Origin: Roseomonas sp. OT10
GTDB lineage: Bacteria > Pseudomonadota > Alphaproteobacteria > Acetobacterales > Acetobacteraceae
DNA length: 64,000 bases
Reading direction: 5' to 3'
Assembly (NCBI RefSeq): GCF_020991085.1
Contig: NZ_CP087719.1
Location: 1,322,001 to 1,386,000, forward strand
Shown here: positions 1 to 64,000 of the stretch, in pieces
How positions within the stretch are numbered: the first letter of the stretch is position 1
Layout: each line of letters starts with the position of its first letter
The notes under the pieces: generated by a model
Seen by the model: only the letters and a program-made list of their open reading frames with translations
What the model was told of the DNA's origin: nothing
Database searches by the model: none
Translations under genes and position numbers: made by a program

Positions 1-55
1 GGCCGGCACTACGTCCCGCCGGCCGGGCGGCACCCGCGCTGAGGGCCGGCCGCCC

Positions 56-589
56 CTAGGCCTGGGCGCGGCGCCGGTCGCGACGGGCCTGGGCGTCGCG
101 CACGAACTGCGAGACCCGCCCGACCTCGCGCGGATCGACGCGCACGCGGATGCCGCGGTCCTTGCGGGGGGCGAGGCCGGGATTCGCGGTCTGGCCGCTC
201 TCCGGATGCGCCGCCTCCTGTCCCTGGCGCCGGGCCAGGGCGGCGCGCAGCCGGGCGTTGTTCCGCTCCCGGCGCTTCAGGCCGTTGAGGGTGTCGAGCC
301 GGGCATTCACCCGCTTCAGGGCCTGGGCAAAGACCTGCTTCTTGGCGGCCAGGCCGCGCTCGCTCGCGGCCTCGGCGCCTGGGCTGCGGGCGTCCGCCTT
401 GCCGCGCCGGGCGCGCCGGCGGCCGCTGATCAGGTCGCGGTTGCGGTTGCGCTGCTGCCGCAGCCACCGGGCGAGCTCCAGCACTTCCTCCTGCGGCAGC
501 CCGTCCAGCAGGGGGTAGTGGCTGCGCAGGATCGGCTCGCGCTCGTTCTCGGACAGCAGGCCGAGCTCGCCGGCCAACGGGATTCCCAA
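56..589 (-). CDS. conserved hypothetical protein, basic, 177 aa
   Basis: I do not recognise a family. The protein is rich in Arg, Ala and Gln, very basic, and has no signal peptide or membrane segment. The first ~50 residues look like a folded N-terminus (…LLDGLPQEEVLELARWLRQ), followed by an Arg/Lys-rich, probably helical or disordered remainder, so nucleic-acid binding is possible but not shown. The start is a TTG; it is chosen because an AGGAG box lies about 6 bases upstream, and no ATG alternative has such a site. It is the last gene of a minus-strand series and is separated by 155 bp from the solute-binding protein gene, so it may have its own promoter. Confidence 0.6.
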   Translation of the reverse strand: MGIPLAGELGLLSENEREPILRSHYPLLDGLPQEEVLELARWLRQQRNRNRDLISGRRRARRGKADARSPGAEAASERGLAAKKQVFAQALKRVNARLDTLNGLKRRERNNARLRAALARRQGQEAAHPESGQTANPGLAPRKDRGIRVRVDPREVGRVSQFVRDAQARRDRRRAQA

Positions 590-744
590 GGTGTTCTCCT
601 TCGCTCGTGCGATGTGGCGACGATGCTAGCAGGATGGGGCCGGGCTGGACACAGCGGGCCGGGCGAGGCGGCGCAGCCCGCCCGGCCGGGCCTCCCCGCG
701 CGAAGTTCCGGCGGCCTGCCCGGGGCCCGGGCCGCGGCGCCGGA

Positions 745-1752
745 TCAGCTGCCGCTCTGCTGCTGGCGGGCGGCCAGGACATGCGGCCGCCAGGTTTCCA
801 GCTCCCGCGCCACGAAGGCGGTGGCCTCGGCCGGGGAGCAGGGCCTGGTCTCCAGCGCGATCTCGGCCAGCCGCGCCTGCACGGCGGGCTGCGCCAGCTC
901 GCGGTTCATCTCCGCGTTGATCCGGCTCGCCAGCTCCGGCGGCAGGCCGCGTGGCCCGGCCACGCCCTGCCAGCCGGCGAAGACCATGTCCGGCAGGCCC
1001 GCTTCCGCGAAGCTCGGAACCTCCGGCAGCAGCGGGCTGCGCTGCGCCCGCGTGATGGCCAGGGCCCGCAGCTGCCCGGATTCGACCAGCCCGCGCGCTG
1101 CGGCGACGCCCTCCAGCATCAGCGAGATCCGTCCCGCCATCAGGTCGTTCAGCGCCGCCGTGCTGCCGCGGTAGGGCACGTGCAGGATCTGCGTCCCGGT
1201 CGCGGCGGCAAAGCGGGCCAGGGCGATGTGGGCCACGGTGCCGTCGCCGCTCGACCCGCCGGTCAACTGGCCAGGGGCCCGCCGGGCGGCCTCGACCAGC
1301 GCCGCGGCGTCGCCCCAGGGCGCGTCCGCCTTCACCACCAGGAGGTAGGGCGAGGTGCCGATGATCCCGATATGGGTCAGGTCGCGCAGCACGTCGTAGC
1401 CGAGGTCGGGTGTCAGGCCCGGCGCCAGGGACTGCGGGCCGATGCTGCTGCTCAGCACCGTGTATCCGTCCGGTGCCGCGTTCGCGACATAGGCGGAGCC
1501 GACGGCGCCGGCGCCGCCGGCCCGGTTCTCGATCACCACCGGCCGGCCCAGCCGGTCCTGCATCCGGGCGCCGATCAGCCGGGCCGAGAAGTCCAGCGAG
1601 CCGCCGGGCGGGAAGGGGCTGACCCAACGCAGGGTGCGTTCCGGCCAGGCGGCGGCGGCGGTGGCGCCGGCGGGGCGGATGCGCAGGGCCGGCAAGGCGA
1701 GGGCCGCCGTGATCAGGGGGGCGCCCCGCAGCAGGGTGCGTCGGTTCAGCAT
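745..1752 (-). CDS. Bug/TTT-type tripartite tricarboxylate transporter solute-binding protein
   Basis: Periplasmic receptor of the Bug family (335 aa, usual length 300-335). The N-terminus NRRTLLRG followed by a hydrophobic Ala/Leu stretch is a likely Tat signal ending near residue 30. Typical family segments follow: WPERTLRWVSPFPPGGSLD near residues 34-52, then a Bug-like VIENRAGGAGAVGSAYVA and DGYTVL. These proteins bind carboxylated or other small organic ligands; the ligand cannot be read from the sequence. No tctA or tctB membrane gene is nearby, as is usual for orphan Bug receptors. The start is the ATG directly before the signal peptide; the frame stays open for 61 codons upstream but that part is not protein-like. 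The TauD-type gene and LysR regulator upstream are candidates for the same catabolic function. Confidence 0.88.
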   Translation of the reverse strand: MLNRRTLLRGAPLITAALALPALRIRPAGATAAAAWPERTLRWVSPFPPGGSLDFSARLIGARMQDRLGRPVVIENRAGGAGAVGSAYVANAAPDGYTVLSSSIGPQSLAPGLTPDLGYDVLRDLTHIGIIGTSPYLLVVKADAPWGDAAALVEAARRAPGQLTGGSSGDGTVAHIALARFAAATGTQILHVPYRGSTAALNDLMAGRISLMLEGVAAARGLVESGQLRALAITRAQRSPLLPEVPSFAEAGLPDMVFAGWQGVAGPRGLPPELASRINAEMNRELAQPAVQARLAEIALETRPCSPAEATAFVARELETWRPHVLAARQQQSGS

Positions 1753-2013
1753 CGTGGTGTCGCGTCTCCGGACTTCGCCCCGGGGCGTGGCTGCCCCCGG
1801 GGCCATGGCCGCCGGTCGGGGCTTCCCTGTCGCGGGATGCCCCGGTGGCGGCCGGTTCTGATCGGCCGGGCGCTTCCTTCCCCGGAGCGGGTCGCCGCAG
1901 GGTCCATCGCCCGGCGGCGCGGACCCGCTCCTCAAGCCATGGCCGGGGGCGCCGGGCTGGCGTCCGCGGCCGGTCGCGGCGACGGCGTGGCGCCGCCGCG
2001 CTCAGGTGCTGTT

Positions 2014-2037
2014 CCGATCGGGCACCGCTCCGATCGG
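2014..2037. repeat. pair of CCGATCGG palindromic octamers
   Basis: Two copies of the self-complementary octamer CCGATCGG lie at 2014-2021 and 2030-2037, so they are 16 bp apart start to start. They sit in the 297-bp gap between the dioxygenase gene stop and the solute-binding protein start. The spacing of about one and a half helical turns could be a double operator site or simply chance in GC-rich DNA. Nothing else is recognisable in that gap. Confidence 0.3.
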
Positions 2038-2049
2038 ACGCCGTTTCGC

Positions 2050-2943
2050 TCAGGCGCCGACCGGCCGCTCGCCCGTCACGCTGACGCGCCAGAGGTGGCG
2101 GCGATAGCGCGAGCGGTCATAGGCGCCCGCCCGGTGCATGGTGACGCTGTTGTCCCAGATCACGAGGTCGCCGGCCTGCCAGCGATGCGCGTGGACGAAG
2201 CGCTCCTCCGTGCAATGGGCGAAGAGACGCTCCGCCAGGGCACGGCCCGCCGCGGCGTCCAGCCCCGGAAAGGCGGCCAGCGAGTTGCCGCCGAGGTAGA
2301 TGGCGAGCTGCCCGTTCACCACGTTGCGGCGGATCAGCGGGTGCTCGACATCCGGCAGCCGCGCCCAGTCCTCGGTCGTCATGGTCGGCACGCTGCCGCC
2401 GGCGCCGGGCTGCAGGTAGCGGTTGGCGAAGAAGTAGCGATAGGACTGCAGCGTGCTCAGCCCGGCCAGCCGCTCCCGCTCGGCGGCCGGCAGGGCCTCC
2501 AGGGCGCGCACGGTGCTGGCGAACAGCGTGTCGCCCCCCTCCGGCGGCACCTCCACGCCGTAGAGCAGGGTGTAGCTGGTCGGGTGCTCCAGATAGCCCT
2601 GATCGGTGTGCCAGCCGGTGCCCGACTTCACGCTGCCGATCGCGCGGCCGGCCTCGATGATGTTCGAGAGCACGAAGACCTTGGGCTGCTCCGGCCGGGT
2701 GAACTCCTTCAGCACGTTGTCCTCGAGCGGGCCCAGCAGCGCCCCCAGCGCCGCCAGCTCGTCCGGCGTCACCGTCTGCCCGCGGAAGGCCACCACGCCG
2801 TGGTCGGCGAGCAGCCGCTTCAGCCCGGGGACCTCCGCCGCCGTGAGGCCCCGCAGGTCGAAGCCCTCGACCACCGCGCCCAGCGGCGCGCCCGGCGCGG
2901 GCACGGCCCGGATGCGGGATGGCGTCTCGATCTCGGCCAGCAT
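2050..2943 (-). CDS. TauD/TfdA-family Fe(II)/2-oxoglutarate dioxygenase
   Basis: Predicted cytoplasmic non-haem iron dioxygenase of 297 aa, the usual size for the family. The iron-binding triad is visible: H112 and D114 in WHTDQGY and the distal H270 in WDNSVTMHRAG, with an Arg (R286, in RHLWRVSV) placed to bind 2-oxoglutarate. The reaction is decarboxylation of 2-oxoglutarate coupled to substrate hydroxylation; the substrate is unknown and nothing here argues specifically for taurine. An AGGAGGAAGG ribosome-binding site lies before the ATG. It is downstream of a LysR regulator (72-bp gap) and upstream of a Bug receptor, a layout suggesting uptake and oxidation of one compound. Confidence 0.85.
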   Translation of the reverse strand: MLAEIETPSRIRAVPAPGAPLGAVVEGFDLRGLTAAEVPGLKRLLADHGVVAFRGQTVTPDELAALGALLGPLEDNVLKEFTRPEQPKVFVLSNIIEAGRAIGSVKSGTGWHTDQGYLEHPTSYTLLYGVEVPPEGGDTLFASTVRALEALPAAERERLAGLSTLQSYRYFFANRYLQPGAGGSVPTMTTEDWARLPDVEHPLIRRNVVNGQLAIYLGGNSLAAFPGLDAAAGRALAERLFAHCTEERFVHAHRWQAGDLVIWDNSVTMHRAGAYDRSRYRRHLWRVSVTGERPVGA

Positions 2944-3015
2944 GCTCGTGCCTTCCTCCTGGTCCTGCTGTCTGCGGAGGGGAGGAAAGCGCGGCGTGGC
3001 CTCTCGCGAAAAGCG

Positions 3016-3960
3016 CTAGTTTCCGGCTGGGGGGTGCGGATTTTCCGAACGCTCCGGCGCCTGCCGCATCTCCTCCGCCAGGTGCTCGGCGCAGCGGGCG
3101 GCCAGGGCCGAGAGGGTGCGGTCGCGGCGTGCCAGCAGGGTCAGGCGGCCGCGGGCGAGGGAGGGCTCGCGCAGCGGCACCGCGACGAGGTCGCCGCGCC
3201 GCAGCTCCGGCGCCACGCCGGCGGCGATCTGGAAGAAGACGCCGCCCGCCTCCCGCGCGAAGCGGGCCATCAGGTCGAAGCTGTCCGTCTCCAGCGCCGG
3301 CTCCAGGCTGAGGCTGGAGCGCTGCACCAGTGCCTCCACCAGCGCCCGGCCGCCCGTCGCCATGCCGTCGGGCGCGACGGTGAGGGCGACCGGGTATTCC
3401 AGGCATTCGGCGAGGCGCAGCCCGTCGTGCCCGGCCAGGGGATGCCCGGCGGGCAGGATGGCATGCAGCGGCGCCTGCACCTGCGCCAGCTGGCGCAGGG
3501 CCGGGTCGGGCACGGGGTTGAAGACGAGGCCCAGCTCCACGCTGTCGTCCAGCAGGGCCGCGGTGATGTGCGCGGCATTGGCCATGCGCACCTCGTAGGT
3601 CACGCGCGGATGCTCGGCGCGCAGCCGGGCGACCGCGCGGGGGACGATGTCGCGCGTGGCGGATTCATGCGCGGCGATGCGCACCCGGCCGCGGCGCAGC
3701 CCGCGCAGCGCCTCGAGCTGCTGCCGGGTCGCCTCGAAGTCGCGGCGCTGGCGGCGGATATGGGCGAGCAGCGTCTCCCCCGCCGCCGTCGCCCGCATGC
3801 CGCGTGGCAGCCGCTCGAACAGCTCCACCCCGAGTTCCTGCTCCAGGTCGAGAAGCTGCCGGTTCACCGCCGAGGCGGCGACGTTCAGCCGCTGCGCCGC
3901 CTTGCGCACGGAGCCCGCGCGGGCGATCGCGTCCATGTAGAGCAGCGCGCGCGGCAGCAC
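3016..3960 (-). CDS. LysR-family transcriptional regulator
   Basis: A 314-aa regulator. The N-terminal winged helix-turn-helix occupies about residues 1-60 (GSVRKAAQRLNVAASAVNRQ is the recognition region), followed by a linker helix and a periplasmic-binding-protein-like effector domain. The start is GTG, 15 bp after the dut stop codon; an internal ATG eight codons later would cut into the first helix, so the GTG is preferred. It is transcribed in the same direction as the dioxygenase and solute-binding genes below it, so it may control itself and them, but LysR proteins are usually divergent from their targets and here no divergent gene exists. Confidence 0.85.
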   Translation of the reverse strand: MLPRALLYMDAIARAGSVRKAAQRLNVAASAVNRQLLDLEQELGVELFERLPRGMRATAAGETLLAHIRRQRRDFEATRQQLEALRGLRRGRVRIAAHESATRDIVPRAVARLRAEHPRVTYEVRMANAAHITAALLDDSVELGLVFNPVPDPALRQLAQVQAPLHAILPAGHPLAGHDGLRLAECLEYPVALTVAPDGMATGGRALVEALVQRSSLSLEPALETDSFDLMARFAREAGGVFFQIAAGVAPELRRGDLVAVPLREPSLARGRLTLLARRDRTLSALAARCAEHLAEEMRQAPERSENPHPPAGN

Positions 3961-3975
3961 GGCACCGGCTCCGGC

Positions 3976-4449
3976 TCAGCCGGGGCCGCCACTCCCGGGA
4001 TGGCCCGTGCCGGTGGAGCCGAAGCCGCCCTCGCCGCGCGCGGTGTCCGGCAGCGCCTCCACCACCTCCCAGGCGGCGCGAACGACCGGGGCCAGGATCG
4101 CCTGGGCGATGCGCATGCCGCGCTCGACGGTGAAGGGCTCGGCCCCGGCGTTCCACAGCAGCACCTGCAGCTCGCCGCGATAGTCCTCGTCGATGGTGCC
4201 GGGGCTGTTGGGCATGGTCAGCCCGTGGCGCAGGGCGAGGCCGGAGCGTGGCCGCACCTGCAGCTCGTGCCCCGGCGGGATGGCGATGCGCAGCCCGGTG
4301 GGCACGGGCACGCGCCCGCCGGGCGGGATGGTCAGCGGCCCGGTCACGGCGGCGAGCAGGTCCATCCCCGCCGCGCCGGCGGTGGCATAGGCGGGCAGCG
4401 GCAGCCCTTCGCCATGCGGCAGGCGCACCACCCGGATCGTCGCGGTCAT
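3976..4449 (-). CDS. dut: dUTP diphosphatase (dUTPase)
   Basis: Trimeric dUTPase, 157 aa. It hydrolyses dUTP to dUMP and PPi, keeping uracil out of DNA and feeding thymidylate synthesis. All five motifs are present: AGAAGMDL (residues 24-31), [17 protein letters not shown] with the catalytic Asp (D87) and Tyr (Y90), RGMRIAQ, and the C-terminal Gly-rich arm GGFGSTGTG near 141-149 that closes over the nucleotide. The start ATG overlaps the coaBC stop (ATGA), indicating translational coupling. The frame continues open upstream in antiphase to coaBC, but this is a GC-driven shadow. Confidence 0.97.
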
Positions 4450-5765
4450 GGCCTCTCCCCCGGCACCGGCGGGGCCCCCGCCGTCATCGCGTCCAGTTCC
4501 GCCGCGACCCGCGCGGCCAGCCGTGCCGCGACCGCCTCCTTGGCCATGCGCGGCCAGTCCTCCACCCCCTCCCGCGTGACGAGGTGGACGGCGTTCTCGT
4601 CGCCCCCCATCACGTCGCCGGAGACGTCGTTGGCCACGATCCAGTCGCAGCCCTTGCGCGCCAGCTTGGCCCGGGCGTTCGCCATCAGCGCCTCCGTCTC
4701 CGCCGCGAAGCCGACGACGAGGCGGGGGCGCCGCGCGTGGTGCGACAGGGTGGCCAGGATGTCCGGGTTCGGCACCAGCTCCAGCGACGGGGGCGCCGCG
4801 CCCTCGCGCTTCTTGATCTTGCCCGTGGCGAGGTGCGCCGGCCGCCAGTCGGCCACCGCGGCGGCGCAGATGGCGGCCTCGGCCGGCAGGGCGGCCTCGC
4901 AGGCGGCCAGCATCTCCCGCGCGCTCTCCACCCGCACGACCTCCACCCCGGCCGGGTCGGGCATGGCGACGGGGCCGGCGACCAGCGTCACCCGCGCCCC
5001 CAGCGCGGCCAGGGCGGCGGCGATGGCATGGCCCTGCTTCCCGGAGGAGCGGTTGGCGATGTAGCGCACGGGGTCGATCGGCTCGTGCGTCGGGCCGCTG
5101 GTGACCAGGACGTGGCGGCCCTCCAGGGGACCGGGTGCGTCCCCGGCGGCGATGGCCTCGTCCAGCGCGGCCTCCAGCGCGAGGTCGGGCTCCTGCGGCG
5201 CCGGATCGGCCAGCAGCTCCGCGATGGCGGCGAGGATGGCGGGCGGTTCGGCCAGCCGGCCGGGGCCGCTCTCCGCCTCCGCCATGGCGCCGTCCTCGGG
5301 GCCGACGAAGCGCACGCCGCGATTGGCCAGGATGGCGGCGTTGGCGATGGTCGCGGGGTGCGACCACATCGCCCAGTTCATCGCGGGCGCGACCAGAACC
5401 GGCGCCTGGGTGGCGAGCAGCGTCGCCCCGGCCAGGTCCTCGGCGAAGCCCGCCGCCATGCGCGCGAGGCGGTCGGCGGAGGCGGGGGCGACCACGATGA
5501 GGTCGTGCTGGCGGGCGAGGGCGATGTGGCCGCGCCCCTCGCCCTCCTCCTCCAGCGACCAGAGGTCCTGGGCCAGCGGCCGGCCGGTGATGGCCTGCAA
5601 GGCGTGCGGGGTGACGAAGCGGGTGCCGCCCCCGGTCAGCAGGCCGGTGACCTCCGCCCCCGCCTTGCCCAGCAGCCGCGCCAGCTCCAGCGCCTTGTAG
5701 GCGGCGATGGAGCCGGAGACCACGAGGAGGATGCGCCGGCCGGCGAGGCGGGATGTGTCGCTCAC
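4446..5765 (-). CDS. coaBC: bifunctional phosphopantothenoylcysteine decarboxylase / phosphopantothenate-cysteine ligase
   Basis: Two steps of coenzyme A synthesis in one 439-aa protein: ligation of cysteine to 4'-phosphopantothenate and decarboxylation to phosphopantetheine. The N-terminal CoaC flavoprotein half shows [12 protein letters not shown], the catalytic-His region RGHIALA and the PAMNWAMW motif. The C-terminal CoaB half shows [31 protein letters not shown] and the KIKK loop. The start is a GTG that overlaps the stop of the upstream gene (GTGA), and the 3' end overlaps dut, so three genes are chained. The coaBC-dut pair is a conserved alphaproteobacterial arrangement. Confidence 0.96.
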
Positions 5766-6415
5766 GGATTGAATCCCCGGGCGTTCGGGTCGAAGGCGCG
5801 CGCGGTGGCGGTGTCGAGCCACGCGGTGACGTTGTGCTGGCCGGCGCCGCCCAGCGAGAAGAGCCGGCCCAGGCCGGGGATGTAGAGCTGGTCCATGAAC
5901 AGGTGCGGCGCCTCCGTCGCCACCACCCGCCGGTCGCCGGGGGCGCCCTGGGCGGTGATCCCCGGCCCGGCATGGGCCGCGAGCAGGATGCCCGGGCGGA
6001 GCCGGACGCGGACGATGATGTCGCAATCCGTCCAGGCGACCGGCAGGGCGAGCTGGTTGCGCGCCATCTCCGCCAGCGGGCTGCCGGCGGTGCGGGCGCG
6101 GTCGAGCAGGAGGAGCATGCGGTCCTCCTCCATCCACCAGGGGGAGTTCAGCAGCGGCTCCAGCCCCGGCGCGCCCTGGCCCAGGTAGCGCCTGGCGGCG
6201 AAGCGGTAGAGCAGGTTGTCCTCCGCCAGCAGCACGCGGCGCTTGGCGATCAGCCCGCCGGTGCGGGCGAAGACGTAGCCCTTGGGCGCGTCCGGATCGG
6301 GCAGGGTGGCCAGCCGCTTGCCCCGCCCGTGCGAGGCGTCGCGCCACTGGTAGCCTTCCGCCTCCAGCCGGCAGTTGCTGTCGCGGTACCAGGCCTCGTT
6401 GGCGGCGGCGGCCAT
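5762..6415 (-). CDS. conserved hypothetical protein, 217 aa, between ubiE and coaBC
   Basis: I do not recognise this protein. It has 217 residues, no signal peptide and no membrane segment; several Trp/Tyr-rich conserved-looking stretches ([51 protein letters not shown]) suggest a single globular domain. It starts 13 bp after ubiE and overlaps coaBC by 4 bp, so it is clearly co-transcribed with housekeeping cofactor genes. In many alphaproteobacteria this position is held by ubiB; this protein is much shorter and shows no ABC1/ADCK kinase motifs. Confidence 0.75.
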
Positions 6416-6428
6416 GACGGCGCCCCCG

Positions 6429-7166
6429 TCAGAGCCGCCAGCCGGTGTGGATCGCCACGATCCCGCCCGAGAGGTCGCGATGCGTCACCCGCTCCAGCCC
6501 GGCATCGCGCATCATTCCCTCCAGCGTCTCCTGGTCGGGGAACTGGCGGATGCTCTCGGCGAGGTAGCGGTAGCTGTCGGCATCCCCCGCCACCCGCTGG
6601 CCGATCGCCGGCAGCGCCCTGAAGCTCCAGGCGTCGTAGAGCTTCGCCAGCGCGTCGATCCGCAGGCGCGAGAACTCCAGGCAGTGGAAGCGCCCGCCCG
6701 GGCGCAGCACCCGCCGCGCCTCGCGCAGCACCGCGTCCTTGTTCGTGCAGTTGCGCAGGCCGAAGGCCATCGAGACCTTCTCCACGCTGCGGTCCGGGAA
6801 GGGCAGGCGCTCCGCGTCGCAGCAGACGAAGGAGAGGCCGGAGGCGAGGCCCCGCTCCAGCGCCCGGCCCTGCCCCACCCCCAGCATGGCGGCGTTGATG
6901 TCGGCCAGGATCACCCGCCCCGCGCCCCGCTCCTTCGCCAGGAAGGCGACGTCGCCCGTCCCGGCGGCGAGGTCGAGCAGCGTTTCGCGCGGCGAGGCGG
7001 CGATGGCGTTGACGAAGATGCGCTTCCAGACCCGGTGGATGCCCAGCGACATCAGGTCGTTCATCACGTCGTAGCGCGGGGCCACGCTGTCGAAGACCTC
7101 GCGCACGAGTCCCGCCTTGGCGGTGCGGGGTACCTGGCGGAAGCCGAAATCGGTCTGGTCGGACAT
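6429..7166 (-). CDS. ubiE: ubiquinone/menaquinone C-methyltransferase UbiE
   Basis: SAM-dependent C-methyltransferase of ubiquinone biosynthesis, 245 aa, membrane-associated quinone pathway. The start region DFGFRQVPR…VREVFDSVAPRYDVMNDLMS is the signature of the family; the SAM-binding motif I is LDLAAGTGDVAF near residue 66, and MAFGLRNCTNKDAVLREARR is the second UbiE signature. The ATG is chosen because homologues begin a few residues before DFGF; the same frame is open far upstream but runs antisense through the SH3 gene. It heads the ubiE/unknown/coaBC/dut cluster and is divergent from the SH3 gene across a 253-bp gap. Confidence 0.96.
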   Translation of the reverse strand: MSDQTDFGFRQVPRTAKAGLVREVFDSVAPRYDVMNDLMSLGIHRVWKRIFVNAIAASPRETLLDLAAGTGDVAFLAKERGAGRVILADINAAMLGVGQGRALERGLASGLSFVCCDAERLPFPDRSVEKVSMAFGLRNCTNKDAVLREARRVLRPGGRFHCLEFSRLRIDALAKLYDAWSFRALPAIGQRVAGDADSYRYLAESIRQFPDQETLEGMMRDAGLERVTHRDLSGGIVAIHTGWRL

Positions 7167-7419
7167 GCGGCCCAGCCTAGCCCGGCTGCGTGGCGCGGTC
7201 AGCCCGGGGCGGCGCCGGGGCGGCCGGGGGGAGGGGTCGGGCGCCCGGCTCACCGGTTCGTGTCCCGTCCCGTGCCGCGCCCCGGGGAGGCGCGGCGTCC
7301 CGGGTGGAGGAGGGGAGGCCGCCGCGTGGCAAGGTTGCTGCGCCGCGGTGGATTTGCACGTGATCGGGCCGCAGGCGGCTTGACCCGCGCGGAAGGATGC
7401 GTCCCTCAATAGCCCGCCG

Positions 7420-8193
7420 ATGCGACGCTCCCTCATCCTGCCGATGCTCCTGTCCCTCGCGCTGCCCCTGGCGGCGCTGCCGGGCGTGCCGATGGCGCAG
7501 ACCGCCGGCCCCGGCAGCACCGCCTCCCGCCCGGGGAGCGGCGCTGCCCAGCGCCCGCCGGCCCCGGCCGCCTCGCGCCCCTCCGCCGCCCAGGGGACGC
7601 AGGCCAGCCGGCAGCGTTCCGCTGCCCCGCCGCGGCAGGCCCCCGCCCAGCCCTCGACCAAGCGGCGCGCCGCCGCGGCCGGGGCTGCCGCCGCCGCCGC
7701 CGCGGCGCGCCCGGCCCCGCCCCAGCCCGCGCCGGAGCCCGAGCCGGAGCCCGCGGTGGGCGCCGTCACCGGCCTGCCGCTGCCCCGCTTCGCGCCGCTG
7801 CGGTCGGACGAGGTGAACATGCGCGCCGGCCCCGGCACGCGCTTCCCGATCGAATGGACGTACCAGCGCCGCGACCTGCCGGTGGAGATCGTGCGCGAGT
7901 TCGACCAGTGGCGGCGCATCCGCGACTTCGAGGGGACGGAGGGCTGGGTCCACCAGTCCAACCTGGGCCTCGGCCGCCGCACCTTCATGATCCGCGAGCA
8001 CGAGCGCACCCTGCGCCGCCGCGGGGAGGAGGGCGCGAACGCCGTGGCCCGCCTCTCCCCCGGGGTGACCGGGCGGATCCGCAGCTGCGCCGCCGGGAGC
8101 GCCTGGTGCGAGGTGCAGGTGGGCGAGCATCGCGGCTGGCTGAAGCGCGACGAGATATTCGGCGTCACCCCGGACGAGGTGATCGGGCAATGA
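7420..8193 (+). CDS. secreted SH3-domain protein
   Basis: 257 aa. Residues 1-26 form a signal peptide (basic start, Leu-rich core, ending PMAQ), followed by a ~90-residue Ala/Pro/Ser/Gln-rich linker with a pure Ala run and PEPEPEP. The C-terminal ~150 residues are two bacterial SH3-like repeats: the first starts with PLPRFAPLRSDEVNMRAGPG and contains WRRIRDFEGTEGWVHQSNL; the second has RIRSCAAGSAWCEVQVGEHRGWLKRDEIFG. Such domains bind peptidoglycan or other envelope polymers. The stop overlaps the start of the nitrile hydratase beta-like gene by 4 bp (ATGA), an odd coupling of an exported envelope protein to a cytoplasmic-type metalloenzyme. Confidence 0.88.
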   Translation: MRRSLILPMLLSLALPLAALPGVPMAQTAGPGSTASRPGSGAAQRPPAPAASRPSAAQGTQASRQRSAAPPRQAPAQPSTKRRAAAAGAAAAAAAARPAPPQPAPEPEPEPAVGAVTGLPLPRFAPLRSDEVNMRAGPGTRFPIEWTYQRRDLPVEIVREFDQWRRIRDFEGTEGWVHQSNLGLGRRTFMIREHERTLRRRGEEGANAVARLSPGVTGRIRSCAAGSAWCEVQVGEHRGWLKRDEIFGVTPDEVIGQ

Positions 8194-8510
8194 GCGATTC
8201 CGAAGGCATCGCGGCACCGGGGCGCGATCCGCGCGCGGCGCATCACGACCTGGGCGGCCATCCGCGCTTCCTCTGCACGGCGGTGGAGCCGGGGGACGAC
8301 GCCCCGCCCGACGCCTTCGGCAAGCGGGTGGACGCGCTGCGCCAGCTGCTCGGCGCCAAGGGGCTGATGAGCGTGGACGAGATGCGCCGTGGCATCGAGG
8401 CGATCCCCGAGGCCGAGTACCACGCCCTGGGCTATTACGAGCGCTGGCTGCGCTCCATCGCCGGGCTGATGGTGGAGAAGGGCATCGTCCCGCCCGAGGT
8501 GCTGCGGTGA
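8190..8510 (+). CDS. nitrile hydratase / thiocyanate hydrolase beta subunit, N-terminal half (free-standing)
   Basis: 106 aa. The start HHDLGG, the DEMRRGIEAIP segment and GYYERWLRSIAGLMVEKG near residues 63-99 match the N-terminal domain of nitrile hydratase beta subunits, including the Arg that in the family contacts the oxidised active-site cysteines. A full beta subunit is about 210-235 aa; this gene stops after the helical half and the rest is a separate gene that overlaps by 4 bp (GTGA). The same fold is also found in NHase/SCNase cobalt-loading activator proteins, so a chaperone role is the main alternative; since the only other beta piece is the C-terminal half, this protein is probably needed structurally. 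Confidence 0.83.
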   Translation: MSDSEGIAAPGRDPRAAHHDLGGHPRFLCTAVEPGDDAPPDAFGKRVDALRQLLGAKGLMSVDEMRRGIEAIPEAEYHALGYYERWLRSIAGLMVEKGIVPPEVLR

Positions 8511-8803
8511 CCGCGCTCGCCCCCGGCCAGCCGGTGCGGGTGCGCGACGACTGGCCGGAGACGCGCGGGCCCTGCCATGTCCGCACGCCGCACTACCTGC
8601 GCGGCCGGGCGGGACGGGTGGCACGGCACCTGGGGGACTTCCCCGACCCCTCCGACCTCGCCTTCGGCCGCCCGGCTCCGGTGCGGCCACTCTACCATGT
8701 GGAGTTCACCCAGCCGCCGCTCTTCGGCGAGGGGCGGGCCGGCGACACGGTCCTGGTCGAGATCTTCGGGCACTGGCTGGAGCCGGTGCGGGGGGGAGGC
8801 TGA
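8507..8803 (+). CDS. nitrile hydratase / thiocyanate hydrolase beta subunit, C-terminal half (free-standing)
   Basis: 98 aa. The sequence corresponds to the SH3-like C-terminal barrel of nitrile hydratase beta: PGQPVRVRDDWP at the start, HVRTPHYLRGRAGRV (residues 24-38, carrying the second conserved active-site Arg), LYHVEF and the terminal VLVEIFGHWLEP. The GTG start overlaps the stop of the N-terminal-half gene, and the stop overlaps the alpha-subunit ATG by one base. A separate gene for this domain is known in thiocyanate hydrolase (ScnA) and in the three-subunit toyocamycin nitrile hydratase; most nitrile hydratases have it fused. Confidence 0.85.
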   Translation: MTALAPGQPVRVRDDWPETRGPCHVRTPHYLRGRAGRVARHLGDFPDPSDLAFGRPAPVRPLYHVEFTQPPLFGEGRAGDTVLVEIFGHWLEPVRGGG

Positions 8804-9387
8804 TGGCCGCGCCGCCACGCGGGGAATCCGTCGCGCTGCTGGACCGCCTGCTCGCCGCGCTCGCGACGCGCGGCGTGGTCACGGCGGCGGAGCTGGATGC
8901 CCGGCAGGAGAGTACGGACCGCGCCTCGCCCGCGATCGGCGCCGCCATGGTGGCGCGGGCCTGGACCGACCCCGCCTTCCGCGCGCTGATGCTGCGCGAC
9001 GGCACCGCCGCGGCGGAGGCGATGGGCGTCTCCATGGCGGGGATGCCGCCGCTGGGCGTGCTGGAGGATACGGAGCACCGCCGCCACCTCGTCGTCTGCA
9101 CCCTGTGCTCCTGCTACCCGCGTGCCGTGCTCGGCTACCCGCCCGGCTGGTTCAAGTCCGCCGCCTACCGGGCGCGGGCGGTGCGCGACCCGCGCGGGCT
9201 GCTGGCGGAATGGGGCACGACCCTGCCCGAGGGCGTGTCCCTCCAGGTCGTGGACAGCACCGCCGACTACCGCTGGATGGTGCTGCCGCTCCGCCCCGGC
9301 GGGACGGAGGGCTGGGAGGCGGCACGCCTGGCCGGGCTGGTCACGGCGGAGGCGATGATGGGCCTCCGTCCGGCCCGCGAGCCCTGA
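8803..9387 (+). CDS. nthA: cobalt-type nitrile hydratase alpha / thiocyanate hydrolase gamma-like subunit
   Basis: 194 aa catalytic subunit. The metal-claw motif VCTLCSC is present near residues 90-96; Thr in the third position is the signature of the cobalt (non-corrin) type, as opposed to Ser in iron enzymes, and the second and third Cys are the ones oxidised post-translationally in this family. The following residues YPRAVLGYPPGWFKS carry Arg where typical cobalt nitrile hydratases carry Trp (YPW). Known activities are hydration of nitriles to amides or hydrolysis of thiocyanate to carbonyl sulfide and ammonia. The gene order beta-N, beta-C, alpha equals scnB-scnA-scnC. No amidase gene is next to it. 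Substrate cannot be assigned. Confidence 0.9.
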   Translation: MAAPPRGESVALLDRLLAALATRGVVTAAELDARQESTDRASPAIGAAMVARAWTDPAFRALMLRDGTAAAEAMGVSMAGMPPLGVLEDTEHRRHLVVCTLCSCYPRAVLGYPPGWFKSAAYRARAVRDPRGLLAEWGTTLPEGVSLQVVDSTADYRWMVLPLRPGGTEGWEAARLAGLVTAEAMMGLRPAREP

Positions 9388-9452
9388 CCTGCCGCCCTTC
9401 GGAACGGCCCCGCTGTGACCGGCGCCCGGTTCCGGCCTATCCTGCCCGGACG

Positions 9453-11273
9453 ATGATTCCCGTCCTGCACGAGACCGAGCGCGACCGGCTGCTGGACTTC
9501 CTGCGCCGCCGCCTGATCCGCACCATCCCGGCCGGCGGGGGACGACCGTCGCTGGAGGCGGCCGGCGTCGCCGCGGAGGCCGACCCGGCCTGGACCGGGG
9601 CGACGGCCGAGGCGGCCGCGCTGCTCGCCCTGCCGGAGGCCTGGCGCCGCGATCCCGTCCGGGCGCGCGGGCTGCTCGGCTTCGTGCTGGCGATGGGGGA
9701 GGGGGAGGGCATCCTCCGCGGCTGGGCGCCGCCGCAGCGGCTGACGGTGCGCGCCGCCGATCCGCGGCGCTTCGTCATCGAGACTGCCTGGGCCCGCTTC
9801 ACCGGCGACCTGTCGCGCGGCGAGGTGGTGGAGACCCGCCCAGGACCAGGCGGCGAGGCGGAGGCGCGCCACACCGGCAACCTGGTGGAGTTCCGCGCCC
9901 GCGGCCTCTGGCACTGCCTGGACGTGGAGGACCGCATCGCCGCCTACGGCCTCGAGCGCGAAGGCGAGGGGGTGGTGCTGTACCATGAGAGCCCGCTCGC
10001 GGTGCCCGGCCGCTGGCCCTGGCAGCGCGAGGCGGCGCCGGTGGGGACGGTGCGCTACGCCTACCATCTCCAGGCGGACCGCCCGGTGCTGCGCCTTGTC
10101 GTCACGCTGCGCGCGGCGCCGGGGCAGACCCTCCGCGGCGCGCGGCTGACCACCGCCTGGGACGAGCTGGGTGCCCGCGCCGCCTACCGTGCCGTGGCGG
10201 GACAGCGCGATTCCGGCTGGGAGCGGCGGATGGTGACGGAGGAGGCGGGCGCGGTCCCGCTCTTCGACGGGCCGCTGCGCAACCTGGCGCTGCTGGCCGA
10301 GGGCGGCGCGGCCCCGGCCCTGCACGCCCGGCCGCGCGACCCCGCCGCCGTGCTGGGTGTCAGGGGCCATCCCCGCCCCGGCGGCCGGCTGCACTGGGTG
10401 GTGGTGCGCCATGCGGTCGGCACCGTGCCGGGCGGCGGCGAGGCGACGCTGACCGAGGACCGGCTGCTGGAGCCCGCCGGCGCCACGGAGCCGCCCGAGG
10501 CCGCCGCCGCGCGGCTGGAGGACGGCGCCCCCCGGGCCGCGGAGTTCGCCCTGCCGGCGGAGGCCGCGGCGGCGCTGGAGGCGGTGGCCACCGTGCGTCT
10601 CTTCGCCGCCTCCGGGGCCTATGCCGCGCCCGCCGGGCTGCGGGAGTGGCTCGACCGCCACCTCGCCGCGCTGGAGCCGCGGCTGGGGGATGCCGCCGCC
10701 CTGTCCCGCACCGTCTGCGCCCTGGATGCGCTGGCCCGCGCCGACCGGGAGCCGCGCGACGAGGAGCGGCTGGCGGCGCTGGGCGCGCGCCTCGCGGGCC
10801 TCGCCGCGCCGGAGCCCGGCGAGGCGGCGGCGCTGCGGCTGCTGGCCCTGGCCCGCCTGGGGCTGCATGGGGTGGCCGTGCCCGGGCTGGCGGAGCAGGC
10901 GGCCGCCGGCCTCATGGCCTGGCCGGAAGACATGCCGGCCGGAATGGACAGCTCCCTGGCCGGGCTGCTGCTGCGCGCCGTGTCCGCGCTGCGACTCGCC
11001 GGCGAGCGCGGCGACCTGGCGCTGCCGCCCGAGGCCGTCGCCCGGGCCGAGGCGCTGACCGAGGCGCTGCTGCGCCGGTTGCAGATGGCCGCCTGCGACC
11101 GCGGCGCGTCGGGGGTGCAGATCCTGGCGGCGCCCGGGACGCCGCTGGACGCGCGGCCCGACCTGCTGGCGCAGGTGCGGGTCACGCTCGGGCTGGGGCA
11201 CCCGGAGGGGCTGCTCGCCGATCTCCGCCCGGCCAGGGCCGCCCCGCGTCCCAGGGGCGTGGCCGCCGGGTGA
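9453..11273 (+). CDS. unknown 606-aa protein in the nitrile hydratase-like cluster
   Basis: I do not recognise a family. The protein starts at an ATG 65 bp after the alpha-subunit stop. No signal peptide is evident. Residues ~90-370 contain many short alternating hydrophobic strands with aromatic and acidic residues (RRFVIETAWARFTGDLS, GRLHWVVVRHAVGT), consistent with a beta-rich sheet or sandwich domain; residues ~385-600 are Ala/Leu/Glu-rich helices with repeated ALxALARAxxEPRxE-like units. The two-part layout resembles some polysaccharide-acting or terpenoid-cyclase-like proteins only in the broadest sense. Close spacing to the DUF2272 gene (5 bp) indicates co-transcription. Confidence 0.75.
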   Translation: MIPVLHETERDRLLDFLRRRLIRTIPAGGGRPSLEAAGVAAEADPAWTGATAEAAALLALPEAWRRDPVRARGLLGFVLAMGEGEGILRGWAPPQRLTVRAADPRRFVIETAWARFTGDLSRGEVVETRPGPGGEAEARHTGNLVEFRARGLWHCLDVEDRIAAYGLEREGEGVVLYHESPLAVPGRWPWQREAAPVGTVRYAYHLQADRPVLRLVVTLRAAPGQTLRGARLTTAWDELGARAAYRAVAGQRDSGWERRMVTEEAGAVPLFDGPLRNLALLAEGGAAPALHARPRDPAAVLGVRGHPRPGGRLHWVVVRHAVGTVPGGGEATLTEDRLLEPAGATEPPEAAAARLEDGAPRAAEFALPAEAAAALEAVATVRLFAASGAYAAPAGLREWLDRHLAALEPRLGDAAALSRTVCALDALARADREPRDEERLAALGARLAGLAAPEPGEAAALRLLALARLGLHGVAVPGLAEQAAAGLMAWPEDMPAGMDSSLAGLLLRAVSALRLAGERGDLALPPEAVARAEALTEALLRRLQMAACDRGASGVQILAAPGTPLDARPDLLAQVRVTLGLGHPEGLLADLRPARAAPRPRGVAAG

Positions 11274-11278
11274 GGGGT

Positions 11279-12139
11279 ATGGTCCTGCTGCGGGGGGCGG
11301 CGCTGCTGGCGCCGCTGGCCCTCCTCGCCTGTGCCGCGCCCGCCCCGGTGGCGGTGCGGGAGGCGCCGCTCTCCTACCCGCCCTCGGTGCGGGACCGCAT
11401 CCAGCGCTTCGCCCTGGGGGAATGGCATGAATGGGGCGGGGTGGTGGTCGAGCCCGGCCTGCGCCGCCCGGCACCGCGGGGGCAGGCCGGCCCGGAAAGC
11501 CGGACCGAGGCCTTCCCGCGCGTGCTCGCCTACTGGCGCGCCGTGCCGGACGAGGCCGGGGCGATCCGGCGCAACCGCTCGCGCTACGCCGCGGCGTTGC
11601 AGGGGGTGGGCGACGGCGCCTGGGGTGAGCCCGCCTGGTCGGCGGCCTTCGTCTCCTGGGTGATGCGCTCCGCAGGGGTCGATTCGCGCGAGTTCCCCGG
11701 CAGCGCGGCCCATGCCTTCTACCTGGACGGGCTGCTGGCCGATGCGCGGGACTTCCCCGCCTCCGCGCCCTTCGTGCCGCATGCGGTGTCGGAGCGGGCG
11801 CCGCAGACGGGCGACCTGGTCTGTGCCGACCGCTCTCGCCGCCCGCTCTCCGGCTGGGAGGAACGGATGGCCGAGACGGGGCAGTTCCGCCCGATGCACT
11901 GCGACATCGTGGTGCGCGCCGGCCCCTTCGCGGTGGAGGCCGTGGGCGGCAACGTCGCCGATGCGGTGACGCTCTCGCGCTTCGCCGCCGACGGCACCGG
12001 CCGCCTGCTGCCCCGCCCGCCCGGCGAGCCGGCCTTCTTCGTGGTGATGGAGAACCGGCTGGGCCGGCTGCCCCCCTTCGACGCCGTGCCGGCACCTGCC
12101 GCACCCGCCCCGATTCCTCCAGGAGTGCCCGGATCATGA
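11279..12139 (+). CDS. DUF2272 domain lipoprotein
   Basis: 286 aa. The N-terminus MVLLRGAALLAPLALLACA is a lipoprotein signal with lipobox LLAC (lipidated Cys near residue 18), so the protein is probably anchored in a membrane facing the periplasm. The mature part matches the DUF2272 pattern: RIQRFALGEWHEWGG, EPAWSAAFVSWVMRSAGV (Cys-free in this copy), HAFYLDGLL, APQTGDLVCADR, HCDIVV and AVGGNV. That pattern recalls NlpC/P60-like or amidase-type folds used on cell-wall material. A GTG nine bases upstream that overlaps the previous stop is an alternative start. The 3' end overlaps the next gene by 4 bp. Confidence 0.85.
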   Translation: MVLLRGAALLAPLALLACAAPAPVAVREAPLSYPPSVRDRIQRFALGEWHEWGGVVVEPGLRRPAPRGQAGPESRTEAFPRVLAYWRAVPDEAGAIRRNRSRYAAALQGVGDGAWGEPAWSAAFVSWVMRSAGVDSREFPGSAAHAFYLDGLLADARDFPASAPFVPHAVSERAPQTGDLVCADRSRRPLSGWEERMAETGQFRPMHCDIVVRAGPFAVEAVGGNVADAVTLSRFAADGTGRLLPRPPGEPAFFVVMENRLGRLPPFDAVPAPAAPAPIPPGVPGS

Positions 12140-13239
12140 CCGGACTGTTCGATCCCCTGACCCAGCGCGGCGTGACCCTGCCGAACCGGATCGGCGTCTC
12201 TCCCATGTGCCAGTACTGCTGCGCCGGCGACGGCAGGCCGACCGAGTGGCACCTTCAGCACCTCGTCTCCCGTGCCCTGGGCGGGGCCGGGCTGGTGATG
12301 GCCGAGGCGACGGCGGTGGTGCCCGAGGGGCGGATCACCCCGGAGGATCTCGGCCTCTGGGAGGAGGCGCAGATGCCGGGGCATGCCCGGCTGACGGACG
12401 CCATCGCCCGGGCCGGCGCGGTGCCGGCGATCCAGCTGGCCCATGCCGGGCGCAAGGCCAGCCGGAACCCACCCTGGCGGGGTGGCCCGGCGGCGCAGGG
12501 CTGGGAGCCCGTGGGGCCCTCCGCCCTCGCCTTCGAGGGCTATGCCACCCCCCGCGCCATGAGCGAGGCGGAGATCGTCGCGGTGATCGGGGCCCTGGCC
12601 CTGGCGGCGCGGCGGGCGGTGGAGGTCGGGTATCGCGTGATCGAGCTGCACGCGGCGCACGGCTACCTGGTGCACCAGTTCCTCTCGCCCCTGGCCAACC
12701 GGCGCGACGACGGCTGGGGTGGCGATTTCGAGGGGCGCACCCGGCTGCTACGCGAGGCCGCGGCGGCGGTGCGTGCCGCCATCCCGGATTCCATCCCGCT
12801 CTGGGTGCGGATCAGCCACACCGACTGGGACCCCGCCGGCTGGACCACCGAGGAGACGGTCGAGGTCTCCCGCCGGCTGAAGGCGCTGGGGGTGGATGCG
12901 ATGGACGTCTCCTCCGGCGGGAACCTCGCCGCGCCGAAGATCCCGCTCGGCCCGGGCTACCAGGTGCCGGGGGCGGAGGCGGTGAAGCGGGGCGCGGAGA
13001 TCGACGTCGCCGCGGTCGGGATGATCACCGAGCCGCAGCAGGCCCAGGACATCGTGGCCGCGGGCCGCGCCGATGTCGTGCTGCTGGCCCGGGCCATGCT
13101 GCGCGATCCCTACTGGGCCTGGCGCGCCGCCGAGGCGCTGGGGGCGACCGACCGGCTGGCGATCCCGCCGCAATACGAGCGCGGCTGGGGCAAGCTGCCG
13201 CTGCGCGCCGCCACGGCCGAGGCGATGCCCGCCCTGTAG
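12136..13239 (+). CDS. NADH:flavin oxidoreductase, Old Yellow Enzyme family (YqjM-like)
   Basis: 367-aa FMN-dependent ene-reductase fold. The YqjM-class landmarks are visible: GLFDPLTQRGVTLPNRI at the start, the SPMCQY cysteine that tunes the flavin, EWHLQHLVSRALGGAGLV, QLAHAGRKAS, ELHAAHGYLVHQFLSP with the substrate-binding His pair, and GGDFEGRTRLL. It would reduce activated C=C bonds with NAD(P)H in the cytoplasm. The ATG overlaps the lipoprotein gene stop, so it is the last gene of the 7420-13239 run. Its physiological substrate is not predictable; association with the nitrile hydratase-like genes may point to a shared xenobiotic or nitrile-detoxification role. Confidence 0.92.
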   Translation: MTGLFDPLTQRGVTLPNRIGVSPMCQYCCAGDGRPTEWHLQHLVSRALGGAGLVMAEATAVVPEGRITPEDLGLWEEAQMPGHARLTDAIARAGAVPAIQLAHAGRKASRNPPWRGGPAAQGWEPVGPSALAFEGYATPRAMSEAEIVAVIGALALAARRAVEVGYRVIELHAAHGYLVHQFLSPLANRRDDGWGGDFEGRTRLLREAAAAVRAAIPDSIPLWVRISHTDWDPAGWTTEETVEVSRRLKALGVDAMDVSSGGNLAAPKIPLGPGYQVPGAEAVKRGAEIDVAAVGMITEPQQAQDIVAAGRADVVLLARAMLRDPYWAWRAAEALGATDRLAIPPQYERGWGKLPLRAATAEAMPAL

Positions 13240-13275
13240 CGCCGGGGCCGGCCGGCCGGGCGGCCCCGCCCGGCG
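13240..13275. terminator. GC-rich inverted repeat between convergent genes
   Basis: The 43-bp gap between the oxidoreductase stop and the Hpt stop is almost entirely G and C. CGCCGGG at 13240-13246 can pair with CCCGGCG at 13269-13275 around a GC-rich loop that can itself fold. There is no T-run on either side, so termination here is a guess based on position between convergent genes. Confidence 0.35.
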
Positions 13276-13282
13276 ATCCGCC

Positions 13283-13615
13283 TTAGCCGGCGGCGGCGAG
13301 CTGGCCGAGCTCCTCCAGCGCCGCCTTCGCCGCCTCGCCCAGCCGCAGCGCGACCGTGGCCGAGGGCAGGTGGTCGGGCCGCATCGCCTCGCGCGCCAGC
13401 GCCTCGAGCTGCGTCGCCCCGACGCCGCCCGCGGCCCCCGCGAGGCTGTGCGCGCCCCGGTGCCAGGCCACGGTGTCGCCGGTCCGGCTGGCGGCCACGA
13501 GCTCCTGCAGCAGGCGCGCGACGTCGGCCTCGAAGGTCTGGACGATGGTCGCGAAGACCTCCGGCGGCAGCTCGGAGGCGAGGGCGCCAGCCACCTCGGG
13601 ATCGATCACCTTCAT
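13283..13615 (-). CDS. free-standing Hpt-domain phosphotransfer protein
   Basis: 110 aa, a single Hpt helical bundle. The phosphorylatable histidine lies in AWHRGAHSLAGAAGGVGA near residues 50-66 (AHSLAGAAG corresponds to the family motif HxLKGxxxxxG, with Ala replacing Lys). The N-terminus (FATIVQTFEADVARLLQEL) and the following helices fit the four-helix bundle. It would relay phosphoryl groups between a hybrid histidine kinase and a response regulator, but no such genes are next to it, so it probably acts as a shared or orphan phosphotransferase. Downstream it is convergent with the oxidoreductase gene. Confidence 0.85.
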   Translation of the reverse strand: MKVIDPEVAGALASELPPEVFATIVQTFEADVARLLQELVAASRTGDTVAWHRGAHSLAGAAGGVGATQLEALAREAMRPDHLPSATVALRLGEAAKAALEELGQLAAAG

Positions 13616-13685
13616 CCGGACTCCCCCTCTGGCACGCGGCGCATTCTTGCCGCTGCGGGCTGGCGCGCAAGGGTGGGGCGCGACG

Positions 13686-14933
13686 TCATCGGCCGCCCGA
13701 TCCGGACAGCGCCCGCTGCGCGCCGCGCAGGGCGAGCTGGGCGCCGAGGGCGCAGCCCAGCATGACGAAGGCCGTGCCGATCCCGTGCCCCGCCTCGACC
13801 CAGCCCGCCAGGACGGTCATCAGCGCGCCGAAGGTCATCTGGATCGCGCCCACGAGGCCGGAGGCGGTGCCCGCGAGCTGCGGCCGCACGCTGATCGCGG
13901 CGGTGACGGCGGCGGGCTGGCTGATGCCGTTGCCCAGGGCGATGAGCGCCATCGGCAGGAAGAAGGCCGCGAGCGCCGGGGGAAGCGTCAGCTGCAACGC
14001 GAGGCACAGCACCGACCCGGCCGTGGTCACGAGCAGGCCCAGGCGCAGCGTGTCGCGCATGCCCAGGCGGATGCTGTACCGCCCGGCGATCCAGGAGCCG
14101 GCGGCGAAGCAGACGGCGATCACCACGAAGATCATGGCGAAGGTGCGCGGGCTGTGGCCCAGCCCCTGCACCACCACATGCGGCGCCCCGGCCAGGAAGC
14201 CGAAGAACACCCCGCTGGTGCAGGCGACGATGGCAACACAGGCGCGGAAGCCCTGCAACGTCAGCAGCTGGAGATAGGCGCCGAGCAGGCCCGCCAGGCC
14301 GGGCAGGGCCTGGGGCCGGACCAGGGTCTCACGCAGCCTGGCCCGCGCGACCAGCAGGACGGGGATGCCGACCAGCGCCGCCATCAGCATGGTGCCACGC
14401 CAGCCGACGAACTCCTCGACCACCGCGCCGACGATCGGGCCGAGCATGGGCGCGACGGTCATGCCCATCATGACGTAGCCCATGCGGCTCGCCGCCTGCT
14501 CGCGCGGCCATACGTCGCGCACGATGGCCCGGCCGAGCACCATGCCGGCGCAGGCCCCGGTGCCCTGGAGCACCCGCGCCAGGATCAGCCAGCCGATCGA
14601 GGGGGCGAGCGCCGCGAGGAGCGAGGCGACGAGGTAGAGGCCGAGCCCGGCGAAGAGCAGCGGCCGGCGCCCGTAGCGGTCGGAGAGCGGGCCGTAGAGA
14701 AGCTGGCCCAGCGCCACGCCCATCAGGTAGAGGGTCAGGGTCAGCTGCGCCTGGCCATAGGGCGCCCCGAAGACCTGCGCCAGCACCGGCAGGGTCGGAA
14801 TGACCAGCTGCATGGCGAAGGGACCGAGGCCGGTCATGGCCACCAGCAGCCAGAGGGGCGGCGCCCTGCGGGCGGCGTCGGGCGGGGTTTCGTCGCCGGT
14901 CGGCGCCTCGTAGCCCAGGTCCCGCGGGGTCAA
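13686..14933 (-). CDS. Bcr/CflA-family multidrug MFS transporter
   Basis: 415-aa, 12-helix major facilitator of the drug:H+ antiporter group, inner membrane. Motif A between helices 2 and 3 reads GQLLYGPLSDRYGRRPLLFAGL; the preceding helix MTGLGPFAMQLVIPTLPVLAQVFG and the later GTGACAGMVLGRAIVRDVW (motif C region) are typical of Bcr/CflA. The start is a TTG that adds about 25 polar residues before the first helix; a GGGGTGGCGGG stretch precedes it. Substrates are unknown. The gene stands alone, 70 bp from the Hpt gene and 197 bp from the HAD gene, the latter gap holding no recognisable feature. Confidence 0.92.
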   Translation of the reverse strand: MTPRDLGYEAPTGDETPPDAARRAPPLWLLVAMTGLGPFAMQLVIPTLPVLAQVFGAPYGQAQLTLTLYLMGVALGQLLYGPLSDRYGRRPLLFAGLGLYLVASLLAALAPSIGWLILARVLQGTGACAGMVLGRAIVRDVWPREQAASRMGYVMMGMTVAPMLGPIVGAVVEEFVGWRGTMLMAALVGIPVLLVARARLRETLVRPQALPGLAGLLGAYLQLLTLQGFRACVAIVACTSGVFFGFLAGAPHVVVQGLGHSPRTFAMIFVVIAVCFAAGSWIAGRYSIRLGMRDTLRLGLLVTTAGSVLCLALQLTLPPALAAFFLPMALIALGNGISQPAAVTAAISVRPQLAGTASGLVGAIQMTFGALMTVLAGWVEAGHGIGTAFVMLGCALGAQLALRGAQRALSGSGGR

Positions 14934-15130
14934 CCCGCCACCCCCCGGGGGTCGCCGTCGCGGAAGCTGCGCCGGGCCGGATCGGGCAGGGGGGGAGAGG
15001 GTCGCGCGGCCGGAGGTTGCATGCCCCGCAGGCTAAAGCAGGACAGGCCGCAGCGGAACGCACCGCCCGCTGGCTGCCGGAGGGGTGATCGCCGGAAGGG
15101 GCCGGCCATGGCCGTGGCCGCCAGGGGCGG

Positions 15131-15976
15131 CTACCAGCGCAGCCCGCGCAGGGCGGCCATCGGGGCGACGTGCTCGGCCGCCGCGGCCGCGTCGAGCTGG
15201 TCGTCCGCGAGGCCCGCCGAGAGCCCGTTCAGCACCCAGACCGCGTCCAGCCCGACCGCCTTCGCCCCGGCCAGGTCGGTGTGCGGCCCGTCGCCCAGCG
15301 CCAGCACGCGGTCCTTCGCCACGCCCAGGCGGCGCAGCACCGGGCCGTAGATGGTCGGGTCGGGCTTGCCCACCTCATGGACCGGCCCGCCGCCGAGCTG
15401 GAGGTAGCGGTCGGCGAGCGCCCCGGCGCAGAGCACGAGCTTGCCACCCACCACCACCTCGCGGTCGGGGTTCACGCAGACCATCGGCAGCTTGCGCGCG
15501 GCGCAGGCGGCCAGCGCCGGCTCGTAGGGGGTGACGCTCTCGCGCCCCACCACCGGGTCGGGGCCGGTGTTGAGGATGAACTCCGCCCCCTCCGGCGTGG
15601 CCAGCAGCTCGATCCCCAGCCCCTCCACCACGGAGCGGTCGCGCACCAGCCCGAGATGGAAGGCCCGGGTGCCCAGCGTGTCGAAGCCCGGATGGCTGCG
15701 GTCGCGCAGCAGCTCCCAGCTCGCCTCGCCGGAGGTGACGATGCCGTCGTAGAGCGCGGGGGCGATGCCGAACTCGGTCAGCTGGTCGGCCACCACATGC
15801 GAGCGGCGCGGCGCGTTGGAGAGGAAGCAGATCCGCTTGCCCGCGGCGCGCATGGCGGCCAGCGCCTCCGCCACGCCCGGATAGGGCTGCGTGCCGTCAT
15901 GCACCACGCCCCAGAGGTCCACGATGAAGCCGTCGTAGCGATCCGCCAGGGCCGAGAGCCCGTCCAGCACCATCAT
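15131..15976 (-). CDS. TIGR01459-type HAD-IIA hydrolase
   Basis: 281-aa haloacid-dehalogenase superfamily phosphatase of the NagD/IIA branch. Motif I with the nucleophile is FIVDLWGVVHDG (residues 17-28; note D-x-W in place of the usual DxDGT), motif II is CFLSNAPRR, and motifs III/IV are GKPDPTIYGPVLRR and LALGDGPHTDLAGAKAVGLD. It probably dephosphorylates a small phosphorylated metabolite in the cytoplasm. It overlaps the pyrD stop (ATGATG start; two adjacent ATGs are possible), a pairing with pyrD that suggests a link to nucleotide or flavin phosphate metabolism but does not prove it. Confidence 0.9.
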   Translation of the reverse strand: MMVLDGLSALADRYDGFIVDLWGVVHDGTQPYPGVAEALAAMRAAGKRICFLSNAPRRSHVVADQLTEFGIAPALYDGIVTSGEASWELLRDRSHPGFDTLGTRAFHLGLVRDRSVVEGLGIELLATPEGAEFILNTGPDPVVGRESVTPYEPALAACAARKLPMVCVNPDREVVVGGKLVLCAGALADRYLQLGGGPVHEVGKPDPTIYGPVLRRLGVAKDRVLALGDGPHTDLAGAKAVGLDAVWVLNGLSAGLADDQLDAAAAAEHVAPMAALRGLRW

Positions 15977-17034
15977 GGCGCATCCACCCCCACCGCCTGG
16001 GACACCGAGGAGAAGCCGTCCCGCCGCAGCAGACCGGCGAGCCCCGCCTTCAGGCGGGGGATCAGCGCCGGCCCGTCATAGGCCAGCGCGGCGTAGAGCT
16101 GCACCAGCGACGCCCCGGCGCGGATCTTGGCATAGGCCTGCTCCGCGCTGCCCACGCCCCCGACGCCGATCAGCACCAGCCGCCCGCGCGCGAGGCGGTG
16201 CACCCGCGCCAGCAGCGCCGTGGAGGGGCCGAAGAGCGGCGGGCCGGAGAGGCCGCCCGTCTCCCCCCGATGCGCCGAGCGCAGCGAATCCGGCCGGGCG
16301 ATGGTGGTGTTGGAGACGATCAGCCCGGCCACCCCCGCCTCGACGCAGGTCTCGACCAGGGCGGGCACCGCCTCCTCCGCCAGGTCGGGGGCGATCTTCA
16401 CCAGCACCGGCGGGCGCCTCGGCAGCTCCGCGCGCCGGGCCATGGTGCGCTCCAGGAGGACGGCCAGCCGCGCCTCGCCCTGGAGGTCGCGCAGCCCGGG
16501 CGTGTTGGGCGAGGAGACGTTGATGGTGACGTAGTCCGCCTGCTCCGCCACCCCGGCGTAGAGGTCGGGATAGTCCGTCTCCGGCGCCGCCCCCTCCTTG
16601 TTGATGCCGACATTGGCGCCCAGCACGGCGGGCAGGGGGCGCGGCAGGGCGGCCAGCCGCGCGGCGAATTCCGCCAGCCCGCGGTTGTTCATCCCCATGC
16701 GGTTGATCACCGCCCGGTCCTCGGCCAGCCGGAACAGGCGCGGCTTCGGGTTGCCGTCCTGCGGCCGCGGCGTCGCCGTGCCGGCCTCGACGAAGCCGAA
16801 GCCGAGCCGCATCAGCGGCAGCACGGCGACCGCGTTCTTGTCGAAGCCCGCCGCCAGCCCGACCGGATTGCGGAAGCGCAGCCCCAGCGTCTCCACCGCC
16901 AGCGCCGAGTCGTCCGCGCCGCCATCCCGCCCCGCGAGGCCCAGGCCGAGGCCGCGCAGCGCCAGCTCGTGCGCGCGCTCGGGGTCCAGGCCGCGCAGCA
17001 GCGGCATCAGGGCGGAGGCGAGGGCAGGGGTCAT
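15973..17034 (-). CDS. pyrD: dihydroorotate dehydrogenase (quinone), class 2
   Basis: 353 aa. Oxidises dihydroorotate to orotate in pyrimidine synthesis, passing electrons to ubiquinone at the inner membrane. Class 2 features: an N-terminal membrane-associating helix pair (MTPALASALMPLLRGLDPERAHELAL), FMN-binding NPVGLAAGFDKNA, RMGMNNRG, ANVGINKE, and NVSSPNTPGLR with the catalytic Ser (class 1 enzymes have Cys). The end contains IGVGGVGSAEQAYAKIRAGASLVQLY. The ATG is the one just before the first helix; the frame is open further upstream without homologous sequence. It is divergent from rnk across 305 bp and coupled to the HAD gene. Confidence 0.97.
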   Translation of the reverse strand: MTPALASALMPLLRGLDPERAHELALRGLGLGLAGRDGGADDSALAVETLGLRFRNPVGLAAGFDKNAVAVLPLMRLGFGFVEAGTATPRPQDGNPKPRLFRLAEDRAVINRMGMNNRGLAEFAARLAALPRPLPAVLGANVGINKEGAAPETDYPDLYAGVAEQADYVTINVSSPNTPGLRDLQGEARLAVLLERTMARRAELPRRPPVLVKIAPDLAEEAVPALVETCVEAGVAGLIVSNTTIARPDSLRSAHRGETGGLSGPPLFGPSTALLARVHRLARGRLVLIGVGGVGSAEQAYAKIRAGASLVQLYAALAYDGPALIPRLKAGLAGLLRRDGFSSVSQAVGVDAP

Positions 17035-17339
17035 GTCCCGCGCCTTCTCGCCCGGGCCGGGCCCGAGGGAAAGGTGGCGCCGTCGCGGGATGGGGGTGCG
17101 CGTTTGACAGGCCATGACCCCGCCGACATGATCGGAGCGTGAACGGCATGTCATCCTGGCGGCTGGCCGGCGTCCTCGTGGCGCCCGTCTCCGAGCGTTC
17201 CGGCAAGCCGGTTCGCTAAGCGGCAGCCCTGCGGCGCGCAGGGCCCCTGCGGCCATCCCGCAGGCCCGCCGCCCCGGCCCGTTCCCCAGCCCCGTTCCGC
17301 CCGTCGCGGCAGTTTTTCTCCTCAGGGTCTTCCCCCGCC
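17035..17339. other. 305-bp divergent region between pyrD and rnk, with a small ORF and tandem hairpins
   Basis: The region must hold promoters for both genes. On the plus strand a 23-codon frame runs 17148-17219 (MSSWRLAGVLVAPVSERSGK…). Directly after it are two adjacent stem-loops: GCCCTGC/GCAGGGC at 17226-17244 with a GGCGC loop and CCTGCGG/CCGCAGG at 17246-17264 with a CCATC loop. A T5 tract lies further on at about 17311, before the rnk start. No clear -35/-10 pair was found. The small frame has no visible homologue I know. Confidence 0.35.
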
Positions 17340-17750
17340 ATGTCCCGCTCCCCCTCCGGCCGTCCGCCGGTCCACCTGATCGACCGCGAGCGCGACCGGC
17401 TGCTCGACCTCGCGCTCAGCGTCGAGGACCGGCTGCCGGACGTCTCCGCCCTGCTCCAGGCGGAGATCGACCGCGCGAAGGTCCACCCGCCGGGGAAGCT
17501 GCCGCCGGGGGTGGTCTCCATGCACGCGACCGTCGAGTTCGTGGACGAGGGCAGCGGCACGCACCGCACCGTGCAGCTCGTCTGGCCGCACGAGGCGGAC
17601 ATCGCCGCCGGCCGCGTCTCCATCCTGACGCCGGTCGGGGCGGGGCTGATCGGCCTGGCCGAGGGCCGGTCGATCCTCTGGCCCGACCGGGCGGGGCATG
17701 AGCGTCCGCTGACCATCGTGAAGGTCACCCCGGCCGCGCTGCCGGGCTGA
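17340..17750 (+). CDS. rnk: nucleoside diphosphate kinase regulator Rnk
   Basis: 136 aa, the usual length. Rnk is a GreA/GreB relative that binds RNA polymerase and influences nucleoside diphosphate kinase and alginate in pseudomonads. The N-terminal short coiled coil (residues ~10-45, RERDRLLDLALSVEDRLPDVSALLQAEIDRAKV) is followed by the FKBP-like C-terminal domain: VSMHATVEFVDEGSGTHRTVQLVWP, ISILTPVGAGLIGL and the SILWP segment. The coiled coil is much shorter than in GreA and lacks the acidic tip needed for transcript cleavage. The gene is monocistronic by position. Confidence 0.93.
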   Translation: MSRSPSGRPPVHLIDRERDRLLDLALSVEDRLPDVSALLQAEIDRAKVHPPGKLPPGVVSMHATVEFVDEGSGTHRTVQLVWPHEADIAAGRVSILTPVGAGLIGLAEGRSILWPDRAGHERPLTIVKVTPAALPG

Positions 17751-17835
17751 GCCGCGGCGCGGCGGGGCGCGTTGACGCCGCCCCGCCGCGCGGGGAGAAG
17801 ACCGGCCCACAAGGGTTCCGGGACAGGGGGACAGT

Positions 17836-18687
17836 TTGCGCGGACCGCTGCTGCTGGTGGCCGCGCTGGGCCTCTTCGCCATGCTGGATGCCAACAGCAA
17901 GCTGCTGTCGGGCGCCTATCCGCCGGCCCAGGTGGTGGCCTCCCGCTACGTCGTGCTGCTGGCGCTGCTGGTCCTGGCGCGGCTGCTCCGCTCCGGCGCG
18001 GGCGGGCCGCTGGCGACGCGGCATCCCGGCCTCCAGGTGCTGCGCTCCGCGGCGATGGTGGGCAGCGCCTTCTCCTTCTACCTGGCGCTGCGCCGGTTGC
18101 CGCTGGCCGAGGGCTACCTCGTCTACTTCACCGCGCCCTTCATGGTGCTGGGGCTGTTCCACCTCGTCCTGCGCGAGCGCGCCCCGCCGGCCGCCTGGGC
18201 CTGCTGCGCCCTGGGCTTCGCCGGCGTGCTGGTGGCGCTCTGGCCGGGGCTACGCGCGGGCGGCGAGTGGGCCGCCTATGGCTGGGCGTTGTTCGGCACG
18301 CTCTGCTACGCGACGGTGATGACCATCAACCGCGCCCTGCGGCACGAGCCGGGGCAGGCGCGGCTGATCCTGTGGTCCTCCGCCCCGGGGCTGCTGGCGG
18401 TGGCGCCCTTCGCCCTGGCCGTCTGGGTGCCGCCCACGGCGGGGGACGCGCTGGCCCTGGCGGTCAACGGGGTCTTCGCCGGCGGGGCGACGCTCTGCCT
18501 CGCCGCCGCCTTCCGCCATGCCAGCGCGGCGCGGCTGGCGCCGGTGGAGTTCACCGCCCTGGTCTGGGCGGTGCTGTTCGACGTGGCGCTGTGGGGGCAC
18601 TGGCCGCCGGCCGCGACCTGGATCGGCGCCGTCATCGTGGTGGCGGCGGGGCTGCTGGGCCAGCGGGCCGCGAAGGGGGCGGGGTAG
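17836..18687 (+). CDS. EamA/DMT-family transporter
   Basis: 283-aa inner-membrane protein of the drug/metabolite transporter superfamily with two EamA repeats, about ten hydrophobic helices. The first helix is GPLLLVAALGLFAMLDANSKLL and the repeat signature VVASRYVVLLALLVL… follows; the second repeat starts near WAAYGWALFGTLCYATVMTINRA. The TTG start is used because the next ATG would remove most of helix 1 and because a GGGGGA box lies just upstream. The exported solute is unknown; such proteins often export amino acids or purine-like metabolites. It is convergent with the deaminase gene. Confidence 0.9.
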   Translation: MRGPLLLVAALGLFAMLDANSKLLSGAYPPAQVVASRYVVLLALLVLARLLRSGAGGPLATRHPGLQVLRSAAMVGSAFSFYLALRRLPLAEGYLVYFTAPFMVLGLFHLVLRERAPPAAWACCALGFAGVLVALWPGLRAGGEWAAYGWALFGTLCYATVMTINRALRHEPGQARLILWSSAPGLLAVAPFALAVWVPPTAGDALALAVNGVFAGGATLCLAAAFRHASAARLAPVEFTALVWAVLFDVALWGHWPPAATWIGAVIVVAAGLLGQRAAKGAG

Positions 18688-18839
18688 GGCGGGGCCTTAC
18701 CGCCGCCGGACCATCTTACGGCCCTACCCATGTGGCCCATGCGGGAGCGCCACAGCGGCCGTGATCCCCGGGGAGCCGGACAGAGCAGGGGTGTTTATGG
18801 GAATATATGACCAAGACGGAGCCTTCGGAGCAAGCGGTG

Positions 18840-19940
18840 TCACCCAAGTCGCGGCAGCGGCCGCTCCACGGCGAGGTCGATGGCCCGGTCCGCCGGGTCC
18901 AGCGCCGCATCCAGCGCGTCGAGCCTCGCCGTGAACTCCGCCGCCAGTGCTGCCTTCCGATCCGCCGGCAGCCAGCTCGCCGTGACGCCGGCGAGGCTGA
19001 GGCGGCGCGCCTCCGCCGGTCCCCAGCCATTGCCCGCGAAGACGCTGCGCCAGCCATGGCCCATGGTGGTGTGGAACATGGTCGGGTCGTCCGTGCCGAG
19101 CACGAGCAGCAGCCCCGCCTCGTGCATGCGGCGGATGCGCTCGCGCCGCGGCGCGCGGTTGGGTGGGATGGAGGACCAGCAGGCCATGGTGAAGGGCACC
19201 TGCTCGCGCGCCATGCGCGCCACCAGCCCCGGATCGGCCAGCATGTTGTAGCCGTGGTCGAGCCGGTCGCAGCCCAGCGCGTCGCGGCAATGGGTGACGT
19301 GCTCCGGCGGGCCCTCGAACAGCGCCTGGTTGTCCTCGCAGACATGGGCGGTGCGGAACAGCCCGGCGCGGCCCGCCCGGCGCCAGGCCTCCAGCCAGGC
19401 GAGCGGCGGGCCGACGCGCTCGGCGCCGTCCAGGCCGATGCCGATCACCGCCTCGCGCGGGTGCGCCGCCATCCATTCCAGCATCTGCAACGCCTCGGAG
19501 GGCAGGCAGACGCTGCGGTCGATGCAGGCGATCAGGCGGGAGGAGACGCCGAATTCCCGCTCCCCGCGCGCCAGCCCCTCGATCAGCCCGTCCGCGATCT
19601 CCGGATAGGTGGCGCCGTTGGGGGTGAAGTAGTGCGGGTTGAAGAAGATCTCCGCGTGCCGGACGTTGCCGTGGCGGTGCAGGTCCTCGACGCATTCGTA
19701 GGCGGCGCGGGCGAAGTCCGCCGGATGGCGCAGCGAGAGGGCGCCGAGGCGCAGCACCTCCAGGAAGCCGTAGAAATCCTGCCACTGGTACAGCGTCTCC
19801 GCCGGGCGCGGCAGGCGCACGCCGTTCTTCGCGGCGAGCTCCACGAGCGTCGTCGCGCGGATGGCGCCCGCGATGTGCAGGTGCAGCTCGACCTTGGGCA
19901 CGAGGTCGAGATAGTCGGAGAAGGAGAGAGGGGCGGTCAT
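18840..19940 (-). CDS. adenosine deaminase-family amidohydrolase
   Basis: 366 aa, zinc TIM-barrel amidohydrolase related to adenosine and adenine deaminases. Metal and catalytic segments are present: KVELHLHIAGA near residues 16-26 (HxH metal ligands), IGIGLDGAE, FRTAHVCED with the catalytic Glu, DRLDHGYNM with a metal His, and VLGTDDPTMFHTTM with the metal Asp. The position that is Asp or Glu after HxH in adenosine (HLDG) and adenine (HIEG) deaminases is Ala here (HIAG), so the exact substrate is uncertain. Either way it would hydrolytically deaminate a purine-like base or nucleoside in the cytoplasm. Isolated transcription unit. Confidence 0.85.
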   Translation of the reverse strand: MTAPLSFSDYLDLVPKVELHLHIAGAIRATTLVELAAKNGVRLPRPAETLYQWQDFYGFLEVLRLGALSLRHPADFARAAYECVEDLHRHGNVRHAEIFFNPHYFTPNGATYPEIADGLIEGLARGEREFGVSSRLIACIDRSVCLPSEALQMLEWMAAHPREAVIGIGLDGAERVGPPLAWLEAWRRAGRAGLFRTAHVCEDNQALFEGPPEHVTHCRDALGCDRLDHGYNMLADPGLVARMAREQVPFTMACWSSIPPNRAPRRERIRRMHEAGLLLVLGTDDPTMFHTTMGHGWRSVFAGNGWGPAEARRLSLAGVTASWLPADRKAALAAEFTARLDALDAALDPADRAIDLAVERPLPRLG

Positions 19941-20061
19941 GCGCGCCAGAGTCGGGCGGGCGGGGCGCGGCCGCAAGAGGGGAGCGGCAGGGCGGAAGGC
20001 GCCGCCGCCGAACCGGTGTACGGCCTTACGGGCCGCCGATCCGCCCGCCTTGCGAGCCCGC

Positions 20062-21681
20062 TCAGTGTAGGCCCGGCGCCTCCTGCCCGGTGCGCGCCAC
20101 GTATTCGGTATAGCCGCCATCGTAGCGGTGGATGCCGTCCGGCGTCAGCTCCAGCACCCGGTTCGACAGCGCGGCCAGGAAATGCCGGTCGTGCGAGACG
20201 AACAGCATCGTCCCCTCGTACTCGGACAGCGCCGCGATCAGCATCTCCTTGGTCGCCATGTCCAGGTGGTTGGTCGGCTCGTCCAGCACCAGCAGGTTCG
20301 GCGGGTCGTAGAGCATGCGCGCCATCACCAGCCGCGCCTTCTCGCCACCCGACAGCACGCGGCACCGCTTCTCCACCTCGTCGCCCGAAAAGCCGAAGCA
20401 CCCGGCCAGCGCCCGCAGCGACCCCTGCGCCGCCTGCGGGAAGGCGTCCTCCAGCGACTGGAATACCGTCCGGTCGCCGTCCAGCAGCTCCATGGCGTGC
20501 TGCGCGAAGTAGCCCATCTTCACGCTGCCGCCGACCGACACGCTGCCCTCGTCCGGCGCCGAGGCACCGGCCACCAGCTTCAGCAGGGTGGACTTGCCGG
20601 CGCCGTTGACGCCCAGCACGCAGCAGCGTTCCTTCCGCCGCAGCAGGAAGTCCAGCCCCTGGTAGATCACCCTGCTGCCGTAGCGCTTGTGCACGCCCTT
20701 CAGGTTCACCACGTCGTCGCCGGAGCGCGGCGCCTGGCCGAACTCGAACGCCACCGCCTGCCGCCGCTTCGGCGGCTCGACGCGGTCGATCTTCTCCAGC
20801 TTCTTCACCCGGCTCTGCACCTGGGCGGCGTGCGAGGCCCGCGCCTTGAACCGCTCGATGAAGGCGATCTCCTTGGCCAGCATCGCCTGCTGCCGCTCGA
20901 ACTGCGCCTGCTGCTGCCGCTCGTTCATCGCGCGCTGCTGTTCGTAGAACTCGTAGTCGCCGGAATAGGAGGTCAGCGTCCCGCCATCGATCTCCACCAC
21001 CTTGTTGACGATGCGGTTCATGAAGGCGCGGTCGTGCGAGGTCATCAGCAGCGCCCCGTCATACCCCTTCAGGAACTGCTCCAGCCAGATCAGGCTCTCC
21101 AGGTCCAGGTGGTTGCTCGGCTCGTCCAGCAGCATCACGTCCGGCCGCATCAGCAGGATGCGCGCCAGCGCCACCCGCATCTTCCAGCCGCCGGACAGCC
21201 GGCCGACATCGCCCTCCATCATCTCCTGGCTGAAGCCCAGCCCGTCCAGCACCTCCCGCGCCCGGCCCTCCAGCGCATAGCCGCCCAGCTCCTCGAAGCG
21301 CGCCTGCACCTCGCCGAACCGCTCCAGGATGGCGTCCAGCGCGTCGGCCCGCTCCGGGTCCGACAGCGCCGCCTCCAGCCCCGCTAGCTCCGCCGCCACG
21401 GCGCTGACGTCGCCGGCCCCGTCCATCACCTCCGCCACCGGGGTGCGGCCCGACATCTCGCCCACATCCTGGCCGAAGAAGCCGATGCTCACCCCCCGGT
21501 CCACCAGCACCTGCCCGTCATCCGGCGGCTCCTGCCCGGTGATCATGCGGAACAGCGTCGTCTTGCCCGCCCCGTTGGGGCCGACCAGCCCCGCCTTGTC
21601 GCCGCGCAGCAGCGCCGCCGAGGCCTCGATGAAGACGAGCTGCCGGCCGTTCTGCTTGGTGATGGAGTCGAGGCGGATCAT
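20062..21681 (-). CDS. ABC-F family ATPase (ribosome-associated type)
   Basis: 539 aa, two nucleotide-binding domains on one chain and no membrane segments. NBD1: Walker A GPNGAGKTT near residue 34, signature LSGGWKMR, Walker B VMLLDEPSNHLD. The inter-domain linker is a charged coiled coil (AMNERQQQAQFERQQAMLAK…). NBD2: GVNGAGKST, LSGGEKAR, LLVLDEPTNHLD. The DEPSNHLD/DEPTNHLD motifs mark ABC-F proteins, which act on ribosomes (translation factors such as EttA, YbiT, Uup) or give antibiotic protection. It lacks the EttA-specific arm arrangement that I could identify, so a paralogue name is not given. Confidence 0.94.
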   Translation of the reverse strand: MIRLDSITKQNGRQLVFIEASAALLRGDKAGLVGPNGAGKTTLFRMITGQEPPDDGQVLVDRGVSIGFFGQDVGEMSGRTPVAEVMDGAGDVSAVAAELAGLEAALSDPERADALDAILERFGEVQARFEELGGYALEGRAREVLDGLGFSQEMMEGDVGRLSGGWKMRVALARILLMRPDVMLLDEPSNHLDLESLIWLEQFLKGYDGALLMTSHDRAFMNRIVNKVVEIDGGTLTSYSGDYEFYEQQRAMNERQQQAQFERQQAMLAKEIAFIERFKARASHAAQVQSRVKKLEKIDRVEPPKRRQAVAFEFGQAPRSGDDVVNLKGVHKRYGSRVIYQGLDFLLRRKERCCVLGVNGAGKSTLLKLVAGASAPDEGSVSVGGSVKMGYFAQHAMELLDGDRTVFQSLEDAFPQAAQGSLRALAGCFGFSGDEVEKRCRVLSGGEKARLVMARMLYDPPNLLVLDEPTNHLDMATKEMLIAALSEYEGTMLFVSHDRHFLAALSNRVLELTPDGIHRYDGGYTEYVARTGQEAPGLH

Positions 21682-21807
21682 GGACACTCCCGGCCAGGAA
21701 GGGGGGCGGTTGAGGAGGGCGGCGCGCCGATGCCGGCAGGAGCCGCCCGAGACCATATCCTGCGGCCGACCGTCAACCGCCGCCCCACCACTGCATCCCG
21801 ACCGTCC

Positions 21808-23391
21808 TCACCCCGCGCGGCGGATGCCGAACAGGAACATCGCGGGCCCCATCGGCACGTCCGCGAGGTCCGCCCGCCAGGCCGAGGCGGCCAGGAACTG
21901 CCCCAGCGGCATGTAGAACCCGCCCTCCGCCGCGCGGCGATGCGCCTCCTCCGCCAGCCGCTTCTGCTCCGCCGTATCCGGGGCAGCGGCGAACTCGGCG
22001 CGCAGCCGCTGCACCTCCGGGTCGTTCGGCCAGCCGACGAAGGCGGCGTCGCCGCCGCCGTTCATGTAGACGTTCTGCAACGGCGTCTGGGTGTCGGGCA
22101 CGGCGCTGGTGGTGTGGAAGACGTTCCACCCCTCCTTGCGCGCCCGGCGGCCGAGCATGGTGTTGAAGTCCATCGTCTGCACGTCGACGGTGAAGCCCAG
22201 CTTGGTCAGCAGGTCCTGCGTCACCAGCCCCAGCGCGGCGATGCCGGGCGCATCGGCCGGGTGCAGCATGACGACGGGCTTGGACAGGTCCGCGCCGCTC
22301 TCCGCGATCATGCGCTTCGCCGCGGCGAGGTCGGGCTTCGCCGGCATGCCGGCGCTCGTCTCGAAGGGCGTGCCGCAGCCATACATGGACAGGCAGGGCT
22401 TCTGGTACTCCGGCCGCGCCGCGACGCCGGGCAGGTAGTCCGCCTGGTCCACCGCCAGCATCACCGCGCGCCGCACCCGCACGTCGTCGAAGGGCGGCTG
22501 GGTGTGGTTGAAGCGCAGGATGCCCTGGTAGCCGTAGGGGCTGACCGTCCGCACCACCGTCGCGCGGTTGCGCTCCAGCACGGGCAGCACGTCGGCCGGC
22601 AGGCGTTCGAGGTAGTCCACCTCGCCGGTCGCCAGCGCGTTCACCTGGCTCGCCACGTCGGACATGGAGAGCAGCTCCACCCGGTCGAACCCCGCCCGCT
22701 TGCCGCCGCTGGCCCAGACCAGAGGCTCGGCGCGGGGGCGATAGGCGTCGTGGCGGGCGAGGGCGATGCGGTCGCCGGGGCGGTACTCCTCCGCCAGGAA
22801 GCGATAGGGGCCGGAGCCCACCACCTCGCCCAGCGGCTTCGTCAGCGGCTGCTCGGCCAGGCGCCGGGGCAGGATCATCGGCACCATCGCGCCGGGCTTG
22901 GCCAGCGCCTGGAGCACGAGGCCGAAGGGCTGCTTCAGCGTCAGGCGGAAGCGGCCCGCGCCGGTCGGCTCCAGGCTGTCCGTCGCGGCCAGCAGCGGCC
23001 CGCCGAGCGAATCCCGCTGCCCCCAGCGGCGCAGGCTGGCGATCACGTCCTCCGCCGTCACCGGGTTGCCGTCGTGGAACACCAGCCCCTCGCGCAGCGC
23101 GAAGTCCCAGACGCGGCCGTCGGGGCTGCGCGTCCAGCGCTCCACCATCTGCGGCGTCGGCTCCCACCGGTCGTTCACCGCGAAGAGCGTGTCGTAGGTG
23201 AGGTAGCAGAAGTCGCGCGCGGTGAAGCTGGTGGTGAAGTGCGGGTCGAGGATGGTGGTCAGCGTCTCCGGCACCACCCGCAGCGTCCGGGCGCGGGGAA
23301 CGGCCTGCTGCCCCCCCTGGGCGCGGGCACCGATCGCGGGCAGGGCGAGCGGGAGGGCGGCGGTGGAGGCGAACAGGGACCGGCGGCGCAT
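21808..23391 (-). CDS. ABC transporter solute-binding protein, family 5 (peptide/opine type)
   Basis: 527-aa periplasmic receptor of the DppA/OppA (SBP_bac_5) family. Residues 1-24 MRRRSLFASTAALPLALP… form a Tat-like signal. Family features: LTTILDPHFTTSFTARDFCYLTYDTLF, WEPTPQMVERWTRSPDGRVWDFALR, VFHDGNPVTAEDVIASLRRW and FDDVRVRRAVMLAVDQADYL. These proteins bind peptides, opines, glutathione, nickel chelates or other compounds; ligand not predictable. No permease or ATPase genes of a Dpp system lie next to it, so it is an orphan receptor in this window. The ATG at the signal peptide is preferred over long upstream open frame that covers the divergent phosphatase and SYLF genes in antisense. 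Confidence 0.92.
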   Translation of the reverse strand: MRRRSLFASTAALPLALPAIGARAQGGQQAVPRARTLRVVPETLTTILDPHFTTSFTARDFCYLTYDTLFAVNDRWEPTPQMVERWTRSPDGRVWDFALREGLVFHDGNPVTAEDVIASLRRWGQRDSLGGPLLAATDSLEPTGAGRFRLTLKQPFGLVLQALAKPGAMVPMILPRRLAEQPLTKPLGEVVGSGPYRFLAEEYRPGDRIALARHDAYRPRAEPLVWASGGKRAGFDRVELLSMSDVASQVNALATGEVDYLERLPADVLPVLERNRATVVRTVSPYGYQGILRFNHTQPPFDDVRVRRAVMLAVDQADYLPGVAARPEYQKPCLSMYGCGTPFETSAGMPAKPDLAAAKRMIAESGADLSKPVVMLHPADAPGIAALGLVTQDLLTKLGFTVDVQTMDFNTMLGRRARKEGWNVFHTTSAVPDTQTPLQNVYMNGGGDAAFVGWPNDPEVQRLRAEFAAAPDTAEQKRLAEEAHRRAAEGGFYMPLGQFLAASAWRADLADVPMGPAMFLFGIRRAG

Positions 23392-23583
23392 GCGGGGACC
23401 TTCGTCTGGTTCGTGTCTGGCGGCGGCCATTGCGGGCGCCCGCGCGGGACGCTGCCACCGATGCTGGCAGGCACGCCAGCAGGGGCCGGCCGCCAGCAAG
23501 GGCCGGGCCAGACGCGGCGGCCGGCCGCGCGGCGGCGCCCGCCGTCTGGCCCCGTCCGGCCGGGCGGGGTAATCCCGCGGGCC

Positions 23584-24219
23584 ATGCCCCTGACCCGCCT
23601 CTTCCTGATCCGCCACGCCATCGTCGAGCCTTCCGCCCGGCTGACCATGTACGGCGACATGGACGTGGCGCTCTGCGCCATGGCCCTGGCGCAGGAACAG
23701 GCGGCGCATGCCTGGCTGGCCGAGCGCCTGCCGCGCCCGGCCCGCTGGTTCTGCACCCCGCTCGCCCGCACCCGCGCCACGGCGGCGGCCATCTTCGCCG
23801 CCGGCTACCCGGAGGCGGAGCCCGCCGTGCTGCCCGCGATGCGGGAGCAGAACCTGGGGGAGTGGCAGGGCCTGACGCACGAACAGTTCACCAGCATGCT
23901 GCGCGACCCGCCGCACCCCTTCTGGCCGCATTCGGCCGCCGAGCGTCCGCCGGGCGGCGAGAGCGTCGGCGACGTGGTGGCGCGCGTGGGTCCGGTGCTG
24001 GACGGGCTGGTGGCCGACCACCCGGACGAGGATCTGGTGATCGTCGCCCATGGCGGCAGCATCCGTGCCTCGCTCGCCCATGCCTGCGGGCTGGATGCGC
24101 ACCAGGCGCTGCAGTTCTCCGTCCGCAACCTGTCCCTGACACGGCTGGAGAACCTGAACGGCGACTGGCGCGTGGGCGCGGTGAACGAGTTGCCGGCGGG
24201 GCTCACGGCCGCCCATTGA
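23584..24219 (+). CDS. histidine phosphatase family protein
   Basis: 211-aa phosphoglycerate-mutase-like phosphatase. The phospho-accepting His is in LFLIRHAIVEP (residues 6-16, an RHA rather than the usual RHG variant); the second catalytic residues are in CTPLARTRATAAA, the acid is in EQNLGEWQGL, and the second His is in IVAHGGSIRASLAH. Candidate roles are alpha-ribazole phosphatase (CobC) or general small-metabolite phosphatase; no cobalamin genes are adjacent. Divergent from the solute-binding protein gene, 75 bp before the SYLF gene promoter region. Confidence 0.9.
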   Translation: MPLTRLFLIRHAIVEPSARLTMYGDMDVALCAMALAQEQAAHAWLAERLPRPARWFCTPLARTRATAAAIFAAGYPEAEPAVLPAMREQNLGEWQGLTHEQFTSMLRDPPHPFWPHSAAERPPGGESVGDVVARVGPVLDGLVADHPDEDLVIVAHGGSIRASLAHACGLDAHQALQFSVRNLSLTRLENLNGDWRVGAVNELPAGLTAAH

Positions 24220-24251
24220 TGCGGCGGCCGAACGGAAGCGCTCAAGAAAAC

Positions 24252-24280
24252 TTGGTCCGCCACAGCCATTGGGGTTAGAA
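24252..24280 (+). promoter_or_regulatory. candidate sigma-70-type promoter for the SYLF gene
   Basis: TTGGTC at 24252-24257 and TTAGAA at 24275-24280 are separated by exactly 17 bp. Transcription would start near 24287. That leaves only ~8 bases before the ATG at 24295 but ~29 bases before the ATG at 24316, which supports the latter as translation start. Confidence 0.5.
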
Positions 24281-24315
24281 CCCGACCGGGGACAATGGTT
24301 TGGGGGGTTTTTCTC

Positions 24316-25110
24316 ATGCGCCGTGCGATCCGGCTTCTGGCACTGGGCCTCGGACTGGCGACGGTGCCCCTGATCCGCCCGGCCCTGGCGCAGGCCGAGC
24401 AGCAGGCGCTGGTCGACCGCGCGACCCTGACCGCCCAGGAGATGCTGACCCATGGCGACGCCGCCATGCTGGCCGACCTGCGCAGCAGCGTCTCCCGCGC
24501 CCGCGCCGCCATGGTCTGCCCGCGCGTCTTCCGCGCGGGCTTCATCTTCGGCGGACAGGGCGGGCCCTGCGTGCTGCTGGCGCGGGACGGGGCCGGCTCC
24601 TGGTCCTCGCCGGCCTTCTACGCCATGGGCGGCGGGTCCTTCGGCCTGCAGGCCGGGGTGCAGGACATGCAGGTCCTGATGCTGATCATGACCGACAAGG
24701 GCCTGCGCGCCGTGATGGAGAACCAGTTCAAGATCGGGGCGGACGCCTCCGTCGCCATCGCGACGATCGGCGGAGGCATCCAGGGTGCCACCACCACGGC
24801 GGCGGGGGCGGACATCGTCTCCTATGCCCGCTCGCGCGGCCTCTTCGCCGGGGTGGCGCTGGAAGGTTCGGTGCTGAACTTCAACGAGGCGGACAACCGG
24901 ACCTACTACGGCCGTGACGTGACGGCGCGGCAGGTCCTGCTGGACATGCAGGCGCACAACCCCGGCTCCGACCCGCTGCGGGCCATGCTGATGCAGGGCG
25001 CCGCCCCGGCGGCCGCGGCGCCGGCCCAGCAGCAGCAGGCCTATGGCCAGGCCGCGCCCGCCTATGGCCGGCCGGCGGATCAGGGGATCACGCGGGAGAC
25101 GCTGCGCTAG
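24316..25110 (+). CDS. SYLF (Ysc84-type) lipid-binding domain protein, exported
   Basis: 264 aa. A classical signal peptide (MRRAIRLLALGLGLATVPLIRPALAQ) precedes the SYLF domain: MVCPRVFRAGFIFGGQGGPCVLLARD, FYAMGGGSFGLQAGVQDMQVLMLIMT, NQFKIGADASVAIA and RGLFAGVALEGSVLNFNEADN. The domain binds phosphoinositide-like or acidic lipids in eukaryotes and is common but poorly characterised in bacteria, where it is periplasmic or outer-membrane associated. The C-terminal ~40 residues are Ala/Gln/Tyr-rich and look disordered. An upstream in-frame ATG at 24295 is possible, but promoter position and signal-peptide shape favour 24316. The last 23 bp overlap the convergent kinase gene. Confidence 0.9.
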   Translation: MRRAIRLLALGLGLATVPLIRPALAQAEQQALVDRATLTAQEMLTHGDAAMLADLRSSVSRARAAMVCPRVFRAGFIFGGQGGPCVLLARDGAGSWSSPAFYAMGGGSFGLQAGVQDMQVLMLIMTDKGLRAVMENQFKIGADASVAIATIGGGIQGATTTAAGADIVSYARSRGLFAGVALEGSVLNFNEADNRTYYGRDVTARQVLLDMQAHNPGSDPLRAMLMQGAAPAAAAPAQQQQAYGQAAPAYGRPADQGITRETLR

Positions 25111-25654
25111 CCGTCCCCCCCGCGGCGTCGCCCGGGCGGAGGAGGAGTCGCTCCGCCTCGGCCGGCCGGGTGACGCGGTGCCGCTCCGGGCCGGCCAGGG
25201 CCGGTTCCTCCAGCAGCGCGGCATAGGTCCGGCGGCGCTCGCCAGGGGGCGCCCAGGCCCAGCGGATCGGGTGGCCGCGGTCCAGCCAGCGCCGGGCATC
25301 CTCCCGGTTGCCGGTGCCGGGCCACAATTCCTCCCCCGAGGCGGCGCGGCGGACGGAACGCCACAGCACGCGGCGCATGGTCAGCCGGCGGGGATAGTCC
25401 AGCCAGGCGAGGTGGGTGGCGCGGGCGGGCACGATGTCGCGCACCCGGCCGTAATGGCCGTCGCTCACCCATCGCTCCCGCGCCACCGCCACGCGTCGCC
25501 GGAACTCCTCCGGGTCGCCGGTGTCGAGGTCGCGCCGGCCGGGCTGCCCGTTGATCGCGTCCAGCTCGATACGCGGCACCCCGGCCCGCGCCGCGAGGCG
25601 ACGCGCGAAGGCGGTCTTGCCCGAACCCGCCGTGCCCAGCACCGCGACGCGCAT
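25088..25654 (-). CDS. P-loop nucleotide kinase-like protein
   Basis: 188 aa, cytoplasmic. Walker A VLGTAGSGKTAFARRLA is at residues 5-21, followed by RIELDAINGQPGRRD, and WLDYPRRLTMRRVLWRSVRR matches the FlaR/adenylate-kinase-like 'topology modulation' family, whose true function is unknown. The C-terminal RRTYAALLEEP…RVTRPAEAERLL resembles the lid/H-R pattern of that family (…RLxSPxEAxxWL). It is most likely a small-molecule kinase. The 3' end overlaps the convergent SYLF gene by 23 bp, with no room for a terminator. The ATG precedes the P-loop directly; upstream open frame lacks homology. Confidence 0.85.
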   Translation of the reverse strand: MRVAVLGTAGSGKTAFARRLAARAGVPRIELDAINGQPGRRDLDTGDPEEFRRRVAVARERWVSDGHYGRVRDIVPARATHLAWLDYPRRLTMRRVLWRSVRRAASGEELWPGTGNREDARRWLDRGHPIRWAWAPPGERRRTYAALLEEPALAGPERHRVTRPAEAERLLLRPGDAAGGTASAASPA

Positions 25655-25723
25655 CCCGCTGCCCTCCCTTGCGCCACCCGGCACGGGGCGCCCCAATAGG
25701 GCCTTCCCACTGCCCGAGGCATC

Positions 25724-26905
25724 ATGCACGAGCGTTTCGCGGGGCCGGCCGATCCCCGGCCCGACCATGTCCCGATCGCGGAGCTGCGGTCCCGCCTGCT
25801 CCGCCTGCGCGAGGCGGTCGCCGCCCGGGGCCTCGCCGCGCTGCTCGTCTTCGCGCCGGAGAGCCATTACTGGGCCACGGGGCTGGACACAGGCGGCTAT
25901 GTCTTCTTCCAGTGCGGCATCATCCCCGCCGATCCGGCGAAGGGCCCCGTCCTGCTCACCCGCCGGCCCGACCTGGCCCAGGCGCGCGACACCTCGCTCT
26001 ATGGCGACATCCGCGTCTGGTACGACGCCAACGACGCCGCCCCGGCGATGGAGCTGCGCGACATCCTGGTGGAGCTGGGGCTGCGCGGGGAGCGCGTGGG
26101 GATCGAGACCGCCACCTACGGCCTGACCGGCGCCAACCACGCGGCCGTGCTGGCGGCGCTGGAAGGGGTGGTGGCGACGGCGCCCGCCTCGGACCTCATC
26201 CACGGCATGCGGGCGGTGAAGAGTGTCTCGGAGATCGCCGTCATCCGCCGTGCCGCCGCCCTGGCCGATGCGGCGGTGGCGGCGGCGCGGGAGCGGGCGA
26301 CGCCCGGCGTGCGGGATTCCGTCCTCACCGCGGCGGCCCTCGCGGCGATCCTGGAAGGGGGCGGCGACATGCCGCCCGCCGGGCCGCTGTGCAATTCCGG
26401 GCGGCGCGCGATCTATGGCCGCGGCGTGGGCGGCCCGCGGGTGCTGGAGGCGACGGACCAGGTGGTGCTGGAGCTGGCCGCCACGCTCCACCGCTACAAT
26501 GTCTGCATCGAGCGCACCTTCCTCCTCGGCCCCGTCCCCGACGCCCAGCGGCGCATGGCGGACACGGTGGCCGAGGCCTGCGCCGCCATGGCCGCCGCCG
26601 CCCGCCCCGGCCACCCGGCCGGGGCCATCGCCGAGGCCTTCGGCGCCGTGCTGGACCGGGCCGGCCAGGCCCGGAACCGGTTCGCCGCCTGCGGCTATCC
26701 CCTCGGCGCCACCTTCCGCCCGAGCTGGATGGACGTGCCGCCGATGCTGCATCCGGGCAACCCGACGCCGCTGGTGCCGGGCATGGTGTTCTTCCCCCAC
26801 GCCATGCTGGGCGATGCGGAGACGGGGCTGGCCTTCGGCTCCGGCGACACGATCCTGATCACGGAGACGGGGGCGGAGGTGCTGACCCGCGCCCCCTTCC
26901 GCTGA
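25724..26905 (+). CDS. M24 (pita-bread) family protein, creatinase/ectoine-hydrolase-like, metal ligands not conserved
   Basis: 393 aa. The N-terminal creatinase_N domain (residues ~15-160; LRSRLLRLREAVAARGLAALLVFAPESHYWATGLD) precedes a C-terminal pita-bread domain. At the five metal-ligand positions of M24 aminopeptidases this protein shows other residues: LELAATLHRYNVCIERTF has Glu and Cys in place of the Asp pair, GYPLGATFRPSW replaces the GHGIG histidine, and MVFFPHAML replaces the first Glu region. This pattern, and the GYPLGATFRPSW stretch, resembles non-metallo C-N hydrolases such as creatinase and ectoine hydrolase DoeA. It lies 100 bp before a PotD-like receptor, so uptake and hydrolysis of a nitrogenous solute is plausible. 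Confidence 0.86.
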   Translation: MHERFAGPADPRPDHVPIAELRSRLLRLREAVAARGLAALLVFAPESHYWATGLDTGGYVFFQCGIIPADPAKGPVLLTRRPDLAQARDTSLYGDIRVWYDANDAAPAMELRDILVELGLRGERVGIETATYGLTGANHAAVLAALEGVVATAPASDLIHGMRAVKSVSEIAVIRRAAALADAAVAAARERATPGVRDSVLTAAALAAILEGGGDMPPAGPLCNSGRRAIYGRGVGGPRVLEATDQVVLELAATLHRYNVCIERTFLLGPVPDAQRRMADTVAEACAAMAAAARPGHPAGAIAEAFGAVLDRAGQARNRFAACGYPLGATFRPSWMDVPPMLHPGNPTPLVPGMVFFPHAMLGDAETGLAFGSGDTILITETGAEVLTRAPFR

Positions 26906-27005
26906 CGCCCGCATCCGGGCTTCCGGGCCCGGCCGGACTGCGGCAGCCTGTCCCGGCCGTGGCTGGCATGCCGCCAGGCCCGTGCCATGCAGCGGAGGCA
27001 AGGGA

Positions 27006-28112
27006 ATGACCGACGGGTTCTGGCGCGACGCGGCCGAGGTGGCGCGGGCGCGCCTGGCGGCCGGGCATCTGGACCGCCGCAGCCTGCTGGCCGCGCTGGC
27101 CGTGCTGCCGGCCGGCGGGGCGCTGGCGCAGGGCGCGGGGAGCGGGCCCAAGCCGCGCGAGCTGGTGCTGGCCAACTGGGGCGGCGACGCGGTGAAGGCG
27201 ATGGAGGAGGCGATCGCCCGGCCCTTCGAGAAGGACCACGGCGTGCCGGTCGCCATCGACAGCAGCGGCCCGTCCCTGGCCAAGATCCGCGCCATGGTCG
27301 AGGCGCGGCGGGTCACCTGGGATGTCTGCGACAGCGGGGCCGGGACCTCCTTCATCCTGGGCGAGGGCGGCTTCGCCGAGCCCATGGACTATTCCATCAT
27401 CGACCGCACCCGCATCCCCGAGGCCTTCGCGCTGCCCTTCTGCACGGGCATGGCGGGCTACTCCACGATCATCGCCTGGGACCGGCAGAAGCTGGGCGAG
27501 GGGCCGGGCAACTGGGCGGAGTTCTGGGACCGCCGCCGCTTCCCCGGCAAGCGCACCATGCGCAAGACCATGCACGCGGTGCTGGAGGCGGCGCTGATGG
27601 CGGACGGCGTGCCGCCGGAGAAGGTCTATCCGCTCGACGTCGAGCGCGCCTTCCGCAAGGTGCGGGAGATCAAGGACGACGTGATCTGGTGGAGCGCCGG
27701 CGCGGACAGCCAGCAGCTCCTCCGCACCGGGGAGGTGACGGCGGGCGCCATCTGGTCCACCCGCGCCCGGCTGGTCGGCGAGGACACCCAGGGCCGCATC
27801 GCCTATCGCTGGGAGCAGGGCATCGTGCACCCGGCGGTCTGGGTGGTGCCGAAGGGGCCGCCGGCCGGGCGCGACTGGGCGATGCGCCTGGTCAACAGCA
27901 CGCTGATCCCCGAGCGGCAGGTGATCCTGCTGAAGGCCCTCGGCACCGGGCCGGCCAATCCGGCCGCGGCGCCGCTGGTGCCGGCCGAGCTGCGGCCCCA
28001 CAACCCGATGGACCCGGAGAACCTGGCGAAGCAGGTGATGACGGACGAGCCCTGGTACGCGAAGAACTACACCGCCGTGTACGAGCGCTTCACCGACCTG
28101 ATCACCGGCTGA
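27006..28112 (+). CDS. PotD-like ABC transporter solute-binding protein
   Basis: 368 aa, extracellular solute-binding family (spermidine/putrescine-type). The N-terminus has ~20 polar residues and then LDRRSLLAALAVLPAGGALAQG, a Tat-type signal with an extended n-region. Mature segments RELVLANWGGDAVKAMEEAI, WDVCDSGAG and AIWSTRARLVGED are typical of this family. The chosen ATG has a GGAGG box about 8 bases upstream; another in-frame ATG 24 bases earlier lacks one. Ligand likely a polyamine-like or quaternary amine compound. No permease genes follow within the window. It is probably in a unit with the M24 protein upstream. Confidence 0.9.
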   Translation: MTDGFWRDAAEVARARLAAGHLDRRSLLAALAVLPAGGALAQGAGSGPKPRELVLANWGGDAVKAMEEAIARPFEKDHGVPVAIDSSGPSLAKIRAMVEARRVTWDVCDSGAGTSFILGEGGFAEPMDYSIIDRTRIPEAFALPFCTGMAGYSTIIAWDRQKLGEGPGNWAEFWDRRRFPGKRTMRKTMHAVLEAALMADGVPPEKVYPLDVERAFRKVREIKDDVIWWSAGADSQQLLRTGEVTAGAIWSTRARLVGEDTQGRIAYRWEQGIVHPAVWVVPKGPPAGRDWAMRLVNSTLIPERQVILLKALGTGPANPAAAPLVPAELRPHNPMDPENLAKQVMTDEPWYAKNYTAVYERFTDLITG

Positions 28113-28118
28113 CGCCGG

Positions 28119-29105
28119 TCAGCCCCCGGCGCGGCACGTCGTGCCGTAGCCCGCGACGCCGGGGTCGTTGCCATCGCCCGCGGTGGTGACGCTCAGGGTC
28201 CCGGCCGTGCCGCGATAGGCGAAGCTGCAGAAGCCGAAGCCCGTGCCGGAGCAGTCCTCCACCTCCGGCACGCCGCCGCGCACGATCGCCGCCACGCGCC
28301 CGTCCTGCCTCCGGGTCGCCGGGGGGCCGGGCACGGGGGTCCAGCCCTGAGCCTGCAGCATCCGCCGCGCCGCGCGGATCGGCCTGCCATAGATGTTGGG
28401 GACGGTCGCGGCGCCGCCGCAGACCCGCTCCGCCTCGGCCAGGGGCAGCAGCGCCAGGGTCCCGTCCGGCCGCAGCCGCAGGTCCGCGAGGGGCTGGCGC
28501 AGGTAGTCGCCGTCCCACAGCCGGGCGCCGTCCCGTTCCAGCGGCTCGACGCTGCCGATGGTCCGCCGGCTGCCCGCGGGGGAGTAGGCCAGGGCGGCGA
28601 GCCGCCCGTCCCGGAACAGGGCGAGGTTGCCGTCGCCCAGCCGGCAGGAGCCGCTGGTGCCGACCTCGTAGGCCCCGACGAAGCCGACGGCCCGGTAGGG
28701 GCCGACGAGCACCTCCCCGCTCACGCCCCAGCCCTGCGCCTCGACCTGCCGCGCCTCGGGGGATTGCGGGGCGGTCAGCAGGTGCTGGCACAGCCGGCGC
28801 GGCGAGGCGTCGGCCTGGACAGGGGCGCGGGGCAGGCTGCGGAGCGGCACCAGGCGCAGGGTTTCGACGGAGGATTGGAGGCGTGGCCCCTCCGCCCCGG
28901 ACGCGGCCTGGGACGGGGCGGCCCCCGGGGGCGTGGCCTGTGGCGGCGTGACCTGAGGCGGGGAGGGCAGGGAGGGCGGCCCGCCCATGGGCGTCTTGGC
29001 CGCGCCGGGGCCGGCGTGATCCTGGAGGGCCTGCCCTGGGGCCAGGGTCGGTGCGACCATCAGCCAGACCGCCAGGGCGGCCGTCGTCATGCGTCGTATG
29101 CCCAT
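28119..29105 (-). CDS. exported hypothetical protein with PASTA-like segment
   Basis: 328 aa of unknown function. A signal peptide (IRRMTTAALAVWLMVAPTLAPGQ) is followed by a Pro/Ser/Gln-rich low-complexity stretch at ~35-80 with repeated TPPQATPP-like units. The middle contains cysteine-bearing segments (RLCQHLLTAP, SCRLGDGN), and VPNIYGRPIRAARRMLQAQGW with the following VPGPP resembles a PASTA repeat, a peptidoglycan-binding module. Four or more Cys in the C-terminal part (VEDCSGTGFGFCSFAYRG, CRAGG) suggest disulfides in the periplasm. An ATG five codons downstream is an alternative start; a GGGAGAGG box favours the first. The stop is 6 bp from the convergent PotD-like gene. Confidence 0.7.
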   Translation of the reverse strand: MGIRRMTTAALAVWLMVAPTLAPGQALQDHAGPGAAKTPMGGPPSLPSPPQVTPPQATPPGAAPSQAASGAEGPRLQSSVETLRLVPLRSLPRAPVQADASPRRLCQHLLTAPQSPEARQVEAQGWGVSGEVLVGPYRAVGFVGAYEVGTSGSCRLGDGNLALFRDGRLAALAYSPAGSRRTIGSVEPLERDGARLWDGDYLRQPLADLRLRPDGTLALLPLAEAERVCGGAATVPNIYGRPIRAARRMLQAQGWTPVPGPPATRRQDGRVAAIVRGGVPEVEDCSGTGFGFCSFAYRGTAGTLSVTTAGDGNDPGVAGYGTTCRAGG

Positions 29106-29139
29106 GCCTCTCCCTTCCCTCCGCCGGCCCGGCCGCCGT

Positions 29140-30012
29140 TCAGGCGAAGCGCCGCAGCCCGGCGCGCAGCGCGCCATCGGGGTCGGGCACCAGCCCCTCC
29201 CGCAGGAACAGGTCGATCAGCACCAGGTTGACGTTGAACTTGACGGAATCCCCCTCGCGCACCGCCTCCAGCACGCGCGCGGCCGGCCACAGCTCGAAGC
29301 CCTCCATCTCGTCGTCCTGGGGGCGGGGCGTGAAATCCTCCGGCAGCTCCAGGTCGAAGACCAGCAGGCGATCCCGCCGCAGCCCCTCCGGGGAGACCAT
29401 GACGTAGGAGACCTCGCCCGCCGGCCGGGCCCGCGCCGCCAGGGCGGCGGGCAGGGAGGCCTCCTCCTCCGACTCCTTCAGCAGCGTCTCCCAGGGCGTC
29501 AGCCCCGCCGGCACGCCGCCGGCCACCATGTTGTCCAGCTTCCCCGGCGCCACCGCCTTGTCCTTCGCGCGCCGGCCGATCCACAGGTGCAGCCCGTCCG
29601 CCCGCCGCACCAGGCCGTTCAGATGCGCCCCCTGGCTGGGAATGCCGAAGGGGGCGACGGCCCCGCGGTCCAGCCATGCCAGCACCGGCCCGTCCGGCGT
29701 GGCGCGCACGTCGAACGGCTCCTGCCGCCGGCGCACGCCACCCTGGCCGGCCAGCGCGCCGACCGCCTCGTCCAGCGCGGCGCTGCGGGCCGGCACGCTG
29801 TCCAGGGCCGGGTCCAGCGCCACGCCGTCCGGGCCGCGGCGGAAGGCGGGGACGGCAGCCGGCAGCGCCTCCGCCAGCACCGGGGGCAGCCAGCCCACCG
29901 CCTCGCCGCCCAGCCGCAGCGCCACCCGGTCGCCGAAGGGCGGGTGGGGAGAGGGGGCGTTGTTGCAGGCGGCCACGTGCCGCAGGAGGCGAGGATCGGC
30001 GCGGGATTCCAT
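29140..30012 (-). CDS. Nudix hydrolase with DUF4743 N-terminal domain
   Basis: 290 aa. The N-terminal ~115 residues (LRHVAACNNAPSPHPPFGDR…FRRGPDGVALDP) match the DUF4743 region found fused to Nudix domains in eukaryotic thiamine-pyrophosphokinase-linked proteins such as Tnr3. The Nudix box is GGVPAGLTPWETLLKESEEE near residues 177-196, with Lys-Glu-Ser-Glu-Glu-Glu giving the metal-binding glutamates. The family cleaves phosphorylated nucleoside derivatives, and the Tnr3-like branch has been linked to removal of oxidised thiamine diphosphates; this is family knowledge, not proven here. The open frame extends 58 codons upstream but the ATG chosen begins the homologous part. It is divergent from an ABC exporter. 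Confidence 0.85.
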   Translation of the reverse strand: MESRADPRLLRHVAACNNAPSPHPPFGDRVALRLGGEAVGWLPPVLAEALPAAVPAFRRGPDGVALDPALDSVPARSAALDEAVGALAGQGGVRRRQEPFDVRATPDGPVLAWLDRGAVAPFGIPSQGAHLNGLVRRADGLHLWIGRRAKDKAVAPGKLDNMVAGGVPAGLTPWETLLKESEEEASLPAALAARARPAGEVSYVMVSPEGLRRDRLLVFDLELPEDFTPRPQDDEMEGFELWPAARVLEAVREGDSVKFNVNLVLIDLFLREGLVPDPDGALRAGLRRFA

Positions 30013-30206
30013 CCCCCGAGCGTCGCGGGGCCGGGCCGGGGGCGCAAGGCGCGTTCCCGTGACGGCGGGGCGGCGGAACGGCGCCTTTCCCTCCGAGGCC
30101 ACGCGCCCCATCTGTAACCCAGCCTTTCCACCCGGCCCCCGCGACTCCGCCGGGCCGCTCTGGCGCCGTTCCTGTCCCCGCGCCACCTGCCGTCATCGAG
30201 AGATCC

Positions 30207-32105
30207 GTGCCGAACCAGACCCCTCCCGCCGAGCGCAGCCACCTGCGGACGCTGCGCAGCCTCGCCCCCTACCTCTGGCCGGAGGGGGAGCCGGGGCTAC
30301 GCGCCCGCGTGGTGGTCGCGCTCCTTTTCCTCGTCGCCGCCAAGCTGGCGAACGTGCTGGTGCCGATCGTCTATGCCCGGGCGGTGGATGCGCTGACGCC
30401 GCACGCCACGGCGGGGAACGCGGCGGCCGCGATGGTCGCCGTGCCGGTGGCGCTGATCGTGGGCTACGGGCTGCTGCGCCTGGCCTCGGCGGGGTTCGGG
30501 GAGCTGCGGGATGCCGTGTTCACCCGGGTGCAGGCGCGGGCGGGGCGGCGGATCGCGCTGCAGGTCTTCCACCACCTGCACGCGCTGTCGCTGCGCTTCC
30601 ACCTGGATCGCCAGACCGGCGGGCTCAGCCGGGTGATCGAGCGCGGGACGAAGGGGATCAACTTCGTCCTCGACTTCATGCTGTTCAACATCATCCCGAC
30701 GCTGTTCGAGATCCTGCTGGTGGCGGGCATCCTGTGGCGGCTGTTCGACTGGTCCTTCGCCGCCGTCACGCTGGGGACGATCGGGATCTACATCGCCTTC
30801 ACCCTGCTCTTCACCGACTGGCGGCTGCGCTTCCGCCGCACGATGAACGAGCAGGACCAGGACGCGAACACCAAGGCGGTGGACAGCCTGCTGAACTACG
30901 AGACGGTCAAGTACTTCGGCAACGAGCGGCACGAGGAGCGCCGCTACGACTCGGCCCTCGCCCGCTACGAGGGGGCCTACGTCCGCTCCGAGGTGACGCT
31001 GAACCTGCTCAATCTCGGCCAGGCGGCGGTGATCGCGCTGGGGCTGACGGCGGTGATGCTGATGGCCGCGCGCGGCGTGGCCAACGGCACCATGACGGTG
31101 GGCGACTTCGTGCTGGTGAACACCTACCTGATCCAGCTCTATCTGCCGCTGAACTTCCTGGGCTTCGTCTATCGCGAGATGAAGCAGGGGCTGACGGACA
31201 TGGAGGCGATGTTCACCCTCCTCCGCCAGCCGCGCGAGGTCCCGGACGCGCCGGATGCGACGCCGCTGCCGCCCGGCCCGGGCGAGGTGCGCTTCGAGTC
31301 GGTGCATTTCGGCTACCGGCCCGACCGGGAGATCCTGAAGGGCATCTCCTTCACCGTGCCGCCGGGGCGGACGCTGGCCATCGTCGGGCCGACGGGGGCG
31401 GGCAAGTCCACCATCTCCCGCCTGCTGTTCCGCTTCTACGACGCCACGGGCGGGCGGGTGGCGGTGGACGGGCACGACGTGAAGGACATCACCCAGGACA
31501 GCCTGCGCGCCGCCATCGGCGTGGTGCCGCAGGACACCGTGCTGTTCAACGACACCATCCGCTACAACATCGCCTACGGCCGCCCCGGCGCCAGCCAGGC
31601 GGAGATCGAGCAGGCGGCGAAGCTGGCCCAGGTGCACGACTTCGTCCTGCGCCTGCCCGACGGCTACGACACGCGGGTGGGCGAGCGCGGGCTGAAGCTC
31701 TCGGGCGGCGAGAAGCAGCGGGTCGCCATCGCGCGGACCATCCTGAAGGACCCCCGCATCCTGATCCTGGACGAGGCGACCAGCGCGCTCGACACCCGCA
31801 CGGAGCAGGAGATCCAGTCCGCGCTGCGCGGCGTCTCGCGCGGGCGGACCACGCTGGTCATCGCCCACCGGCTCTCCACCGTGGTCGAGGCGGACGAGAT
31901 CATCGTCCTCCAGGACGGCCGCATCGCCGAGCGGGGCACCCATGCGGCGCTGCTCCAGGCCGATGGCCTCTATGCCCAGATGTGGCGGCGCCAGGCCCAG
32001 GCGGTGGAGGCGGCCGAGGCGGCGGCGGCGGCCGATCTGGACAGCGCCCGGGGACCCGAGGCAGGACGGCAGCGCCACGGGTCTTCTCCCGCGGTGCCGG
32101 CGTGA
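30207..32105 (+). CDS. ABC half-exporter, ATM1/HMT (ABCB7) type
   Basis: 632 aa with an N-terminal six-helix membrane domain and a C-terminal ATPase. Membrane part: KLANVLVPIVYARAVDAL and the characteristic LDRQTGGLSRVIERGTKGI and NYETVKYFGNERHEERRYD, the latter marking the ATM1/HMT1 branch that exports glutathione or glutathione-polysulfide or metal conjugates. ATPase: Walker A GPTGAGKSTISRLL, Q-loop QDTVLFNDTI, signature LSGGEKQRVAIA, Walker B LILDEATSALD, and the switch His in VIAHRLSTV. The start is GTG. C-terminal ~30 residues are Ala/Glu-rich. It works as a homodimer; a glutathione-linked metal stress role is inferred from the family. Confidence 0.93.
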   Translation: MPNQTPPAERSHLRTLRSLAPYLWPEGEPGLRARVVVALLFLVAAKLANVLVPIVYARAVDALTPHATAGNAAAAMVAVPVALIVGYGLLRLASAGFGELRDAVFTRVQARAGRRIALQVFHHLHALSLRFHLDRQTGGLSRVIERGTKGINFVLDFMLFNIIPTLFEILLVAGILWRLFDWSFAAVTLGTIGIYIAFTLLFTDWRLRFRRTMNEQDQDANTKAVDSLLNYETVKYFGNERHEERRYDSALARYEGAYVRSEVTLNLLNLGQAAVIALGLTAVMLMAARGVANGTMTVGDFVLVNTYLIQLYLPLNFLGFVYREMKQGLTDMEAMFTLLRQPREVPDAPDATPLPPGPGEVRFESVHFGYRPDREILKGISFTVPPGRTLAIVGPTGAGKSTISRLLFRFYDATGGRVAVDGHDVKDITQDSLRAAIGVVPQDTVLFNDTIRYNIAYGRPGASQAEIEQAAKLAQVHDFVLRLPDGYDTRVGERGLKLSGGEKQRVAIARTILKDPRILILDEATSALDTRTEQEIQSALRGVSRGRTTLVIAHRLSTVVEADEIIVLQDGRIAERGTHAALLQADGLYAQMWRRQAQAVEAAEAAAAADLDSARGPEAGRQRHGSSPAVPA

Positions 32106-32143
32106 CCATCTGCGCCCGAACACGAGTTGGGAGACTGCCCCTG

Positions 32144-32416
32144 ATGTCCTTGAATCCCCAGGGGACCGCGCCCGAGGACATGGCGCCCGAGGATCTGAGC
32201 CACGCCGGATCGGTGGTGGACAAGGCGATCGAGTACATGATCGAGCAGAACATCGCCCCGATCTCCGTCGCCTCCGCCCTGCTGGGCGGCGCGCTGGGGC
32301 TGATGGCCCGCAGCATGGAGGACCCGGCGATCTGCCGCGTCCTGCGCAGCGCCCTCGCTTCGGTCGAGAACGGGGAGCTGCAGGGCTGGCGCGAGGAGGC
32401 CGAGCGGGAGGGCTGA
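32144..32416 (+). CDS. conserved hypothetical protein, 90 aa
   Basis: Family not recognised. Acidic Pro-rich start ([14 protein letters not shown]) then a compact helical region [36 protein letters not shown], which looks like a small soluble helical protein with one moderately hydrophobic helix ([15 protein letters not shown]). Starts 38 bp after the ABC exporter, so they are probably co-transcribed. It is in frame with a long antisense-type shadow over the exporter but its composition and start fit a real gene. Confidence 0.6.
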
Positions 32417-32484
32417 GGGCCCGCCGGCCCGGGCGCCGCATGGCGGCCCTGCCGCCCCCGGGGCCGCCACGGGGGCCGGCCGGC

Positions 32485-32514
32485 TTGACGTGGCGGGCGG
32501 GGGTGGGCCATACG
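32485..32514 (+). promoter_or_regulatory. candidate promoter for rpmB
   Basis: TTGACG at 32485-32490 and CATACG at 32509-32514 are separated by 18 bp. It is about 45 bp upstream of the rpmB ATG in a 142-bp gap, as expected for an independently transcribed ribosomal protein gene. Confidence 0.5.
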
Positions 32515-32558
32515 CGCGCCTTCCGTTGCAAGAACGCCAATTTCCCGAGGGTTTCCCC

Positions 32559-32855
32559 ATGTCCCGCCGCTGCGACATCACCGGCAAGGGCGTGCTGACC
32601 GGCAACAACGTCAGCCACGCCAACAACAAGACGCGCCGGCGCTACCTGCCGAACCTGCAGCAGGCCTCCTTCTTCTCCGATGTGCTGGGCACGGCGGTGC
32701 AGATGCGCCTGACCACCAACGGCATCCGCACGGTGGAGCACAATGGCGGGCTGGACGCCTTCCTGCTGGGCACCCCCGACCGCAAGCTGGCCGGCGAGGC
32801 GCTGGTGCTGAAGCGCCGCATCGCCCGCGCCCAGGCCAAGAAGCAGGCGGCCTGA
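32559..32855 (+). CDS. rpmB: 50S ribosomal protein L28
   Basis: 98 aa. [33 protein letters not shown] is the L28 start; basic [13 protein letters not shown] ends it. The protein lies near the E-site of the large subunit. The length is at the long end (alphaproteobacterial L28 are about 95-100 aa). No zinc-binding CXXC pair is seen apart from Cys5, consistent with the non-zinc form. Upstream is a clear promoter; downstream are two stem-loops. Confidence 0.97.
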
Positions 32856-32896
32856 CGCCAGGGGCGCGGGAGCCCGGCCTCCCGCGCGGTCCGGAT

Positions 32897-32958
32897 GGTT
32901 GCCGGCGCGCAGGCGCAGGGCAACCGGGCATGGACGGGTTTCCCCGGTGTCCATGCCC
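32897..32958 (+). terminator. two adjacent stem-loops after rpmB
   Basis: GGTTGCC (32897-32903) pairs with GGCAACC (32919-32925), and immediately after, GGGCATGGAC (32926-32935) pairs perfectly with GTCCATGCCC (32949-32958). There is no T-run, only CCCCCTT, so this may be a Rho-assisted or RNA-stabilising structure. Confidence 0.5.
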
Positions 32959-33053
32959 CCCCCTTGCGGTCGTCCGATCGGTTCCGGAACGATATCCGCC
33001 CGTCGCCTGACTGGTTAAGTCTTTGTCAGTCCTGCGCCGGCTAGACCGCCGGC

Positions 33054-33851
33054 ATGGACTTCGCGCTTCCCTCCGCGATCGCCCCCCTTCTGGCCGCATT
33101 GCCGCCCGTGCTGGGCCTGGTCGCGGCGGCCCTGGTGATCGCCCGACTCCGCCGCCGCCTCGTCACGGCGGAGGCGCGGGCGGAGAACGAGGCTACGCTC
33201 GCCGCCCAACGGACCCGCCGCCTCGGCCTGCTGGCCCAGGACATCGCCCAGCCGGGCCTGTCCCTGCTCGGCCTGGCCGAGCGGCTGGAAGGCGCGGACC
33301 ACGGCGCCGCCGCAGTGCTGCGGCTGGAATCGGCGCGGTTGCTCAGCCTGTCCGACGAGATCGCGGATGAGCTCGCCGCCCGGAGCGGCGCCCGCCGGCT
33401 GCGGGAGGAGCCGCTGGCCCTCCCCCAGCTGATCGACCAGGCCATGGAGGCGGTGCGCCGGCCGCTGGGGGACGGCGTCCGCCACTGGCGTGCCGACCCC
33501 GGGCTGGAGGGGCTGACGGTGCTGGGCGATCGCCGTGCCCTCTGCCGCGTCATGACCCAGGTCCTGGCCCGCGCCGTGCGCGAGACCCGGCAGGGCGACT
33601 GCATCGCCGTGCGCGCCGTACACGGTCCGGACACGCTGGCCCTGGTGGTGGAGGATGAGGGGGCGGGCCTGTCGCCCGGCGACCTCGCCCTTGGCGAAGG
33701 GGAGGGGACTCGTGGCCTGGGGCTCGGCCTCGCCACCGCGCGCGACCTCCTCAGGGCCCATGGCGGGGAGCTGCGGGTCGAGGCCAGCGCCGGGATCGGC
33801 ACCCGGGCATGGCTGACCCTGCCGCGCGTGCGGATCCTCCGCGGGACCTGA
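33054..33851 (+). CDS. degenerate histidine-kinase-like ATP-binding protein with one membrane helix
   Basis: 265 aa. One N-terminal hydrophobic helix (residues ~8-30, IAPLLAALPPVLGLVAAALVI), a short helical region, then a HATPase domain. The dimerisation-helix region RTRRLGLLAQDIAQPGLSLL has no His in the place of the usual HELRTPL phospho-acceptor. In the ATPase domain the G1 box is present (VVEDEGAGLS) and the G2 box GLGLGLATARDLLRAHGG is good, but the N-box RVMTQVLARAVRE lacks the expected Asn. So it is probably not an autophosphorylating kinase; a phosphatase, pseudokinase or sensor role is possible. No response regulator gene is adjacent. Confidence 0.8.
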   Translation: MDFALPSAIAPLLAALPPVLGLVAAALVIARLRRRLVTAEARAENEATLAAQRTRRLGLLAQDIAQPGLSLLGLAERLEGADHGAAAVLRLESARLLSLSDEIADELAARSGARRLREEPLALPQLIDQAMEAVRRPLGDGVRHWRADPGLEGLTVLGDRRALCRVMTQVLARAVRETRQGDCIAVRAVHGPDTLALVVEDEGAGLSPGDLALGEGEGTRGLGLGLATARDLLRAHGGELRVEASAGIGTRAWLTLPRVRILRGT

Positions 33852-34199
33852 TCCTCCGGGCCTGACGCCTGGGGCCTGCCCAAGCAGGGGCGGGACCGAT
33901 CGGTCCTGCGTATCCCGATGGGCTGACCCGCCGCAGCCGGTGGGCCATTCGGCGCCCTGCGTCGCCTCGAGAGGCCGATTGTGTCGGCAATGCGGCGACG
34001 GACCCAAGCTTTCGCCAGAAACCCAGGCTTTCCTTCGCGTTGTATGAGCGCATCCGCATTCGCCCCGAGTCTTCTTCCCGCGGGGGATCGCGCAGCGGAT
34101 CTGCGGGTTCCGCCACGACAGGCGGGTCTCGCCGAGAGCGTGACGCCAGACCAACGGCCGCAAGACGGTCCCGCACCCTCCTCCAGTCATGGAGACAGC
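33852..34199 (+). other. 348-bp gap with a 14-bp perfect palindrome
   Basis: No protein-coding gene is convincing here, although an open frame continues upstream of the ABC exporter start. At 33893-33906 is the palindrome GGACCGATCGGTCC, placed like an operator for the downstream exporter. Around it are direct GC-rich words but no obvious -35/-10. The remainder, 33910-34190, shows nothing else I can name. The ribosome-binding site GGAGAC lies at 34191-34196 before the exporter ATG. Confidence 0.4.
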
Positions 34200-36086
34200 A
34201 TGGTCGCCCTCGGTCAGTCCCCGACCCTCAAGGCAGTGCTTCCTGCGACGGCGTCCGTCGTGAGCCCGCGCCCGGCCGCAGGCCGGAAGGCCGCCGCGTC
34301 CCGGGCCACCGATTCGACGGAACGGCTGCTGGCCTACCGCACGCGCCCGATCGCCTTCCTGCTGCGCTATGTCGGCCATCGCTGGCTGGCCCATGCGATC
34401 GTGCTGCTGTCGGTGGTGGGGGCGGTGGCCTGCTCGGTCGGCTCCCAGTATGCGGTGAAGGGGCTGGTGGACACGCTGTCGTCCGGGCCTGCGGGCGCCG
34501 GCACGGCGGCCTGGGCGGCGCTGGCGATCCTGGCCGTGGTGGTCGCCGCGGACAACCTGCTCTGGCGGGTGGGGGGCTGGATCGCCACGGGGGCCTTCAC
34601 CGGCGTGACCGGCGACATCCGCCGCGACCTGTTCCGCCACCTTTCGGGCCATGCCCTGGACTATTTCGCGGACCGCTCGCCCGGCGTCCTGGCCAGCCGG
34701 ATCACGGCGACTGCCAATGCCGCCTGGACGGTGCTGTCCACCTTCACCTGGAACACCCTGCCGCCGCTGCTGGCGGTCAGCTTCGCGCTGTTCCTGCTGG
34801 CCAGCGTGGATCCGTCGATGGCGGGCGTGCTGCTGGCCATCTCCCTGTCCATGGGTGCGCTGCTCGCCTGGCTGGGGCGCAAGGGCAGCCCGCTGCACCA
34901 GGAATACGCCAAGCGCGCCGCCGCGGTGGATGGCGAACTGGTGGACGTGGTGCAGAACATCGGGCTCGTCCGCGCCTTCGGGGCGACGATCCGCGAGTAT
35001 GGCCGCTTCGACGCCCAGGTGGATGCGGAGGTCGGGGCCCGCCGGCGCAGCCTGCGCTACCTGGAGAAGCTGCGGCTGACGCATGCCGTGCTGACGGCGA
35101 CGATGACCGTCGGCCTGCTCATCTGGTGCATCCTGCTCTGGCAGCAGGGGCGCGCCACCACCGGCGACATCGTCATGAGCATCGCCCTGGGCTTCACCAT
35201 CCTGCACGGGTCCCGCGACCTGGCCGTGGCGCTGGTGGAGATGACCCAGCACATCGCCCGCCTGGCCGAGGCGGTGGCGACGCTGCTGGTCCCGCATGCC
35301 CTGCCGGACGCGCCGGGCGCGCGCCTGCTGGTGCCCCGCGGCGGCCGGGTGGATTTCGACGACGTCCGCTTCTCCTACCCCGGCGCCGGCCCGGTGCTGC
35401 GCGGCGTGAACCTCGCCATCCGCCCGGGTGAGCGGGTGGGGCTGGTCGGCAAGTCGGGCGCCGGCAAGTCCACCATGCTCTCCCTGCTGCAACGCTTCGT
35501 CGTGCCGCAGTCCGGTAGCATCCTGATCGATGGCCAGGCCATTTCCGGCGTGACGCAGACGAGCCTCGCCCGTGCCATTGCCGTGGTGCCGCAGGAGGTG
35601 GCGCTGTTCCAGCGCTCCATCCTGGAGAACATCCGCTACGGCCGCCCGGATGCGACCGATGCCGAGGTCCTGGCGGCGGCGGAGGCGGCCCATTGCCGCC
35701 ACTTCATCGAGACCCTGCCGGAGGGCTTCAACACGGAGGTCGGCCAGCGCGGCGTGCGCCTGTCCGGCGGGCAGCGGCAGCGGATCGCCATCGCCCGGGC
35801 TCTGCTGAAGGATGCGCCGATCCTGCTGCTCGACGAGGCCACCAGCGCCCTGGACAGCGAGTCCGAGGCGGCGGTGCAGTCGGCGCTGGAGCGGCTGATG
35901 GCCGGTCGCACGGTCATCGCCGTGGCGCACCGGCTGGCGACGCTGCGCAGCTTCGACCGGATCGTGGTCATGCAGAACGGGCAGGTGCTGGAGGACGGCG
36001 CCCCGGACGAGCTGGCCTCGCGGCCCGGCGTCTATCGTGACCTGCTGACCAGCCAGGGCATGGCGCCCGCAGCCCTGGCCGCCTGA
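34200..36086 (+). CDS. ABC half-exporter, MsbA-like type
   Basis: 628 aa. After ~45 polar, Ala/Thr-rich residues come six membrane helices (first AHAIVLLSVVGAVACSVGSQYAVKGLVDTL, then LALAVVVAADNLLW…), and the region FRHLSGHALDYFADRSPGVLASRITATANA is the usual coupling and intracellular-loop region of lipid or drug exporters. The ATPase domain has Walker A GKSGAGKSTMLSLLQ, Q-loop PQEVALFQRSI, signature LSGGQRQRIAIARA, Walker B LLLDEATSALD and switch His VAHRLATLR. The ATG is supported by a GGAGAC box just upstream; an open frame continues ~73 codons further without homologous content. Substrate unknown. It lies 116 bp before the DUF2062 gene. Confidence 0.92.
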   Translation: MVALGQSPTLKAVLPATASVVSPRPAAGRKAAASRATDSTERLLAYRTRPIAFLLRYVGHRWLAHAIVLLSVVGAVACSVGSQYAVKGLVDTLSSGPAGAGTAAWAALAILAVVVAADNLLWRVGGWIATGAFTGVTGDIRRDLFRHLSGHALDYFADRSPGVLASRITATANAAWTVLSTFTWNTLPPLLAVSFALFLLASVDPSMAGVLLAISLSMGALLAWLGRKGSPLHQEYAKRAAAVDGELVDVVQNIGLVRAFGATIREYGRFDAQVDAEVGARRRSLRYLEKLRLTHAVLTATMTVGLLIWCILLWQQGRATTGDIVMSIALGFTILHGSRDLAVALVEMTQHIARLAEAVATLLVPHALPDAPGARLLVPRGGRVDFDDVRFSYPGAGPVLRGVNLAIRPGERVGLVGKSGAGKSTMLSLLQRFVVPQSGSILIDGQAISGVTQTSLARAIAVVPQEVALFQRSILENIRYGRPDATDAEVLAAAEAAHCRHFIETLPEGFNTEVGQRGVRLSGGQRQRIAIARALLKDAPILLLDEATSALDSESEAAVQSALERLMAGRTVIAVAHRLATLRSFDRIVVMQNGQVLEDGAPDELASRPGVYRDLLTSQGMAPAALAA

Positions 36087-36092
36087 CCGCCC

Positions 36093-36112
36093 GGCCGGGG
36101 CCATCCCCGGCC
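36093..36112 (+). terminator. GC-rich stem-loop after the ABC exporter
   Basis: GGCCGGGG (36093-36100) and CCCCGGCC (36105-36112) pair perfectly with a CCAT loop, 6 bp after the exporter stop. There is no T-run, so it is a weak terminator candidate. Confidence 0.4.
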
Positions 36113-36202
36113 TCGGCCCTGAAGGCTCGCCCGTCTTTCCCTGAGAGGCGGGCCCCGAGGGGCGAACCGTCCGTCACCCGTCCCTTCCCCCTGAGCAGGC
36201 GC

Positions 36203-36655
36203 ATGAGCCAGAGCCCGTCGGCACGTTGGGGGCGGTTGGTGCAGGGGCTGCGCGACCGCTGGGAGGCGGTCCTGGCCTCCCCCGGCGGGCCGGCCTTCGT
36301 CGCGCGCGGCATCGCGGCCGGTGCCGCCGCCGCCATGCTGCCCGCCTTCGGCCTGCACCTGGTGGTGGCGGCGATCTTGTCCTGGCTGCTGCGGGGCAGC
36401 GTGCCGGCCGCCGCGGCGACCTGCCTTCTCGCCGGCAACCCGCTGACCCACAGCGTGCTGGTGCCCCTCGAGTACGCGATCGGCCGTGCCGTGATGCCCG
36501 GGGGTTTCCGGGTCGGGCTGACCCATGCGCCCGCCTGGATCAGGACCGCGCTGCCGGCGGCGGAGGAGGCGCTGGTCGGCGGGGTGCTGCTGGCCCTGGT
36601 GGCGGGAGGGCTGGCATGGTTCCTGGCCAGCCGGGCGCTGCGGGCGCGGGGCTGA
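36203..36655 (+). CDS. DUF2062 domain membrane protein
   Basis: 150-aa inner-membrane protein. DUF2062 features: AFVARGIAAGAAAAMLPAFGLHLVVAAILSWLLRGSVPAAAATC (two hydrophobic helices), NPLTHSVLVPLEYAIGRAVM, and a last helix LVGGVLLALVAGGLAWFLASRAL. Family function is unknown; such proteins are often near glycosyltransferase or lipid genes. Here it sits 149 bp upstream of rplK, where secE-nusG would be expected. Nothing in the sequence links it to ribosome synthesis. Confidence 0.85.
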   Translation: MSQSPSARWGRLVQGLRDRWEAVLASPGGPAFVARGIAAGAAAAMLPAFGLHLVVAAILSWLLRGSVPAAAATCLLAGNPLTHSVLVPLEYAIGRAVMPGGFRVGLTHAPAWIRTALPAAEEALVGGVLLALVAGGLAWFLASRALRARG

Positions 36656-36690
36656 CCCGCTTTCGCGGCGGGGACCGGCACGGATTCCGG

Positions 36691-36720
36691 CTGGACGCGG
36701 CACGGCCGGGGGCGTAGAAG
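36691..36720 (+). promoter_or_regulatory. weak candidate promoter for rplK
   Basis: CTGGAC at 36691-36696 and TAGAAG at 36715-36720, separated by 18 bp, about 85 bp before the rplK start. The match is weak, but a promoter is needed because nusG is not upstream. Confidence 0.3.
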
Positions 36721-36804
36721 CCGCGGCTCACTCGCACCGAAGGACGCGGGAGGTCCAGACCTGGGCCGACACCACCGCGCGCCCCGGTTCCTTGGGGAAG
36801 ACCA

Positions 36805-37239
36805 ATGGCGAAGAAGATCGTCGGGTACATCAAGCTGCAGATCCCGGCCGGCAAGGCGAATCCCTCGCCGCCGGTCGGCCCCGCGCTGGGTCAGCGCGGC
36901 CTGAACATCATGCAGTTCGTGAAGGAGTTCAACGCGGCGACGCAGCAGATGGAGCCCGGCACCCCGACGCCGGTCGTCATCACCGCGTATTCGGACCGCA
37001 CCTTCTCCTTCATCACCAAGACCCCGCCCAACACCTACTTCCTGCTCAAGGCCGCCAAGATCGACAAGGGCAGCCAGACGACGGGCAAGGGCGGCTCGGT
37101 CGGCCGCGTGACGAAGTCGCAGCTGCGCGAGATCGCGGCGGTGAAGATGAAGGATATGAACTGCCAGGACGTGGAGGCCGCGGTGAGCATGCTCGCCGGC
37201 TCCGCCCGTTCCATGGGCATGACCGTGGTGGAGGGCTGA
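36805..37239 (+). CDS. rplK: 50S ribosomal protein L11
   Basis: 144 aa. The sequence [42 protein letters not shown] is the classic L11 N-terminal domain, and the C-terminal 23S-binding domain ends [13 protein letters not shown]11 forms the GTPase-associated stalk base together with L10/L12 and is needed for RelA response. It starts the rplK-A-J-L-rpoB-C string; rplA follows after 4 bp. Confidence 0.98.
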
Positions 37240-37243
37240 TCCG

Positions 37244-37933
37244 ATGGCCGGCAAGCGTCTGAAGAAGCTCGTCGAGGGTCTGGACCTCGAGAAGTCCTAT
37301 GGGCTGGAGGAGGCGGTGCGCCTCGCCAAGACCAACGCCACGGCGAAGTTCGACGAGACCATCGAGATCTCGATGAACCTCGGCATCGACCCGCGCCATG
37401 CCGACCAGATGGTCCGCGGCGTGGTCGGCCTGCCGAACGGCACGGGCAAGACCGTCCGCGTGGGCGTCTTCGCCCGCGGCGCCAAGGCGGAGGAGGCGAC
37501 CGCCGCCGGGGCCGATGTGGTGGGTGCGGACGACCTGGCCGAGCAGGTCCAGGCGGGCAACATCAACTTCGACCGCTGCATCGCCACCCCGGACATGATG
37601 GCCCTGGTGGGCCGCCTGGGTAAGATCCTGGGCCCGCGCGGCCTGATGCCGAACCCCAAGCTCGGCACCGTGACCATGGACGTGAAGGGCGCGGTCTCCG
37701 CCGCCAAGGCCGGCCAGGTCGAGTTCCGCGCCGAGAAGGCGGGCATCGTGCATGCCGGCATCGGCAAGGCCTCCTTCGAGGAGGGCAAGCTGGTCGAGAA
37801 CGCCCGCGCCTTCATCGACGCCATCCAGCGGGCCAAGCCCACGGGCGCCAAGGGGACCTACGTCAAGAAGGTCGCCCTCAGCTCCTCCATGGGTCCCGGC
37901 CTGAAGGTGGACACCGCCAGCCTCTCCGGCTGA
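37244..37933 (+). CDS. rplA: 50S ribosomal protein L1
   Basis: 229 aa, normal length. Signature segments: [22 protein letters not shown] at the start, [33 protein letters not shown] (residues ~125-143) and STSMGPG-type end [20 protein letters not shown]1 builds the mobile L1 stalk and in related bacteria represses translation of the rplKA message by binding its leader. Separated from rplJ by a 388-bp leader. Confidence 0.98.
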
Positions 37934-38321
37934 GCGGACGCTTTTGCGGATCGGGACGACGCCCCTGGCCTGAGGCCCGGCGGCGGCCCGGTCCGATGGC
38001 CCGCTCCGGCGGGCCGAGACGAGAATACGCGCCCCGGGGACGGGGCGCGGGCAGGGCAGGGGCCCGAGGTCCCTGCCCGAACCTGTCGGAGACCATGGGT
38101 GGCCGGCCCTCGCGGGGGCGGCCTTGAGGCGGCGGAAGCCGCGCCGATGGTAGACGGGGTGCCGAAACGATCCGGCCCGGGGCGCTGTCCGCGTCCCCGG
38201 GGTGGCTCGGCTTGGCCTTCCGGCTCACTGGCAGGCGAAGGGGGTGGGGCAGCCGCCGCACCCTCGCGTGAACCGGCCGGGGCCCTTCCAGAAGGCACCG
38301 GTCACCGTTTGGAGACGGGAG
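37934..38321 (+). promoter_or_regulatory. rplJ leader region with stable hairpins (L10 leader candidate)
   Basis: This 388-bp gap precedes rplJ. Two perfect stems stand side by side: CGCGCCCCG/CGGGGCGCG at 38028-38049 with a GGGA loop, and GGGCAGGG/CCCTGCCC at 38054-38078 with a 9-nt loop. The position matches the long rplJ leader of many bacteria, where L10-(L12)4 binds RNA to control its own translation and attenuation is possible. I could not reconstruct the kink-turn, so this is inference by position plus structure. Confidence 0.5.
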
Positions 38322-38846
38322 TTGGACCGTACGGAGAAGCGCGACTTCGTCGCGAACCTCGCCGGCGTGTTCGCCGAGACCTCCTTCGTCCTGGTCGCCC
38401 AGAACAAGGGCATGACCGTGGCCGAGGTGAGCGAGCTGCGGCGGCGCATGCGCGGCGCGGGCGCGACCTACAAGGTCGCGAAGAACCGGCTGGCCGCCCT
38501 CGCCCTCGACGGCACCCGCTTCCAGGGCATCTCGCCGCTGCTGAAGGGCCCGACCGCGCTCGCGTGGTCCCGGGACCCGGTCGCCGTGGCGAAGACTGCC
38601 GTGGAGTTCGCCAAGGGTAACGAGAAGTTCGTGATCCTGGGCGGGGCGCTCGGAACCCAGAACCTGGCCCCGGATGGGGTCAAGGCGCTGGCGGAGCTGC
38701 CCTCTCTGGAGACGCTGCGGGCGCAGCTGGTCGGTCTCATCCAGACCCCGGCCACGCGCATCGCCGGCGTCGTCCAGGCACCCGCGGCCCAGCTGGCCCG
38801 GGTGTTCGGGGCATATGCCAAGAAGGACGAGGCGGAAGCCGCGTAG
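38322..38846 (+). CDS. rplJ: 50S ribosomal protein L10
   Basis: 174 aa. The start is a TTG, beginning [20 protein letters not shown]; homologues begin at this aspartate, and GGAGACGGGAG is just upstream. Diagnostic segments are [33 protein letters not shown] and GPTALAWS. The C-terminal helix [22 protein letters not shown] is where L7/L12 dimers bind. The frame is open 40 codons further upstream, overlapping the leader, but this is not L10-like. Rare start codon and long leader fit translational autocontrol by L10. Confidence 0.96.
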
Positions 38847-38890
38847 TTCTGCCCCGGCCGGCCGCCCGGAACGGGTGGCCATGCCGAGGG

Positions 38891-38919
38891 TTGCAAACGT
38901 CAAGCCAAGCCACTAGATC
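38891..38919 (+). promoter_or_regulatory. candidate internal promoter upstream of rplL
   Basis: TTGCAA at 38891-38896, a 17-bp spacer, and TAGATC at 38914-38919, within the 87-bp rplJ-rplL gap. It ends 14 bp before the rplL ATG, so the transcript would have a very short leader. The GAAGGA box at about 38920-38925 could serve as ribosome-binding site on the longer transcript. It could raise L7/L12 above L10. Confidence 0.4.
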
Positions 38920-38933
38920 GAAGGACATAGACA

Positions 38934-39314
38934 ATGGCTGATCTCGCCAAGCTGGTCGACGAGCTGTCGACCCTGACCGTTCTCGAGGCCGCCGAGCTCT
39001 CGAAGATGCTCGAGGAGAAGTGGGGCGTCTCCGCCGCCGCTCCTGTTGCCGTGGCCGCTGCCCCGGCCGCCGGTGGCGCCGCCGCTGCCCCCGTCGAGGA
39101 GCAGACCGAGTTCACCGTGACGCTGGCCTCGGCCGGCGACAAGAAGATCAACGTGATCAAGGAGATCCGCACGATCACCGGCCTGGGCCTGAAGGAGGCC
39201 AAGGACCTGGTCGAGGGCGCTCCGAAGGTCGTGAAGGAAGGCGTCTCCAAGGACGAGGCCGAGAAGATCAAGAAGGTCCTCGAAGAGAACGGCGCCAAGG
39301 TCGAGGTCAAGTAA
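38934..39314 (+). CDS. rplL: 50S ribosomal protein L7/L12
   Basis: 126 aa. N-terminal dimerisation helices ([30 protein letters not shown]) are followed by an Ala/Pro/Val-rich hinge (residues ~37-62) and the C-terminal domain EKTEFTVTL-like [24 protein letters not shown]…[36 protein letters not shown]. It forms the ribosomal stalk that recruits elongation factors and is present in several copies per ribosome, which is consistent with the extra promoter candidate upstream. Confidence 0.98.
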
Positions 39315-39323
39315 CCGCTACGG

Positions 39324-39365
39324 CCGGCCCCGGGCATCCGCTGCCGGGGCCGGTCGACAGTTTTT
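39324..39365 (+). terminator. rho-independent-type attenuator between rplL and rpoB
   Basis: CCGGCCCCGG (39324-39333) and CCGGGGCCGG (39344-39353) form a 10-bp stem with a GCATCCGCTG loop; after CGAC-AG comes TTTTT at 39361-39365. In many bacteria a partial terminator here lowers rpoBC transcription relative to the ribosomal genes. A second, stronger 14-bp hairpin follows. Confidence 0.7.
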
Positions 39366-39374
39366 CCGGGTTGA

Positions 39375-39406
39375 GGGGCAGGATTCCGGCAACGGAATCC
39401 TGCCCC
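39375..39406 (+). promoter_or_regulatory. 14-bp perfect hairpin with GCAA tetraloop before rpoB
   Basis: GGGGCAGGATTCCG (39375-39388) pairs perfectly with CGGAATCCTGCCCC (39393-39406); the loop is GCAA, a stable GNRA tetraloop. There is no T-tract. The position equals that of the RNase III processing site between rplL and rpoB in enterobacteria, so this may be a processing or stabilising element. Between it and the rpoB start (39407-39512) nothing else was recognised. Confidence 0.6.
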
Positions 39407-39512
39407 CGCCTGCGTTTCGGGGCCAGGGCCGGCAAGGCGCGGGTCTCCCGGGGCGCGCAGCGGGTCCCTCCGGCCAGGGTGAGGGCCGGGTGAGAAGGGA
39501 AGCAGGACGCGC

Positions 39513-43709
<4,197 letters not shown>

Positions 43710-43723
43710 GTTCCAAGGATCGC

Positions 43724-43748
43724 GCCGGCCCCCGCCAGCGGGGCCGGC
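43724..43748 (+). other. 9-bp stem-loop between rpoB and rpoC
   Basis: GCCGGCCCC (43724-43732) and GGGGCCGGC (43740-43748) form a stem with a CGCCAGC loop, 14 bp after the rpoB stop. It has no T-tract and may protect or process the message rather than terminate it. Confidence 0.4.
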
Positions 43749-43803
43749 CGCTGATTTCGCGACGGTCCGCCCCCCGTCGCCGGCTGGACGAGAAGGAAGG
43801 CCC

Positions 43804-47982
<4,179 letters not shown>

Positions 47983-47991
47983 GGTCGAATC

Positions 47992-48061
47992 GCCAACCCC
48001 GGCCTTCCCGGGGTTGGCAAGGGCAAAGGGCCGGGGCCTTCGGGTTCCGGCCCTTCGTTTT
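47992..48061 (+). terminator. double hairpin terminator after rpoC
   Basis: First stem: GCCAACCCCGG (47992-48002) with CCGGGGTTGGC (48008-48018), loop CCTTC. Second: AAGGGCCGG (48026-48034) pairs with CCGGCCCTT (48047-48055), followed by CGTTTT to 48061. The second is a classic rho-independent signal. It separates rpoBC from the str operon. Confidence 0.8.
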
Positions 48062-48099
48062 CTGCGGGGCTGGAAGAGGGGGTCGAGGGGGGTTCTTGC

Positions 48100-48128
48100 T
48101 TGACTCCCAGGCCCCTGGGGCTTAGGTG
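48100..48128 (+). promoter_or_regulatory. str operon promoter upstream of rpsL
   Basis: TTGACT at 48100-48105 and TAGGTG at 48123-48128 with a 17-bp spacer. This is the most consensus-like promoter in the region and is preceded by the rpoC terminator. About 205 bp of leader separate it from the rpsL ATG; no clear structure was identified in the leader. Confidence 0.65.
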
Positions 48129-48335
48129 TCCGCCCCTCAACGGGGGCTCCGGTCCCTGAAGATTGTTCTTGGACGACAGCTTTGCGCCGCCGGCGCCGCC
48201 CTTTCCGGGAAACCGGAGCGGGCCGAGACCGGGGGCGGGACAGTGGCCCGAGGGACGCGGAAACGCGCGCCGTATCGGGCCCTCTCGCGTGAAGCGAGGC
48301 TGCCGGCCGCTGGGACGAGTTCACGAAGGGGCGTC

Positions 48336-48707
48336 ATGCCGACGATCAACCAGCTCATCGCCCAGGGGCGCGAGCCGAAGCCGAGCCGCAACAAGGTGCC
48401 GGCGCTGCAGTCCTGCCCGCAGAAGCGGGGCGTGTGCACGCGCGTCTACACCACCACCCCGAAGAAGCCGAACTCGGCGCTGCGTAAGGTGGCCAAGGTC
48501 CGCCTGACCAACGGCTACGAGGTGGTGAGCTACATCCCCGGCGAGGGGCACAACCTGCAGGAGCACTCCGTGGTCCTGATCCGTGGCGGCCGCGTGAAGG
48601 ACCTTCCGGGCGTGCGCTACCACATCCTGCGCGGCGTTCTCGACACGCAGGGCATCGCCAAGCGCCGCCAGCGCCGGTCGCTGTACGGCGCCAAGCGGCC
48701 GAAGTGA
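48336..48707 (+). CDS. rpsL: 30S ribosomal protein S12
   Basis: 123 aa. [40 protein letters not shown] at the start, [20 protein letters not shown] and [17 protein letters not shown]. The Lys residues at the usual streptomycin-resistance positions (TPKKPN and RVKDLPG) are wild-type. S12 is at the decoding centre. First gene of the str operon; rpsG follows 12 bp later. Confidence 0.98.
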
Positions 48708-48719
48708 GGAAGTAGACGG

Positions 48720-49196
48720 ATGTCTCGTCGTCACCGCGCGGAGAAGCGCGAAGTCCTGCCCGACCCGAAGTTCGGCGACATCGTGCTCAGCCGTTTCATG
48801 AACGTGCTGATGTACGACGGCAAGAAGAGCACGGCCGAAGGCATCGTCTATGCCGCCATGGACACGCTGCAGCGCCGCGCCGGCAAGGATGCCGACCCGC
48901 TCCGCGTGTTCCATGAGGCGATGGACAACGTGAAGCCGGCGGTCGAGGTGCGGTCCCGCCGCGTCGGCGGCGCCACCTACCAGGTGCCCGTCGAGGTCCG
49001 CCCGGAGCGGCGCCAGGCGCTGGCGATCCGCTGGCTGATCGAGTCCGCGCGCAAGCGGGGCGAGAGCACCATGGAGGAGCGCCTCTCCGGCGAGCTGATG
49101 GACGCGGCGAACAACCGCGGCACCGCTGTGAAGAAGCGCGAAGACACGCACCGGATGGCAGAGGCCAACAAGGCCTTCAGCCACTACCGCTGGTAA
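48720..49196 (+). CDS. rpsG: 30S ribosomal protein S7
   Basis: 158 aa, two residues longer than many S7 proteins. [31 protein letters not shown] at the start; [24 protein letters not shown] and [20 protein letters not shown] at the end. Nucleates folding of the 30S head. The usual next gene, fusA, is missing; tuf starts 31 bp downstream. Confidence 0.98.
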
Positions 49197-49227
49197 CAGA
49201 ACCCCGATCTTTTAGAGAGATACGAAC

Positions 49228-50415
<1,188 letters not shown>

Positions 50416-50420
50416 CGACC

Positions 50421-50735
50421 ATGGCTGCCGACGCGCAGAACATCCGCATCCGCCTCAAGGCGTTCGATCACCGCGTGCTGGACGGCAGCACGCGGGAGAT
50501 CGTCAACACCGCGAAGCGGACGGGTGCCCGGGTGCGGGGTCCGATCCCGCTCCCGACCCACATCGAGCGGTTCACCGTGAACCGCTCCCCACATGTCGAC
50601 AAGAAGAGCCGCGAGCAGTTCGAGATCCGCACCCACCGGCGGCTCCTCGACATCGTGGACCCCACGCCGCAGACCGTGGACGCGCTGATGAAGCTCGACC
50701 TGGCCTCCGGCGTGGACGTCGAGATCAAGATCTAA
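50421..50735 (+). CDS. rpsJ: 30S ribosomal protein S10
   Basis: 104 aa. [42 protein letters not shown] and [46 protein letters not shown] are typical S10. It also acts as NusE in antitermination. It starts 5 bp after the tuf stop with no separate ribosome-binding site visible, so translation is probably coupled to tuf. First gene of the S10 operon here. Confidence 0.98.
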
Positions 50736-50755
50736 GAGGCCGAAGGGAAACTGCC

Positions 50756-51433
50756 ATGGCCGCGCGTAACGGCCGAACCGGCCTGATCGCCCGCAAGCTG
50801 GGTATGTCCCGGCTCTTCAACGAGGACGGCTCGACCGTTCCCGTGACCGTGCTGCACGTCGACGAGGTGCGCGTGGTCGCCACCCGGACCGAGGAGAAGG
50901 ACGGCTACGTCGCCCTTCAGCTCGGCGCCGGCAAGGCGAAGGTCAAGAACGTCTCCAAGCCCAACAAGGGCCATTTCGCGAAGACCGGCGTCGAGGCTCC
51001 GGCGAAGGTCGCGGAGTTCCGCGTGGCGGCCGACGCCGTGCTGGAGCCCGGCGCCACGCTGACGCCCGCGCATTTCGTGAAGGGCCAGAAGGTCGACGTC
51101 ACGGCGACCTCCAAGGGCAAGGGCTTCGCCGGCGCGATGAAGCGCTGGAACTTCGCCGGCCTGGAGGCCACGCACGGCGTGTCCATCAGCCACCGCTCGC
51201 ACGGCTCCACCGGCAACCGCCAGGATCCGGGCAAGACCTTCAAGAACAAGAAGATGGCCGGCCATCTCGGCGTCGAGCGCATCACCACCCAGAACCTGGT
51301 GGTGGCGGGCGTCGATGCGGAGAAGGGGCTGCTGCTGGTCAAGGGCGCCGTCCCCGGCGCCACGGGCGCCTGGGTCGTCGTGCGCGACGCCGTGAAGCGT
51401 GCCCGTCCGGCCGACGCGCCGTATCCGGCCTGA
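50756..51433 (+). CDS. rplC: 50S ribosomal protein L3
   Basis: 225 aa. Diagnostic: [81 protein letters not shown]. It is one of the first proteins bound to 23S rRNA and the Gln in GNRQDPG is the one methylated by PrmB in E. coli. It is 20 bp after rpsJ. Confidence 0.98.
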
Positions 51434-51443
51434 GGTGACGACG

Positions 51444-52058
51444 ATGCAGATCAAGGTCATCACCCTCGACAACGCCGAGGCCGGCGAGGTCGAACTGCCG
51501 GAGGCGCTGTTCGGCGCCGAGCCGCGCGCCGACATCATGGCGCGCGTGGTGCACTGGCAGCTCGCCAAGCGCCGCGCCGGCACCCACAAGGTGAAGGGCA
51601 TGGGGGAGGTCTCCGGGACCACCAAGAAGCCCTATCGCCAGAAGGGCACCGGCAATGCCCGCCAGGGCTCGCTGCGGGCGCCGCAGTTCCGGACCGGTGG
51701 CATCGTCCACGGCCCGGTGGTGCGCGACCACGGCTACAGCCTGAACAAGAAGGTCCGTCGCCTGGGCCTCATCAGCGCGCTCAGCCAGAAGGCGGCCGAG
51801 GGCAAGCTGGTGGTGCTGGACGCGACCGGTGAGGAGGGCAAGACCTCCAAGCTGGCCGCCCAGGTCAAGGCGCTGGGCTGGAAGAGCGCGCTGGTGGTCG
51901 ATGCGGCCCCGGCCAAGGGCTTCGTCCGCGCCGCGCGCAACCTGCCCAAGGTGCAGGTCATGCCGACCGTCGGCGCGAACGTGTACGACATCCTGAACCA
52001 CGACGTGCTCGCGGTGACGCGGGCGGGCGTCGAGGCGCTGAAGGAGCGGCTGGCGTGA
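51444..52058 (+). CDS. rplD: 50S ribosomal protein L4
   Basis: 204 aa. The start at [10 protein letters not shown] is the L4 N-terminus; [39 protein letters not shown] is the conserved exit-tunnel loop; end [16 protein letters not shown]. In E. coli L4 represses its own operon by binding the S10 leader. The 11-bp gap after rplC and 4-bp overlap with rplW indicate tight coupling. Confidence 0.97.
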
Positions 52059-52387
52059 GCGAGACGCAGGAGAAGGCCAAGCGCCCGGTCATCGGCCGCG
52101 AGAAGATGTATCAGGTCATCCTCTCGCCGATCGTGACCGAGAAGGCGGCCGCCATGAACGAGACCGGCCAGGTCACCTTCAAGGTCGCCCTGGATGCGAC
52201 CAAGCCGCAGATCAAGGCGGCGGTCGAGGGGCTGTTCGGGGTCGATGTGCGGACCGTGAACACGCTGGTGGTCAAGGGCAAGACGAAGCGCTTCCGGGGC
52301 CGCCCCGGCCAGCGCTCGGACTGGAAGAAGGCGATGGTGCAGCTGGCCCCCGGCCAGTCCATCGACCTCACGACGGGGCTCGCGTAA
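52055..52387 (+). CDS. rplW: 50S ribosomal protein L23
   Basis: 110 aa. GTG start overlapping the rplD stop (GTGA). [62 protein letters not shown] is characteristic; the tunnel-exit loop and the site for trigger factor and SRP lie here. N-terminal ~20 residues ([16 protein letters not shown]) are an extension relative to the shortest homologues. Confidence 0.98.
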
Positions 52388-52390
52388 GCC

Positions 52391-53227
52391 ATGGCATTGA
52401 AGACCTTCAACCCGGTCACCCCGTCCCTGCGCGGGACGGTGCTGGTGGACCGGTCCGAGCTGTGGAAGGGCGCCCCGGTCAAGAAGCTGACCGAGGGCAA
52501 GTCCCATTCGGGCGGCCGCAACCAGCATGGCCGCATCACGGTGCGGTTCCGCGGCGGCGGACACAAGCAGGCCTACCGCTACGTCGACTTCAAGCGTCGC
52601 ACGAAGCTGGGCATCTCGGCAGTGGTCGAGCGGCTGGAGTACGACCCCAACCGCACGGCCTGGATCGCGCTGCTCAAGTACCGTGACGGCGAGCTCGCCT
52701 ACATCCTCGCGCCGCAGCGGCTGAAGGCCGGCGACACGGTGGTGGCGGCGGAGCGGGCCGACATCAAGCCGGGCAACGCGATGCCGCTGGGTGCGATCCC
52801 CGTGGGGACGATCATCCACAACATCGAGATGAAGCCCGGCGCCGGCGGCAAGATCGCGCGCTCGGCCGGTACCTATGCCCAGCTCGTGGGCAAGGATGTC
52901 GGCTATGCCCAGATCAAGCTGATGTCGGGCGAGCTGCGCCTGGTCCGGGCCGAGTGCATGGCCTCGATCGGCGCGGTGTCCAACCCGGACAACAGCAACC
53001 AGCAGATGGGCAAGGCTGGCCGTTCGCGCTGGCTGGGCCGCAAGCCGCACAACCGCGGTGTCGTCATGAACCCGGTCGATCACCCGCATGGCGGTGGTGA
53101 GGGCCGGACCTCGGGCGGCCGTCACCCGGTCACGCCGTGGGGCAAGCCGACCAAGGGCTACAAGACCCGCACCAACAAGAGCACCGACCGGCTGATCGTC
53201 CGTCGGCGCAACGCGACGAAGGGCTGA
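52391..53227 (+). CDS. rplB: 50S ribosomal protein L2
   Basis: 278 aa. [27 protein letters not shown], the [30 protein letters not shown] core and the C-terminal [23 protein letters not shown]-type motif ([23 protein letters not shown]) with the conserved peptidyl-transferase-centre His. Starts 3 bp after rplW. Confidence 0.98.
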
Positions 53228-53231
53228 GCCG

Positions 53232-53510
53232 ATGGCGCGCAGCGTATGGAAGGGGCCGTTCGTCGACGGCTACCTGCTGAACAAGGCGGAGGCGGCCCGG
53301 TCGTCCACGCGCAACGAGATCGTCAAGATCTGGTCGCGCCGAAGCACGATCCTGCCGCAGTTCGTCGGGCTGACCTTCGGGGTGTACAACGGCAAGAAGT
53401 TCATCCCCGTGCAGGTCAACGAGAACATGGTCGGGCACAAGTTCGGCGAGTTCTCCCCGACGCGCACCTTCACCGGGCATTCGTCCGACAAGAAGGCGAA
53501 GCGGGGCTGA
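53232..53510 (+). CDS. rpsS: 30S ribosomal protein S19
   Basis: 92 aa. [15 protein letters not shown]… and [54 protein letters not shown] are the S19 landmarks. Forms the head of the 30S subunit together with S13. Ends one base before rplV begins. Confidence 0.98.
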
Positions 53511-53511
53511 G

Positions 53512-53916
53512 ATGAGCAAGCCGAAGCACGAGCGCGGTCTCGAGGAGACCGAAGCGCAGGCGGTGACACGGAACATCCGCGTCTCCCCGCGCAAGCTGAA
53601 CCTGGCCGCCGGGCTGATCCGCGGGCGGAAGGCGCAGGACGCTGTCGCGATCCTGACCTTCAGCAAGCGGCGCATCTCGGACACCGTGAAGAAGACGCTG
53701 GAGAGCGCCATCGCTAACGCGGAGAACAACCACCAGCTCGACGTCGACAAGCTCGTCGTCGCGCGGGCGGAGGTCGGCCGCGCCGTGGTGATGAAGCGTT
53801 TCCATGCCCGCGGCCGCGGCCGCTCGTCCCGGGTCGAGAAGTGGTTCTCCCACCTCAAGATCGTCGTGGCCGAGCAGCAGGCGGCGCCGGAGCCGGCGCA
53901 GCAGGAGGCCGCGTAA
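53512..53916 (+). CDS. rplV: 50S ribosomal protein L22
   Basis: 134 aa. [56 protein letters not shown] is the L22 core; the tunnel-lining beta-hairpin ([22 protein letters not shown]) follows, ending in a His/Glu/Ala-rich tail. N-terminal ~15 residues are an extension ([15 protein letters not shown]). Starts one base after rpsS. Confidence 0.97.
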
Positions 53917-53917
53917 C

Positions 53918-54595
53918 ATGGGTCACAAGGTCAATCCGATCGGGCTGCGGCTGGGCATCAACCGCACCTGGGACAGCCGCTGGTACGCCGATGCCGGCTA
54001 TTCCAAGATGCTGCACGACGACCTGAAGCTGCGCACCAAGCTGCGTGAGCGGCTGAAGGGCGCGGGCGTGTCGCGGGTGGTGATCGAGCGCCCGGCCAAG
54101 AAGCCGCGCGTGACGATCCATGCCGCCCGCCCGGGCGTCGTGATCGGCAAGAAGGGCGCCGACATCGAGGTGCTGCGCAAGGACCTGGCGAAGCTCGCCG
54201 GGGCCGAGGTCTCCCTGAACATCATGGAGATCCGCAAGCCCGAGATCGACGCGACCCTGGTCGCCGAGAGCATCGCCCAGCAGCTGGAGCGCCGCGTGGC
54301 CTTCCGCCGCGCCATGAAGCGCGCCGTGCAGTCCGCGATGCGCCTCGGCGCCGGCGGCATCCGCATCAACTGCGGCGGCCGCCTGGGCGGGGCCGAGATC
54401 GCGCGCATGGAGTGGTACCGCGAGGGCCGCGTGCCCCTGCATACCCTCCGCGCCGACATCGACTTCGGCACGGCGACGGCGAAGACCAACTACGGCACCT
54501 GCGGTGTCAAGGTCTGGATCTTCAAGGGTGAAATTCTGGCCCATGATCCGATGGCGCAGGACAAGCGCGCCGCGGAACAGGCGCCTCAGCGCTGA
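53918..54595 (+). CDS. rpsC: 30S ribosomal protein S3
   Basis: 225 aa. [27 protein letters not shown] start; KH domain with the GxxG loop in [23 protein letters not shown]; then [41 protein letters not shown]. It lies at the mRNA entry of the 30S subunit. The ATG begins one base after the rplV stop. The frame is open upstream inside rplV, but the homologous start is clear. Confidence 0.98.
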
Positions 54596-54608
54596 GGCGG
54601 GATGAACA

Positions 54609-55028
54609 ATGCTGCAACCGAAGCGCACGAAGTTCCGCAAGGCCCATAAGGGCCGCATCCATGGGCTGGCGAAGGGCGGGTTCACCCTGTCCTTCGGCGG
54701 CTTCGGCCTGAAGGCCCTGGAGCCGGAGCGCGTCACCGCCCGCCAGATCGAGGCGGCCCGCCGCGCGATCACGCGCGCCATGAAGCGCCAGGGCCGGGTG
54801 TGGATCCGCATCTTCCCCGACGTTCCCGTCTCGACCAAGCCCGCGGAAGTCCGCATGGGCTCGGGCAAGGGCGCGCCGGAGTACTGGGTGGCCCGGGTGA
54901 AGCCCGGCCGCATCATGTTCGAGATCGACGGCGTGCCGTCCGACACGGCGCGCGAGGCGCTGGGTCTGGGCGCGGCCAAGCTGCCGATCAAGACCAAGTT
55001 CGTGACGCGCCTCGGCGCGGAGGCGTAA
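54609..55028 (+). CDS. rplP: 50S ribosomal protein L16
   Basis: 139 aa. [54 protein letters not shown] and [46 protein letters not shown] are typical L16, near the A-site tRNA and the site of the Arg hydroxylated by YcfD. 13 bp after rpsC. Confidence 0.98.
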
Positions 55029-55032
55029 GGGT

Positions 55033-55239
55033 ATGACCAAGATCACGGAGATCCGGGGCAAGTCCCCGGACGAGCTCCAAACTCTACTGCTTGATCTGCG
55101 CAAGGAGCAGTTCAACCTGCGCTTCCAGCGTGCTACCGGGCAGCTTGAGGCGGTCTCGCGCATCAAGCAGGTGCGCCGGGACATCGCCCGGATCAAGACC
55201 GTGCAGGCGGCCAACGCCCGCACGACCCCCAAGGCCTGA
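55033..55239 (+). CDS. rpmC: 50S ribosomal protein L29
   Basis: 68 aa. [56 protein letters not shown] is the long helical hairpin of L29. Codons CTA, CTT and TTG appear in its first third, more rare Leu codons than neighbours use. Sits at the tunnel exit with L23. Starts 4 bp after rplP. Confidence 0.97.
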
Positions 55240-55256
55240 CGAGGAGACCCCGGCCC

Positions 55257-55559
55257 ATGCCGAAGCGCGTCCTCACCGGGCGGGTGGTCAGCGACAAGAT
55301 GGCGAAGACGGTCACCGTCCTCGTCGAGCGTCGCGTGATGCATCCGCTCTACAAGAAGTTCATCAAGCGTTCTGGCCGCTACGCGGCGCATGACGAAGCC
55401 GGCCTGTGCAAGGAAGGCGACACCGTGCGCATCGAGGAGTGCCGGCCCATCAGCAAGCGCAAGAGCTGGCTGGTGATCGAGCGCAACGGCCAGGCGGTCG
55501 ACCGCCCCGCCGGCTTCGACGCCCCGGCCCCGGCCGTGGCTGAGGAGGCCGCGGCGTGA
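55257..55559 (+). CDS. rpsQ: 30S ribosomal protein S17
   Basis: 100 aa, with a ~15-residue Ala/Pro/Glu-rich C-terminal extension ([11 protein letters not shown]) beyond the usual S17 body. [49 protein letters not shown] is diagnostic. An AGGAGA box lies upstream. The stop overlaps rplN by 4 bp. Confidence 0.97.
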
Positions 55560-55924
55560 TCCAGGTCGAATCCAACCTCGACGTCGCCGACAACTCCGGC
55601 GCGCGCAAGGTCCAGTGCATCAAGGTGCTGGGCGGCTCCAAGCGGAAGACCGCGTCGGTCGGCGACATCATCGTCGTCTCCGTCAAGGACGCCATTCCCC
55701 GCGCCAAGGTGAAGAAGGGCGAGGTCCACCGGGCCGTCATCGTCCGCACCGCCTATCCGGTGCGGCGCGTGGACGGCACGGCGATCCGCTTCGACAACAA
55801 CGCGGCCGTGCTGATCAACAAGCAGAACGAGCCGATCGGGACCCGCATCTTCGGCCCGGTGGTGCGCGAGCTGCGCGCCCGCCGCTACATGAAGATCATC
55901 TCCCTGGCTCCGGAGGTGCTGTGA
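55556..55924 (+). CDS. rplN: 50S ribosomal protein L14
   Basis: 122 aa, normal length. GTG start overlapping the rpsQ stop. [57 protein letters not shown] and [27 protein letters not shown]. Part of the inter-subunit bridge. Stop shares one base with the rplX start. Confidence 0.98.
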
Positions 55925-56244
55925 TGGCCGCCAAGATCCGCAAGGGCGACACCGTCCAGGTGCTGGCCGGCAAGGACAAGGGCCGCCGGGGCGAGGTGCT
56001 GCAGGTGCTGCCGACCGAGAACCGGGCGGTGGTGCAGGGCGTGAACGTGGTCAAGCGGCACAGCAAGCCGCGTGGCATGAACCAGCCGGGCGGCATCCAG
56101 GAGAAGGAGGCGTCGATCGACCTCTCCAATCTGGCGCTGCTCGATCCGAAGTCCGGCAAGCCGACCCGCGTCGGCTTCCGGATCCAGGACGACGGCAAGA
56201 AGGTCCGGGTGGCGAAGGCCTCCGGCGAGGTGCTCGACGCATGA
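55924..56244 (+). CDS. rplX: 50S ribosomal protein L24
   Basis: 106 aa. [50 protein letters not shown] (KOW motif in [13 protein letters not shown]) and [29 protein letters not shown]. Assembly initiator of the 50S subunit. The 3' end overlaps rplE by 4 bp. Confidence 0.98.
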
Positions 56245-56807
56245 GCGAGACGGCGCAGAAGGAGCTGCCGCGGCTGCAGCAGCATTACCGCGAGGTGGTG
56301 CGCAAGCAGCTGCTGGAGCAGTTCGGCTACGGTTCCCCGATGGAGGTGCCGAAGCTCGAGAAGATCGTCATCAACATGGGCGTGGGCGAGGCCGCCGGCG
56401 ACCAGAAGAAGCTCGACGCCGCCGTGGCCGAGATGGCGCTGATCTCCGGCCAGAAGCCGGTGAAGACGCTGGCGAAGAAGGCCATCGCGGGCTTCAAGAT
56501 CCGCGAGGGCCAGGCCATCGGCTGCAAGGTGACGCTGCGCAAGGCCCGGATGTACGAGTTCCTCGACCGTCTGGTCACGATCGCCCTGCCGCGCATCCGC
56601 GATTTCCGCGGCCTGCCGGGCAACAAGGGCTTCGACGGGCGTGGCAACTTCGCGCTGGGGCTCAAGGAGCAGATTGTCTTCCCGGAGATCGCCTACGACA
56701 AGGTCGAGGCGATCCGCGGGATGGACATCCAGTTCGTCACCACGGCGAAGACCGACAAGGAAGCGAAGGCCCTGCTGAAGGGCTTCGAGCTTCCGTTCAA
56801 CAACTGA
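56241..56807 (+). CDS. rplE: 50S ribosomal protein L5
   Basis: 188 aa. [112 protein letters not shown] is diagnostic. Binds 5S rRNA with L18 and L25. ATG overlaps rplX. 67-bp gap to rpsN contains a short stem CGGCC/GGCCG at about 56830-56841. Confidence 0.98.
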
Positions 56808-56874
56808 TCTCGGAAAACCACTCGCCCCCGGCCTCCGGGCCGACGGGCGGGACAGGTTCTGGAGGGTAGATCGT

Positions 56875-57180
56875 ATGGCCAAGACTTCGGCTGTCGAGAA
56901 GAACAAGGAGCGGATTCGCCTGTCCACCGTCTATGCGGACAAGCGAAGCGCCCTGAAGAACATCATCATGGATCGCGAGCTGCCCGTCGAGGAGCGGTTC
57001 GAGGCGACGCTGCGCTTGGCGCAGATGCCGCGCAACGGGGCCAAGGTGCGCGTGCGCCTGCGCTGCGAGCTGACCGGTCGCCCCCGCGGCAACTACCGGA
57101 AGTTCAAGCTGAGCCGCAACATGCTGCGCGATCTGGCGTCGGCCGGGCATCTCCCGGGCGTCGTGAAGGCCTCCTGGTAA
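56875..57180 (+). CDS. rpsN: 30S ribosomal protein S14 (zinc-free form)
   Basis: 101 aa, the long C-minus type with no CXXC zinc pairs. [100 protein letters not shown]. Upstream GGAGGGTAG is a strong ribosome-binding site. Assembles into the 30S head. Confidence 0.98.
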
Positions 57181-57196
57181 GAGACGGGAGGACCTC

Positions 57197-57595
57197 ATGT
57201 CCCTGTCCGATCCGTTGGGTGACATGCTCACCCGCATCCGCAACGGCCAGCGCGCGCGGCAGAGCCGCATCGCCTCGCCCGCCTCGCGCCTGCGCGCGGA
57301 CGTGCTCGAGGTGCTGAAGCGCGAGGGCTACATCCGCGCCTGGCGCATCGAGGACGTGCGTCCCGGCGTGAAGGTGCTCGACATCGAGCTCAAGTATTCC
57401 GAGGGCGAGCCGGTCATCAAGGAGATCAACCGCGTCTCCAAGCCGGGCCGCCGGGTTTACGCGAAGATCAAGGAGCTGCCGAAGGTCTACAACGGCTTTG
57501 GCATCTCCATCCTCTCCACGCCCCGTGGCGTGATGAGCGACACCGAGGCCCGCGTCGCCAATGTTGGCGGCGAGGTCCTCTGCCGCGTGTTCTGA
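57197..57595 (+). CDS. rpsH: 30S ribosomal protein S8
   Basis: 132 aa. SLSDPLGDMLTRIRNGQRARQSRIASPASRLRADVLEVLKREGYI and the C-terminal GISILSTPRGVMSDTEARVANVGGEVLCRVF. In E. coli S8 represses the spc operon by binding near rplE; no such target was reconstructed here. Confidence 0.98.
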   Translation: MSLSDPLGDMLTRIRNGQRARQSRIASPASRLRADVLEVLKREGYIRAWRIEDVRPGVKVLDIELKYSEGEPVIKEINRVSKPGRRVYAKIKELPKVYNGFGISILSTPRGVMSDTEARVANVGGEVLCRVF

Positions 57596-57608
57596 GGAGG
57601 CCGAAGCC

Positions 57609-58145
57609 ATGTCGCGCGTCGGCAAGTATCCCGTGACCGTTCCCAGCGGCGTTTCCGTCGCCCTGCAGGACGGCGTCGTGGTGGCCAAGGGCAAGCTCGG
57701 CGAGCTGCGCCTGCCGGTGGTCACCGATGCGGTGGACGTCACCATCGAGGGCAACAGCGTGAAGGTGGAGCCGAAGGGTTCCGACCGCCGCTCGCGCACC
57801 CTGTGGGGCACCACCCGCTCCCTGATCAACGGCATGGTGACGGGGGTTTCCACCGGCTTCGCCAAGTCCATGGAGATCACCGGCACGGGCTACCGTGCCG
57901 CGGTCCAGGGCAAGGAGCTGGTGCTGAACCTCGGCTACTCGCACGAGATCCGCTACGCGATCCCCGAGGGGATCAAGATCACGACCGAGCGCCCCACGGC
58001 GATCAGGGTCGAGGGTGCGGACAAGCAGCGGGTCGGCCAGGTGGCCGCCGAGATCCGGGCCTATCGCGGTCCCGAGCCCTACAAGGGCAAGGGCATCCGG
58101 TACGACAACGAGACCATCCTCCGGAAGGAGGGTAAGAAGAAGTAA
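57609..58145 (+). CDS. rplF: 50S ribosomal protein L6
   Basis: 178 aa. [35 protein letters not shown] start, [30 protein letters not shown]-type core ([27 protein letters not shown]) and [24 protein letters not shown] end. Start chosen at MSRVGK because the 16 residues before it are not L6. Last base of its stop is the first base of rplR. Confidence 0.97.
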
Positions 58146-58498
58146 TGGCGAAGATCTCTCTCGAGGCACGCCGGCGCGCCCGGCTTCGCTACCAGCTCCG
58201 GCAGAAGGCCGGCGGGCGTCCGCGCCTGTCCGTCTTCCGCTCGGGCCGGCACATCTATGCCCAGGTGATCGACGACAGCGCGGGCCGCACCCTCGCTGCC
58301 GCCTCGACGCTGGAGAAGGACCTGCGGGCCCAGACCGGCGCCGACAGGGACGCGGCGTCGACCGTCGGCAAGCTGGTCGCCGAGCGCGCGGTGGCCGCCG
58401 GGGTGACCGCGGTCGTCTTCGACCGTGGGCCCTACCTGTATCATGGCCGGGTGAAGGCCCTGGCGGACGGCGCCCGCGAGGGCGGGCTGTCGTTCTAA
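58145..58498 (+). CDS. rplR: 50S ribosomal protein L18
   Basis: 117 aa. [113 protein letters not shown]. It carries 5S rRNA into the 50S subunit with L5. TAATG junction with rplF. Confidence 0.98.
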
Positions 58499-58510
58499 GG
58501 AGCGTCTGAC

Positions 58511-59134
58511 ATGGCATATGCACCGAGGTCGGGCGGCGGCGAGGGCGGCGAGCGCCGTGGCCGTCGTCGCGACGGCGACCGCAACCAGCAGCAGCAGCAC
58601 GCCGAGAGCGACGAGTTCCGCGACAAGCTGGTGACCATCAACCGCGTGGCCAAGGTGGTGAAGGGCGGTCGCCGCTTCTCCTTCGCGGCGCTCGTGGTGG
58701 TGGGCGACCAGAAGGGCCGCGTGGGCTGGGGCGCCGGCAAGGCGCGCGAGGTGCCGGAGGCGATCCGCAAGGCGACCGAGCGCGCCAAGCGGACGCTGAT
58801 CCGCGTGCCGATGCGCGAGGGCCGGACGCTGCATCACGACATGATCGGCGAGTTCGGCGCCGGCCGCGTGATCCTGCGCGCCGCTCCGGCGGGCACGGGC
58901 ATCATCGCCGGCGGCCCGATGCGCGCGGTGTTCGAGACGCTGGGCATGGGCGACGTGGTCGCCAAGTGCACCGGCACGACGAACCCGCACAACATGATCA
59001 AGGCCACCTTCGCCGCCCTGCAGAAGGTGACCTCGCCGCGCGCCGTCGCCGCGCGCCGTGGCAAGAAGGTCTCCGACCTGCTTGGCCCGCGCAAGGACGA
59101 GGCCGCGCCGGCCCAGGAGGCTGCGGGTGTCTGA
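58511..59134 (+). CDS. rpsE: 30S ribosomal protein S5
   Basis: 207 aa. After a Gly/Arg/Gln-rich N-terminal extension (~30 residues, [22 protein letters not shown]), the S5 body [59 protein letters not shown] at the mRNA entry forms a helicase site. Ends 8 bp past the rpmD start (overlapping). Confidence 0.97.
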
Positions 59135-59312
59135 CAAGAAGACCGTGACGGTGACCCAGACCGGGTCGCCGATCGGCCGCAAGCCGGGCCAGCGGGAGAC
59201 GCTGGTCGGGCTCGGCCTCAACAAGCTGAATCGCTCGCGCGAGCTGGAGGACACTCCGGCGGTGCGCGGGATGATCCGCAAGGTGGCCCACCTCGTGAAG
59301 GTGGAGGGCTGA
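59127..59312 (+). CDS. rpmD: 50S ribosomal protein L30
   Basis: 61 aa from a GTG start. [61 protein letters not shown] is a full L30. It overlaps the end of rpsE by 8 bp. An in-frame open reading frame continues upstream but has no L30 sequence. Confidence 0.96.
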
Positions 59313-59316
59313 ACCG

Positions 59317-59817
59317 ATGGTCAAGCTGAACGAGCTGCGCGACAACGAGGGCGCCCGCCCGAAGTTCAAGCGCGTCGGCCGAGGGATCGGGTCCGGCAAG
59401 GGCAAGACCTCCGGCCGCGGCATGAAGGGCCAGAAGGCCCGCACCGGCGTGTCGCTAAACGGGTTCGAGGGCGGTCAGCTCCCGATCTACCGGCGCCTGC
59501 CGAAGCGGGGCTTCGTGAACCTGTTCCGCAAGGAATACGCGCCGCTGAACCTGGGCGCGCTGGACAAGGCGATCGAGGACGGGCGCCTGAAGGCGGACGG
59601 CACGATCGACGAGGCGGCGCTGGCCGAGGCGGGCGTGGTCCGCGTCAGCGGCAAGCGGGTGGGCGTCCGCCTGCTGGCCAAGGGCGAGATCAAGCGCGCC
59701 GTGACCATCGCGGTGACCGGGGCCTCGGCCGCGGCGATCGCGGCGGTGCAGGCGGCGGGCGGCACGGTGACCGTCACCGCGCCGGCCGCAGAGGCGGAAG
59801 CCGGCGAGTCCGCTTGA
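59317..59817 (+). CDS. rplO: 50S ribosomal protein L15
   Basis: 166 aa. [80 protein letters not shown] is diagnostic (rigid Gly-rich N-terminal loop). The last ~25 residues are Ala/Glu-rich. A 93-bp gap with a strong stem-loop precedes secY. Confidence 0.98.
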
Positions 59818-59859
59818 TCGGGCTCTCCCGGACGGCTACCTGACCCACCAAGGTCTTCG

Positions 59860-59892
59860 CTGCGGCGCCGCGGGGCAACCCCGGCGCCGCAG
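59860..59892 (+). other. stem-loop between rplO and secY
   Basis: CTGCGGCGCC (59860-59869) pairs with GGCGCCGCAG (59883-59892), and inside the loop GGGG (59872-59875) pairs with CCCC (59879-59882), a bulged hairpin of 14 paired bases. It lies just before the secY GAGGAGAGG ribosome-binding site and has no T-run. It could control the step from ribosomal proteins to SecY or be an RNA-processing site. Confidence 0.5.
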
Positions 59893-59910
59893 TCGTGAGG
59901 AGAGGAAGCT

Positions 59911-61308
59911 ATGGCGTCTGCCGCCGAGCAGCTCGCCGCCAATCTGAACCTCGGGGTGCTCTCTCGCGCCACCGAGCTGAAGAAGCGGCTCTGGTTCACC
60001 CTGGGCGCGTTGATCGTCTACCGGCTGGGCACCTACATCCCCGTGCCTGGCGTGGACGCGGCGGTCATGGCCGACATCCTGCGCCAGCACGGCGGCGGCA
60101 TCCTGGGCATGTTTGACATGTTCACGGGCGGCGCGCTGGGGCGCATGACGGTCTTCGCCCTGAACATCATGCCCTACATCTCCGCCTCGATCATCGTGCA
60201 GCTGATGACGGCGGCGATCCCGGCCTGGGAGGCCCTCAAGAAGGAGGGCGAGTCGGGCCGCAAGAAGCTCAACCAGTACACCCGCTACCTGACGGTGCTG
60301 ATCGCCCTCTTCCAGGCCTGGGGGATCGCGGTGGGGCTGGAGGGGATGCGCGGCGCCTTCGGGGCGGCGGTGCATGAGCCTGGGATGTTCTTCCGCATCT
60401 CCTGCGTGGTCACGCTGGTGGGCGGCACGATGTTCCTGATGTGGCTCGGCGAGCAGATCACCGCGCGGGGCATCGGCAACGGCATCAGCCTCATCATCTT
60501 CGCGGGCATCGTGGCCAACGTGCCGACGGCCCTGGTCGCGACCCTGGAGCTGGGCCGGACCGGGGCCTTGTCCACGCCCTTCATCATCTTCTTCCTTCTG
60601 GTGGCGCTGGCGGTGATCGCCTTCGTGGTGTTCATGGAGCGTGCCCAGCGCCGCATCCCCGTGCAGTACCCCAAGCGCCAGGTGGGCAACCGCATGTTCG
60701 GCGGCGACTCCACCCATCTGCCGCTGAAGCTGAACACGGCCGGCGTGATCCCGCCCATCTTCGCCTCCTCGCTGCTGCTGCTGCCGGCGACCTTCGCCGG
60801 GTTCGCGGGCGGGCAGGGGACGGAGGAGACCTGGCTGACCCGGATCGCGCAGGCCCTGGCGCATGGCCAGCCGCTTTACATGGCGCTCTACGTCGCCCTG
60901 ATCATCTTCTTCGCCTTCTTCTACACGGCGGTGGTGTTCAACCCGCAGGAGACGGCGGACAACCTGAAGAAGTACGGCGGCTTCGTCCCCGGCATCCGCC
61001 CGGGCCAGGCGACGGCGGATTATTTCGACCGCGTCCTGACGCGGCTGACCCTGGTCGGGGCGATCTACCTCTGCATCGTCTGCCTGATCCCGGAATTCCT
61101 GATCAGCCAGTACGGTGTCCCCTTCTATTTCGGCGGAACTTCGCTTCTGATTATCGTGTCCGTAACCATGGATACGGTGGCCCAGGTGCAGTCCCATCTC
61201 TTTGCCCATCAGTATGAAGGGCTGATCCGCAAGGCTCGTCTGGGCCCGGCCGGGCCGGGGGCCCGCTCCCTCCCGCCCGTCCGTCCCCCCGCGGGGCGCC
61301 GGCGATGA
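59911..61308 (+). CDS. secY: preprotein translocase subunit SecY
   Basis: 465 aa with ten membrane helices, the protein-conducting pore of the Sec translocon in the inner membrane. Landmarks: [53 protein letters not shown]-like [26 protein letters not shown], and the cytoplasmic C5/C6 region. After the usual ending region …[13 protein letters not shown] there is an additional ~22-residue Pro/Arg/Gly-rich tail ([19 protein letters not shown]), translated into the adk overlap (ATGA). A GAGGAGAGG box precedes the ATG. Confidence 0.97.
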
Positions 61309-61955
61309 ACCTGATCCTTCTGGGACCGCCAGGGGCGGGGAAGGGCACCCAGGCCAAGCGCCTGGAGGAGAAGTACGGCATCGCACAGATCTCCACCGGG
61401 GACATGCTGCGGGCCGAGGTGAAGTCCGGCTCGGCCATCGGGCAGGAGGCCAAGGCGATCATGGAGAGCGGCGGGCTGGTGCCCGACGCGATCATCACCG
61501 CCATGCTCGCCCTGCGCATCGAGAAGCCGGACTGCGCCCAGGGCTTCATCCTGGACGGCTTCCCGCGCACCGTGCCCCAGGCCGAGGCCCTGGACGTGAT
61601 GCTGCGGGAGAAGGGGCGGGAGCTCGACCACGTGATCGAGCTGAAGGTGGACAGCGCCGCGCTGGTCGAGCGCATCGCCGGTCGCTTCACCTGCGCCGCC
61701 TGCGGCACGGGCTATCACGACACCTTCAAGCCCACGAAGGCGGCGGGCGTCTGCGACGTCTGCGGCGGAACCGAGTTCACCCGACGCGCCGACGACAAGG
61801 CGGAGACGGTGGCTGCCCGCCTCGCCGCCTACGATGCCCAGACGGCGCCGCTGCTGCCCTACTACGCCACGCAGGGGAAGCTGCGCAGCGTGGACGGCAT
61901 GGCGGAGATGGACGCCGTGACGGCCGAGCTGGAAGCGGTGCTGGGCCAGCCTTGA
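61305..61955 (+). CDS. adk: adenylate kinase
   Basis: 216 aa. Transfers phosphate between ATP and [42 protein letters not shown] carries the P-loop; [13 protein letters not shown] the AMP-binding motif. The lid domain is the zinc/long type: [26 protein letters not shown] near residues 130-155 has four Cys (two CxxC pairs). Starts within the secY stop. A -35/-10 promoter for rpsM lies immediately after the stop. Confidence 0.98.
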
Positions 61956-61962
61956 CTAACCC

Positions 61963-61991
61963 TTGACTCCGGCGGGCGAGGGGACTACCTC
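61963..61991 (+). promoter_or_regulatory. promoter upstream of rpsM (alpha operon)
   Basis: TTGACT at 61963-61968 and TACCTC at 61986-61991 with a 17-bp spacer, 8 bp after the adk stop. A second TTGACT at 61952-61957 overlaps the adk stop. It gives rpsM-rpsK-rpoA-rplQ a separate start. The 151-bp leader to the rpsM start includes no clear element I recognise. Confidence 0.55.
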
Positions 61992-62142
61992 GCCCCTTCT
62001 CGCGGGTGGGCCACGGTCCAACCGCGCTTCCGCTTGCAGAGGCCCGGACCGACTCCAGCCGGACGGGTCAAGATCACCTCGCCGGCCCAGGCTGCCCGCC
62101 CGCCGGCCCCACAGGAGCGGCAGAGCTCCAGGAGACCGAGAC

Positions 62143-62520
62143 GTGGCGCGCATCGCCGGCGTGAACATCCCGACCAACAAGCGTGTGCAGATCTCCCTGC
62201 GCTACATCTATGGCATCGGCCCGAAGAACGCGGTCGAGATCTGCGAGAAGCTCGGCATCCCGGCCGAGCGTCGCGTGAACCAGCTGACCGACGACGAGAT
62301 CCTCCGCATCCGCGAGATGATCGACCGCGACTACCGGGTCGAGGGCGACCTGCGTCGCGAGGTCGCGATGAACATCAAGCGGCTGATGGACATGGCCTGC
62401 TACCGCGGCCTGCGCCACCGCCGCGGCCTGCCGGTCCGCGGCCAGCGCACGCACACCAATGCGCGCACGCGCAAGGGCAAGGCGGTCGCGATCGCCGGCA
62501 AGAAGAAGGTGACGAAGTAA
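62143..62520 (+). CDS. rpsM: 30S ribosomal protein S13
   Basis: 125 aa. GTG start: [112 protein letters not shown]. Contacts P-site tRNA and bridges to L5. The open frame upstream covers the promoter leader and is not S13. GGAGA lies at 62129-62133. Confidence 0.98.
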
Positions 62521-62521
62521 G

Positions 62522-62920
62522 ATGGCGCGTCAGCCGCAGGCGGGGTCCCGCCCCCGCAAGAAGGAGCGCAAGAACATCGCCACCGGCGTGGCGCATGTGC
62601 TCGCGACCTTCAACAACACCATCGTGACGATCACCGACAGCCAGGGCAATGCCATCGCCTGGTCGTCCTCCGGGTCGCAGGGCTTCAAGGGCAGCCGGAA
62701 GTCCACCCCCTACGCCGCGCAGGTCGCGGCCGAGGATGCCGGCAAGAAGGCCCGCGAGCACGGTATGGAGACGCTGGAGATCATGGTCTCCGGTCCCGGC
62801 TCGGGCCGCGAGAGCGCGCTGCGCGCCCTGCAGGCCGTCGGCTTCTACGTCACGGCGATCAAGGACGTGACCCCCATCCCGCACAACGGCTGCCGTCCGC
62901 GCAAGCGGCGCCGGGTCTGA
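62522..62920 (+). CDS. rpsK: 30S ribosomal protein S11
   Basis: 132 aa. Basic N-terminus ([62 protein letters not shown]), then [52 protein letters not shown]. Begins one base after the rpsM stop. Forms the platform near the mRNA exit. Confidence 0.98.
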
Positions 62921-62946
62921 GCGGAGCGGCAGCAGGAGAGACAGAC

Positions 62947-63963
62947 GTGCTGGACCGCAACTGGCGTTCCCTGATCAAGCCCGAGCGCCTGGATGTCGAT
63001 CCGGGTGCCGATCCCACGCGTACCGCCACCCTGGTCGCGGAGCCGCTGGAGCGCGGCTTCGGCCAGACGCTCGGCAATGCGCTTCGCCGTATCCTGCTCT
63101 CCTCGCTGCAGGGCGCGGCCGTCACGGCCGTGAAGATCGAGGGCGCGCTGCACGAGTTCTCCTCGCTGCAGGGCGTGCAGGAGGATGTCACGGACATCGT
63201 CCTCAACATCAAGCGCCTCGCCATCCGGATGCCGGGGGAGGGGACCAAGCGCCTCGCCCTCGAGGCGACCGGCCCGGGCGAGGTGACCGCCGGCCAGATC
63301 CAGGTCACCGGCGACATCGAGATCGCCAACCCCGACCTTGTGATCTGCACGCTCGACGACGGCGCCAAGCTGTCGATGGAGCTGACGGTCGCCACCGGCA
63401 AGGGCTACGTGCCCGCGTCGGAGAACCGGACCGAGGACCAGGAGATCGGCGTGATCCCGGTGGACGCGATCTACTCGCCCGTCCGCCGTGTCGCCTTCCA
63501 GGTGCAGCCGACCCGCGTCGGCCAGCGCACGGACTACGACAAGCTGGTGCTGACGGTGGAGACGGACGGCACGGTCACGCCGGATGACGCCGTGGCGCTC
63601 GCCGCCCGCATCCTGCAGGACCAGCTGCAGCTCTTCATCAACTTCGACGAGCCGCGCGAGGCCAAGGTGGCGGAGGTCGAGGACGACCTGCCGTTCAACC
63701 GCAACCTGCTGCGCAAGGTCGACGAGCTGGAGCTGTCCGTCCGTTCGGCGAACTGCCTGAAGAACGACAACATCGTCTATATCGGCGACCTCGTGCAGAA
63801 GTCTGAGCAGGAGATGCTCCGGACCCCGAATTTCGGGCGCAAGTCGCTGAACGAGATCAAGGAGGTCCTCGCCTCCATGGGTCTCTCCCTGGGCATGACC
63901 GTGACCGGCTGGCCGCCCGAGAACATCGAGGACCTGGCCCGCAAGGTCGAAGAGCCCTTCTGA
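62947..63963 (+). CDS. rpoA: RNA polymerase subunit alpha
   Basis: 338 aa from a GTG start. The N-terminal dimerisation domain has [65 protein letters not shown]; the flexible linker and the C-terminal DNA/UP-element-binding domain (residues ~250-330, [46 protein letters not shown]) follow. 26 bp after rpsK. Assembly platform for beta and beta-prime. Confidence 0.98.
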
Positions 63964-63990
63964 GGCCGAGCAGGAAGAGAGTAGAAGACA

Positions 63991-64000
63991 ATGCGTCACG
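63991..64000 (+). CDS. rplQ: 50S ribosomal protein L17, first codons only
   Basis: Only ATG CGT CAC G (Met-Arg-His) is inside the window, starting 27 bp after the rpoA stop with a GAGCAGGAAGAGAG purine-rich leader. In this gene order the next gene is rplQ, whose protein begins MRHR in this group. Assignment is by position and three codons. Confidence 0.75.

Follow-up and report, generated by a model that had tools for sequence, protein, structure and literature searches.

The gene trio and its junctions

The window, the whole 64,000-nucleotide stretch of the Roseomonas sp. OT10 genome that was analysed, contains three overlapping genes, betaN, betaC and alpha, with a gene for a bacterial SH3 protein directly upstream (Table 1). 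The original prediction had described a nitrile hydratase (NHase)-like beta subunit divided between two genes and followed by an alpha subunit with the motif VCTLCSC, and both coordinates and frames are confirmed by the sequence and by Pfam: betaN matches PF21006 (NHase_beta_N) at 54.7 bits (cut-off 21.5), betaC matches PF02211 (NHase_beta_C) at 55.7 bits (cut-off 27.7), and alpha matches PF02979 (NHase_alpha) at 228.3 bits (cut-off 27.2). The two beta products fall on the start and the end of one NCBIfam beta model, at positions 4-87 and 139-226 of 226. Among PDB entries, betaN matches the Co-NHase beta chain 3qz9_B (E 3.1e-7); betaC matches the Fe-type chain 1ahj_B (E 1.8e-12) and alpha matches 3vyh_A (E 2.6e-48). 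The motif in alpha is of the cobalt type, as had been proposed, and the subunit masses are 20.7, 10.8, and 11.6 kDa. Alpha of the window has no His-rich N-terminal tail.

Table 1. Features of the locus, with positions in the window.
Feature	Position	Strand	Start, stop, and length	Evidence
Bacterial SH3 protein gene, directly upstream of betaN	7420..8193	+		PF06347, 74.6 bits
betaN, N-terminal half of the NHase beta subunit	8190..8510	+	ATG to TGA, 106 aa	PF21006
GTGA stop/start overlap of betaN and betaC	8507..8510	+	4 nt	Sequence
betaC, C-terminal half of the NHase beta subunit	8507..8803	+	GTG to TGA, 98 aa	PF02211
alpha, metal-binding subunit	8803..9387	+	ATG to TGA, 194 aa	PF02979, VCTLCSCYPR

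The predicted overlap of the three genes is borne out by the 4-nt junction of betaN with betaC and by a 1-nt junction (TGATG) of betaC with alpha. The SH3 gene overlaps betaN by 4 nt (ATGA). Judged by eye, the N-terminus of the SH3 protein is signal-like.

The divided beta subunit in related loci

Related loci were collected by searching the alpha protein against one-genome-per-species data, and the best 80 of 257 confirmed places were compared. The order betaN-betaC-alpha, part of the original prediction, is identical in 80/80 of them. We take this order to equal scnB-scnA-scnC of thiocyanate hydrolase (SCNase). In none of 143 loci of this order do betaC and betaN share a frame, and a candidate betaC start codon at the 4-nt overlap is available in 131/143. 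Compared with the locus of R. mucosa ATCC BAA-692 (L003), third codon positions differ more than first and second positions in all three genes, with 14, 24, and 60 differences at positions 1, 2, and 3 of alpha. The objection that a sequencing frameshift or an assembly error broke a single beta gene, raised together with the original prediction, has nothing in its favour except the overlap itself and fails against the identical split in all 80 relatives (the best 80 of 257) and the complete lack of in-frame betaC among the 143 loci; we give it next to no chance.

A census of 221 loci was drawn around the window and its phylum, and its counts, which are no natural frequency, comprise 143 split loci, 57 classical loci (alpha then beta), 17 betaN-alpha fusions, and 4 loci with a fused beta before alpha. 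A beta-like activator is present in the stretch at 52/57 classical loci. Seven named plasmid loci were added, the SCNase reference locus (L223) being taken from a plasmid, and the enlarged set holds 147 split loci, 58 classical loci, 17 fusions, 4 loci with a fused beta before alpha, and 2 SCNase-like loci with a fused beta. Since two tools led to some of the same genomes, the 147 split loci are not all independent and represent 123 different alpha domains; L002, a duplicate of the window's own locus, was left out. The order is betaC-alpha-betaN in 2 of the 147.

Phylogeny of the alpha and betaN chains

For the alpha tree, 228 rows were thinned to 76 (80% identity, over 150 aa) and joined by 3 PDB rows; removal of four alpha rows, three of them on long branches (L225, L207, and L202) and one beside these (L199), left 75. 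In this tree, whose bootstrap is not fully settled, a 97/97 branch parts the classical side, including PDB 1ugp and 2dpp, from the split-beta rows, the fusions, and SCNase, and with the four dropped rows kept in the classical side is still one group (98). The window alpha stands outside the classical clade, on the other side of the 97/97 branch, in a 24-row clade (100/100) and within it an 11-row subclade (100/97). SCNase (PDB 2dd4 and L223) forms a 100/100 pair on the split-beta side that does not include the window, and a Streptomyces split-beta locus (L224) also belongs to that side but not to the window clade. Split-beta loci fall on one side of the alpha tree, with few exceptions: L121, a classical-side locus with Trp and an activator, has its beta in two frames, which could reflect a genuine split or an error, and the two SCNase-like members of the split side, L170 and L223, have a fused beta. 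A betaN tree of few columns, thinned from 284 rows to 98 (70% identity, over 70 aa), sets the activators apart as a separate group (SH-aLRT 92).

Activators and cobalt loading

A cobalt activator encoded elsewhere in the genome was sought, and none of the PF21006 type was found: with E allowed up to 10, the genome of the window still gives a single PF21006 match and shows no beta-like activator, and a search with PF02979 (E limit 0.001) also gives a single match. Alpha is present in 105/250 genomes of the order and PF21006 in the same 105. The model does detect activators, since PF21006 matches outnumber alpha matches in 15 of these 105 genomes, which are those of loci L083-L097, all classical with an activator. 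The window enzyme is a well-kept branch of its own without a visible beta-like helper gene for metal loading.

His-rich tails were assessed by counting stretches with 5 or more His in 20 aa within the open frame upstream of the alpha domain, over at most 50 aa, a span that may overrun the true start. With groups assigned by nearest tree row, such a stretch occurs in 0/127 loci of the window clade and in 17/18 other split loci; it occurs in 1/2 unplaced loci (L225 and L199), 17/17 fusions, 2/2 SCNase-like loci, 45/58 type A loci, and 0/4 type D loci. Because the window clade is without a His-rich alpha tail, its cobalt loading may differ from that of the other split loci.

Active-site and second-shell residues

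Residue equivalences were counted on alignments, and betaN of L121 was left out of the column counts. On an ungapped alignment, Arg66, Glu70, and Tyr82 of the window betaN correspond to beta-Arg52, beta-Glu56, and beta-Tyr68. Arg26 of betaC corresponds to beta-Arg141 of PDB 1ahj, and the aligned ranges suggest that His24 corresponds to beta-His147 of 3qxe. Two conserved beta arginines hold the oxidised cysteines in classical NHases. At the beta-Arg52 place Arg is found in 147/147 split betaN and 57/57 fused type A chains, compared with 3/57 activators, where Ala predominates (41/57); at the beta-Arg141 place it is found in 146/147 split betaC, with one gap. beta-Glu56 is kept in 147/147 split loci and beta-His147 in 146/147, and Glu occupies the former place in 9/57 activators. 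These two are described as important second-shell residues of P. putida NHase in an excerpt of PMC8278588. SCNase (PDB 2dd4 and two loci) has Asn and Tyr where the window has Glu70 and His24.

The residue after CSC-YP is Arg in 144/147 split loci and Lys in 3/147, and Arg in 17/17 fusions and 2/2 SCNase-like loci. In type A loci, CSC is followed by YPW in 49/58 and by TNW in 1, the rest having Phe, His, Leu, or Tyr and none (0/58) Arg or Lys. The Arg in place of Trp that the original prediction had pointed out is real, and by alignment it is the same residue as SCNase gamma-Arg136; it is not specific to SCNase, because 144/147 split loci have it. PDB 3vyg (SCNase) has Trp and 3vyh (Co-NHase) has Arg here, each at odds with its own near-identical entries, and the two look like engineered swaps. 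Beside beta-Arg52, a second Arg is present in 130/147 split betaN and in SCNase, where type A has His, Phe, and others. Position 85 of betaN is Arg or Lys in 147/147 split loci, yet its basic residue is not special, since 27/57 type A chains also have Lys or Arg there. From these column counts, the window enzyme combines an NHase-type second shell with SCNase-like arginines that would face the substrate.

Neighbourhood and distribution

Neighbours were searched by tblastn (E up to 1e-6) with three amidase queries and one query each for CbtA, NixA, and aquaporin. Within flanks of at most 4 kb, many of them truncated at a contig end, an amidase, CbtA, a NixA-type transporter, and an aquaporin were each found near 0/80 trios (the best 80 of 257 loci). 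The SH3 gene is adjacent on the same strand in 58/80 of the same best 80 of 257, and is missing in 20/57 of those with at least 700 bp upstream; it is a frequent neighbour of the trio and a candidate association only. An upstream ORF family occurs in 21/80 (the best 80 of 257), and its representative reads by eye like CoaBC-Dut-MoeB.

Elsewhere in the genome of the window there are 14 amidase-family matches, two of which lie near each other on the same strand. A NicO-type match lies in two pieces on contig 2. Among the genus genomes listed, at least five have alpha and at least two do not; one of the five alpha-bearing genomes (G197, locus L170) has a SCNase-like locus instead, by its likeness to L223. 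Since alpha is missing in at least two genomes, the trio is not essential there, and we read it as a retained yet dispensable hydratase.

Identity of the enzyme

We consider it likely, judging from motifs, architecture, and residues, that the trio encodes a cobalt-type NHase of the three-subunit, split-beta kind. Against the NHase alpha equivalog TIGR01323 the window alpha scores 212.2 bits, under the cut-off of 249.85, which the Streptomyces split-beta alpha (L224) passes with 267.5; since alpha lies below this cut-off (212 of 250), the NHase activity is putative. Against the SCNase gamma model TIGR03887 it scores 153.9 bits at a cut-off of 291.45, compared with 359.2 for scnC of a Roseomonas marmotae plasmid. 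Alpha misses both curated cut-offs and is nearer to NHase than to SCNase, and no SCNase over the cut-off was found in 398 genomes of the phylum.

One alternative is that the trio is a SCNase or works much like one, hydrolysing SCN- in a pocket lined with arginines. The split beta would fit, as would several residues that the trio shares with SCNase: the Arg at the place of gamma-Arg136, betaN Arg67 and Arg85, and betaC Thr27. A tree with SCNase placed beside the window clade is not rejected (AU p 0.581) and beats the free tree by 3.9 log units. That free tree, however, joins SCNase to other split-beta loci (81/83), and the gamma-model score falls far below both the cut-off and the value of the plasmid scnC. 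betaN matches SCNase beta in PDB at E 0.24 only, and beta-Glu56 and beta-His147 are kept in place of the Asn and Tyr of SCNase. SCNase reportedly has P15K, whereas a beta-like activator was not found in the genome of the window. Identity as a SCNase is not borne out by the alpha score, the NHase-type residues, and the betaN match, and we judge it improbable. Still less probable is a role of betaN as a maturation chaperone only, the active enzyme being alpha with betaC or alpha alone. PF21006 is common to activators and beta N-halves, and alpha of TNHase is active alone (Nelp et al. 2014, as cited in an excerpt of PMC7329996), both of which would agree with such a role. betaN nevertheless keeps Arg52 and Glu56, unlike most activators, and groups apart from them. 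The concern, voiced at the outset, that betaN belongs among the activator chaperones fails on that separate grouping and on the single PF21006 match in the genome.

The trio could also be a hydratase of this family with another natural substrate, such as cyanide, cyanamide, cyanate, or an intracellular nitrile, with a core function that does not concern foreign nitriles. The trio is in single copy in its genome and its place is partly kept, with the SH3 gene in 58 of the best 80 of 257 loci and the CoaBC-Dut-MoeB-like ORF (by eye) in 21; the lack of a nearby amidase in any of these 80 and the extra Arg residues point the same way. On the other hand, the 14 amidase-family matches elsewhere in the genome mean that an amide product could still be used, and at least two sampled genomes of the genus do without alpha. 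We regard this possibility as less likely than not.

A proposed route of assembly and catalysis

In the mechanism that we propose for a cobalt-type, three-subunit NHase, betaN and betaC would supply the two conserved arginines and alpha the CTLCSC claw, all of which are seen in the sequence. The three chains may assemble into a dimer of heterotrimers, the form reported for TNHase and put forward for the S. canus NHase. By analogy with known relatives, alpha would bind Co(III), two of its cysteines would be oxidised, and the metal site would hydrate a C-N triple bond to the amide. Since the genome is without a PF21006-type activator, free betaN is suggested to act also as a loading chaperone by binding apo-alpha, as AnhD does (AnhD2A), and betaC would complete the enzyme after betaN-assisted loading. 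Splitting the beta subunit would thus make its catalytic half able to serve as an activator too. Arg after CSCYP and the second Arg beside beta-Arg52 may give the pocket a more basic character than that of classical NHases and favour small polar or anionic substrates.

More tentatively, and with the balance leaning against it, the Acetobacteraceae clade of the window could be a distinct, mainly vertical branch that has shed all recognised cobalt-loading modules, i.e., the beta-like activator and the His-rich alpha tail. Here betaN would be both catalytic and a chaperone, and the arginine-lined pocket would accept a native small polar substrate and not foreign nitriles.

The three-subunit, activator-free design, published for few isolates, is widespread, at 143/221 loci of a window-centred sample. 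Since a helper gene may be dispensable, such enzymes are useful as biocatalysts. The rule linking architecture and residues helps annotation and offers a route to testing how a split beta replaces an activator.

Comparison with known systems

The window enzyme is of an already known kind, since its design and masses resemble those of published three-subunit NHases. Among open-licence PMC papers on Roseomonas and Acetobacteraceae, no report on the NHase of the window clade was found. The original prediction had placed the subunit sizes closer to three-subunit toyocamycin NHase than to a standard two-subunit enzyme. Two of the three subunits of that enzyme are beta pieces. The likeness in size stands (20.7, 10.8, and 11.6 kDa in the window; 21.2, 10, and 11.4 kDa for toyocamycin NHase in an excerpt of PMC8574189), but the closest published design, AnhD-AnhE-AnhA of Streptomyces canus CGMCC 13662, had been missed.

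In S. canus the genes run anhD-anhE-anhA, the first two being the N- and C-parts of beta, with masses of 10.41, 11.35, and 21.33 kDa, and the excerpted text reports no activator in the genome (PMC7329996, Guo et al. 2020). Order, masses, cobalt motif, and lack of an activator are alike in the window. AnhD is described in the same excerpt as a metal and subunit-swapping chaperone, with AnhD2A passing on cobalt-loaded alpha. S. canus nonetheless belongs to another phylum, activity is known only for S. canus, and the likeness is one of design and size. L224, the nearest proxy from Streptomyces, is not part of the window clade; its alpha exceeds the NHase cut-off that the window alpha fails, and, unlike the window trio, it has an aquaporin and a nickel/cobalt transporter as neighbours. 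ToyJKL of Streptomyces rimosus, which also has three subunits according to an excerpt of PMC12648386, is a biosynthetic enzyme for a nucleoside antibiotic and resembles the window enzyme by design and size.

Three-subunit NHases are reviewed in PMC11573777, whose excerpted text includes a plasmid enzyme of Microvirga flocculans with a split beta like that of the window, but with the beta pieces flanking alpha. The same flanking arrangement is found in loci of Microvirga terrae (L227) and Rhizobium (L226). Classical Co-NHases (PDB 1ugp and 3qxe) have the domain families, CTLCSC, the two beta arginines, and Glu56 in common with the window; they differ in their fused beta, in Trp after CSCYP, and in a dedicated activator, and stand across the 97/97 branch. 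ScnABC of Thiobacillus thioparus (PDB 2dd4) shares the split beta, Arg136, and Arg at betaN 67 and 85 with the window enzyme, but has Asn and Tyr at the places of Glu56 and His147, and the window alpha fails the curated SCNase model.

BetaN-Alpha Fusions and a Distant BetaC

In 17 loci of the window's family, betaN and alpha (the N-terminal half of the nitrile hydratase, NHase, beta subunit and the metal-binding subunit) form one frame with a His/Asp-rich linker between them. None of the 17 has betaC, the C-terminal half, beside the fusion gene, but elsewhere in each of these 17 genomes a single match to betaC exceeds the cut-off. An amidase lies near the fusion in five of the eight longer stretches examined (L231-L238). 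The genome of L230 contains a single alpha, which is the betaN-alpha fusion, and a single match to PF21006, the family common to betaN and the beta-like activators, yet it retains an orphan betaC, suggesting in this one case that the fusion protein may be served from a distance by the orphan betaC. Two other genomes of the same genus have a second alpha.

Other Neighborhoods

Near the split-beta genes, HoxN/NixA or CbtA/CbtB annotations occur in all three plasmid loci, and an annotated aquaporin in two of the three. Around the window trio, neither the 606-aa protein downstream of alpha nor a 217-aa ORF matched Pfam (E up to 0.01).

Features discussed in this section
Feature	Location	Description
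Window	9453-11270	606-aa protein
Window	5765-6415 (- strand)	217-aa ORF
L224	plasmid	Streptomyces, split-beta NHase genes
L226	plasmid	Rhizobium, split-beta NHase genes
L227	plasmid	Microvirga, split-beta NHase genes
L100, L103, L105, L108-L110, L143, L145, L149, L155, L158, L159, L161, L169, L175, L181, L183		betaN-alpha fusion loci
L230	G144:C1:203000-208000	orphan betaC; amidase gene, then betaC
L223	3978-5627	Roseomonas, SCNase-type; both beta halves in one gene, 283 aa

Beta Subunit Layout at L121 and in SCNase-Type Loci

At L121, a classical-side locus with CSCYPW and an activator, the beta subunit is spread over two frames, reflecting either a true split or a sequence error. The gamma subunit of L223 scored 359.2 bits on the thiocyanate hydrolase (SCNase) model (cut-off 291.45). 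L170, also from Roseomonas and assigned to the SCNase type by its likeness to L223, likewise has the beta halves as a single gene. Because the halves are fused in both loci, the three-gene layout is not universal among predicted SCNases.
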